From Trametes villosa (Eukaryota; Basidiomycota; Agaricomycetes; Polyporales; Polyporaceae): a stretch of DNA of 64,000 nt. The translations under genes and the position numbers were made by a program. The stretch's first letter is position 1, and each line of letters starts with the position of its first letter. The notes below the pieces were generated by a model. The model was given only the letters and a program-made list of their open reading frames with translations. It did no database searches and was not told the DNA's origin. The stretch spans positions 3,558,001-3,622,000 of the forward strand of contig PUDQ02000001.1 of assembly GCA_002964805.2 (NCBI GenBank). The letters are read 5' to 3'. Positions 1 to 64,000 of this stretch are shown here, one piece after another.

Positions 1-3000
1 CAAGAGCTCGAGGAGGATGCCGATCCGGAAGTTGCGGCTCTCTCTCCCCACGCCACGACCCGCACCGATCCCACAGCAGCTTTCGGTGCTGCAGCGGTGA
101 ACGGCAGCAGTCGAGATGGAGCTGGCTTTGGTATCCCCAAGCGCACAAGAACACCGGAGCCTTGGGCGAGACGTCTCGCGGACGACGGGATGTCCTACTA
201 TTACGTGAACAAGCTCGACGGCCAGGTTTCGTGGACAGTCCCTGAAGCCGGGGCTCAGGCTTACGCCGACGACGCACCGTCGCGGGAAACCGTGGCGCGA
301 AGTTCCCCCGCCGTCTCCGCCTCCTCAATACCGCACGCAAACGGAATCAATGGACGCGATTCCTCCAACTCCATGGGCCGCCTGCGATCTGGGTCCACCG
401 TGTCGCGTACGCGAGATCGCAGTGATAGCACAGCAGATCGACTCAGCATCCACTCCGACGACTCTGAAGTCTACCCCGTGAGGCGGGACCGGTCGGAGTC
501 TTCCCTGGGCGCGCAGAAGGTTAACGGGAACGGGGTGAGTCGCGTTGAGGCTGCTCCCAGTTCGTCGTCTTCTCGCTCGCAACCGCAAGCAAACCCCGGC
601 CTAGAGCTTACGGCAGCAGAAGAGTGCGCACGGGCGCTGCAGGAAACTCTCGCCCCCCAACCTCCCGAGTCCGCCGCCGAGCTGTCTAACCATGTCGGTG
701 AGGCGATTACGGCACTTCTGCGGTTCCTCAGGAGTTCGGCGGGGCCCCGTAGCCCTGATCAGTTCCGCGAGGTCGATCATCTGGTCCTCAAGGTGGTCGC
801 AGCGGTCCGCAACCTGCTTTACGTGACCGCCACCCCCAGTGGACACGTCGCGAGTCACCTCTACCCCCGGGACCCTCGCGACCCCAGAATAGCGACGTCG
901 GGGCAGACTCTCCAGGCACATCTGAAGGCCGCGCACCGTAAAGTTGCCGGGACGCTGTCAAAGCTTGTGCTATCCGCCCTGGCGATGCAGTACGACCCCA
1001 GCCTGTCTATCTCCGACAAGCCCAACAGGATGGAAGCGGATGTCGCCGAACTGGAACGAGCCGTCGTGGCATTCGTCGGGGAAGTACAATTCTTCCAGGA
1101 ACAGCACAAGCTCTCGAACTCGCTGTCCAGTTCGGGCACGAAGCGGCTGCATGGCGTGTTCTCGACTGCGAACATCGGCCTCGGGCTTCCCGGCGCGGGC
1201 GTTGCTGCCGACTGGCGGGGCCTGGGCTACGTTGCCGCAGAGGACGGCGCGGATGTACCTCAACAGGTGCTCAGCGACGACATCGTCATCGAGTACAAGG
1301 GCAGCCTGAAGGCGCTGGAAGCGAAGCTCGGCGCCTTGGTCATCTCGCTGAAATATCTGGACAGCCACCCCGGTACGTTGCAGTGCAAGTCTAATATGCG
1401 GGTTACGTAACTGACCGCTCCGTCGCGGATCCCCAGACCGCATCTCTGCAGAGGGACAGACGTCCTCCGCATATCTGTCCTATCTGCTCTCATACCTGGG
1501 AAGGATCAATGTGGCGCAACACGTCGACGTCGACGGCATCCGATCGGAGTCCGGCGCGTCCTCGGTGTCTCCGCAGTATATGCAGACGGTGGAGAAGGCG
1601 CGCTCGCTCGTACGCACGCTCGAGGCCTCTACGCAGGCGCTCTACGACGACGGCATGGTCATCTTCATGGCTGTCCAGAGCCTCGCGCGCCCAGAGCTGC
1701 TCAGCGCGAAGGAGCGCAACGGGCTCCTCAGCGTCATCGAGAGCACCGCGCCGACCGTGCGCTCGAACTGCGTCGTCGTCGCGCAGACGCTCGAGGCGCT
1801 CCTCGCGACGGGCCACGACCAGGCGGCAATCGGCCAGGGCGAGTACCGCAACTCCATCGAGTGGCGGACGTCGCGCATCAACATGACGGACGCGTCTATC
1901 GCGGCGCTCACGTCGCGCCTCGCGGACGTGCCGGCTGGGGATGATGAGTTCGTCGATATGGAGCTCGCGTTCAGCCGCCCCGGGATGCGTACGCTTCCGT
2001 CAACAGCGGAGGGCGGCAGCGGCGCCGCGTCGTCGTCTTCGGCGATGTACAGCAACGCGGGCCAGCCGTCGTCGCAGTCTTCCTTGGACATGTCTGACCG
2101 GTCACGGTCGGACAGCCTGAGCGAACCAGAGACGCCGACGTGGTCTCAGCCAGAGTCGACAGTAGGCAGCACGCTGGTCAACGGTGGGTCGGGGATCGAC
2201 ATGGGCCCCGACGAGCCTCTCGACGACGACGTAGCACCATACGTCGACGAGGAAGAACGTACGTCATCTTGCTGCTTTGTTAATTGTCGTGGGATACTTA
2301 TGCCTCATCCTATAGCTGTTATCATTGGCAAGTCCCCGTCGCGCGGTGGCGCAGGGAACAAGCTCATGAAGCTCCTCGGCCCGGAGACACCGCAAGACTA
2401 CATCAACCGGATGAACGCCGACCAGAAGCCATGGTACCTGCGGTCGAACTACGACCAAGCCGAGATCCTCATAGACCCAGATGGAAGCGTGCGTGCGGGT
2501 ACGGGGGCTGCGCTTGTCGAGCGGCTCACGGCTCATGAGCTTGGACGTACGTGGCGTCACGGATCGGAACCCAGACTATGTTGCTCATGGTCCTTCCTCC
2601 AACAGACACGGCGTTCAACAAGAACTTCTTGATGACGTTCAAGTCCTTCATGACTGTAGACGACCTCTTCGAGCTGCTCACCAAGCGCTTCTGGATACAG
2701 CCGCCTCTTGGGTTGAAACCTCAGGAGCTTGAGGAGTGGACCCGCTTGAAGCAGCAGATCGTCCGTGTCCGGTGCGTTGACTGCCCTTAGGGCGTCCGAC
2801 AGAACAACCAACTCACAGGCTCTGCAGCGTTCTCAATACCTTCCGGACGATGGTCACAGACGACGACATTCTTGAGAAAGAGGACATGTACATCCTTGGA
2901 CGGATGAAGGAGTTTGCTTCCCACGAGGAAGTCGTCACCTTCGCCGCAGCCAAGCAGCTCCTTATTCTCATTGAGCGCGCGGTACGCTACTTCCCCGTAT

Positions 3001-4067
3001 CCCTCTGTGACCGAACTTATCCGTCTTCATTAGCAACGGGGCGGCGACACCGCGATCAAGACGACCAACACCGTCCCGATCACGCCTCCGGCGCCGATTG
3101 TGCCCAAGAGCAAGAAGGTCAAGCTCCTAGAGATCGACCCTCTCGAGCTCGCGCGGCAGCTTACCCTGATGGAGGCGGCGCTCTACAAGAAAATCAGGCC
3201 GATGGAGTGTTTGCAGCGTTCGCGAGAAGCGAAGCCCGGGAAGACGGCGGATAACATCACCACGATCATCCAGCTGAGCAACAGGGTGAGTGACATCGAG
3301 GACATGCGTTCTGAGTTAGGGTTATTGAGCAACGTGCACAGATTGCGAACTGGGTAGCCGAGTCCGTGCTCGCCAAAGAGGACTCGCAGAAGCGGGCGCG
3401 AGTGGTCAAGCATTTCATCAACCTCGCGGACGTCAGTCTTCCATATACCAGGTCTTTTGTACCGGGCCGCTGACTCTGCGTGATAGCGATGTCGAGGAAT
3501 GCAGAACTACTCGACGATGACGGCAGTGATCTCGGGCCTGAATACCCCTCCGATTCGGCGGCTGAAGCGGACATGGGAGCAGGTGAACGCGAAGATCATG
3601 TCCCAGCTGAAGGTCTGCGAGTCGACTATCGATACCAACAAGAACTTCAATAATTACCGATCGCTTCTGGCAACGATCCAACCCCCTTGCGTGCCTTTCA
3701 TCGGTATGCTCTCTTGGCTTATGTTCTCCGTCGGTCCCCTTCCTGATCGAGATACCTAGGTGTCTACCTCACCACGCTCACGTTCATCAACGATGGCGCG
3801 GAAGACAAGCTGGCCGGCAACATGATCAACTTCCGCAAGCGGCAGAAGGCGGCGGAGGTCATCCAGGACATCAAGCGGTGGCAGGCGAAGCCGTACAACT
3901 TCCAGACGGTCGCGCCCGTACTCGCGTACCTCGAGGAGTCCTTCCAGCAGTACGTCGACGGCACAGACTACGGCGACCAGTTCTGGAACCTCAGTCTGGA
4001 GCGGGAGCCGCGCGAGCGCGAGGACGAGAAGATGGCACGGCTGCTGCAGGAGAGCGGCTTCTTGTAG
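1..4067 (+). CDS. Ras guanine-nucleotide exchange factor (Cdc25/Ste6 type) with WW domain, 5' partial
   Basis: A RasGEF catalyses GDP release from Ras at the plasma membrane, upstream of cAMP and MAPK signalling. The reading frame is open from base 1, so the true start lies left of the window. A WW domain sits at about 157-250 (PEPWARRLADDGMSYYYVN, then W and P). A Ser-rich linker follows. The RasGEF N-terminal (REM) module starts around 2316 (PDGSVRAGTGAALVERLTAH, then FLMTFKSF) and the Cdc25 catalytic domain around 3110 (LLEIDPLELARQLTLME, NYSTMTAVISGLN, VYLTTLTFINDG, MINFRKRQKAAEVI). Readable exons include <1-1372, 1452-2258, 2316-2546 and 2606 onward, with several more; the last ends at the TAG at 4067. 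An SH3 domain often precedes WW in this family and would lie outside the window. Domain content is clear; some 3' exon edges are approximate. Confidence 0.93.
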
Positions 4068-4606
4068 ACGGGGTGGTACGAGCGTGTGTGTGTGCGTCTT
4101 TTGTGTATCCGGCCTACTTACTCCTCCGCGTTTTTTCCTCCTCACCCTCCGTCTTGCGCTCGTTCTCCTCCCCGTATCCGCGAGACCATATTCGTATCAT
4201 GCTCTGTGTACTAGTGTTCTGCCGTTCGCACTTGACTTATACCGTCTACATGCTGTACTAGTAGTTACCACTACTCGCGGACTAGGATCATGCTGGATAA
4301 CCACTAATCAATGCGTGATGCTGCCCTCCCAAACCTGTGTGTCTGCGAGAGCCAATAACATACCGCGCGCGTACTCTGATGACCCTCACGGTACCACAGG
4401 GTACTAGAGATGAATGAAGTGATAAAACATATTGGATGGTACGTACGTCCTAATCCAACGCATGGAGTAGCAGGCGTGGGAACTTCTCGCGATTGAATCA
4501 AGAAGGAAACATTGAGACCGCTGCACGCTTGTGGCGCAGTGGTCCTCGTAGCTTTTGACCACAACCACCATCACCGAGCAGCTACGGCCACTACCCCGAG
4601 TCCACC
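4068..4606. other. intergenic, RasGEF 3' to DAD1 5'
   Basis: About 540 bases between two same-strand genes. It contains a short GT microsatellite at 4084-4094 just after the RasGEF stop and a pyrimidine-rich stretch. I see no ORF with family features and no RNA gene. Confidence 0.6.
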
Positions 4607-4984
4607 ATGGAGGAGGACGGCACGTTCTTCGATAAGGAGCGCGACCGCCTGACCGCCGAGATTAGCAGCGTGAGTTTCTTCGTAAACTGCTACTTTGCGA
4701 GCCTCCATAGATGATCGGGACGCGTCCTCGCGCAGGGATTTGAGGAGCTGCTCTCGTCGAGCAACAACCTGAACCGCAAGCTCGAGGAGGTGCTCGGCAT
4801 GACGCGGGAGTACGAGACGATCGCGGCGCTCTGGCAGAGCTTCCACGAGCTCATGCGGGGTCAGCAGGACGAGGGCGAGGAGCCCGCGGAGGCTGAGCCA
4901 CACGGGCTTCCAGGGACGGGCGGACATGTCCTCGCAGCGTCGAAGTCTGGGAACGGCGGGACGGACCAACAGCAGGGTTCATAA
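4607..4984 (+). CDS. dad1: DASH/DAM1 complex subunit DAD1
   Basis: DAD1 is a small subunit of the ring-forming DASH complex that couples kinetochores to spindle microtubules. Two exons are read: 4607-4669 and 4736-4984, joined in phase 0 across a 66 bp intron (donor GTGAGT, acceptor CGCAG). The protein starts [20 protein letters not shown] and continues [20 protein letters not shown] then [17 protein letters not shown], which matches the DAD1 helical core. The total is about 104 residues, slightly longer than yeast DAD1, because of a polar Gly/Gln-rich tail. The ATG sits in a CCACC context. The gene is convergent with PKC1, with about 225 bases between stops. Confidence 0.9.
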
Positions 4985-5208
4985 CACAGACCAGGACACG
5001 CTGGGCGCCCTAGGATCGATGTGGTCGGGACAGAGACGTATGTATGCACACCTTGACAGATCTGAAGGCGTGATGAAGTTGTCATTTGCGGGTTGTCGTG
5101 AACACAACAGGTATCCAAATACAGCGAGGGGGGCGGAGGACAAAGTGCACAATATGCGACAGAACAGGGAAAAACGTAATAAGTATCGTGAAGGCGGTCG
5201 TGTCTCTC

Positions 5209-9182
<3,974 letters not shown>

Positions 9183-9452
9183 GGCGGTCTATGTGGTCGT
9201 CGCCCGCGGTGGCGGGGTGCGTGGCTCGGTCGGCAGACTGGAGGAGGAGAAGACAAGGATGGGTTTGCTGAGAGAGCTCAAAGTCGGGTTCGCCGAGGGG
9301 CAGTGATTGTGTGTATCTGCTTGGGTCACCGCCACCACAACCCATAACGGGCGCGATAAGATGGCTTATCGTCCGCCTTTTGCGCGACAACCTATTCCTC
9401 CATAAACCCCCGCACCGCCTGCCCAGACGCGTCTTGCTCGAGCTCGCCGTCC
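9183..9452. promoter_or_regulatory. divergent promoter region between PKC1 and the acidic-protein gene
   Basis: About 270 bases separate two start codons that point away from each other, so both promoters must lie here or overlap neighbouring transcripts. I see no clear TATA box. Confidence 0.4.
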
Positions 9453-12264
9453 ATGCCCTCCTTCGCGTCCACCTCCGACGTGCGCGACGCCGCAGACGGC
9501 CTCCAGCTCGTCCTGCGCGCCCGACACGTCTTCGTCGTCGGCGCGCCTTCGTCCGACGCGCATACAGTCAAGGGCCGCCTCCCGGACGACCTGGACGTCA
9601 TCCTCGAGTCGGACCTGGTCATCGCCCTCACGGGCATCGCAAACCGCGTCAAAATCGATGCCCACCGCGTCCAACGCTCGGCAATAGCGAAGCACCTCCT
9701 GCACTACTTCCATGTGGTGCGTACCGCCCCGCCCCTCTTTTACCCGCGTTCCGGTGTCGTACTACTGCTTTCCCGCTCCGTCATCCGGTGCACCTTCGAC
9801 GACGCCGCGGCCAGAACGGCGAGCAGCTCGGCGTGCGCCCCGCGTCCAGCATATTCGTCGATGATTCAGACGGCGTCGCCAAGCGTGCGTCATCCCATTG
9901 GATTCCCCCCATTTCTGTGCCACAGCCTCTCAGTCGCTTTATTTCGCTCACCGTGTCTCAGTCACGCTCAGCCCAACACGGCCCATTCTACGACCCCGCT
10001 CGGCCGCCGCCGTGCGTCTCTCCGCGATCGAACTCCTTTACACCTTTCGGACGCAGCCCCTCGCCGGCGCGCAGCCGCATGCGCAGACCCCTGGGCCAGT
10101 CGCGCACAACCGTGCGTACCCCCGCCTCCGAGCGCCAGTCTATCACCGCCCACTTGTACTCAGCCTCCCCGGACGTCATGCTGTAGATGCCGACCCCGCC
10201 GCGAGCGCGGCTGCGGACCCCTTTTCCCCGCACGCCTTTCTTCCCCTACTCGCCGCGCTCGACCGCACGGTGGAGAGGTTCGCGGTCTCCCAGCTCATAA
10301 GGTGCGCGCCGCACTGCCGCTCCGTCGTGCCCGGTTATCCTGAATTTGAGCGGCCGGCAGGCGCTACCCGCTGATTTTCGGGCCGTGGCGCGAGGTGCGC
10401 CGCATATACCCAGCTCCCGGCGGCATATGACTGACGGAGCCGCGTTCGACGCCGCTTCGGGGAGCAGCGTTATGATGCGGAGGTCGCAGCCTCGCAGAAG
10501 CTCGCCCGCGCGGTGGCAGATATCATCGCACGTTCTCCACATTCGCAATTCCGCCAGCAGTCGCGTCGGTTGGTAAAGGTGATATATCCGTCTACGCTGC
10601 GGTGGCTTTTCGCTGAGCTCAAGCGGCTACGCTCCAGACGATGCGGAAGAACTGCGCCGCTGCGTCGTCTACGTCAAGGGTCGCTCTGCGCGGGCTCCTA
10701 CCTGATACCCAGGCCGGCGCCGACGAGTCCCTCCCTCTGGACGGCCTAGGTGAACTATCCTCGACCGCGGATAATTTTGACATTTTGTGCCATTCGATGG
10801 AGCGGTTATTCAAGGCCGGCCCAAAGCCGGCACGCTACAAGGTATTTTCTTGTTTCTCGCATATATGCCTCTCCTCTTCGCTTCGACCAGTCAGAGTGCG
10901 CTAAAATTGCGTCCCCCGGTGTCTTGTTTCCGCTCGCATCGCGAATATCGACAGAGTCAATCCTCGTCGGGCGTAAACGGGAGCGCGGCGAAGGACGCGG
11001 ACGACGACTTCACGCTGTCGGAATGCCGCTCCGAGTCGCCTCCGGCGATGTTCCGCGTCGCGGGCGAGGAGGGCGGGCGGTGCGCATCTTGGGCTGGGCT
11101 CGATCTGGACTTGGACTTGGATCTGGAGGTGCACGCTCGGGACCGCGTCGAGCTGTGTTTCGACGAAGACGAGGATGCGGACGCAGAGACGGTGGGTGGG
11201 AGCCAGGAGCTCGAGTTGGGCGGCGACCTCTTCTTCAGCGACGACGAGGGCGAGACTAGCCCCTGGGACGCCGAGGAACTGGAGCCTTTGAGTGCCCCTG
11301 ACGCCACTATGGACACGGACACGGACGACTTCGACGACCTCTGGGCGAGTTCGCAGTCGACGCTGGACGTTCGTGCTTTCTCTTGTGCCTCTCCTCCGCT
11401 TGTGGTGATCGACGGCTGCTTGCTTTACAGGACGAGGCTTTTGAGTGGGAAGACCGCGCGTTGGGCCTCGGATCGTCCCAACCGTTGGGCGCTGCTAGTG
11501 CCTCGTTCTCCGATCCTTATCCGCGCCCTAGAAGCCCGGACGTATTTCTGGCTCACGATGACGACGACGACGACGTCCGTGGCTGGCTAGACTCTGGCCG
11601 CCCCTGCCCCGCGGAAGCTGAAGAGAGGCTCGACGATCTCTGCACCCAGGCCGGCACCGGGCTTCAGGGCATTCTCGAACTTATGCTCGTGGACGCTGTA
11701 GGGCCGCAGTCTGACTCCTTGGGGCTTGAGCTTTCCTTTGCGGACGAGGACGAACCTGGGACTGGTCTGCTGGGACGTGCTGGAGACGCTCTGGGGGCTA
11801 CGCTGACAGGACACCTGCCCGTTCGCGCGGGCGACGATCTCGCATACGGCATCGGCGGGTCTCGCGCTCCTCCCCTGGCGCCCTTCACATTGACCGCGAC
11901 GCACGGCACGCTCTCCGGCGAGTCCTCCGGGCGATCATCTGACAGCCGCACGCACCCTTCCGAGCTCGCGAGGGCCCGCTTCTCTTCGCGCTCGCCCTCC
12001 CCTGAGCCTGACGCGACGGCAGGCCGGGGCAGCCCGCTAGGCTCATCCGAGGGGACGTGCCCTCCCGCGGCGCGGCGGGCTATCGATGGAGGGGCACATG
12101 GGCGGAACGAGGACGGCCTCGTTGCGGGGCACGCGCCGCGGACGATAAGGCCTGGGCAGGAGGGGCTCGCGAAGGGGTGGGCCGGCAGGGCTCTCGGGAC
12201 GCGGGTGTCTGATAGGGAAGGAGGGGAAGAGGGCGAGGAGGACGCGATGCTCTGGGCTGAATAG
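9453..12264 (+). CDS. Unrecognised multi-exon protein with an acidic C-terminal half
   Basis: I do not recognise the family. Exon 1 (9453-9716) encodes MPSFASTSDVRDAADGLQLV through ALTGIANRVKIDAHRVQRS to HYFHV. Exon 2 is about 9815-9884 (NGEQLGVRPASSIFVDDSDG). Later exons read FLPLLAALDRTVERFAVSQL, RYPLIFGPWRE, RYDAEVAASQKLARAVADII and TADNFDILCHSMERLFKAG. The last two exons (about 10955-11368 and 11431-12264) are very rich in Asp, Glu and Ser, with runs of LDLDLDL and DDDDDD, and contain no known fold I can name. The conserved-looking helical N-terminal half supports a real gene. One junction near 10,620-10,720 could not be resolved cleanly, so this could also be two adjacent genes. The stop is TAG at 12264. 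Confidence 0.55.
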
Positions 12265-12721
12265 GGCGCCCCCGTGCGGATTCCCATGCGCGCCGCGGTG
12301 GCGGACGGTGTATATATACGGCGCGGGTGCAGCGGGGACGAGGCTGAACTCTCCGCGGTGTCTGCTGCAACCTAGATCGCTGGTGTGCTTGCATTTGTGC
12401 TACTGCTACTGCTAGCGCTGTGCCCAGAGCCAAGGCGACGCGACGGCGAATCCAAGTGGACAGGCGCGCGGAGATTACGTCACAGCCGGTGCAAGTTGGG
12501 GTCCGCTGCTACTCCGCCGCTGCTGAGTGTGTCGGAGTGCGAAAGGTGCGGGATAGAGAGCGGGCGGCTGTTCTGGGAGAGGCTCAGCAACTGACTGCCA
12601 TTTGCCATTCGAATCTGAAATCGCCGCCGCTGCTTCTCCCCGCCCAGGCTTCCGCCCTCGCCCATCCCGCTCGACAGAGCCTCCCGTCCTTCCCCTGCTC
12701 GCACACCGCCCTCCAGACACC
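12265..12721. promoter_or_regulatory. intergenic with TATATATA box upstream of endosulfine
   Basis: About 457 bases. A TATATATA run lies at 12311-12318, roughly 400 bases upstream of the endosulfine ATG. It would imply a long 5' leader if used. The last 100 bases are pyrimidine-rich, typical of fungal transcription start regions. No other gene is visible. Confidence 0.4.
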
Positions 12722-13329
12722 ATGCTGCCCGCCAAGCGCAACAAGGTTGACCTCAGCGTGCGTTCTGTACTGCCCAACTCATCGCCGGAGCGCGCGGCGG
12801 TGCATGCGCAGTAGCAACTGACATCCGCCGTCCCGTAGAAACTCACGGAGGAGGAGCAGAAGCTCTTCCGCCTCTACGGCAAGCTCCCGACACACAAGAA
12901 TGTGCTCACGAAGATGCAGAAGGTGCGCCGCATTTGTCTGATATATCCGTGCGTATCTGACCACCCCCGCGCGCGTGATTGTAGGAACGGAAGTTCTTTG
13001 ACTCTGGGGACTATGCCCTGAGCAAGGCTGGCAAGGCGCCCCAGAACACCGTCGGCACCGCCATCCCCAGTCCCGAGAAGTACGTCGTCCTCCCCACGGC
13101 GTGCGCCCGCGCGCGCCGCCTGTTTGTGCGCACTGATGCTAATCACCCGCGCCGCACCTTCAGCATCCCTCACGCCACCTCGCCCCCGGTGCACCAGTCG
13201 CTCTCGGTCTCCCCGACGAACTCGAACATGACCCCGATCCCCGCGAAGGAGAGCCCGCTGACGGAGCCCAAGCCCGCCGAGGAGGACGAGCCCATCGCGG
13301 ACGCGGAGGACGCCGAGGAGGAGGCCTGA
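12722..13329 (+). CDS. igo1: Endosulfine/ARPP-19 family PP2A-B55 inhibitor (Igo1 type)
   Basis: Endosulfines are small disordered proteins that inhibit PP2A-B55 after phosphorylation by Greatwall/Rim15, linking nutrient status to quiescence or mitotic entry. Four exons are read: 12722-12757, 12839-12922, 12985-13079 and 13164-13329. The core reads KLTEEEQKLFRLYGKLPTHK, then the diagnostic KFFDSGDYALSKAG, whose Ser in FDSGDY is the Greatwall target. The tail is Pro/Ser- and Glu-rich and ends DAEDAEEEA. Length is about 126 residues, normal for the family. Introns split the coding sequence right after MLPAKRNKVDLS and again after MQK. Confidence 0.95.
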
Positions 13330-15374
13330 GCGCACCCTACTCGCAGACGCCCGCGCCCGCCCCACCGTCATCACCCTCGCCCTGCCCTCCCCGTTTGCGC
13401 GCACCATGGCAACTGTAGTCCCATCTGGCAGGGGGCCGCCCCCGCTCGTATCCACGGCCTCCACCCGCCGCTCCAACTTCGGGCCGCCCGCTGACTCGGC
13501 CACCTGACGTGCGATGCGCCCCCGCCACAACGCTCCTCGGCTTCCATTTGCCCTCCTGCCCCGGTTCGCGCTCTCTACGGATCCCCAACGCCATCATGTC
13601 CCCAATCCCATTGGCATCACCCACCACGCCCGTATCCATATCCCATTGTATCGCATCCTGGACCCCATCCCATCACTTCACGATCGTCCCCGCCAACTCT
13701 GTCGTCTATCTACCTGCTGTACTGGAGCATCATATACACTACTTGCACCCGGATCGCGCGCGGCGTGCGTACTGCGTGTCCGTGAGATCCTCGTGCACAC
13801 CCCTGCACCCATATTTTCGTCTACTTCTCACCTCTCACCCCTCCACGTCCTGCCCCTTCTCTAGCATCCACGTTTTGGAGCAGGGAGCCGTGTGTGCGCC
13901 CGGGAGCAGACCAAGAAGCAGAGAGGCCGTCCTCCGCCGCAGCTGTACTGTATGTATATCCACCCGCGAATCATGCGCTCATATGCCCCCGGTGCGCCCC
14001 CGATTCTGCTTTCCCAGTCAGATCTCAGACTTCGCTTTCCCCTATCCCCTCCTCTCCCACCTTCCAGGAAGCTATTCTTCTTGTAATACCAGCGGGCGCA
14101 TGCACGGCCTCGCGCGCGTCCTCTGCGCACGTGTGCGGCCGTGAACTGCTGCTCGACGTACCTCGCAGATATAATGTAATGTGTACATGATATTTTCAAA
14201 TCCTTCTTTGCTGAGGTAGAAGACCGACGGCTTTGTTCTGCGAGTTCACGGATACTCGTGCACGGCTCTTGGAAACCTTTGCACGCATCTATATCTTGTG
14301 GGCTCTCCCACAGAGCATAGTAAGTTTCCCTCTGGAGCATACACGAAGATGAACCTGCACGCGCTTCGTGCATGTTGCCGGCGACATACCCCTGGGATGC
14401 TCCGTACGCGCAGTAGTGCACGCCAGCCATGTAATGAGAAATCGTGCAGAAGTACCGCAAGCCTCTCGGGAGGAGCGTGCCTCAAAGTACGTACTAGAGC
14501 GCTGCATGCGAGGAAGTCTGGCCTAAACTACCGTTTACAGCCGACCCTGGATTAATGGGGTGCCAGACTACGCCGAGAGCGGGATGCTGGACAAACGATG
14601 GTAACGCTCCAGCAACTCTTTGATACAACCGCAGACCTGCTGTAGATTGTAGTAGCGTATCTGAACTTTGTATTTGAGGGAGATATCTACGTAAGGAGTT
14701 GGGGATGTTGGGCACTTCAGCACACCATTAAACCCCGGATTGCGGCAGTAGTAGTATGAGGTGAGGTTTTCCCCTTGCGAGCAGCACACCTCACCACACC
14801 CCTGCATATGCTGGTACCTGTATGGATATAGACGTTCAAGAACATGTTTGGGGCGGTCACTACGACCCAGGTCGGCTGTTGTAGTCGAAGAGTTTCCAGC
14901 GACCGAGGCGTAAATATTACTGTGGGGCCAGACGGACAGCCTGGCTCACCCGCCTACCTTTCCACGACAATCGCGGCTGGTAGATCGCGAGTGACGGCAA
15001 ACTGGACTGCAGGTCGCGGCGAGGCTTGAATCTGTTTCACTGGATGTATTGCACGACTATAGTTGGAAAGAGAGAAAGAGAGATCTATGGTGAGTTCCGG
15101 GATAAAATACGACTACAATGTGGCAGTAACGACGGGTAGATGACGGCGGAAAAAGACCTATAGTATACAATACTACCGATGAGTAACGAGAGAGGAGCTA
15201 GTAGATAGCGAGCGTAGCGGTAGGAGCGATGAGAGAGATATCCGAGATCGAGAGCGAGGGGACCGAGGAGAGGAGATCAAGTATACGTATCCCGTACAGT
15301 ACCAGTGTCTGAATCTATGAGCTGCGCAGCGAGAAACCCCCAATAAGAATACGGTCCAGAGACGGCTGATCAGG
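13330..15374. other. 2 kb gap between endosulfine and the Mor2-type gene
   Basis: Both neighbouring genes end here (convergent), so it should hold two 3' UTRs. Several open frames of 60-200 codons exist on both strands, but none shows family motifs, consistent splice structure or balanced composition. Purine-rich low-complexity DNA lies at about 15,060-15,260. I see no tRNA cloverleaf. A non-coding RNA cannot be excluded. Confidence 0.5.
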
Positions 15375-18300
15375 TCAATACGCGCGCGGACTATTTGCAG
15401 CACCAGCGGGGTTCACGAACCGCGCGAAGCTCGGGGAGTCGTACTCGAACAGGTCCGACTCCGCGTCCGAGTCCGACTCGTCCTCCTCCGAGTCCTCCTC
15501 GTACGTCGGCGAGAGCACGCCCACGCCGTGCCCGTTCGTGTGCTCGTGGCCGTTCACCCGGAAGACGTCGACGAACGGCGTTGGGGGCACGTCCCGCTCC
15601 GCGCCCTCCACCGACTTCGCGAGGATCGCAGCGACACGCGCCTCCAGCTGGCGGTGCGGCACCACGCCCCCGTTGCTGCTCGACGCGGGAGTGCCGCCGC
15701 CGGGGCTGACGACGTCCACGAGCGGCTCCTCCTGGAAGAAGCTGCTGAGCTCGTGCAGGTTCTGCACCATGTCGCCGATGTCGTCCCCGTCGCCGTGCAC
15801 GTCCCTGTCCTCGCCCCGGTGGCTGTGCGCGCGTCCGACACGGCCGAGCGCGAGCGCGGCGAGCTCGTCGTCCGGCTGGAAGTCGATGCGCGACGGGCGC
15901 AGCGTGCCCTTGCCGAGGTCGAACACGGCCGCGACGTTCGCGCGGCACGTCTCGCGGTGCGCGCCCGCGCGGGGCACGCACCAGCCCGACGGCTGCGGGA
16001 TGCCGAACACCTCCGCGACGCCCTCGACGTCGCGCGCGCTCGGGCGCAGGTGGTAGTGGAGGCTCATGCGCAGGACGTGCTTCGCCGCGGGCCCGCCGGA
16101 GATCTGCATAGGCTCGTCGAGCACGTCGAGCGCCTGCCCGGCGAGCGGCGTCTCGAGCAGACGCAGGAGCGGCATGAGCAGCTCCGAGCCGAGCAGGTCG
16201 ACCTGGCTCTTCGTCTCGCGCTGCTGGAAGAGGACCTTGAGGACCTGCATCGTGTGCACCTGCAGCCAGGGCGTGCTGTTCAGTGCGAGGCCCATGAGGA
16301 GCGTGATGACCTCCGTCCAGTGGTCAACGCCGTAATGGTCGCGGAGGCTCGCGACGGACTGCCGCAGGAAGTCGTCCCGCGTCCGGAAGCGCGCTTTGGC
16401 GAAGGACGTCATGATGCGCTGGATGCTCGGACGCTCCTCTGCCTCGGCCAACCGGCTGATGTTCAGCGCGAACTCCTGCAGGGACTCGTCCTTGGTGTCT
16501 TCGCTCATCGCGTGCAGACACCACGGGAGCGACAGCGTGTACAAGTCCCGGACACGCCCCTCCGACGCGTCGATTAGCCTGGGGTCGTCGACTTTCGCGA
16601 GGCGTTGCAGAAGCTTGAGCGTGAGGCCCGAGGTTGCCGACGAGCGCAGGCCGGTCAGCAGGTTGGCCTGAAGTGCGGCAGAACCAGTCCAGTTCGTCGG
16701 CATGTAAACGAGGAGGTGGTCGACAGTGTTGGGGTCGTCGAAGTCGATCCGGGTCAGCACGGTGTCGAGCAGCTGCAACGTGTGGAGGAACTCGGTTTCG
16801 ACGGTCGTGGACAGGCATGCAATGGCACACCAGAACAGCTGGGGAAGTTGGGATGCATCCAAGTCGCTCGAGGATGCTAGCGCGTTCAGAGTGCAGAGGA
16901 TCTCGACGTTGAAGCTCTGAATGGCGTCGTCCTCATCCGCGATCGTGTTGGCGAGCCGGCCCAGGAGCATCCCGACGTGTGTAGGCCCAATGCGAGGCGT
17001 TAGAGCACGGTACAGTTGGAGGGAGCGGAACGCAACCGGACGGATAGAACAGGCGGTGCCCCAGTTCAACGCGAGCGTGCCCCACTGCTCAGACAGCGTG
17101 GGGTGCAGTGGCTCTACGAGGTTGAGCACGGCATTGCCAAACCACCTCATCTTCGCCTCGACCTCCGTGCCGCTTTCGTCCTCCTTCCATACCCGCGCCT
17201 CTACTTCCTTCTCCAGATCCTGAATCGCCGCCTTCAGCTCGGGTCGAGATCGGTAGAGCGACCGGTCGGGTAGTTCGTCATAGCCTGTGAGACACGAGCG
17301 AAGAAGCTGGAAGAGCATGTGCCGAGAGCGCTGCTGGACGAAAGGGTGGCGGTGATCTAGGTGCATGAAGAGCGCGTGGAACAAGACTGAGAGTTGGTCC
17401 TGGAATTCCCAGTAGCGCTCGAGAGCCGTCTCCGAAAGGAAAAGAAGGGCGAACTGGGCGACGCCGAGCGATAGACGGGGCTCCCCGGAGAAGAGGATGT
17501 CCAGATCGGACCAGAGCTCGAGGTCCTCGTGGTTGGGAGGGGCTAACTTGTGCTCTATGCTAGGCAGCATGCGCGCGGGCTCTACCACGCTGCACAGTTC
17601 CTCGACCATCTGACGGCCGATGACGCTTTGAGAAAGACAGGCGACGATTTTGGCTGCGCAACCGATGAAGATCGTACTGCCAACCTTGTGCGACTGCTCC
17701 AACAGAAAGCGGATGACGGCGTGGCCGTTGGATTGGTTCGGGGTGTCGACAATCCGAGTCCAGAGGACTAGGACTTGTTCTGCGTACGACTCCGCATACC
17801 GCAACGTGAGCGCCATCAGATGGTAAATCGTCAGGCGGCCTTCGCTGGAGAGCCCCGACTTGTCGTCGTTCATGAGGTCGATGCTGGGCACCCAGTACTC
17901 GAGGCTCTGGAGGAGGAGCAGGACCCCGCGTTCGGAGCGGTTGTCGAAAACCCGTGGTAGCCAGTCAGCGAGCTGCGCCAACACCTTAATCGCCTGGTCA
18001 GGATGTTCACCCGCGAGTACGTCCGATATGAGTCGGTGGGCGTGAAGGTAGGTGCTCGGCGCTGAGCTTCCGACAGCGGCCTCGTATTGGGACAGTGAGA
18101 TGATTCCCATGGACTGCTCGTGGACCATCTCGAGCATGTTGAAGGCCTGGCGTCGAATCTCGAGGAGGGGGTGGCAGAGATTGGACAGGCCGAGACATAC
18201 GATTTGAGCGAAGCTGAACGCGGTTGCGGCGCCGCTACACATCGCATCAGCGACGACCTCGAAGAAGCGCGCGTTACTGGTATCCAGTTCCCGGGAGGTC

Positions 18301-21300
18301 ACGAAGGCCCGGCGCAGGCATTCGTCCAGGAACCCTGGACTGCAGCGGTTGTAACATACCAGAGAGCGCAGCGCTTTCCTGCAGACTGTGGGTCAGTACG
18401 AGGAACACCATAGGATGGTCGTTGCAACCCACTTTCCGGCAACCTGGACAGGCTCGTGAAACGAGGCCAGGATAGCGGTAAGTCGATCGAAGGTGGCGCC
18501 GACTTGAAGCGGCCGCACAGAGTCCAGGCCCTGCCGGTCTGTCGGGGAATTCGACTCGATGTCCGGAGGGAAGAAGGCCTTTTGCTGCGCAGGACGATCA
18601 GCGACGCCACCAGCAGGCTAAAGAGTACTGGGCTTACACAAAGAGAAGCCATGGCACCAATTGCTGCGTGCGACAGTGCCCGCGTCTCCGTCTGGAAGAC
18701 CTGGATGATCTCCGCCTGACTCGCGGGGTCGCTGTATGACTTCGCGGCCATGGTCTGCATGAGCACCAGGCGCTTCTTCACGTCCTCGGACTGCTTCCCG
18801 AGTTGACACCAGTCCTCGCACATCGTGTACAAGGCCAGGTGCAGATTGTGCGGAATGAAGCGATCAGAGTCCTTCAGCGTCGCCAAAGCATCGAAGAGCC
18901 GCTCGATGGTGCCGCAGAAGTATCGCCGAAGCCGTTGCATCGAGAAGCGATCACGATTGTCTGGGGCGATGAGGAATGTCTGCATGTTTCGCACGTACTT
19001 CAGCACGTATGTAAGCGCCGCCTGCCTCCCCGTGGACCGCTGATCTTGCAGGGAATGCGCGGTCAGGAAGTAGATGCGGGCGACTGCAGTGTGGAAGCGC
19101 TCCTGCCGACGAGCCCGTCCGATCATAGGTGTCGCAGTTGCCGCTTTGCTCCTGGGATCGTCATAGTGCTGTCGTGACTGGTGCTTGCTGAGGTCTTCCA
19201 GCAGCTGCGAGTACCCAATAGCCGGGAACGAGCTGATGCATGAGACAGCTAGGTCGCGGAAGACGGTGAAGTCCGAGTCGAGGAACCGGCTCAGCGCCCA
19301 GAACAGGTCGTGCGTGGTTTGCATCTGGTCCGTACCGAAGTCAGTGTCTGACCGGGCGCGGGAGTGGTCCCGCATCGCGCCGAGCGCGGGTCTGGAGTCG
19401 GCGACGAGTGCGGTCGCGCAAATGAGCTTGAGCCATAGGTGCCACTGGCTGATCGCGTCCCTGTTCTCCACAACCAGACGCGCGCCATCGCGGTCGCCAG
19501 ATCCTGTGCGCTGAGGTACGTTCGAGGGGAAGCGTGAGTTCACCCCGGAGAGCTGGAGCATGGTCTGCGTGCCGCGGGCGGCCGCTGCCACGAACTTCTC
19601 CCGAAGGGTGGTCCCGATCGACGGCGAGTGGTCCATGTATGTCTGAACGAAAAGCGAGTAGACGTGCCTCCACAGAACCCTGTCAGTAGAGTGCTCGCTA
19701 TCGGCCAGCCGGACGAGCTTGTCGGGATGGGTAGACTGTCGCCACTGGCCTAACCTCGCGAGTTGGTCAGGCTCCAAGACGTCGTCAAGGCCACGGAAGA
19801 AGAGATCAGAGGAGCCCTCTTCGAACAGGCCATGTACGAACGCAAAGAGGTCGTGCTGGTTGATCGACGCGGGGGTGGACGGCTCCGGACTCATGTGTTC
19901 CATGAGGAGCTTCAGCAGCCGGACCGCCTTCACGCCGGCCGTGTACGCTGACGACTTGCGGTGTGCGAGCAGGAAGAACGCGCCCGTCTCGATCTCCTCC
20001 ACGCGTGCAACGACGTTCTCCATCTCCTCGTTCGTCCACTCCTGCAGGGTGTTCTCGAGCGTCTCGTGGACCCAGCGGTCGACGAAGCTGATCCAGAGGT
20101 TGAGAAGGCGCGCACACTCGATGGGAAGGCGCATCCCGAAGCCTTCCTGCGCGATGGACGAGGTGCTGAAGAGAAACGCGGAGAAGCGGGAGAGGAGGGC
20201 AGGGCCATGAGCAGCCTCCCCCATGAATCGCTGCAGAGCCGCTGTTGCCGCTTCCCCGACAGCGGGCTCAATGTGGATGACCCCGCGGATGAGCATGTCG
20301 AAGGCGTCGTCGAGCGAGAGGGAAGAGTGGAGACATCGTGGCCAGGACTGGTAGATGACCTGGAGAATGTTGATCTGCGGGGAGTACTGGTCCGAGTACG
20401 CCACAGAGCCTTCAGGGTGGTGGCGGATGATGTAGTTGTGCGTCTCTTCGTATGCGGGGCCGAGGCGGGAGGTCGACCACTGCTCGTCGAGGACGGACCA
20501 CTTGCCGACGGACTGGTGGCACGCCGACGCTACAATGGCGAGGCAGGACGTGGCTCTGTCCAGGAAGTCCATCCAATTCGTCTTTGACGATATGGACGCA
20601 GGAAGAGTACTAGATGACGTTGGATAGTCCTCCCATGGTGGTATGCTCGTGAAGTCAGTACTCGAGGGCCAAGAGGGCACTGGTTCTTCCCGCTCGATCA
20701 GGTTCAGAGACAAGAGGATAGCCTGAGTAGCGATCGTCATCCGCTCTGGGGCGAGAACGTGCGCGATCTGCGAGGACTGGGAGTTGATGTGGCGTTCCTG
20801 GAGGAGGTCGAGACAGAGCTCGCTGCCGATGTCGAAGTGGCGCGAAAGTGCGAAGTGGACCATGTATATGAACGGTTGGAGATGGTCCTCCTGGGGAACG
20901 ACCACAAGGCGGTTAGGCGGGAAGAAGTGCTTGAAGACGCCGTCGAGCTTCGCGGAGGCGGTAGATGCTGGCTCATGACAGCGGTACAAGTATGTCCAGA
21001 GGAGTCGCAGCATGCCGTTCAGGACGGTCATCCGGTGGAGTTTTTCCTGTAACAGGTCGTTTTTAGGACCTGTGATCCGTGAGGATGATCGTTTACATAC
21101 CTTGAGCCTACCAAGCCCAGCTTCAAAGCAGGCCGACCAGTTACGCAGGAAGTATTCGTGCGGGGCCACGCAAAGCGTAGTGACGGCCAGGGGATAGGCC
21201 ACAGCCCAGTAGCGAGGTTTCGTCGTCATATCTCTGGCCTTGGGATAGATTACCTCAACGGCTTTGGCCCACTCTGGATGATTGACTTCCGCCTGCGCAG

Positions 21301-23168
21301 TCTATGACAGTAGCCTGTAAGAGGGAGGCCTACTTGCGATTGAAACTTCTCGTATACCTTGCCAATCGGATGCAGTAGCTGCACCAGCGTTTCCGCGAAT
21401 ATCGTCTTCAGACGGTTTCCATGGGCGTTATCGAACGACTTGGACAGGGATGCTAGAAACTCGGCGCCCTCTTCGAAGCGTTCCGGAGGCCATACCTACA
21501 GCTCCGTTGACGCGGCGTTCGGAAAAAATTGCTCGTATAGAAGCATACCTTGATATGAATGTGCTTCAGGCCTTTCACGAGGTTCTCGAACCTCATGTCC
21601 GCATCCTTGGCTACCTGACCCGCTGCTATGGGCCCAAGCTCCGTGAGGAACCTATCCGTCACGCTCTCAAAACTGCTGCAGGTTAATCACTGCTCCGCCA
21701 GCACACCCCGTTGAAAGCACGTACCGTATATCCGCGAGGTGCCCGAGTAGCGCCGCGTGCAACTCGGCATTACATCGATAGTTCGCCGACTGCATCGTCA
21801 GCTTCGCATCGTGCCGCTTGAACTGCTCGAACGTCAACTCCTCCAGGCTGTGGCCCACCGCCTCTGGCAAGCCGTCCTTGGAGATCGACCGCGCGACGGC
21901 AATCAGCGCACGCGACATGATGTATATCGACGCGAGCCACTTGCGCTCGTTCAGCGCCTGCGGGACATCGGGCATGCGGAGCGCGCGCGAGCCTGACGGT
22001 GACTGCGAGAGGTGGTGGCGGAGCAGGTCCTGGCTCGCCGGGTCGCTCTGGCTCTTCCGCCAGCGCATGACGGAGTCGACGACGGGTTTGGCGTGCCGTT
22101 GCGCGATCTTGCCCAGGGAGGAGAGCATGCCGTCGAATTTCTCGTCTACTCCAGGGCCCATGTAGTCCTCGAGGTGGGGTTCACGGTCCTACGTAGGCGA
22201 TCAGACACACTCTCGGGCTTATAATTAGACTCGGGACATACCAGTGGTAGGCGCAGAAACTCGTCGATATGCGACTCTGCTGCTGCTGCGAAGCGGAGGA
22301 ATATAGCATGCAGTGCATAGTCCGAGGGCGTCTTGGGGTCGGGTACAACCCTATCTTCGCCGTCAGAGAACGAACTGGTGTCATCGACATGCCCTCCAAA
22401 CGCAGTCGGCATGGGCGGAACCGGCGGCGGCGACGACGATAATGGATAGTGGTCATGGTCACTGCCGTTCTCCGAGCTGTAGAAGATAGACCCCGAGTGT
22501 GTGTGCTGGGAACGCGCGTAGTCTTTCGACTTCGGTGTCTTCGCCCGGCCCTCTCCGCCGCCTGGAGTAGCCGGCCTGAACTGGGGTGGACTCGCGTTCG
22601 CCGTAGTCTGGCGCGAGAGCGCAGGCGTAACCTGTGCAAGAGAGGACGTCGATCGGTTGAACGGGTCCACGTTGAGCGCGGGGTACGCGGGCATCGGTGG
22701 TGGTGCCTCGTTGCTCTTCTTGAACGCATTCCGGAGCGACGCGAACGAGGACTTCTTCGTGAACGGCGAGCTGCTTGTCGTAGCGACGGATGACTGCGTC
22801 GAGTGCGTGAACGGCGCCGCCTTCGCCGCCTTGCGCCCCACGCCGGCGCCGTAGGGCACGGACTGGCCCGAGTCCTGGGAGGTAATCGAGTCACCCCGCG
22901 CGTGGAAGTACGACCCGCCCGTGCGCTCGCTTATTCCCTGCGGGGTGAGGATCGTAGGGGAGTCGAGCCCGGAGCTGCTGCTCGCGTTGCCCCATATGCT
23001 GGCCTGTCCGGCCGCACGACCGAAGAAGGGGCCGGCGCGGAAGGTGTCATCATCGTCGTTGAAGTCTTCACGTACACCGCAGCAGAGGCAGGAGTGGAAC
23101 GGTAAGACGAGTCCGTCAGGGAAATACTATGGAGACATACCGGGAATAGTGATTTGCATCCCGTCCAT
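15375..23168 (-). CDS. mor2: Furry/Mor2/Tao3-type cell morphogenesis scaffold
   Basis: Furry-family proteins are very large HEAT/armadillo scaffolds for NDR (Orb6/Cbk1) kinases in polarised growth and cell separation. Exon 1 is 23168-23141 (MDGMQITIP plus one base). After a short intron the frame resumes as DFNDDDDTFRAGPFFGRAAG. The conserved N-terminal block reads FDGMLSSLGKIAQRHAKPVV and ALNERKWLASIYIMSRALIA. Two long open stretches follow, 18,299-21,229 and 15,375-18,302 (e.g. YWAVAYPLAVTTLCVAPHEY; FWCAIACLSTTVETEFLHTL). The C-terminus is an acidic, Ser-rich tail ending NSPRAY. Total length is roughly 2,400 residues, within the family range. Five or more short introns cluster in the N-terminal third. 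Confidence 0.93.
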
Positions 23169-24044
23169 GGTCGGCTACTCCACTCCGCGAGCTGGAAACA
23201 GACTCTGCAACCAAGAAAGGGGGGCGAAAGAAGAGATAGCACGACACAGAGCCTCCGACAGCGAGATATACCAGACCAGCAGGCGAACGGGGAGCGTAGG
23301 CGACGACAAGTTTGAGCATGAGCGGGATTCTGTCTCCCCGCAACGCTAAACAGACGCCCATGCTATGTCCGCGCCTCTTTCCGGCGATAGCCAGGCCTGC
23401 TTTGTGGCGCGCGGCGGACGTTCGCTCTCTCCGTCCTCCCGCCTCGACAAGCTTCGACAGCACTCTCGGTAATCACTCATTCTGTATAGGAATGCTTGGA
23501 TGACAGTGCACGATCTTCAAAGCATTTGTCGCCCTCGAGAATTAATCCCTAAGTACGAAATCGCGGATTGCACGCCCCGCGCCCGTCCGGAGGGCCCCAC
23601 GCCGAGGGCCCAGCGTGGAACGTCTGTAGCTCATGTAATTCATCATATATTGTCAGTCACGGAGGCGAACACTTTCTAACGTGGCTGCTACCGCCATGAT
23701 ATGAGGGATCGCCGAGGAAGGGATCCTTCGAAATTCGAGCTTCCCGATGATTTTTATACAGGGTCCTGTGCATCGAGAAGGAGAGTTTAGATATGAAGGA
23801 AACGAGGCGATACATGGGATAGCGAGTGAGTAAAGAGCGTTCTGCCGCGAGACCCTCCAGACGGGCGCCGTGTGATGCGAATTTGCGGAAGGCGACAAGC
23901 ACTCCGAAACTAGCGACAGTTATAGAACGCCCGATGCTTGGAGAAGGAGTGCGGCCTCCGCTACAGTTGGGTGTTATGGATACAACAGCAGGAGCAATGT
24001 TATACAAACGCCTCTATGGGGATACATGTTGTCTACATCTATGC
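23169..24044. other. intergenic, Mor2 5' to DAHP synthase 3'
   Basis: About 876 bases upstream of the Mor2-type gene and downstream of DAHP synthase, both on the minus strand. It should contain the Mor2 promoter. GC-rich and AT-rich patches alternate. No ORF with family features was seen. Confidence 0.45.
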
Positions 24045-25560
<1,516 letters not shown>

Positions 25561-26040
25561 GTTGGACACTACGTGGACGAAGTCGACGAGGAGGTGCGAG
25601 CGCGCAGTGTTTGTGGAGGGCAGGGAGAGGGCGTTCAGTGGGGTACTCCGGAGCGGTCGAGGAGCTTATATACACTCACTACTGCCGGGAAAACGCGGCA
25701 GACGCTGATAAGTTATGTAGTAGGTGCAGCAGCAGCCGCGTGAGAGTCGGTGCTTTTTTTGTCAAGAAAGGGAGGGGATGAGGGCCGTGCGGGGAGATCT
25801 GGGCGGGGACGGCGCGATGAGGTCGGATTCGAGTCAATGTAGGCGCCCAGTGCGCAGAGCCCGTCCGATCGCTCCTCTTACGGCATCGCTCTAGCGCACG
25901 TGGCTGCGCCGTCCAAATTGTCGCCGCGCGCCTGCGAGCGTGGACGCGCCGCTGCCGAGTTCAGTGCTGCTGTCGCTCGCCACCACCTCGCCCTCCCACC
26001 GCACCGCTCGCTCCCTTCCTTTCCGACACATATCCCCGCC
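25561..26040. promoter_or_regulatory. divergent promoter region, DAHP synthase / TIM9
   Basis: 480 bases between two outward-facing start codons. A TATA element for the minus-strand gene (TATATAA, at 25666-25672 on the plus strand) lies about 108 bases upstream of the DAHP synthase ATG. The TIM9 side is CT-rich without a clear TATA. Confidence 0.5.
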
Positions 26041-26483
26041 ATGGACTTCTCACAGATGAGCTCGGCCGAGCAGGCCCACATGACGCGCGTCATCGAGCGC
26101 AAGCAGGTGCGTTCTCAAGCTCGTCGCCGTGTGCTGGAGTGCGGGGACTCATGGGGACACGACGCCAGATGCAAGACTTCATGCGCATGTACTCTGGTCT
26201 TGTCGAGCGCTGCTTCAACTCGTGCTGCAACGACTTCACCAGCAAGGCGCTCTCGTCAAAAGAGGTACGGCCCCGCGTCTCCTTGATCTTCTGAGCCGCA
26301 ACTCACGGCGCCATCTCAGGAGCAATGTGTCCTCAACTGCACGGACAAGTTCCTGAAGCACTCAGAGCGGGTCGGTGCGCGGTTCGCGGAACATAACGCC
26401 GGTACGTTAGGTGTCTGACGTGTCCTTGTACGAGATCGCTCACCGCCCCATGTCCAGAGATGATGGGCGGCGCACCCAAATAG
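26041..26483 (+). CDS. tim9: Mitochondrial small TIM chaperone Tim9
   Basis: Tim9 pairs with Tim10 as the intermembrane-space chaperone ring that escorts hydrophobic carriers to the TIM22 complex. Four exons are read: 26041-26106, 26169-26264, 26321-26401 and 26458-26483. The protein begins [20 protein letters not shown] and then [20 protein letters not shown]. It has the twin CX3C motifs (CFNSC and CVLNC) and ends [12 protein letters not shown]. Length is about 90 residues, as expected. There is no cleavable presequence, which is normal for MIA-imported proteins. All four splice junctions keep frame with the family consensus. Confidence 0.97.
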
Positions 26484-26868
26484 CGGGTATGCCTGCAGTG
26501 CACCCACGACTCCCTGCCTGTATTGTACACATTCTCATGCTTGAGCGTATAATTCCGTCATATAATCACCTCGGCTCACCATTTCTGGCTGGACCGGTGC
26601 TTTCCCTGCTCGCAGATGAGACGCTACCTCCGTGACGTTGACAGGTACGAAGGCAAGGTTTGCGGCGCAGGCCACAGTGCGGCCTCACTTCGTACCCTCC
26701 GACCGACCCCGGATCCATCTCTCGGAGAAGACGCCTCGCTTGTATGCGGGACACGTTCCTCAACATCATTCATTATACGTATCACAGTAAGGTATGCCGA
26801 ACGGAACAGGAAGAAGTATGACGAGATTGACATGCACTCGAGCAGATCGGAGCAGAACGTTCATCAGC
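26484..26868. other. convergent intergenic, TIM9 / peroxiredoxin
   Basis: 385 bases between two facing stop codons, so both 3' UTRs must fit here. No gene is visible. Confidence 0.5.
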
Positions 26869-27741
26869 TTAAGCCTCAACAGCCTCGGCGGCACGACCAA
26901 GCTCTCCGAGAGTCTGTCCTTCCGGGGGAGCCGCGGCGGCGGGAGCTGTGGTAGGGGCTGCGCCTTCCGCCGGTGCGGCAGGCGGCTCCGCAGCCTTCTT
27001 CTCCTCTGCTTCGAGCTTGTCCAACCACTTGGTGACAAACTTGACATGCGCGCTGTAGTTGACGGTCGTGTCGAGCACATCCCTGCGCCAAGATAAGTCA
27101 GCGGCTCGCGGGCGCGAGCCGACACCGCATAAACTCACCTCACGACGCCCTTGGAGTCGATGAAGAACGTCACTCGGGCGGTCTCCGCAAGGCCCAGGAG
27201 ACCCTTGCCGACGTGATAGGCCTTGCGCGTCTCGCCCTTCGCATCGCTCAAAACCGGGTACTACAATCCCCATGAGTATGGGTCAGACCAGGCCCACAGG
27301 ATGCTGTCGCGCACTCACAGTCAGCTTCTGCTTCTCGACAAACTCCTTCTGTTTGTCAACGGGGTCCGAGCTGATGCCGACGATATCGACCTTCGTGCGC
27401 TTGAAGAGGTCCTTCTCTAGATGCACGCGCCCAAACCCTTCGTCTCTCCCACGCTCATGAACACATCAGGGCGCACGTACCGGCGAGCGCGTCGCGGAAC
27501 TGGCACGCCTCCTTCGTGCAGCCAAAGGACCCTGCACCGGCGCGAGCGAAGATAACATGAGCACCGGGCCCGGAGGCATGAAGTTGCGGACGCCCGCCGC
27601 GCAGCACGCACCGGACTTGGGATAGAAGAACAGCGCGACCGGGACGCCCTTCTCGCCCGGCGTCAGCGTGTACGTCTCCCCGTCGGCGCCGGGGAGCGAG
27701 AGCGGCGGGGCGGTCTGGCCGATGAGCGGGTGGCGGGCCAT
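26869..27741 (-). CDS. PrxQ/Bcp-type atypical peroxiredoxin with Ala/Pro-rich tail
   Basis: A thioredoxin-dependent peroxidase of the Bcp/PrxQ/Dot5 group reduces H2O2 and organic peroxides. The minus-strand protein starts MARHPLIGQTAPPLSLPGAD and continues VALFFYPKSG. After an intron comes SFGCTKEACQFRDALA, with peroxidatic Cys and resolving Cys five residues apart, the PrxQ hallmark. Later blocks are VDIVGISSDPVDKQKEFVEK, YPVLSDAKGETRKAYHVGKG, RVTFFIDSKGVVR and YSAHVKFVTKWLDKLEAEEK. Five exons fit. The last about 45 residues form an Ala/Pro/Glu-rich low-complexity extension not found in bacterial Bcp. No targeting signal is evident. Confidence 0.93.
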
Positions 27742-28973
27742 TGCGTATTGCGTTTGGTGCGCGGTGTGGTGGGGGGCGTTAGGGGTCGTTACGGAACGGT
27801 CGTGAGAGACTGGGTGGGGGACGGTCTCAGGATCCAGGTCAGCGGGCGCGGGCCTCTCTGCATTTTATACCCTCCCGCTACGCGAAGCCTCGGGCTGGCC
27901 GACGGAAGCCTCGTCCCCCTGCATCCTGCTACCGTGCGGCCTCCGCGCCGGGTGCGCGCGGCAGGCTCGGGCTTTGTTGCTGTTGGTATTGTGATTCGTG
28001 AGCACGCTTGCGCACGGGCGGTGGCCTAGAAGTTTCTGAGAAGTTCGTCCGACGGTGTGGTTCGCTGCGTACCGCGCAGAGCCGTGGGTGATGGTAGGTT
28101 TCAGGACCAGCAACGTTAACCTAGGGCGTTGAGCGGGGATATGCGGGAAGGTATATCAAGCAAGTTGGGCGTAGGTCATACTGTGTAGGTCACCTGGATG
28201 GGACGTTCGGTAGGCAGCAGAAGAGCACGCGGGTCGAGCTAGTTTCTTACCTTCGCGGGAGCAGTAGCCCGAGACCATGAAAGACGATAAACTCTGTAGG
28301 CGTACTTGTTCACCTCGATGTCCTTGCAAGGGCTCGCTCCCTTGTTCGTCGATAAGTACACTCACGATCGAAGGCCTAGATCTTCACAGTGCACACTGCT
28401 CTTGCCACAAATACGATGTACGGTTCATGCCGGTTCGTGCAGTGCTGCATCTCCGTATATATATACTACATTTCTATACGTCCGGGTCCTCACCGCCTCG
28501 ACAGTACCCGGCCCCACAAGCGAGAACGTACCACTTTATCCACAGCATACCGTAGTCCAGCTTCCAACGGCCTTAACCAGTGCCTGCATACCCTATCCCA
28601 GAACCGACGTACGCTGTCGTGTGCGCCCACCAAGCATGCCCCTTTCCCCTCCTATGCGCCTTGGACATAACCGGACAATGTGGCACCAGGAACGCGCCGA
28701 TCTACGCGAGGCGAGGAAAGTCATGCACGGTCCCCGAGGGGGTTGCACCCGGCGAATGTGGCCACCTGATCATCTCCCAGCAGCATCCCTGATGCTCACC
28801 CACTCTCTCCGGCTCTCTGGTCGCCGGTATGCGCTCTTGTCCCGGCTGCCTGCGCGCGCATCCCCACATACAAAGCCCCGCCGGGCGGGCCGCAGCTGAC
28901 AGCCTCCCCCACTCCCCAACCGCCTCCTAACGTCCACCCTGCACGACCCGGGCCAGGCTGAGAACGACGCGCG
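27742..28973. promoter_or_regulatory. divergent intergenic, peroxiredoxin / acyl-CoA ligase
   Basis: 1.2 kb between outward-facing genes. A clear TATAAAA on the minus strand (27863-27869) lies about 125 bases upstream of the peroxiredoxin ATG. An alternating TATATATATA run at about 28,458-28,467 lies 510 bases upstream of the ligase. Open frames in between look spurious. Confidence 0.5.
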
Positions 28974-31128
28974 ATGCACTACAAGTCGCTCTACCCCCCG
29001 CTGCCCGCGTTCAAGGACCAGAATGTGCACGACTTCATCTTCGACTCGCCCCCGCAGAAGGAGCAGCCGGAGGATAAGGACATCCTCATAGACCCCCTGG
29101 CGTTGAAGAAGTGGACGAAGGCGCAGTTCCGGGAGCGGGTCTACGACTGCGCGACCGCGCTGGTGACCCCTGTCGCGCAGGGCGGGCTGGGGCTCTCGCC
29201 CGAGGGTGAAATGGTCGCGATTATGAGCACCAACTGTCTAGTGAGTACTTCCGTGGATAGGAGATGCTATCTGTACCGACGCGCTGCGCCAGGAATACAT
29301 CACCCTCGTGCACGCGCTCCTCCGGGTAGCGATCCCGTTCGCACTCATCCCGGCGTCCTCCACCGCGTTCGAGCTGCAGCACCTCTTCCGGACGTCGGAA
29401 GCGACGCGCCTCTTCGTCCACCCCAGCCTGCTCCCGCAAGCACTAGACGTCTCGCAGCATGTCGGCCTCGCGCAGGACCGTATCTACATCCTCGAAGGGC
29501 GCGTAGAAGGGCGCAGGAATCTGGCTGGGGCTATCGCGGAGGTGCGCAAGCGGCAGGTCCCGCGGGTTCCGAGTAAGCCGGTCACGAGAGAGACATTGGC
29601 ATATTTGGTATTCTCGAGTGGAACGAGCGGGCTACCCAAAGGTACGTCTTTCCGCGCCTACGGGGAGGGGAGTGGGGGCTGAGCGTCATGCAGCCGTGAT
29701 GATCTCGCAACACAATGTGCTCGCATCCTTGATACAAGTTGCCGTAGCAGGCGAGTTCGACGGAGGCCCGAGTCCCATACTTGAGGTACGTTTGCGCAGC
29801 AAGGTAACGCGCACGCATGAGCTCATTCACATCTCTGCAGAAAATCCCGCCTGTCAACCTTGGCTTCCTGCCCATTTACCACACATACGGCCTGCACTAT
29901 GTGTGCATCCGGCCGATATGGATGGTGCTTCCGACTGTTGTTATTCCCAAATGGAATGTAGACACCGTCCTCGAGCTCATCCCGAAGTACGCACGCACTC
30001 CTGACTTCACTCACGACATGCGCTCATAGTTCGCCAGGTACCGTATATCCGTACTGAGCCTCACTCCCCCTGCGATGCTGCAGCTCGTGAACCACAAGCG
30101 GATCCGGGAGACCGACCTCAGCTCGGTGGTGCTCACTGGAAGCGGCGCGGCGCATATGCCGCCCAAACTCGCCAGGACGTTCAAGAGCATGCTGAAGAAC
30201 GCGGAGAGCGTCGGGGAAGGTGAGTGTCCGCGCACACTGTGATTCAGATACTTGCCGTTACTGACCCGCACGTTATAACAGGCTATGGCATGTCAGAAAT
30301 GGTGAGCTTCACAATTGCCAATCGACCAGAGATATTCCGGATCTAAATAGTGCGTGTAGACGATTTCTGGAACCCGTACAGCATCCCCGAAGTTCGGCGG
30401 CCCCAAGTCCGGGAGCGCCGGGGTACTTCTGCCTGGCACGGAGGCGAAGATTGTGAGGGACGACGGGACGCTCGCTGGGCCGAACGAGCCCGGTGAGCTC
30501 TGGCTCTACGGGCCCAACGTCGCAATGGGGTACTGGCGCAACGAGAAGGCGACGAAGGAGACGTTCATCGACGGCTGGGTGCTCACCGGTGACCGCTTCC
30601 GGGTGGACGCCGACCAGCATTTCTTGTGAGTGCTCTCGTCGCGGGCCACGCGCGACGTCAGTGCTGACGTGATGGTTCGCGCAGCTTCGTCGAACGTACA
30701 AAGGATATCCTCAAGGTCTCAGGCGCGCAAGTCTCGCCGACAGAGATCGAGAACGTGCTACTCGCGCAGCCCGAGAAGCTCATCCTCGACGTTACGGTCG
30801 CCGGTGTATCCGGCGGGCGCACATCGGACGAGAAGGTTCCCCGCGCGTGGGTCGTTCTGAGCGATGAGGGCAAGAAGCGTGGAGCAGAAGCGTCCGTCCA
30901 GGCGCTACACACCTGGATCCAGAAGAACTTGAGCAAGTACAAGTGGCTAAGGGGCGGCATTGAGGTGGTCGATGAGGTGAGGCAAACGCAGGTGGTGTTG
31001 CAACAAGGGACACTTTACTCACGAGATACTTTCAGATCCCCAAGAACCCGACCGGCAAGGTACTCCGGCGTGTTCTCCAAGATCGTTACGAGCAGCAGCA
31101 CGCAGGCAAGGAGCGCGCCAAGTTGTAG
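28974..31128 (+). CDS. 4-coumarate-CoA-ligase-like acyl-CoA synthetase with peroxisomal AKL C-terminus
   Basis: An adenylate-forming ligase activates a carboxylic acid through an acyl-AMP to the CoA thioester. Start MHYKSLYPPLPAFKDQNVHD. Core motifs in order: LAYLVFSSGTSGLPK (P-loop A3), NLGFLPIYHTYGL, VLTGSGAAHMPPKLA, GYGMSEM (A5), GELWLYGPNVAMGYWRNEKA, GWVLTGDRFRVD (A7), FVERTKDILKVSGAQVSPTE (A8) and IPKNPTGKVLRRVL with the catalytic Lys of A10. The protein ends GKERAKL; AKL fits the PTS1 consensus, so peroxisomal location is inferred. About eight introns interrupt it; one junction near 30,303-30,390 is not resolved. The substrate (phenylpropanoid, fatty or other acid) cannot be told from sequence alone. 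Confidence 0.92.
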
Positions 31129-31463
31129 CATATCACGGCTTCGATGGGATGGGTGTATTGCTCTCAACAGCGCTTTCTCTGGCCTCCCCACGGACCAAGA
31201 TGTATCTCTAGCAACTGCTTAGCATTATATGCGTATCTCCGCTGTCGATAGTGACTTATGTGTAGATAACAGGCGTGTACTCGGATTTATAGCCGCAGAA
31301 TGACATTTACTGCGCCTGCCTAATCTAGAGCGGGGTGTCTGTGACGCAATGATCGTGCTCTGGCCGCGTCCCGCGTGGCGCCCAGGTCCTCTGTGGCCAA
31401 CTCTCTGCTTGACTTGCATAACACTTCCGTAGATTCTTTTGGGCACAACTTGTAACATACAAC
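31129..31463. other. intergenic, acyl-CoA ligase 3' to Cwf19 5'
   Basis: 335 bases between same-strand genes. No separate gene or clear TATA is seen. Confidence 0.4.
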
Positions 31464-34301
31464 ATGGCCGGCGACGACACGAAGCGCGCCTCGAAGCACA
31501 AACATCGCCACGACGCGGACGACCGCGAGCATAAGAGCAAACGGCGGCACCGCGACAAGTCGGAGAAGGAGAGCAGCCGGAAGCGGTCGCGCAAAGACGA
31601 GGGCGGCAGCGGCCTGCACATCGTGGACGACGACCCGAACGATGATGACATGTGGATCGAGAAGAACATTGACATGGAGGGCGAAGTGGTGCGTCGTGCG
31701 CTTTCTGACTGCCGGCGTGTTGTCCTTACCCAACGTTTCAGCCTCTCGCGACGAATATCCCCAGTGGACAGGACTTGCAGCTGACGAGTCGCGCGGAGGA
31801 GCGTCCAGGAGACCCGCCCCTACCCCCACCCCTGCGCACGGAGTCCGTGCTGAAGAGAGACGACTGGATGCTCATGGACCCCACAACACCACTAGTGTCA
31901 GCAGCCAGGGCATCGGACAGCGCGAGGCCCGTAGACAACGACGACATGATGGATGGCTACGGCGACCCCGCGCAGAATGCGCGGACAACGGGCGGTACGG
32001 TGGACTTCTTCGCGAGCTTGGGGACGGAGGTGAAGAAGAAGAAGCCGGAACACGACCTTCCTAACCCTGACAAGGTGTGTTCGAGTTCACCACGGCGCAT
32101 TCGTGCGTCCGCTTATGCTCACATCTCCCTTAGCCCTTCATTAGCCATCTGGAGCTCAACACCGCGCTCAAGGAGGGTAAAAGTGTTGACGATATCCCTG
32201 ACGCGGCGCCCAAAGCTGTTGTAGCCGGCGGTCCTGGCTCACAATGGCGCATGATGAAGCTCCGGCGGGTCTACGAGACAGCAGAGGAGGAGGGCAAGCC
32301 GCTAGAAGAAGTCGCCATAGACCGGTTTGGCACACTCGAGGCGTTCGAAGAGGCCAGGGAGGAGCGGCGGATCCTCGACGAGCGCGAAGGCAGGCGGGCA
32401 TCGCGAGGGGGCGAGCGCAAGGGGAAAGGCAAGGAGCGCGATGGAGAACGGCGGCTCATGTTCAACGACTTCACCCCCAGTGGGGGAACAAGTCGTAGTT
32501 CATCGTTCCGCCGCCCGGACTTGGACCGCAGTGGACCACCCACCCCGGGTGCCGGGGATGCTAGGCGACCTGAGCCATCACGACTGGGTCAGACCACCGG
32601 CACTGCACTCGCTCAGGCCCGGGCCCCAATACCTTCTGCTGTCACGCCGACGTTGACGGCGACCGGGTCGAGGAAACGCGCGCTTTCACCATCGTCGCTG
32701 AACAAGATGCAGGCCAAGGTGCTTCGTGCGAAGCTCATGAGTGCACCCAATGCAGAGGCGCTGGAGAAGGAGTATGAGGAGGAGCTTCGTCGCGCGAACG
32801 GTCAGGACGTAGGCGACGACAACGTCAGGACGCGAGTCGAGGTCCTGCCCACCCTGAATCTCCGCGGCGAGCTATACGACGTAGGGCAAGGGGGAAATGA
32901 CGCGCCTCCACCTCCGGGTAACCGCAGACCCAAACTCAAGGTACGCTGGCCGTCATACGCTATGTGTGTACATGATCCAACCAACTACAGGTCGAACAGC
33001 GAGATCCCAAGACTGGCGAGATGATTCGAGTCGATCCCGACGATGATAATATTACGCTCGGGGAGATGCTCCGGCAGGAGAAGTTCGGTGGTGGTATGGC
33101 CGACCAGAAGAACCTCGACGCGGAGTTTGCGCGTGCGGTCATGACGGATGGTGGATTCCAGGTGCGCATATCCGCCCACGCTCCTCGATCACGTATAAGG
33201 CGCCATGCTCACTGACCGTGTGCAGAACAACTTGGACTACATCGACGACAACGCCGACAAGCTTGCGAGGAAGAAGATCCGAGCAGATGCCATGAAGCGC
33301 CAATTCGCCGTCAACGGTATGTCATCAAACGGTTAGATTGTACCTCGTATGCGACTCAGTCTTGGCAGACTACAAGAAGACCATGAAGGTCCTTGCCTCA
33401 TGCCCATTCTGCTACGGAGACGATGACTCGCTGCCAAAAGCACCCATCGTTGCGATGGGGACGCGAGTCTACCTATCATGCACCCTCAACGAGGAGCTGG
33501 TGGAGGGACACTGCCTCATCGTCCCTATAGCGCATCATTTGTCCACTTTGGAGGGCGACGACGACATGTGGGACGAAGTGAAGGTGTGTTCTCAGCATGT
33601 AAATCCTTCGAATCTTCGACCTCATGGCAGCCGACAGAACTTCATGAAATGCCTCATGCGCATGTTCGCCGAAGAAGATAAGGGCGTCGTCTTCTATGAG
33701 ACTGTCCTCACGATCAAGGCGCAGAAACATACGGTTATCGAGTGTGTCCCTATACCATGGGAGCAGTTCGAGTTGATCCCCGGGTACTTCAAGGTGCGTG
33801 CTCACAGCTCCCTCAGCCGAACATACTCTGATGCCATGCGGGCTCTAGGAATCCATCTTGATGTCGGAAACGGAGTGGTCACAACACAAGAAGCTCATCG
33901 ACTTCTCGGCACGGCCGGGCGGGTTCCGACGCGCCATGGTTCCCAATTTACCATACTTCATGGTGCAGTTCGACTACAAGGGCGAGAAGGGCTATGGGCA
34001 CGTCATCGAAGGGACCAGCGAAGCCTCCGGTAACGGCGAAGAGGACGTCGACGAGGGTGAAAAGGGCGGAGGAGAATTCCCTCGGTGAGTCTAGCTGTGC
34101 CATCACTCTGAAGAGAGAATCACTCATGCCTCTACGCGTAGATGGTTTGCGGCGGAAATCATCGGAAATGTGCTGGACGTCGAGCCGCGTCGGTGGCGGC
34201 GACCGCGCAGGATTGACTTCTGGCAGAACAAGGATAGAGTGAAGGCGTTCAAGGCGAAGTACGATAAGTTTGACTGGACGGGGATGATTGAACGTTCGTG
34301 A
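31464..34301 (+). CDS. cwf19: Splicing factor Cwf19 (CwfJ family)
   Basis: Cwf19-type proteins associate with late spliceosomes and relate to the lariat-debranching factor Drn1. The N-terminus is a Lys/Arg/His-rich nuclear tract (KHKHRHDADDREHKSKRRHR) followed by DDDMWIEKNIDMEGE. The middle part reads LNKMQAKVLRAKLMSAPNAE and, after introns, NNLDYIDDNADKLARKKIRA. The C-terminal CwfJ_C1 domain has CPFCYGDD and the histidine-rich HIT-like GHCLIVPIAHHLSTL. The CwfJ_C2 domain gives LPYFMVQFDYKGEKGYGHVI and WFAAEIIGNVLDVEPRRWRR, ending DWTGMIERS. About eight exons are needed. The order and spacing of these blocks make this Cwf19 rather than the shorter Drn1 form. Confidence 0.93.
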
Positions 34302-34945
34302 GTGCGCGGACTACTATCGCGGTGAGCACTCTGTACTATAGCTTTATGTAACGGTGTACGATTGAGTGGGTCACCGTGCGATTCTACTTTCGTCAAGCCT
34401 CGGGCCTCAAGCTTAAGCTTGAGTATGAGACGGTGGGGTGCACAACACTGATGACAGTAACAGCAACGATGGCCACCTCTACCTGTACATGCAGTCCCAG
34501 GTTTCCGTCAGCATCATGGTCGGGGAAGTACTCGAACATAGTGGGGGGTGGCGCTGCATCGCTGGAGCCGTTCCGAGGTCTTGGACACCACGACTCTCCA
34601 CGTCGGCGAACTTCGTACCAACTCTACCCAAACCACCACCTTCATGGCTCTAGGCAACGGCTCTCCCGCACAACACGACAAGAGATCAAGGTCTTTCCTA
34701 GTTGGCATGCCAATAGGTATTAGGTATTGGAGGCGGACACCAACACTTGACCCGTCACTCCAGCTCTTCTTTCTGCTCGTCATAGAATGGCGTTGTAAGT
34801 TGGGTTCACTCAATGCATAGTCTTTCAACATGCGGCCGCGAAGATACTGCGAGACGATACCTAACATTCAGTGACAGTGCGCCACCCCCTCGACGTTGAA
34901 TCCCAACCTGCTCTCCTCGTAGCCCCCAAGCACTTCACGACACCC
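34302..34945. repeat. intergenic carrying duplicated element copy A
   Basis: The segment 34,440-34,870 is clearly related to 36,405-36,805 (copy B): e.g. CTCTTCTTTCTGCTCGTCAT here against CTCTTCTTTCAACTTGCCAT there, and GCGGCCGCGAAGATA against GTGGCTGCGAAGATA. Each copy sits immediately upstream of an F-box-like paralog. The short minus-strand open frame in this copy is broken by stops in copy B, so it looks like upstream or decayed DNA that was duplicated with the gene. Confidence 0.65.
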
Positions 34946-36203
34946 ATGTACACGCCAAGACTTGGGCCGATCATTCCTCTGGATATCTGCTTCGAAATCA
35001 TTGATGCTGCTGCCGCTCACAGCTCTTCAAACTCCGTTCTCCGAGCGTGCGCGCTGACCTGCTCGACTTGGTTGGGGAGAGCCCGCTTCCACCTCTACCG
35101 CAATGTCACTCTGATATTTGAAGAAGAGGATGAAAGCATATACACCTTTTCTCGCACCATTGCCGAGTCTCCGAAGCTGGGCGCCCTCGTCAAAAGTCTC
35201 GAAATCACCATCGTGGATTATACGTACTGGCCGGACGAGTGGGAAGACGACTCAAGAGGGCCATTCAACGCACGAGCCATGCACAACCTCGTCAACCTCC
35301 GCTGCCTCACATTGATCAATACGGGTGATTCGGCAGACGAGAAGCTCCTCTCGATGCTCGTCGGCAAAGTCACGAGGGCGCCTTCGGTGGAGGTGTTCAC
35401 GATGGACGGTATTCTACTCGCCGGTGTCCGAGAGGTCGTTGATATCATGGGCCGGCTTCCCCGTCTCTGCGTACTCAAGATGCTGGAAGTGAGGTGGATC
35501 GACGACGAAATGCCTCCAGGAGACGAGGTTAGCCCTCTGCTCTGTAGCAAATTGACGACAGTGGTGGTGAGTCCTACGGTGTTCTAAAACATTATGTGCT
35601 AGAGTCGGCTCACCACAGGTGGCCGCATTGTGTAGCTGAATGAGAACGTACTCTACTTTCCCTTGCTTCAGGTACTCCCTCCGACAGTGAGGATTCTGGA
35701 GCTAGGACCGCTCTCAGAGAGAGATCCCGGGCTGACTATCCATGACCTTCCTGAAGATCATTTCGAAGGTATGTTCGTCTCTATCGCATGCACCGACACG
35801 TCGCCCAGAAGGCTCATCAGCGGGTCTATCGCCAGCAATATCTCGCCTTACAGGCTTGGAAACATTGAAGTTGACCTCCGCGATCGCGCGTGGGGAGGAC
35901 GTGGGCTGGATCCTCGACGTTCTCATACACGCGCGTAGGCTGCAAGTCCGCGAGCTGTTCTTGCAGTACCAGTGCGGGAGACAGCCGTTCGGCACGCTAC
36001 TCGGCCGCACACGATGGAAGGAAGTGGACGACATCCTGTCGGGAGGGCCGTTTTCGAACCTCCAACGCGTTTCGGTGGAGATGTATTGTTACGATAAAAG
36101 CGATGAAGACGCTGCAGAAAGACGTACCCTGGAGCAGCAGGTCAAGGCGTCGTTTCGAGGTTGCGAGCGCCACGACATCGCAGTCGTTCATACTATCACC
36201 TGA
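34946..36203 (+). CDS. F-box-like protein, tandem paralog 1
   Basis: Probable substrate-receptor type protein of the basidiomycete F-box/LRR expansion; the target is unknown. Three exons: 34946-35566, 35636-35768 and 35854-36203. The N-terminal F-box-like segment reads PIIPLDICFEIIDAAAAHSS then CALTCSTWLGRARFHLYRNV. LRR-like strands follow (LVNLRCLTLINTG, LPRLCVLKMLEVRW, LPPTVRILELGPL). The start at 34946 (MYTPRLGPIIPLD) is preferred over the upstream ATG-like codons because it aligns with the start of the next paralog and the leaders are also similar. Same-strand paralog follows 720 bases downstream with identical intron positions and phases. Confidence 0.82.
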
Positions 36204-36922
36204 GATTAGGTGAGTCCCCCCGCACACAGCCTCCTAGTTGCGGATTACTCAACGTCAATATTCAGCTAACTAGCTGTTGTTGGTAGTCTTTGACTCGCCA
36301 GGAGATTATCAATTGCACGCCCATCTTCACAAACGGTTCCCCTGTCTTCTCCATCCCACACACGTAGAATACTGTATATTACGCTGCCATATTTTCCCTT
36401 GAACTTGGAGTGCTTGCGGGGCAGCTGCAGAGAACTGGGGGATCGACGGGCGCGGGGGTGGCGATGCACATGTGCCCCGGGACCGCCCCGAGTTTCTCGG
36501 AGACACCCGTGCGCATTTCCTATGTGAGTCTCTCTGATAGTCTGACCAAACGACCATCACCTTGTCCTTCTGCGGCTGATCAGTTTCATACAGCCCATCT
36601 TCCATGATACGACGAACATCGACATTCCTACCGGCTGGGTTACCACTAACGCTGCGCCCGGCATGATGCCACTGGGAATGGGGAGGAGCCACCGGTACTT
36701 GTTCCGCCACTCAAACTCTTCTTTCAACTTGCCATAGAAAGGCGCTATGAATTGGACTCGCCCAAGGCATAGACTCTCGGCGTGTGGCTGCGAAGATAGG
36801 TCTTTCATGCTCTTTGTCTAGTACACGCCCCGAAATGTACTTATACCCCGCCCGTCCCCATCGTCAGTCCGCTGCCCACCCCTTGCTCCTCTCGTACCCC
36901 GATCTTGCACCGCGCAGACCCC
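36204..36922. repeat. intergenic carrying duplicated element copy B
   Basis: Copy B (36,405-36,805) matches copy A over most of its length. Its left part (GGGGGTGGCGATGCAC at about 36,454) also matches copy C at about 39,125-39,145. The minus-strand frames across it include in-frame stops where copy A is open. Confidence 0.65.
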
Positions 36923-38224
36923 ATGAACGCCCCCTCAGGTCCGGCTATTCCCCTGGACGTCTACTTTGAAATCATCGACCATGTCGCCTCCGAGTGCGCT
37001 CGCAGCAACTCGCGGACTTCTCTGACGGACTGCGCGTTGACGTGCTCGGCTTGGTTGGGGAGAGCCCGGTTCCGCCTATATAACTACGTTTTCCTGATGT
37101 CCGAAGAAGGCAAACTCAACGAACGCGTCTACGCCTTCTCGCGCACGATCTCCGAGTCTCCGAAGCTAGGCGCATTGGTCACAAGCCTTGAAATTTTGCT
37201 CGCGGACCATTCGCTCTACCAGGCTCAGGACAAGTGTGAAGACGATTGGCAAGGGCCGTTCAATACGCAAGCGATGGCGAACCTCTGCAACCTCCGCTGC
37301 CTCACACTCAGTGATTCGTGCATTGACTTTCCGGACAAGGAGTTCGTCTCGTTGCTCACGCGCAGGATCTCAATGGCGCCTTCTGTGGAAGTGTTCAAAC
37401 TCCAGGACGTTACACTCGACAGCATCCGAGAGACCGTCAGTATCCTGGAGCGCCTTCCCCGTCTGTCCGTACTCGAACTTGTGCGGTTGGAGTGGTATAT
37501 TGATATTGTGCCCCCGGCCGACGAGATCTGCGCCAGCTTCTGCAGCAAACTGACCAGAGTGGTGGTGAGTCATGCATCGTCACGAGATACCCTAGGCTTG
37601 TGCACACGTTCATCTCACTATGGGCGGTTTTGGACTAGATATCGGAACCTTGCTTGTACTACCCCTTTCTCCAAATACTACCACCCACCACCAAGGTCGT
37701 CGAGCTAGGACCGTTCTGGGAGAATTCGCCACGGCTTGAAGTTCCTACCGAGCTGCCTGCGGATTACTTCAAAGGTGCGTTAGCCTCAGAACATATGTAT
37801 CGATGCATCCCCCGGATGTCTGACGACAGTCTTTGGCGTAATTTCAGATATATCTCGTTTCACAGGCCTAGAAACGTTGAAAATCTTCGTGCGTATCGAG
37901 TACGACGAAGAAATGGACTGGATCCGGGATCTTCTCGCGCACGCTCGCAATCTGAGCTTCCGCGAGTTATTCTTGCGGTATCAATGTGGAAAGCCCTTCA
38001 GCAAATTGGTCGGGATCACGCGCTGGTCCGAGGTAGACAACATCCTGGCAAATGGACCGTTTTCGAGCCTTCAGCGCGTGGTGATGGAGATGGTCTGTTA
38101 CGAACCTGCGGTTCAGGCAAGCCCAGCGGAAAGGCGTGCTCTGGACCAGCATATTCAGGCGACGTTCAGGGGATGCGCACGCCGCGGCATCGTAGTCGTT
38201 CACGACGTCGCACAGTACGCGTGA
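36923..38224 (+). CDS. F-box-like protein, tandem paralog 2
   Basis: Paralog of the gene at 34946. Three exons: 36923-37564, 37639-37774 and 37866-38224, with introns at the same places and phases as paralog 1. The F-box-like start reads PAIPLDVYFEIIDHVASECA and CALTCSAWLGRARFRLYNYV. Shared downstream blocks include FSRTISESPKLGALVTSLEI, ANLCNLRCLTLS, LPPTTKVVELGPF and VREL/FRELFLRYQCG. The C-terminus ends GIVVVHDVAQYA. The CCATG starts and the leader sequences align between copies. Role is unknown beyond likely ubiquitin-ligase substrate recognition. Confidence 0.82.
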
Positions 38225-38526
38225 GTGACCTCGCTCGTAGCTCTCATCTTGCGCATCGCCGGACATCGGACTGACCGGCGGTTAATAGCTGGTAGTTGCC
38301 CATGAGGCCATGAGGCCCCGACTCGCCGACCCAGCCTCAGGCTGGCCCAACTCGGAGGCGTCGTGCTTCAGCACTGCCTTAAAATCCCAATTAGGCCCCC
38401 TTGACCGGATTTTGTCAGTATATGCGCACCTCATCTTGTATATCATATCCTGCTACCCCTTACAACTGACTCGGAAAGTAATAAGACGTGACAGAATTTG
38501 ATTCCGAAGCTCCGAGGGGTTTGCAT

Positions 38527-38567
38527 CTTCCTACGCAATCTTCCGACGCATCTTCCGGCCCATAAGC
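38527..38567. repeat. left arm of 41-nt imperfect inverted repeat
   Basis: Starts CTTCCTACGCAATCTTCC and ends GGCCCATAAGC. It matches the reverse complement of 38,934-38,974 at 37 of 41 positions without gaps. Confidence 0.8.
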
Positions 38568-38933
38568 CTGACTCCGCCGATGCTGTCGCTGCTCTCTATG
38601 CAATATAATGAGAGAGATCCCTCGGTATATTGATTTCACATTTTTTACGGGTCATGTAAAGTGCTAGGAGTGTCCCAAATCATTACCGAGGATCTCCAAC
38701 ACCAGGGCTAGTACGTTCTGCGCGCAACAGGAAGCGGCTAGCAGCCTGAGCTCTGCCCGCAAGTTTTTCCGGATAAGTATCAGGCTCAGGAAAAATCACA
38801 CAACTCGCGGAACTCACCGAATCGGTCCCCCTAGCTTATTTAAGCACACCGAGGGCGTCTAACATACTACAACTTGAACGCTACGCTCGTTGCTCATCAT
38901 ACGACATTGGAAGCTGAGGGCGAGTTGACGGGC

Positions 38934-38974
38934 GCTTATGGGCTGGAAGATGCGTCGGAGGATTGGGTCGGAAG
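38934..38974. repeat. right arm of 41-nt imperfect inverted repeat
   Basis: Starts GCTTATGGGCTGGAAGATGC and ends GGGTCGGAAG. With the left arm it encloses about 366 bases of non-coding DNA. The pair resembles the terminal repeats of a small non-autonomous DNA transposon. No flanking target-site duplication is obvious. Confidence 0.8.
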
Positions 38975-39211
38975 AATCCTCACGCTTTGTGGGCTCCGAC
39001 AAACAGTGGCGTGTCTCATTACTTTCTGAATCAGCTGTAACTTGCCTGAACCCTACACATGGTTGCGGAGCAACTTAAGCACGAATGGATGATCGACGTA
39101 TGCCAGACGGATGCGGGGAGATGCGGGGGTGGCGCTGGGTGGCGATGCACCGCGGTCCCGACTTTCTCGGACACACGCTCCGTGCGTACTCTAACCGGAA
39201 CCATCACCATC

Positions 39212-40988
39212 ATGTCCCCCGCCGGCCCCCGCCTGCTTTCAACTACTGCCTCTCCCGTACTCAGGCGAGAGAGTAGTTACCCCTTGAGCTGGTATGCTCG
39301 AACTGCCGCGCCAGCGAAGGGAACTCGGAAGACTGCCCACTCTCCCACAAGCAGCCATGTCCACTCGCGAAGTATCCATGTCAGCGGGACCTGCGGATTG
39401 TATCCCAGGTCAGCTGCCAGAGCCAATGCCATAGCCTCCAACCTCCTACGGACGCTGGATGAATTTAAAGCAATCCAGCTAGCAGAATCAACTTTAGGGC
39501 GATCATATCTCTATGGTGCGGTTGCTACTAGCCCATCCGCCGTATCGCTTGGCAGCTGAGAATGCACCGCGTCGTGTAACAGTGCCCGCGACGTCCGAGC
39601 GTATGCTAGATAAATCTCTCACAACACCATCGGACGTGATCATCTACGACTTGGAGGACAGCGTGCCCCCGTCGCCGGCGGACAAGAATGGTGCGAGGGA
39701 CAGGCTTGCCCAGTTCTTTTCCGTGAGTACTACGCCCTTCAGTACTACGGGCGTTCGCCTCATGCAGTGGAGGTGCAGAACCGTCTTGCGGACCTCCCAT
39801 CTCTTCACCGCGTTGCTGTCCGCGTGAACTCTCTCGCAACGCCTTTCTTTGAGGAAGACATCAAGCAGGCTGTGAGTTTGCTTATGCGACGCCCTATTGC
39901 CTCCGATTCACACCAGCCCCCCCATGCTTTCCATTGCCAGATCCGTATAAGATCCGTGCGCACCTTGGTTCTGCCTAAGGTCCATTCGGCGTCAGACTTG
40001 GATCGTATCTCCGAAGCGGTATACGGAGCGTTCAAGAGTCTGAAAAACCCGGATCGCCAGCCCGTCGAGTTTGTGGCAAGCATCGAGAGTGCACGGGCGA
40101 TGTTCGAGCTAGGTGCGATTGCGAAGTGGCAGACGCCGCTCGAACCTCGGTATGGCGGAAAGCTCTCTGCGCTCCTGGTACGGCCTCTCGTCACTATTCA
40201 AATGCATGCATGCTGAATCTTACACCGACTGCACCCCCAGTTTGCCGCGGAGGATTGTGAGTTGTTGTTTGCGCATATGAAAGGAAGGTACACCACTCAG
40301 TTGACGGGCTAGACTGCGCGGACACGGGCATCATCCGCACGACCTCGCGCCAGGAGCTGCTGTACACGCGCTCGCACATCGCCGTCACAGCGAAGGCGTT
40401 CAAGCTGAAGGCCATTGACATGGTACGTCTCTGACAATGTCAGCACAGCCCTGGGCTCGCCGCTGAACGTGTTGGTTTAGGTCTGTGTGAACTACAAAGA
40501 TCTCGACTACCTGCGCGAAGAGTGTGAGGACGGGCGACGGCTCGGCTTCACCGGGAAGGTGCGTTTGTCTTCATGGGAGCCGTGCCGGAATCACCTCTCA
40601 TGAAACTACGCGTCTGTAGCAAGCCATCCATCCTAGCCAGGTCGACGTCATCCAGTCTACGTTTGTGCCTAGTGCCAAAGGTTCGTAGCGAGCCTCTTTC
40701 CTCGCACCGGTGCTCCTGTTCATGTCTCCGTGTAGAGATCCTCCGCGCAGCGCGTATCCTCAAGCAGATGGAGAAGGCACACCAGTCGAACAAGGGCGCT
40801 GCCGGCCTCGCCCTGGAAGGCGGCGGCATGGAGATGATCGACGCGCCCATGATCAAGCAGGTATGTCCGCCTGCGCTCGCCCTATTCCCATTACACGCAG
40901 GTTCTCATGGAGTGTATACGCCGCTCAGGCGGAGAACGTTGTTCGCGCAGCGAAGGCGGCGGGCCTCGAGATACCAAACGTCGAGTGA
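39212..40988 (+). CDS. Citrate lyase beta-like (CLYBL/HpcH-HpaI aldolase family) protein
   Basis: CLYBL-type enzymes are mitochondrial TIM-barrel proteins; the human member cleaves citramalyl-CoA. The frame reads LGRSYLY joined across an intron (phase 1) to VPATSERMLDKSLTTPSDVI, then IYDLEDSVPPSPADKNGARD (Mg-binding region), HRVAVRVNS, TLVLPKVHSASDLDRI, EFVASIESARAMFELGAIAK (acidic metal ligand), FAAEDYCADTGIIRT, QELLYTRSHIAVTAKAFKLK, GKQAIHPSQVDVIQSTFVPS and ENVVRAAKAAGLEIPNVE. About nine introns. The start at 39212 (MSPAGPRLLSTTASPVLRRE) yields an Arg/Ser-rich, acid-free segment suitable as a mitochondrial presequence, but the N-terminal 90 residues are uncertain and may hide another intron. 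Confidence 0.9.
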
Positions 40989-41048
40989 TATACAAACTAA
41001 GCGCCTTTCTGACCACTCTCACTCTATCGTACACGACCCAGCACCGGC

Positions 41049-41913
41049 CTACAAATCTCTCGTAGCACTCATCTCCTTCGCCCCCGGCAGCACGTCGTCC
41101 CAGCGCGGATGCTCGCCCCACCCCCTCGCAAAGTTCAGCGCCGCCAGACACATCTGCCGCGCGCACTTCTCGTACCCCACGTCCCCGCTGCCCGTCCCCA
41201 GCCCCGTCACGAGCACGCGCGCGACCTTCCCCGCGCCCGCCGGCCGCTCGCCCGCGTTCCAGCGGTCGAGCGCGGTGAGCAGGTTCCACGTGCACTCGTA
41301 CACGAGGTCGCGGTGCCACGCGACGCTCTCGGGGATGCGCATGGTCGGCACGACGGCGACGCTCGTGCACCCGAGCGCGTTCGCCGCGGTGAGCGCGGGC
41401 GGGAGCGGCACGAGCGTGCACGAGCCCGGCGGGAGGTAGCCGCGGTGGCGCGTGCGCAGCGCGTCTTGCACGACGTTTGTGAGCGCCCAGATGTCGTTGT
41501 CGAGTGCGAATGCGCGGGAGAGCGCCATGTCGTATCTGTCTCGCGTGTCTCCGCGTCAGGATACACTCGCCCCCCTCCCTTGATGTGTGCGAGGGAGAAC
41601 AGGGAAGACAGACGCACCCGCCGTCCATGATCCCGAACGAGTTCGCGGGGGACATGATGCAGTCGAACGTGCCGAACTCCTGCGCTAGCGACGCCGCATT
41701 GAATCGCGCCTCCTTGATCGTGAAGCGTGCGGCGACAGCGGGCGGTAAGTCAGCGAGAGCGGTGCGCCATGCAGCGCCGAGCGACGGCGCTGCTTCCCCC
41801 GTGCGTGGGTTGATGAACGGAGGCAGGTCGATTAGGACGATAGATGGGATGATGGAAGGGTCGGGCTCAGGGCGCTCGCGGGGAGGACGGGGGGCCGTCA
41901 GGAGCTGGTCCAT
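41049..41913 (-). CDS. Macro-domain protein A
   Basis: Macro domains bind ADP-ribose or hydrolyse it from proteins and nucleic acids. Two exons: 41913-41618 and 41535-41049, split in phase 2 inside the ADP-ribose loop. Exon 1 carries a Pro-rich start, then FTIKEARFNAASLAQEFGTF and CIMSPANSFGIMDGG, where SPANS takes the place of the usual NAAN. Exon 2 continues YDMALSRAFALDNDIWALTN, HRGYLPPGSCTLVPLP, VVPTMRIPESVAWHRDLVYE and the second phosphate loop VLVTGLGTGSGDVGYEKCAR. Length is about 260 residues. The gene is convergent with CLYBL (60 bases between stops). A paralog is at 58,045. Enzymatic activity is inferred only; some members just bind ADP-ribose. Confidence 0.88.
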
Positions 41914-42854
41914 AGTTCAACGGAGCTTGGTTGGTGGAGAGGAACTAGTACCGCAGCTTTCAGGCCTCAGTATTTATCAGATTGCCCCCGAAGAATTCGG
42001 TACGTGTACACGACGTATCAAGGAAAGCGACACGTACCGGCAGTGTCGGTTGTGCTTCGAACGTTGCGTAGACCGGTGCTGCACGTGTCACGATGCACCT
42101 GTTGGCTGTGGCAGACGTGACTCGACGCTTCTTCGAATCCTCGTTTATTGCCCTCGAGGGCTGGGCCCTATGGTAGGCGATACAGGCGGGTGGCTACGGA
42201 ACGGGGGGAGCAAGGGGTCGGCGATTGTATGTAGGCATGAGAGCAGGGGCCGGAGGACCGCCGCAGGCAGCGGCCAGTAGTATGAGTAAGGAAGCCAGAG
42301 ATCAAGCATGTATAGAAGAAGACCGCCGGGCACGAGAGAGAAGAGAAAGCTAGCTTAGGGTGACGCCGCACCCACCGCGCCGGCCGCGGACGGCAGGGCA
42401 CCGGGTCATAAACCCTCCGCAAGCTTCAGGTCGGTGCAAGCACCGCCGGGCTATTATGCCTCTTGCTACGAAGGGGGTACGCGCGTTGGGCAGACACCGC
42501 AGCGGCGTCGGAACTCCCCCGGCCCCACGCGTGTATCATGCCCATGGCGCCCCCTGTGAGTCGATACCAAGTAGACCGTTAAAATCAAAGCGCAAAGAGT
42601 AAAAGAGAGAGACCAGGGGGGCCGGCCGCGCCCAGGAGCCACACCGCCCACCAATCAGTCACCACCGCCGTCGCCGTCGCTGTCTGGGTAACCCGACCGG
42701 GTGACTCGACGCTTCTTCGCGCTCAGCCGCTTCGGTGGCACAGATACAATTACACGGGATATCCGGGTCCCAATTCATCCACAATTGAGCAGGCGCAGAG
42801 TCAGGGGGGCAGGTATTGAAGAGCGGTAAAGTAGGGCGCGCCCCAAGCCATCGC
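41914..42854. promoter_or_regulatory. promoter of macro gene A and intergenic
   Basis: On the minus strand GATAAATAC (41970-41978) lies about 57 bases upstream of the macro A start and is a plausible TATA element. The rest (about 900 bases) holds no supported gene. Confidence 0.45.
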
Positions 42855-43324
42855 CTATGCAGCCCCTGCGGCTTTCCTGTGCTGCCCCTCGATGACAATT
42901 GATGCCCACTCAATCGCGTCGCGGTGCGGGAAGAGCGCCTCGTTATGCGGAGCGGACGCTATAGTTGTCGCGACGTCGGGCTTGACGGAGAGCTTGAGGA
43001 ACGCCTTCTTCATGTCGTCCTCTGCACACATTACAAAAAGCGATCAACAGTCTGGCAGTGCAGCGAAGGTAAAGGGGGAGGTACGCACTGTTGTAGAAGT
43101 ACATGAGGTCGCCCATGTTAGCGTTCTCGTACCAGTAGTCCTGAATGAAGACCACCGGGTTCTTGAGGATGCGGTCGCGCTCGGACGCGTACTTGGTGGC
43201 GAGGCTTTTCGCGAGCTCATCAGTGATGCCACAAGAGCTAAGCGCTGCAGTAATGGCGTTCAGTCGCTATATCGGACGTCAAAAGGGTTTGGGACAGCCT
43301 ACCCTTGACAAGGTCTGCGGACAT
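42855..43324 (-). CDS. Small unknown cassette protein P1 (114 aa), partner of ART-like gene 1
   Basis: I do not recognise the family. Three exons on the minus strand: 43324-43303 (only 22 nt, MSADLVK plus one base), 43244-43089 and 43021-42855. The product reads ALSSCGITDELAKSLATKYA, then DRILKNPVVFIQDYWY, LMYFYNKDDMKKAFLKLSVK, and the strongly conserved tail HNEALFPHRDAIEWASIVIE. It is soluble, of balanced charge, mostly helical by eye, and has no signal peptide or membrane segment. A paralog (44767-45255) has the same three-exon structure and about 91 of 114 identical residues. Each copy is head-to-head with a DUF3990-like ART gene, which suggests joint regulation and function. A TATA-like GATAAATAC lies 72 bases upstream (43396-43404). 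Confidence 0.88.
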
Positions 43325-43975
43325 GGTGTTTGTGTGCGTTACGTATGGGAGTTTGCGTGTGGGGATACGTGGGATGCAAGTCCCGGGGCTGGGGTGTATT
43401 TATCGCAGAACGAGAGCTGGAGGAGGTGGGTGGAAAGGCGCAGCCCAGGAGGGAGAGAGGGGACCGAACCATAAACCATCCCAGGAGGTCTGTGGCTGTG
43501 GCGTTGTGGCGTGCGAAATACACCCGGGAGTGGTTCAGGCCGGTCTCGCTGGATGCCCTCCGCCGGTGGCATCTTCGTGCTTCCCGTCTCAGCGCGGGCT
43601 GAGTTCTGTCGATGTCTGCCTCATCTCCTCCTTCCCAGCAGCGCTGAACTACATCAAACGTCCGATGACCGTCTCGCGAAGATATCACCGGGGTCTCGCG
43701 CCCATAATGGGCCCAGCTATCCATGTTTGGGGGTGAACGCGCACCTACTATGACCCGAGCTCTCGGGAAGAGAAACCGGCGTTGAGCATCTCCTGGATGT
43801 CCGGTGGCATACGCGTAACTAGTGCCATGTCGAAGGACGAACTCTACCTGAACAGCGCAGAACCTAAACAGCAACGCCGAACTTGAAATATCGCCGAAGG
43901 CCGATAGATTAAATTCACAACCACCTCTGTCTTCGTTCGCAGCACCCCCGCACCCCGCACAGTACGCTCTGCATC
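43325..43975. promoter_or_regulatory. shared divergent promoter region, P1 / ART1
   Basis: 651 bases between outward-facing starts. The corresponding P2/ART2 spacer is 631 bases. The two spacers share short patches such as GTTGTGGCGT and a GA-rich tract followed by ACCGAACC, so they look like diverged duplicates. No gene is visible inside. Confidence 0.5.
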
Positions 43976-44676
43976 ATGTCCACCGGCCCCGAGTACGAAC
44001 CCGGAAAGACCACGCACGCGCAGCTCGTCGAGCGCAAGGCTCCCCCCGACAACGTCATCCATCTCTACCACGGTACCGACTCTGTCTCCGCCGAGAAGAT
44101 CAAGGCGGCGCGCCCGGGGCTCTTCTGCGTGCCCTTCCACGACTTCGCCATGGGCCGTAACACTGCATTCTACTTGACGACCTCGCACGAAACCGCCGCG
44201 AACTTCGCGAAAGAGCGCCTGTCGACGCTCGATCCGGCGAGCGGGACGAAGGCGGCGGTGGTCAGCGTCACACTGCGGCGGGACAAGGTGAAGATCCACG
44301 AGTTCGACGAGGTCGACCCGTGGAAGGAGGTAACGCTAAAACTGGGTGACGCGCGCGTTGCTTGTAGCGCTGACGGGTGCAATACAACGCAGCTCGTGAA
44401 TTACAACCGCGACAAGAGCAGGCCGAAGGGTAAGCCGCAGCACCCGCTGGTCCTGGCGAACGATGTCATTGCGGGTTGGATCTCTACGCAAAGCAAAATA
44501 AGTAAGTGCAGTGCGATTGGAAGTCGGCCATACTGACCTTTACCGCTCTAGATGGACGAGTGCCTGTGGCATACCCGGATAGTAAAGGGGTGAATCACTT
44601 CGACTGGCAGTATGTCATTGTCACGCAGAAGGGACTCGACACTTTGGAGGATATAGCGGTGGAGATACTGCCGTAG
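43976..44676 (+). CDS. ADP-ribosyltransferase-fold protein (DUF3990-like), ART1
   Basis: Likely member of the ART superfamily, which transfers ADP-ribose from NAD+; the target is unknown. Three exons: 43976-44329, 44393-44501 and 44552-44676, giving about 195 residues. Motif I is HLYHGTD near residue 29 (nicotinamide-ribose-binding His-Gly-Thr). Motif II is DFAMGRNTAFYLTT with the aromatic Tyr, followed by the NAD-site helix HETAANFAKERL. Later blocks are VVSVTLRRDKVKIHEF, PWKELVNYNRDK, DVIAGWIST and FDWQYVIVTQKGLDTLED, where Gln stands at the usual Glu position. This order is that of DUF3990. No secretion signal is present. Convergent with P2 (90 bases) and head-to-head with P1. The family call is by eye; activity is not proven. 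Confidence 0.82.
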
Positions 44677-44766
44677 GTTGGCGACCTCGCCCCTCGCCCC
44701 TCTTGTAATGAGATCATCACGAGCCACGGGGGACCCGGGCAATGCTTATATATTCCCAACCTTCGT

Positions 44767-45255
44767 CTACGCGGCCCCTGCGGCCCTCCTGTGCTGCCCC
44801 TCGATGACGATCGACGCCCAGTCGATAGCGTCGCGGTGCGGGAAGAGCGCCTCGTTGTGCGGGGCGGCAGCGATCTTCGTCACGACCTCGGGCTTGACGG
44901 ACAGCTTGGTAAGCGCCTGCTTCATCTCGTCCTCTGCGCATGCATAAATTCAGTATCTTGCCTTCACTCATACCCGAAAGCGGAAGCCGACACGCGGAGA
45001 GAACGCAAGGTACGCACTGTTGTAGAAGTACATGAGACTGCCCAGGCCGGCGGTCGCGTACCAGTAGTCCTGGATGAAGGCGACCGGCTCCTTGACGATG
45101 CGGTCGTGCTCGGACGCGTACTTCGTGGCGAGCGTGTGCGCGAGCTCGTCGGTGATGCCGCACGAGCTGAGCACTGTCGCGTTCATGCATAGATGTGAGC
45201 ATATACCCTCTCTGCAGCGACCCGGACGCTCACCTTTCACCAAGTCGGACGACAT
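44767..45255 (-). CDS. Small unknown cassette protein P2 (114 aa), partner of ART-like gene 2
   Basis: Paralog of P1. Three exons: 45255-45234 (22 nt), 45173-45018 and 44933-44767. The product has 114 residues: MSSDLVKVLSSCGITDELAH at the start and HNEALFPHRDAIDWASIVIE near the end. By direct comparison 23 of 114 positions differ from P1, mostly conservatively, with no gap. Both introns are at identical codon positions and phases (phase 1 after codon 7; phase 1 before the Asp-rich third exon). The retained reading frame with mainly conservative changes argues for purifying selection. Function is unknown; an inhibitor, chaperone or substrate of the adjacent ART-like protein are all possible. 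Confidence 0.88.
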
Positions 45256-45886
45256 GCTGGGAGGAGGATTGACGGGGTGTTGAGAGTGCAGGTAGTGGTT
45301 GCAGATAGCAAGAGACTCGGAAGGGCTCGACGATTGATATCAAGGACAAAGAGAGGAGTAGGGGAGTTGGCGTCGGCGAGGGCGACGAATCGGCACCGAA
45401 CCCTCAACCGGAGCGACTAGTACCTTGTCTGTGACGTTGTGGCGTACGGAGCCTGTGGTTCAGCGGTACCGTGAGCTTTCACTGATGCCTCGAATCCTTG
45501 TCTGCCCTGTTTTGCGTCTATAGAATCCCCTCTAGCGTCCCTTGGAACGGCATGTATACACCCACGCTGTCCGGGAACTAGGGGTACCGGGTCGCAAAAC
45601 GGGTCATGGAGCTTCGGTGCCTTGTGGCACTAGGGTCACACTAGCATCGGGTGCTGAAGGGATGGTGTCGGACGTCTGCTCCTCCGGAGGACCTTTGTTA
45701 TGTAGCTGTCGTACGTCAGGCACGAACCGCTTCGACGCGACCGTGGATATGTACCTGGCCAACGAACAGTGTGAGTGGCATTGAAATATCCAGACGAGTT
45801 GACCAACACCACTTCACCAGCTAGAGCCCCCTCCCCGACCGAAAACTCGACATCTCCGCCGGACAACCAGCCGACACATCGCGCAC
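45256..45886. promoter_or_regulatory. shared divergent promoter region, P2 / ART2
   Basis: 631 bases between outward-facing starts, equivalent in position to the P1/ART1 spacer. A GAAATATCC stretch at about 45,783 may serve ART2. No other gene is seen. Confidence 0.45.
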
Positions 45887-46638
45887 ATGGAAGGAGGTGA
45901 CACTTCCGGGAAGAAAGAGCCCCTCAAATACGTCGCCGGTCAGACCACGACCGAGCAGCTCACCGCCGAGAAGCTGAAGATCGCCGAGGGCGACGACCCG
46001 AACATCATCCACCTCTACCACGGCACCGACGCGGTCGCCGCCGAACGAATCCTGGCTGAAGGCGTGCAGTTCTTCAACCAGCCGTTCCACGACTTCGCGA
46101 TGGGCAAGAACACCGCGTTCTACACCACGCCCTCGTTCGAGACCGCGCAGATGTACGCCGTGGAGCGCATAAACATGGCCGGCACGAAGCCGGCCACGGT
46201 CGTGCGCGTCACCGTGCGGCGGGATAGGGTGAAGATGTGGGAATTCGCAGATGTGGAGAAGTGGGAGGGGGTGCGTGCGGGTTCAGCCCTGCGCCATGCA
46301 TGCATCTGGGACTGACGTGTTAGCTTCGTAGCTCATTAAACACAACCGCGACAGGGACCGGCCGAAAGGGAAACTTCAACACGAGAAAGTGCGGGAATAC
46401 GACATCGTCGCAGGCTGGATCAGCACACAGAACCCAGCGGGTGAGCGTGTTTTCGCCTCTGCTCGCGCTGAGTATTGGCTGAACCGCCACGGCGTAAGGC
46501 GATGGCTATGTACCCGTAGCATACCTGTACCCCGATGGGGGGTCCCGATTCGCATGGCAGTATGTCATTGTTAGCGAGCATGGACGCCTGGCCCTAGAAG
46601 ATGTGAGGGTCGTATGGGAACAGGCGGCCCAAGGCTGA
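45887..46638 (+). CDS. ADP-ribosyltransferase-fold protein (DUF3990-like), ART2
   Basis: Paralog of ART1 with introns at equivalent sites. Exons: 45887-46270, 46332-46440 and 46499-46638. Motifs: IIHLYHGTDAVAAERIL, FHDFAMGKNTAFYTTPSFET, VVRVTVRRDRVKMWEF, KWEG then LIKHNRDRDRPKGK, YDIVAGWISTQNP, VPVAYLYPDGG and FAWQYVIVSEHGRLALEDVR. The His, Tyr and Gln pattern is the same as in ART1. The N-terminal 35 residues and the C-terminus (VVWEQAAQG) differ. By eye only about half of the aligned residues match ART1, clearly less than the roughly 80% of the partner pair. The acceptor at 46,499 is chosen because it restores VPVAY seen in ART1; the next AG gives a slightly shorter product. Confidence 0.82.
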
Positions 46639-46801
46639 GGGAGGGCCTGGGACATTGTACAAGTGCACGAAGAGCGTGCTTCTGTCATATTACAACATAT
46701 CATCTAGTGGAATGGCAGACCACTCAGTATAGCTTGGTATCGCGGAGATTTCAGCTACTCACATCACAATATAGTAAACGGAGATTCTTCCATGTTCCGT
46801 C

Positions 46802-49135
46802 TCACGCTTCAAGTCGGTGAATTTCCACCTTGATCCTATCCTTCGCGGGTCCAGGCGCCCCATGTCCCGCATACTCGAGCACCGCATACGTCGACTTGGT
46901 GAGGAACGACGGGTTGACGGCCATCGTGTCGTCCACGACCTGCACCACACGCGCACCTATCAGCACCTACGCCAGCATAAAGTCCCGCCGCCCGACGCAC
47001 CTTGGAGAAATGCTTCAACCGACTCGGCACTACGAGCACGTCCGGGGCACAACGCGCCCGACTCAGGTCGTCGCCATCGCCCCTTGCACCATCCTCGTCC
47101 TCGTCCTCCGGCGGTGCGAGGTACATCATCTCCGCGTGCGTCACGTCCAGGTTCACGTCGTGCGCGAGGTCGAGCGGCACCGGGAAGATCGGGTAGAAGC
47201 TGCGCTGCTGCAGGACATGCCTGCAGAGGTTCGCCATCGCGTCGGGACCCTCGGATGCGGACCCGGAGGGCGCGGGCTGCGGGTCGACGTCGCCCGCGCG
47301 CTTGAAGAACTCTTCTTTGCGCAGGTGGAAGAGCACGTCGACGCTGCTCGCGGCGACGTGAACGCCGTTCAGAGTGAAGCGCGCCGGGTTCGGGAGTAGC
47401 CGGATGCGCTGCGCCGCGCCTGTCAGCATGCATATCCCTGCTTGCGGTGGAGAGCAGGGGGAAGGGGGACTCACCGGGTCGTTACAGAGCCCTCGCGGGA
47501 GCTCGCATTGCGGGAAGACAGCGTGGTCGCTGAGAATGTCGCGTGTGCTGGGGACGAGCAGGACGAGGCTCCCCGGCGACGCGTCGAGGAATTCGCGTAA
47601 GCGATTCACTAATTCTGTTTGGAATATCTCGCGCGGTGGGGCATCGATGTCGCCGGTCTTGATGGCCGGATGTGTTGCGTCGACGAACGGGCCCGTCTAC
47701 AGGAGGATAGGGCCGTGATGTGAGCGTGGGAGGAGTGACGCTACGCGGGTAGGACATACGAGTAGGACGACAGCCGGCTTGGCGGCTATGAGCTTGGAGA
47801 TGAGGCCTTGCAGAGGCTTATATGTGAGATCGGCCTCAGGCGTGAAGGGCCCGCACGCTATGCACATCGAGAAGTGACTCTCAGCCGTCTCCGACTTCAC
47901 GTGAACACCAGAAGGGGGATCCAAAGGCGGCAGCTGTGCATGGATCAGAATTGTTAACCCCGCGGTGGTCGTTGACCGCGGGCAAGGGCGACACTCACCG
48001 AGAGAATTTCTGTGACGAGAAACGAGCCTCCACCGCCGTTCTTGCCCTTCAATGCGACGATCGCCCCCGGGAACATGCCTTGTCCACCACCACCCCGGGG
48101 GCCGCGGCGCACATTCACGCCGGCGTCGAAGCGCAGCGGCACGCGCGCGCCGGAACCCATCATACGAGACGACTCGAGTACAAGTGAGGCCTCGTTCAGC
48201 TTGACGGCGCCCGATGAAGATTCGGCGTCGTGGACGATACGTCCGACAACCGTGACTTCTTCCTACATGAAGTCAATTCCAGGTTAGTTTGAGGGATAAA
48301 ATGAGGCGGCTAAGGCAAGGCCCGTACTTCAGTGACCGCGGAGGGATCACCGAGGTCTTCAATGTCGTAGTACGCTTTGACGAGTTCGCCGAAGTGATCG
48401 ATACGGTCGTCCAGAACTACAATGACGTGATTGAGATTATGGTATCCGGGCCTGTGTTTGAACGATGCTGACCTTCACTCCGCTCGGAGACTTTCTCGTA
48501 CATATAACGGTCTACACGGGTTTAGCAGGAGGTACGGGTGCGGTATTACGATGGCGGCAAAGAGAAGACTCACAAGTTCGCTTTTTACGCGATCCCTCGT
48601 CCATGGAAGGACCAACATAGTTCACTCTGCTTGGGCCTGCGACCGGGAACTTGCTATCCCCCATCCGCGGCAGGTCGAACCCGTCCTGCCTACGCACCGG
48701 CTTCGCAGGTGTTCCAGGGATACCTCCGCTCAACCCACCAACCATGCCCGGTCGTCCGCCGGGTCTCCCTTGTGGTGAAGCATAGTTGCGTGAAAGCGGA
48801 CCCGTGAGGTTCCCTCTCGTGAACTTCTTCGTGATATTCTCCCGGTCGAGATCGCGCTTGATGGAGGCCTTGACCTCTTGCACGTCCTTCAGCGTGAAGG
48901 GCGCGGCGAGGCGGTTCAAGCAGACCGCCTGCTGCTTGTAGTAGAATCTCTCTCCCGATATGTTGTACAGCTGGCAGACTTTGATACCTGCAAACGCGTA
49001 CGCGCGAAGAGAGATGAACGGGTAGTCAGCGCAGACATGAAGTGGGTGCGCACATTCTGCGAGGATGGATTCATCGAGATCGTCTCCAAAGAACTGTTTG
49101 AGTTCAGCTTCAACTTTGTAAGCTTGTTCGGCCAT
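46802..49135 (-). CDS. pol12: DNA polymerase alpha subunit B (Pol12)
   Basis: The B subunit tethers primase to the polymerase alpha catalytic subunit at replication origins. The minus-strand start MAEQAYKVEAELKQFFGDDL follows a short leader and begins the N-terminal helical domain. A Pro/Gly/Arg-rich linker comes next (SRNYASPQGRPGGRPGMVGG). The inactive calcineurin-like phosphoesterase and OB region includes FSMCIACGPFTPEADLTYKP, LVNRLREFLDASPGSLVLLV, DILSDHAVFPQCELP, PNPARFTLNGVHVAASSVDV, LCRHVLQQRSFYPIFPVPLD and PDVLVVPSRLKHFSK. It ends VVDDTMAVNPSFLTK then VEIHRLEA. About eight exons. Tail-to-tail with ART2 (about 163 bases). Confidence 0.93.
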
Positions 49136-49448
49136 AGCGAAGTGCGAGGGTAAGCTGAGGAGCAAGGAGGAGGACAAGAGCTGCTCAAGCCACAGACTCA
49201 GCCGCGATCGCGTCGCGCGTGTCGTCACATTGTGTCACGCTAAGTGACATGCCTGTGACGTGACGCTACTGGGGCGCGCTAGCGCCCAGGCTGCGTGCCG
49301 CTCGGCGCCCACGAGTTCTTGTCTTCCTCCACCTCGCAGCCAGCAGGTCGTCGACAAAATCTCCCAGAGGCTCGTTCTCGTGAGTTATAAACGTATCGCT
49401 TGTATAGCGCCTCCCTAACGTGCCGAAGTAGAGTGTGAACAAACAAGG
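49136..49448. promoter_or_regulatory. divergent promoter region, POL12 / F-box-like gene
   Basis: 313 bases between outward-facing starts. A GTTATAAACG at about 49,384-49,393 lies some 60 bases upstream of the plus-strand ATG and may be its TATA. Confidence 0.4.
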
Positions 49449-51087
49449 ATGGCGCCGCTCACGCACCCCATTTGGTCAATGGCAGAGATCCTCCTGGATA
49501 TCATGGGTCACATTGCAATCAATCCGCACCATCTGTTCAATTGCGCACTTGTCTCTCACGCAATATCCGGAGTAGCGCTTGAATTTCTCTGGAAGGAGCT
49601 ACACGGACTCGACGCGCTGGTGTCTCTGCTGCCATCAACCTTGACAAGAGCTGGCCTGAACATCGAAGAACAGTATATGGAACTGGAATGTTTCGTTAGT
49701 TCCTACTCACACTTTGAACGCAACTCGCTAAATTGTGCCCTCGTAGGTTCTCTGCGGACCTATAGTCAACGAAGAATGGACACGTTTCGAGCATTATGCC
49801 AGCTTAGTGCGCTCCTTCGTTTTCGATAGATCCGTGGTCGGCCAAATCGACGGCTTCCTCCCTATGACCTTCATGGACAAACTCCAAGGACGAGTTCTTT
49901 TCCCTCGGTTACGTCACTTGACCTGGGAATGCCCTTCTCATTTGCCTTCCCTGTTGCCTTTGCTCATCTCGCCAGCGCTATATAGCGTTCACCTCGATCT
50001 CCTAGTCAACGAGCCTATGGCATCCACTGAACACAAGATCATTGGTAAACCCACTGCCGCTGAGCTCTCGTATGACGCTGTTCTCCAAATTATACACGCC
50101 CGAGCGCCAGGAGTCGAGCAAATCCGGCTGTCCACAAGCGCATATCCACGTTCCATCAGCGGTCTGCGGTCTTTCCGAAGCCTTCGAGTGCTAGACTTGC
50201 GTCAAGTACTTCATCCTGCCGTTGTCCTCGACCTTTGCACCTGCCTTCCTATGCTCAACGACTTGTCTGTCGCTTTCGCCGGTCCTTTTTTCACCGATCC
50301 AGACATGGACCCTGCCCCCCTTTCCGCAATCACGCTTCCGCTTCTCGATTCCCTGAGGTTCGAGGGCCCGCCGCGTACGGTCGTCGCCGTCGTGGAGGTG
50401 GTCTGCGCGCCACTCCTCCGCTCTATCAACATTGGATTCGAGAGCACCGACATGGACATATGGCGCCGTTGCGCGGAACTGGTGGCCAATCGCTTTGGCG
50501 CTTCCTTGCAGGAGTTCAATGCCTTCATAGGGTACGACAGGAAGCACCGGGGGGCCTACCACTACTCCTTCACCCACATATTCTACCCGTTGCACGCCAT
50601 CCCGGATCTGCGGGCCATGCGGATATGCGCGCCTCCTGATGCTGCTCAATGGGGAATTACTGCGGCGGAAGTTCGCGCCATCGTCTCCGCCTGGCCGAAC
50701 CTACGCGATCTCGCCCTCCCTATGGCGGACGGCGCGACCCCGCAGTCTGTCCCGTCCCCCGGCTTCACCGCGCTTCGCATTCTCGCGGAAGGGCTCCCCC
50801 ATCTACGACATTTGGTCCTCCCTGTCGCGGACGTCCTGATCCTGGACGACACAGAGAGCGCGCCGCTCCCCAATCCGAACCGCCACACGGCAAGCGTCCG
50901 TCTGTTGTATCGAAATTATAGGGGAAACGCTGATCACGTCGACCTGCGCGCGAGATGCGTGTCGTACGCGAAAAAGCTGTTCCCTTTTGCGGTCGTGCGT
51001 GTTGCTGTGCTCAGGTGCATGTACAAAAATGCTTTGGACTTTTCTCAGCGTGGATTCTGTGAAGATGGCTGCAATGTTTGTAGATGA
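49449..51087 (+). CDS. F-box/LRR-like protein
   Basis: Typical Agaricomycete F-box-like protein of unknown target. Two exons, 49449-49694 and 49747-51087, about 529 residues. The N-terminal F-box-like part reads HPIWSMAEILLDIMGHIAIN and HLFNCALVSHAISGVALEFL with WKEL. LRR-like strands follow: LFPRLRHLTWECPSHLPSLL, PGVEQIRLSTSAYPRSISGL, FRSLRVLDLRQVLHPAVV, LPMLNDLSVAF, WPNLRDLALPMADG and LPHLRHLVLPVADVLILDD. It is not close to the tandem pair at 35-38 kb. The last 30 residues after KKLFPFAV may come from reading into an intron, so the true C-terminus is uncertain. Confidence 0.8.
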
Positions 51088-52175
51088 TCGTCAATCTCAC
51101 GAATCCTGAGGACTGGGTTGTACTTAACCGACGGTTTGATGGTGCGTGGGGCACCGGCGGATGCATCGGTGGTAACTGAGGTGCGTACAATCAAGCGGAA
51201 TTCCCATTGAAGAGGCGCATACAGCCTCGCATATCGCGGTACGCACTGCGCGTGTATGGCTTCTTCCTGCTCGATTTAACTTACTTACTTTTCCGGCAGG
51301 CCCATAACTCATGAGAACACTGGACCTCACTTCTATGCGACACTACTTGCGTTGTTCTACAACTAATGTATCACAGAAGACGGGTCAGCGCAGTACGCCG
51401 ATGCTTAGCTTCTGCGGTATGATCGCTCGCAGTTCACGGCCTCAACGCTTGTAGCTTCCCGCAACCATGATAGTGAGACACGCAGCCCAATGCGACTGAC
51501 CCTTGACGACGCTGGGCTGGGCCTCACAGCTCCGCGATCCGCCATTGTACCGCCGTCTTCCTCCTGTAGCCTGAGCTGTGTCGTAAGACGAGTCAGGAAG
51601 GTCCCCACGATCGTTGCCACCGTCGAAACCCTAATATCCGCATGGCGTCGGCGCGGCGTCCTGCACATCTCGTACTACAGCGGGAGACGTGAGGATTCCA
51701 TAAGGCCGCTACTTCTATGCACCCTTGCGGTGCCTACCGCCGCCCACACTATAAGGTGCGCCAATTGTTCCTCCGCAGCGTATGTGTATTTTTGACGTCG
51801 GTCTTGACGCCGCAGCACGATGTTGCAGGATCCATGCTTCAAATGGCCCTTGAGTAACCTATTTCGCGGTTTCGGTGTCCGATCCTCGACGTCCTGTTCT
51901 CTCAACAGAACCACAGGATCCAGGGTTTTAGTTTGAACTGCCACACTTCTCCAGTCTTCTGCCCGGAGAACTCGTTGAGCGGTCGTCGGGATGTCGCATT
52001 GCATCGAGGGCAGTGTGAAGCTAGGGCCCAATGCCTCGCATAAAAACGACTAGGATCCAATATTCGGCCATATCTTGCAAAGTCCGAGTTACCTCGTGGT
52101 GAGTGCTCAGCTCCTCGATGTGAATCCGGGCTGAGAGCCTCATTGAAGCCCGCGGCGAGGACAGGAAACCCCGCG
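51088..52175. other. 1.1 kb intergenic
   Basis: Between same-strand genes. Short open frames on both strands show no family motif. I see no RNA gene or repeat. Confidence 0.5.
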
Positions 52176-53680
52176 ATGCCCTTGACAATCTCCGAAATTG
52201 GGATCGTGCCCTCCGTCGAGCGGTTCGTCAAGACCAACTACCTCCTCCGCCACGTCCACATTCTCGGCCTGCTCGCCATCCTGACCCTGCTCGTCTCCAT
52301 CTCCTCTTACCTTCTCGCCCTGCACTACGGCCACCCGACGCATTTCTCCTCCTCCGACCCGCGAGTCGGCTTCCAGGCGGGCTCGAGCGGACGCGACTCG
52401 ATGGACATCATCTCCGCCTGCGCCACCACGCTCATCACCTGCGTCTACTCCTCCGTGCACTTCGACGTCCCGCGCTCGTACGCGCACCGCCTGCCCCTCC
52501 TCCAGAAGCTGCGCGCGCGCGACTACTGGCTCGAGCTCTGGGCGAAGGTGACCTTCTGGCTCCTCGGCGTCTTCTCGCCCGAGATGCTCGTCCTCCACGC
52601 GTTCTACGAGCACATGCTCGCGCGCCGCGACGTCGCCTGGATGCGCGCGCACGGGCACGCAGAGTGGACGCTCGCGCTCGCGTTCGCGGCGGACATGGGC
52701 GCGCTCACGCCCGAGGGCGCGAAGGAGGGCGAGCGCCCGCTGCGCTCGGGCTTCGCGCTGCACGAGGCGCTCCTGCGGCACCACGCCCCAGGGGCGCTCG
52801 ACTGCCGCGCGCTCGAGCACGAGCTCGCGGACCGCGTCAAGGCGGACGTGCTCTTCAAGCTGCTCACCGCGCTGCAGATCGTGCGCTTCTTCGCGGGCGC
52901 GGTCGCGCGCTGGGCGCGCGGGCTGCCGCTCGCGCCGCTCGAGACGATCACGTGTGCGTACGTCGCGTGCACGCTCGTGTACTACGGGCTCTGGCTCCAG
53001 AAGCCGTACAACGTGAACGAGCGCATCGTCGTGCGTGTGCGGCTGACGCTGCCGCGCTCGAGACGGATCACGCCAGACTCGGTGCTGACGGTCGAGGAGC
53101 CGCCGACGCCACCGGAGGGTGCGGGTGGACACAATTGGGCGAAGCCTTTCCGCACGTTTTGGACGAAGGTTTGTGTGCCGTTCTTGGAGCCGCCGTTAAC
53201 GGAGACGGACCGCTTGCATGGGAGTGAGCACATGTACCAGAACAGTCCTTGTGAGTACCCTTCTCCGTTCTGCTTCAGCTGCACGCTCACACAAACACGC
53301 ATACACGCATCCCTGGCGTAGACATGACACAAGGCTCGCTCGTCGCAACCGCCGCCGGCATCATCGTCGGGCTCGCGCACCTCGCCTGCTGGAACGTCGA
53401 GTTCCCGAACACCAGCGGCCAGGCGCTCTGGCGCGTGTGCTCTGTGCTCCTGCTCGCGCTGCCCATCGCCGTGTTCGTGATCATCCTCGGGGCAGCGATT
53501 ATTGAGCGGCGGTGGGTAACGGAGTGGATGAACAAGATGGCGCTGTCGATGATCGTGGTGTACTGCATGGCGCGCGTCGTGCTGCTCATCCTGCTCGGGC
53601 ACTCGTTCCAGAGCCTGCCGCGGGGTGTGTACGACACGGAGAGCGTCGCGTGGCTGTCGTTTATCCCGTTCATCCACTAG
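52176..53680 (+). CDS. Multispanning fungal membrane protein, function unknown
   Basis: Two exons, 52176-53250 and 53322-53680. The ATG at 52176 (MPLTISEIGIVPSVERFVKT) is the first real ATG in frame. About seven membrane segments are visible: VHILGLLAILTLLVSISSYL, ISACATTLITCVYSSV, KVTFWLLGVFSPEMLVL, ITCAYVACTLVYYGLWL, LVATAAGIIVGLAHLACWNV, VCSVLLLALPIAVFVIILGA and LSMIVVYCMARVVLLILLG. A long hydrophilic loop (RDVAWMRAHGHAEW... to ...ADRVKADVLFKL) divides them. The spacing and the WNVEFPN motif after the fifth span recur in widespread fungal proteins of unknown role; I cannot name a Pfam family with confidence. Codon use is strongly GC-biased, as in highly expressed neighbours. Confidence 0.85.
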
Positions 53681-55374
53681 CCTTAGGCTTGTGCTGCGGC
53701 TTGGGTTGCGGTCTTAGAGGTTGTTGCCCGATCTGGTGAGCCTGGTGCTCTGGATACATGTATTGTACCGTCTGCTGTGTACGTTACCGACAGTACCTAC
53801 TCAAGAACATATCTCTGTAACATTGACATGGACGGCGCCGCAGCGAGGAACGAGGTGAGCTGCAATGGAATCAGATCCGCCGGCCCGCCCATCTGCCACG
53901 CGCACCGGGCTCGTAAACCCCATGCATACGCATGCCCGGCGCGCAACATCGCGACCACACAACCTCCGACGTTCTTTACGGACTTACGCGGTTTCACTGC
54001 CACCAAGTACGTGTAAGTGTGTGTCCGCGCTGTGGCACAGGCCTGGCCGGCGATCACACACGCTCGTCCCTGATCGAGCACTGCACTACGGTGCATCGGT
54101 GAGTGTGCGTGTAAGGGTGGCACCGTATGCATGCCAATAAGGGACGCACCTATAGCTACCTATAGACGTCCAGGGACAGAAGCCGCTGCTGCCGCGATTG
54201 TCTAAGTTTACGACGACCCGGCGTTGCGTGCGGAACTCGCTCGCGGCTCGGGGCCAGGAACAGAGCCAACACCGATACTTGGCGATCGACGTGTGGATCA
54301 CGCCTCTCATGCGAACGAAGGCCCGATCGCAAGGGGCCCCAGGAATATGGGCATGAGAGTCAGACACTTGAACATGTTAGCGGGGAAACACTCTACAACC
54401 CCAGGGCCTGGCCTTGTACTCTGGGCTTTTGTGGCGGCGTGTGGCGGACGACTCGATTCCGACATCAGGACGGGGGCGTAAAAGTCCGTTCGAAGCTCAG
54501 GCACCATGATGCTTCAAATGCTTGGGCGCAAGGAGGTCGGATGGCCTCGTCATGCACCGGCGAAGCGCGGGAGGGCGCGCCCATCTCGGGCGGCGGTGTG
54601 CCCGCGAAGCGCGGAGGTGGCGTTATCTGGTCGTCGCAATGGTGGAAAGGTGATGTTCTCGGATGTGGATGGGGACTCACGCGGAGGATAGGGGCTCGGA
54701 ATATGACGGTAGTCAAAGTGAGAGTGCGACGAGCGTGTGCGGATGTGAGTCTATCTCGCTGCGAAGGCGTCGCTGCGACCATCGAACGCACGCCGTTTAG
54801 CCGTTAGGACGACGAGATGCCGGTGGGGTCGAGCACGAGATGGACGATGGCGCTGCTGTGTGCGATCTGCAGGCTGAGTATAGCGCGCACAGGCCGGCGG
54901 AAGGCTGTCAAGCAGAGTACTAAGGCAAAAGGGCCGAGGGCGATGCGTGGACTAGGTTGGCGGCGCGCAGAATGCCGGAAGGAAGGAATGCGGATGTCAG
55001 ACTGAACCTTCTGCGCTCGGCCATCGTTGCATGCACGGACATCGATGCGGAAGTGCTTGTGCTGGCCGCAGCTGGGATCGTCGAAGCAGGGCCGAGCGTG
55101 TGGGCGGCGCAGGAGGGGGCTCAACAGCGTCGGATGTAGGCCGTCGCGTGGGGGGCGGAGTGGAGAGCCGGGGCGAGGGCGGGCGGGGGAAGGGACGGAG
55201 TGATCGAAGCGGCTGATTGGACAGTTGATGATCAGGCGCCCACTAGCGCCCGGCCGAGTATACTTGCCCGCCTGTCCACTGGCTCTCACCGCCACGCCCG
55301 CCCATCTTCCCTCCCTCTCCCTCGCCTGCGTCCCCCTCACTGCGCACCTCCTCCGTCTCAGGCAGACCGCGGCT
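53681..55374. other. 1.7 kb intergenic
   Basis: Between two same-strand membrane-protein genes. Open frames of 60-190 codons occur on both strands, but composition and lack of splice logic make them look spurious. The final 130 bases are pyrimidine-rich with GAGTATACTT at about 55,256, probably the promoter of the next gene. Confidence 0.45.
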
Positions 55375-57306
55375 ATGTCCAACTCTACAGGAAACTCGAC
55401 CGACGACTCTGGCGTCCCCGACCTCTCCCAGATCCTCCCGCCCTACCTCAACCTCCCGCCCCATCTCTCCGCGCACAAGTACTTCTTCGTCTGCACGCTT
55501 ACCGTCGCCGCCTGGGACACCCTCGTGCTCTCGCCCCGCACATGGCGTCTCCTCCGCACGCGCGAGTGGCCGCCGCTCAAGGTCCTCTTCCACTTCCTCC
55601 GGGTGTTCATGCCGGTCGAGTTCACTATCGTCGGTCCGTAACCAAGCTATCAGAGGTCTCACTTCGTTTACTCACGTCAACTGTATCCAGGCGTCGCGTT
55701 CTTCGACACCAAATGGTCACAGGCAGTAAGTCTCTCTCCTCTTTCCGTCAGGGATAGCACGGCTTGCGTCTACTATCGCGCGCCCAAGTATACGCTCGCC
55801 CCGGCCGCTTCGGAGGATCATGGCGCCCCATATTGGTCACCAGCAGGTGAACTAAATGGGTCACTTCCCCTATGTGCGTAGAGCGCTGCTCGCTGCACAC
55901 TTGGCCTATCGACACCGATGCCGACGACGTTCGCGCGATTTGCGCATTACTCGCTGTACATGCTGTGGTCGCCCTTGCCTTCGTTTGGACATCTCATATA
56001 TGCTCCAAGGCTGTGGCAAGCCCGCACCCCGCTAGCCTGGCTGGCCGTTGGGTGTGGCGTGAGCGATGGCCCCAGGGTGACACTACCGGGGCGGGACAGT
56101 GCAAGGCAGGCGGTGCAGTGCGAGCAGCGAGCGGGCGCTGTGTCGACAGTCGGCAGCGTCGGAACATCATGTCCAAGTGACAGGACATTCTCCTTGTGCT
56201 ACGTCTTCCATGCGGGCTTACCTTCGACCACATTCCCCGTGTCATGTTCACGAAGCTAACCCAGTTCACAGCAATGCTCGCACTTCTTCCTCTTCGAGCC
56301 CATTTGCACCGCCATCCTCCTCGCCGCATGCTCTCTCGTGCATGTCATCCGCGTCCACGCCATCTATGAGAAGGACAGGAAGGTGCTCTTCGGCATGGGC
56401 GGCCTCCTCGCCCTGCAGATCGTCATCACCGCCATCTGCTGTGGCTTCTTCCGCTGTAAGCAACCGTCGATTCCGCCACAATTCTTGACCAACATGCTGA
56501 TATGACGGTTTCCCTAGCTACGCCCCTGCTTGAGGGCCAGGGATGCATCGCAGAGCCGAAGCACAACTGGGTTGGCATCTACTGGCTGTCCGCGACGCTT
56601 ACCTTCACCGCTTCGGTACGTTCTGCTCACATCTAAACCAATGTCTAACGCGCTGACACTCCGCAAATAGTTCGCGCTCGCTGTCAAACGCTCCCTCCGC
56701 TCTCTCAACGTCAAGCCGCTCTCCTACTGGAAGCTCATGCTCCGCGACGGCCTCAACCTCTACGGCGCGATCTGGGCCGTGAATATGGTCAACATGCTCT
56801 TCTGGTTCATCATCACGCCCACCGGTGTCGAGGACCCCGTGCGCACGATTGTGACGAGCATGGCGGCCGTGCTCACCGCGTCGATGACGATGCGCATCAT
56901 CCTCGCGGTCCGTGGCTCGCTCGTCTCCGGCGGCGCGTACGCCGTCTCGTCCGGCTCCGCACCCTCGCGCTCGGGTAACACCACGCACGTCCTCTCGTCT
57001 GCGCGGGCTGGCGCCGGTACCGCTCCCTCCTCGAACCCCGTGCTCAGTCTCGCCCGCCCCGGCGCGGACCAGCCCACGACGTATGCCGTTCCCCTCGGCG
57101 CCGCGGACAAGGGGGGCGCAGACTGGGACGGGAAGAGCTCCGTCGGCGGGCGCGACCAGAAGGAGGGCGACATCTTCCCCGAGGTCGACTCGCCCGTCGC
57201 GATCAACGTCGTGCCCGGCGTGGAGCATGTGCCGAACGGCGGTGACGGCGTGCGTGTAACGGTCGAGAGCGAGACCGACTTCACGTACGCGAAGGAGAAG
57301 AACTGA
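55375..57306 (+). CDS. DUF6533-like multispanning membrane protein
   Basis: Basidiomycete-expanded receptor-like membrane family of unknown ligand. Exons: 55375-55633, 55691-55725, 56272 onward, then about 56518-56615 and about 56670-57306. The N-terminal DUF6533-like block reads AHKYFFVCTLTVAAWDTLVL then LRTREWPPLKVLFHFLRVFM. Further spans are CSHFFLFEPICTAILLAACS, VLFGMGGLLALQIVITAICC, NWVGIYWLSATLTFTAS, LYGAIWAVNMVNMLFWFIIT and TIVTSMAAVLTASMTMRIIL. The C-terminal 130 residues are a Ser/Gly-rich, probably cytosolic tail ending TDFTYAKEKN. The second intron (55,726-56,271, 546 bases) is about ten times the usual size in this window. Confidence 0.85.
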
Positions 57307-58044
57307 CCGCCGAGCGCCGCGCCCTCGGTCGTTCTCCCGTCATAGAGGGCTGCAAAACCAGGGCTGTTGAGGCCGGAATGGTGGTTTGACGTGTCCCGTT
57401 CGTGCTGTTCTGTCCATCCCCATCCTCTCGTTGCTCCATGTCTCGGCTGTGCTGAAGTTATGCTCTATACGTATCGCGTGTGGTCCGTGCTGCTTACCTC
57501 GCCTTTTATTTCTTGCTCGCGGCGTCGCCGCCGTTGCTGGCGCGAGCGCGCTCCGCCTTGCATCTCTATCCCGTTCGTTGCTCTGTTCTAGTGTTTGTAG
57601 TACCATCTGGAGCTGTAATATATACCCGGTCGTTACACGGACGATCGGACCTATCTTGCGTGTGAACTGATCAGTGTTCACGCCGACGGGCCTTCCGGAC
57701 GGACCCAGGTAATGTATGCGCTACGGAAGGTTTGTAGCATATCCGGATGCGGCGCAAGTGTATGCGATCCTCCTTGTTTTGCTCCCACCAGCATCTCGTT
57801 GTCAGAGTATTGCCGGGACAGCTCAAACATCGGAGGTCTGCTTCCAACCACATGACATAAGTGGGTGGCACAGCTACATATCGTAACTTAGTCCGTGGCA
57901 CTCATGATACTCATCCAGCTACGCACCGGCACACGCACCTGCCAGCCACGCATTTTGATCCCACCGAGCAGGGCTACTTCCTACAGCCGAATCGCCAGAC
58001 CTTCCAGCACAAGCCGTCCTACCCACACAACCACCCTCAGCACG
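57307..58044. other. intergenic, DUF6533-like 3' to macro gene B 5'
   Basis: 738 bases between same-strand genes. Nothing beyond UTR-like and promoter-like DNA is visible. Confidence 0.45.
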
Positions 58045-58975
58045 ATGTCCGCCCCACCCGCCCCACCCAAGCCCGCCCACGACCTGAACACGCTCCCAAC
58101 CTCCCGCCCGCCCAAGCCGCTGCCCCCGCCGGACCCCTCCGTTCTCCCGTCCTTCGTCCTCCTCGCCCCGCCCCCGCGCACGCACCCGCGCACGCACGTC
58201 ACCCAACCCTCGCTCTGCGCGGCGTGGCGCGCGGCGCTCGCGGCGGACGACGTCTCGCCCGCGGTCGCGGCGCGCTTCGCGGTGAAGGAGGCGCGGCTCG
58301 ACCCCGCCGCGCTCGCGGAGGAGTTCGGGCCGTGCGCGTGCGTGGTGTCGCCCGCGAACGCGTTCGGGATCATGGACGGCGGGTGCGTCTCCCTCCCTAT
58401 CCCTTCCCCTCTCGTGCGCATACATCGCGAGGGTGCATGCACCAGTGTATGTGATATTTGCTAACGCGAGCGCTCGGGGCAGGTATGACATGGCGCTCTC
58501 CGTCGCGTTCACCGTCGAGCGCGACATCTGGGCACTCACGGACGTCGTGCAAGACGTGCTGCGCACACGGCACCGCGGGTACCTCCCGCCCGGGTCGTGC
58601 GCGCTGGTCCCGCTCACCCCCGCGCTGACCGCGTCGAACGCGCTGCGCTGCACCGTGCTCGCCGTCGTCCCCACCATGCGCACGCCCGAGGACGTCTCCT
58701 GGCACGTCGACCTCGTGTACGAGTGCATGTGGAACCTGCTCAGCGCGCTGTGGCGCTGGAACGAGGTACCCGGGGAGCGGCCGGAGGGCGCGGAGAGGGT
58801 GGAGCGGGTGTTGTTGACGGGGCTGGGGACGGGGAACGGGGGGATTGGGTATGAAAGGTGTGCGCGGCAGATGGTGCTTGCGGCGGAGAACTTTGCGAGG
58901 GGGTGGGGGGAGCGGCCGAGGTGGGATGATGTGGAGACGCGGGCGAAGGAGATGGATCGGTCGAGGAGGGTGTAG
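58045..58975 (+). CDS. Macro-domain protein B
   Basis: Paralog of macro A in the opposite orientation. Exons 58045-58382 and 58483-58975, split in phase 2 at exactly the same Gly-Gly as in macro A. After a Pro/Lys-rich start (MSAPPAPPKPAHDLNTLPTS) the shared blocks are FAVKEARLDPAALAEEFGPC, CVVSPANAFGIMDGG, YDMALSVAFTVERDIWALTD, VLRTRHRGYLPPGSCALVPL, AVVPTMRTPEDVSWHVDLVY and LLTGLGTGNGGIGYERCARQ. About 277 residues. Exon 1 is extremely GC-rich. The ADP-ribose loop (SPANAFG) and the second glycine loop are intact, so binding is likely; hydrolase activity is not assured because the catalytic residue differs between macro classes. Confidence 0.88.
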
Positions 58976-59225
58976 GAGAGAGATGAACTGGGATGCACCA
59001 ACAATGTATTTGTATCTCCATGTCTAGCAAGGTCAGTGTACATGTTGCTCGAGGAACACCCCTCCTGCTGCACGGGGTGTGGTAGTACTGATCGTTGCGG
59101 TCGAGTGCACAGGGGCCACGAAATGGAAGGTCGTTTCAAAAGGTGCTTTATATTTGTACAACAATTGATACTTGGCGTACTCGAGCGCATTGTTACTGTC
59201 GACGTTCGCGGTACAGCTTAAATCC

Positions 59226-60287
59226 TCAAATCCCAGCCTTCGCAAGGAAGTTCAGCACCTCAGCGCTGATCTCCTCCAACGAGGTCTCCCTGAGCGAAGA
59301 GTCAGAAACACACACTGTGCAGTCGCGTACCAGATGATACTCACAGAGCAAAGTGCCCGGCATCGACGAACTTGACAACCGCGTCCGGGAGGTCCCGCTT
59401 GAACGCCTCCGCGCCCGCGGGCACGAAGATCTGGTCGTTCTTGCCCCACACCGCGAGGGTGGGCGGGCGCTGCGCGCGGAAGTACTTGTGGAACTCGGGG
59501 TAGAGCGCGACGTTGTTCTTGTAGTCGAGGAAGTACCCGACCTGGATCTTCGCCTGCCCGGGGCGGGTCATGAGGTAGTAGTCGAGGTAGTACGTCTCGG
59601 GCGCGATGACGGACGGGTCCGGGGAGCCGTTGACGTACTACGGTAGCGTATGTCAGCATCGGTTGGGACGAGGAGGTGGGGAGGGTACGGTACGAACCTG
59701 GGACTTGGTGGTGGGGAGGTCGAGGAAGGCCTCAAGGGCCTTCACCTTTTCCGGGGTGGGGTTTGCCCAGGCGTCCTGGAGCGGCGCCCAGAAGTCCTTG
59801 CCCAGGCCCTCCTCGTAGGCGTTGCCGTTCTGCGTAATGAGCGCAGTGATGGCCTGAGGGCGTTGGAGAGCGAGCCTGGAGGTGGTTTAGCATTAGCATT
59901 AATGCAATGACTATGAACGAGTGGTACTGACCTGTAGGCCGTGGGCGCGCCGTAGTCAAACACGTAGACCGCGAACTTGGCGATCTTCAGTGCGTCCAGG
60001 AACGCAATAATCGTGGTGGTGATTGCCGCAAACGTGTACTCGTACTTGCGCGCATCCGGGACGGAGGTGAAGCCGTAGCCGGGCAGGTCAGGGGCGATGA
60101 CCCTGTACTTGTGGGCCAGGCGCGGGATGAGGTCGCGGTACTGGAACGACGACGAGGGGAAGCCGTGGAGGAGCAAGACCACGGGCAGCGCGCTGGTGTC
60201 CTGGGCGGAGGCGGGGAATGCCTCGCGGTAGAAGACTTCGACGCCGTTGTCGACGGTGATGGTCTTGACGTGAGTAGAGGCGGCCAT
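59226..60287 (-). CDS. Alpha/beta hydrolase, epoxide-hydrolase/haloalkane-dehalogenase-like
   Basis: The minus-strand start is MAASTHVKTITVDNGVEVFY. The oxyanion motif is LLLHGFPSSSFQYRDLIPRL, followed by APDLPGYGFTSVPD. The nucleophile elbow is YVFDYGAPTAYR, with Asp at the position of the epoxide-hydrolase DWG motif. The lid reads VNGSPDPSVIAPETYYLDYY. The acid is Asp in VWGKNDQIFVPAG and the base His in FVDAGHFALETSLEEISAEV; the protein ends FLAKAGI. Four exons, about 290 residues. An Asp nucleophile predicts an epoxide hydrolase or dehalogenase rather than an esterase. TATATA at 60381-60386 lies about 94 bases upstream. Confidence 0.9.
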
Positions 60288-60760
60288 TGTGAGCTACGAG
60301 GTGAGTTTTGGAAGAGTGTTTAGGATGTGAGGCGGTTGCAGACGGTTTGCTGATGCTCCTGCAGCCATTTCTCCCATGCTCTATATACCTACGCCTGAAC
60401 CCTGTCTCAGCCTCTCAGGAGGGTCAGAGGACGTGGATCACAGAACGGCTTGATGGACTCATGGAGGAGTTGCGGAACAGAGACAGCAAGGTGACTAAGG
60501 GATTTGTAGAACACCGCAGCACGTCAACTGAGTGGACGAGCAGCTAATGTGAGCACGCATAGGGGGAACGCGTCTTCTGAGAATGCGATGACTTAGATGG
60601 AGGAGGAGGTCAGGCCATGGCTTGGTCAGCGCAGCCCGCTCTCGAGGTCATCATCTGGGCGCTTGTGGCGGTGAGGATGCGTGGGCGTCTATCTCTCTAA
60701 GCGCGGCGCCTCCCGCACGGTCAGGGTATTCCCGTATTACACCTCTCTCTCCTCGCCGCC
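60288..60760. promoter_or_regulatory. divergent promoter region, alpha/beta hydrolase / PRP2
   Basis: 473 bases between outward-facing starts. TATATA at 60381-60386 fits the minus-strand hydrolase gene. The PRP2 side is CT-rich without TATA, as usual for a housekeeping gene. Confidence 0.5.

Positions 60761-64000
<3,240 letters not shown>

Follow-up and report, generated by a model that had tools for sequence, protein, structure and literature searches.

Duplicated, divergent genes for a predicted DUF3990 ADP-ribosyltransferase-fold protein and a small orphan protein in a fungal genome

Described systems and bacterial DUF3990 cassettes

DUF3990 and DUF3791 are still listed in Pfam as proteins of unknown function, and a survey of the ADP-ribosyltransferase (ART) families (PMC7955679) includes it in its list of families that have members in eukaryotes; here, 'it' stands for DUF3990. 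In bacteria, DUF3990 proteins are a component of PDC-M13, a computational candidate anti-phage system for which a count of 3,324 occurrences in rumen genomes is given in PMC13356809. No experimental test of PDC-M13 was found in the literature searched, and two other PADLOC candidates gave no defence in one study (PMC12409345). A DUF3990 domain also forms the tip of the Serratia Rhs5-CT effector, where it is described together with a small downstream immunity candidate (PMC4524185). Other described systems link an ADP-ribose writer to a partner of a different kind. DarTG is presented as a two-gene operon with an ALC1-like macrodomain in DarG (PMC7050489), SirTM/zinc-macrodomain pairs as linked writer and eraser genes found in fungi as well (PMC11490716), and HPF1 is said to be the partner that 'completes the catalytic domain' of PARP1 (PMC10317172).

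The bacterial DUF3990 cassettes used for comparison were collected with a single DNA pattern (for DFGKGFY followed by a hydrophobic residue and T), which gave 128 loci among the matches listed (9 on viral contigs and 119 on genome contigs). A DUF3990 ORF was present in 126 of the 128 and 122 of these ORFs had no more than 260 aa, the four longer ones being excluded from the partner count. Partner families were defined as single-linkage BLASTP clusters at 1e-4. Among the matches listed, a partner-family gene overlapped DUF3990 on its upstream side in 105 of 122 loci and another was located downstream in 94 (81 overlapping), with both partners in 90 loci and at least one in 109; as the loci were selected with a single pattern and taken from the matches listed, these fractions are not unbiased frequencies. 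The first count, for 84 listed loci, had given 72 upstream partners, 65 downstream and 63 cases of both; the first counts, the hhalign comparisons and the tree made use of 89 of the 128 listed loci and omitted 39. Ten loci were at first counted as partnerless; on inspection by eye, several of these have small genes that overlap on the same strand, and Pfam identifies one as DUF3791.

When all 128 listed loci were included, the upstream and downstream partners fused into one cluster, which agrees with the mutual relatedness of the two groups (hhalign, 95%). The upstream partners sampled (n = 2) matched Pfam DUF3791 and PADLOC PDC-M13A and the downstream ones (n = 3) PADLOC PDC-M13C, while the single DUF3990 protein sampled matched PDC-M13B best, followed by M13A and M10A. 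The same Pfam/PADLOC sampling also covered L054, L013 and the L011 query outside the partner clusters. The typical order in the loci listed, with DUF3990 between small overlapping genes of the DUF3791 and PDC-M13C types, matches PADLOC PDC-M13. In L030 and L054 the DUF3791 part was fused to HTH_3, and the L013 protein looks truncated (Pfam). Fusion to a helix-turn-helix domain is typical of antitoxins that regulate their own expression.

Layout, duplication and distribution of the fungal gene pair

The analysed stretch of 64,000 nucleotides, referred to as the window, corresponds to C1:3558001-3622000 in a 46.7-Mb assembly of 140 contigs. It has a fungal character, with a G+C content of 60%, intron-bearing genes and its nearest named protein relatives in Trametes versicolor. 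Gene models were based on splice consensus and on the comparison of paralogs, and the following features were placed in the cluster:

42855-43021, 43089-43244, 43303-43324, minus strand: P1 (114 aa, three exons), GT-AG splice model
43325-43975: divergent spacer 1 (651 bp), between P1 and ART1
43493-43515 (spacer 1) and 45426-45448 (spacer 2): 23-bp conserved block, in register, 87%, E 0.001
43976-44329, 44393-44501, 44552-44676, plus strand: ART1, predicted DUF3990-type ADP-ribosyltransferase-fold protein (195 aa), GT-AG splice model, PF13151
44767-44933, 45018-45173, 45234-45255, minus strand: P2, paralog of P1 (114 aa, three exons), GT-AG splice model
45256-45886: divergent spacer 2 (631 bp), between P2 and ART2
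45887-46270, 46332-46440, 46499-46638, plus strand: ART2, predicted DUF3990-type protein (210 aa), GT-AG splice model, PF13151

The exons of P1 and P2 have common lengths of 22, 156 and 167 nt. Those of the ART genes measure 354/109/125 (ART1) and 384/109/140 (ART2), and each of these two genes has a phase 0 and a phase 1 intron. The starts of the two P genes are 1,931 bp apart and those of the ART genes 1,911 bp. The P1(-)/ART1(+), P2(-)/ART2(+) layout, exon number and intron phases claimed in the sequence-only reading of this DNA proved exact to the base, and the spacer lengths and start distances that it gave were reproduced exactly. The gene for DNA polymerase alpha subunit B flanks the cluster on the ART2 side. 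The spacers have diverged, and their sole well-conserved part is the 23-bp block, which in each unit lies upstream of the P start at a distance of about 170 bp and is possibly a control element common to both.

P1 shares 80% identity with P2 (BLASTP E 2e-72) and ART1 52% with ART2 (E 2e-54), which excludes chance likeness. Between the copies, pS was 0.41 in the P genes and 0.53 in the ART genes, a difference that was not significant (hand binomial estimate, z ~1.7) and thus fits a single joint duplication. These identities and comparable pS values bear out the earlier claim that one two-gene unit was duplicated. The duplication of P and ART as a unit is regarded as firm, with one such event and the subsequent retention of both copies as the likeliest history. 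The dN/dS between copies, 0.21 for P and 0.45 for ART, indicated that both pairs have been maintained as proteins. P was under stronger purifying selection than ART.

An exon-by-exon protein search of the host genome (E up to 1) detected two P loci and two ART loci, all in the cluster, so that P and ART are kept together in this genome, as had been claimed. Relatives of ART were few among 5.8 billion proteins, comprising two from Trametes versicolor and five others, and none of these 7 matches of the ART profile had a bacterial name. The T. versicolor proteins, VTO73DRAFT_5732 and VTO73DRAFT_5734, are encoded two locus tags apart on one contig (2,321,043 bases), and the locus tag between them might, as a guess, be P. 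The other five are encoded on contigs of 979 to 3,554 bases. The P search of the same proteins (E up to 1) gave one relative, P0001, which is encoded on a contig of 1,430 bases and seems to keep an intron, and no protein from T. versicolor. Back-translated patterns of the ART alignment detected no ART relatives in viral or genome contigs and those of P no relatives in viral contigs; with tblastn, P0004 had no match in plasmids and ART2 none in phages, and no published fungal DUF3990 pair was found in the literature search.

The most probable of the alternatives, itself unlikely, is that P and ART are chance neighbours with separate functions that happened to be duplicated together. It would be in line with the lack of a T. 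versicolor P in the protein search and with spacers that have diverged save for one block. However, neither P nor ART was found unlinked in the host genome, both pairs are intact under purifying selection and bacterial DUF3990 is mostly partnered among the loci listed.

The ART protein, its partner and a possible mode of action

The PF13151 (DUF3990) model, with a gathering cut-off of 32.2 bits, matched ART2 at 34.4 bits, above the cut-off, and ART1 at 30.4 bits (E 3.7e-7), just below it. Precomputed PF13151 matches exist for P0003 and P0004 and are absent from P0002, P0005 and P0006. The profile of the fungal ARTs aligned with that of the bacterial DUF3990 proteins with an hhalign probability of 98.3% (E 1.5e-14, residues 29-189), and the alignment spans the whole domain including the C-terminal Q motif. 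In PADLOC (E up to 1), PDC-M13A matched all seven members of the ART alignment (best E 1e-6; 0.024 for P0002) and PDC-M13B six of the seven (best E 1.4e-5). A confident structure model of a T. versicolor ART relative, built on a 65-row alignment that took in 58 of 73 rows, matched ParT, PARP and diphtheria-type chains, placing it in the ADP-ribosyltransferase fold; it superseded a first model from 10 rows (pLDDT 58), whose matches were not significant. A H-Y-Q triad is conserved in ART; of 65 rows, 61 have Q at the third position, one has E and three have a gap.

The family model, the profile alignment and the modelled fold argue firmly for ART being a DUF3990 protein of predicted ADP-ribosyltransferase fold, the identity proposed at the outset. 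The RES profile (Pfam) matched neither ART1 nor ART2, and compared with the RES-type toxin–antitoxins ParT-ParS, MbcT-MbcA and NatR-NatT, ART showed 6-10% identity and the partners belong to other families. In the tree, six fungal ARTs grouped together (100/100) beside Bacteroidota on a branch of 2.86, a length for which this placement is not trusted.

P1 and P2 had no match in Pfam (E up to 10) or PADLOC (E up to 1), P1 had none in NCBIfam (E up to 10) and P gave nothing convincing against PDB sequences (E up to 10; best E 0.38). P as a diverged DUF3791 or M13C protein was rejected on sequence, since hhalign of the P profile (three sequences) with these two families gave 0.1-0.4%; a kinship at the level of structure might still exist. 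On these grounds, P is considered an orphan.

Compared with PDC-M13, the fungal pair has an ART of the same family over the whole domain, the same H-Y-Q positions and small adjoining partner genes. In contrast, the bacterial cassettes are operon-like rows of overlapping genes and comprise two mutually related partners, whereas the fungal genes are divergent, separated by the spacers of 651 and 631 bp, intron-bearing and accompanied by one partner unrelated in sequence. Of the components that define PDC-M13, the fungal pair thus has DUF3990 and lacks DUF3791/M13C partners and same-strand overlap. The fungal system is a variant of the known bacterial arrangement in which the partner is unrelated and the layout eukaryotic. 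As bacterial DUF3990 also lives with small partner genes, it is plausible that P works with ART, and position, joint duplication and the bacterial analogy suggest that P is likely the partner of ART. A functional link between the two, with P as either inhibitor or cofactor, is likely.

The preferred reading, tentative at a probability of about 0.42, is that the fungus would possess a DUF3990 ART with P as its dedicated small regulator, by analogy with the bacterial cassettes but with an unrelated partner. For such a regulated ART we infer co-expression, catalysis, P–ART binding, inhibition, a trigger and a macrodomain role, arranged as follows. P and ART, transcribed divergently from one intergenic region, would be made together. 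ART would bind NAD+ via the H-Y-Q site and either ADP-ribosylate an intracellular target or consume NAD+. P would bind ART and restrain it, release coming with a virus, fusion with non-self or stress as the trigger, and the macrodomain-like protein encoded nearby might remove or read the ADP-ribose mark. The pair itself was duplicated together, with both copies kept. A fungal DUF3990 retained with its own partner gene provides a simple eukaryotic two-gene test of ART-family function, and also of the existence in fungi of counterparts to the bacterial conflict systems based on ADP-ribosylation. As a side observation that runs counter to the regulator view, P is divergent and not co-operonic. 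The better conservation of P than of ART between the copies (80% vs. 52%) speaks against a cognate effector–immunity pair.

P could instead be an obligatory cofactor, completing the active site of ART or directing its substrate, for which the partner-completed site of PARP1-HPF1 provides a model. This is unlikely, even though ART has Q at the place of the catalytic glutamate of related ARTs and P is the more constrained of the two proteins by dN/dS: the same Q is found in bacterial relatives, whose partners differ, and HPF1 was not among the matches when P was compared with PDB sequences (E up to 10); no sequence relation was found. It is highly improbable that ART is an RNA-repair or tRNA-type 2'-phosphotransferase (Tpt1/KptA-like) and not a regulator or toxin, as the Tpt1 structures were the best Foldseek matches of the first, poor model (E 0.13 and 0.29) but the better model matches the PARP, ParT and diphtheria types (among the matches listed), and the weak RNA 2'-phosphotransferase matches (NCBIfam E 0.036 for ART2; best PHROG 0.071) include an NCBIfam score of 13.6 against a 231-bit cut-off. 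Similarly remote is the view that ART is exported as an effector and that P protects the producer from it, for which the Rhs-carried DUF3990 domain of Serratia would be the precedent, as no delivery domain was matched on ART1 or ART2 (Pfam) and no hydrophobic N-terminus was visible by eye.

Macrodomain-like genes near the cluster

Two paralogous macrodomain-like genes, MAC1 close to P1 and MAC2, are newly reported here; like the bacterial three-gene cassette, they had been overlooked in the sequence-only reading:

41618-41913, 41049-41535, minus strand: MAC1, macrodomain-like (260 aa, two exons), Macro_2 PF14519, motif SPANSFGIMDGGYD
58045-58382, 58483-58975, plus strand: MAC2, paralog of MAC1 (276 aa, two exons), 70% identical

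MAC1, located 941 bp from P1, is the nearest of the genes modelled beyond it, and a small gene might lie in between; MAC2, 11.4 kb beyond ART2, was the only other copy found when the host genome was searched with MAC1. MAC1 matched Macro_2 with E 0.0037 (17.1 bits, under the 27-bit cut-off) and an ADP-ribose-binding NCBIfam model with E 0.015 (under the curated cut-off), and among PDB sequences it matched 1njr (E 0.83), which we take to be a yeast macrodomain protein. The better of the MAC1/MAC2 pair reached E 4e-4 with Macro_2, both calls being below the Pfam cut-off. The sole family listed for MAC1 in each of three libraries was of the macrodomain kind, and MAC1 is probably a macrodomain gene as judged from these matches. 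MAC1 had no PADLOC match, and hhalign of MAC1/MAC2 with nine bacterial macrodomains was colinear and not significant (0.4% probability).

The proximity of the ART cluster to MAC1, noticed after the fact, is suggestive, and membership of MAC1 in the module, for which its position is the argument, is a lead. The arrangement resembles DarT-DarG in having an ART near a macrodomain but differs in that the fungal macrodomain-like gene is separate, with its Macro_2 match under the cut-off, and in that ART belongs to DUF3990 and not to DarT. It differs from the SirTM/zinc-macrodomain pairs in that the writer there is a sirtuin. A wider reading, rather unlikely at present, would see a eukaryotic chromosomal toxin–antidote or innate-immune ART module, with a DUF3990 H-Y-Q writer, a fungus-specific P restraining or completing it and a macrodomain eraser, multiplied as a unit.

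Among the 128 listed bacterial DUF3990 loci, a macrodomain was detected by HMM in one, L107, at a distance of about 3 kb from the motif of DUF3990, which gives no bacterial support for the macrodomain link; this HMM recovers 10 of 10 known macrodomain loci, nine of which are in its own training set. A regular-expression check (0 of 88 listed loci) was discarded as too blunt, as it recovers 2 of the 10 known loci. In the host genome, PF13151 and Macro_2 searches matched nothing, missing even ART1 and ART2 and MAC1 and MAC2, respectively, so that such family searches overlook real members and their counts are lower bounds. The Macro family model, which also misses MAC1 and MAC2, detected at least one further gene in this genome, located on contig C27.

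DUF3791-HTH_3 fusions and PADLOC labels

In two bacterial loci carrying a DUF3990 gene, DUF3791 was fused to HTH_3, an Xre-type DNA-binding domain, and this fusion was located directly upstream of the DUF3990 gene:

L030, DUF3990 gene 5979-6533, (+) strand, DUF3791-HTH_3 fusion directly upstream
L054, DUF3990 gene 958-1434, (-) strand, DUF3791-HTH_3 fusion directly upstream

L013 appears to hold a third such case, truncated where the contig stops. The combination of DUF3791 with HTH_3 is an antitoxin-like build.

In the PADLOC models of the candidate anti-phage system PDC-M13 (PDLC04433-04446), the M13A label includes DUF3791-type and DUF3990-type models alike, and the M13B label DUF3990-type and small M13C-like models. 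Because each of these labels mixes two model types, the component letters have no one-to-one match to families.

DUF3990 genes on contigs classed as viral

Six IMG/VR contigs classed as viral (L011, L013, L014, L017, L018 and L019) also carried a short DUF3990 gene accompanied by small genes next to it, and the cassette may therefore travel on phages or prophages.

Other features of the fungal window

A paralog of the macrodomain-like gene MAC1 was located 11.4 kb past ART2, in the orientation opposite to MAC1:

58045-58975, (+) strand, MAC2, macrodomain-like gene

The interval between MAC1 and the small-protein gene P1 contained an exact 19-bp direct repeat (42117-42135 and 42701-42719). Elsewhere, two long open frames overlap (15378-18392 and 18302-21301, (-) strand); each spans about 1,000 residues and has a coding-like composition, and the two possibly represent one large gene.
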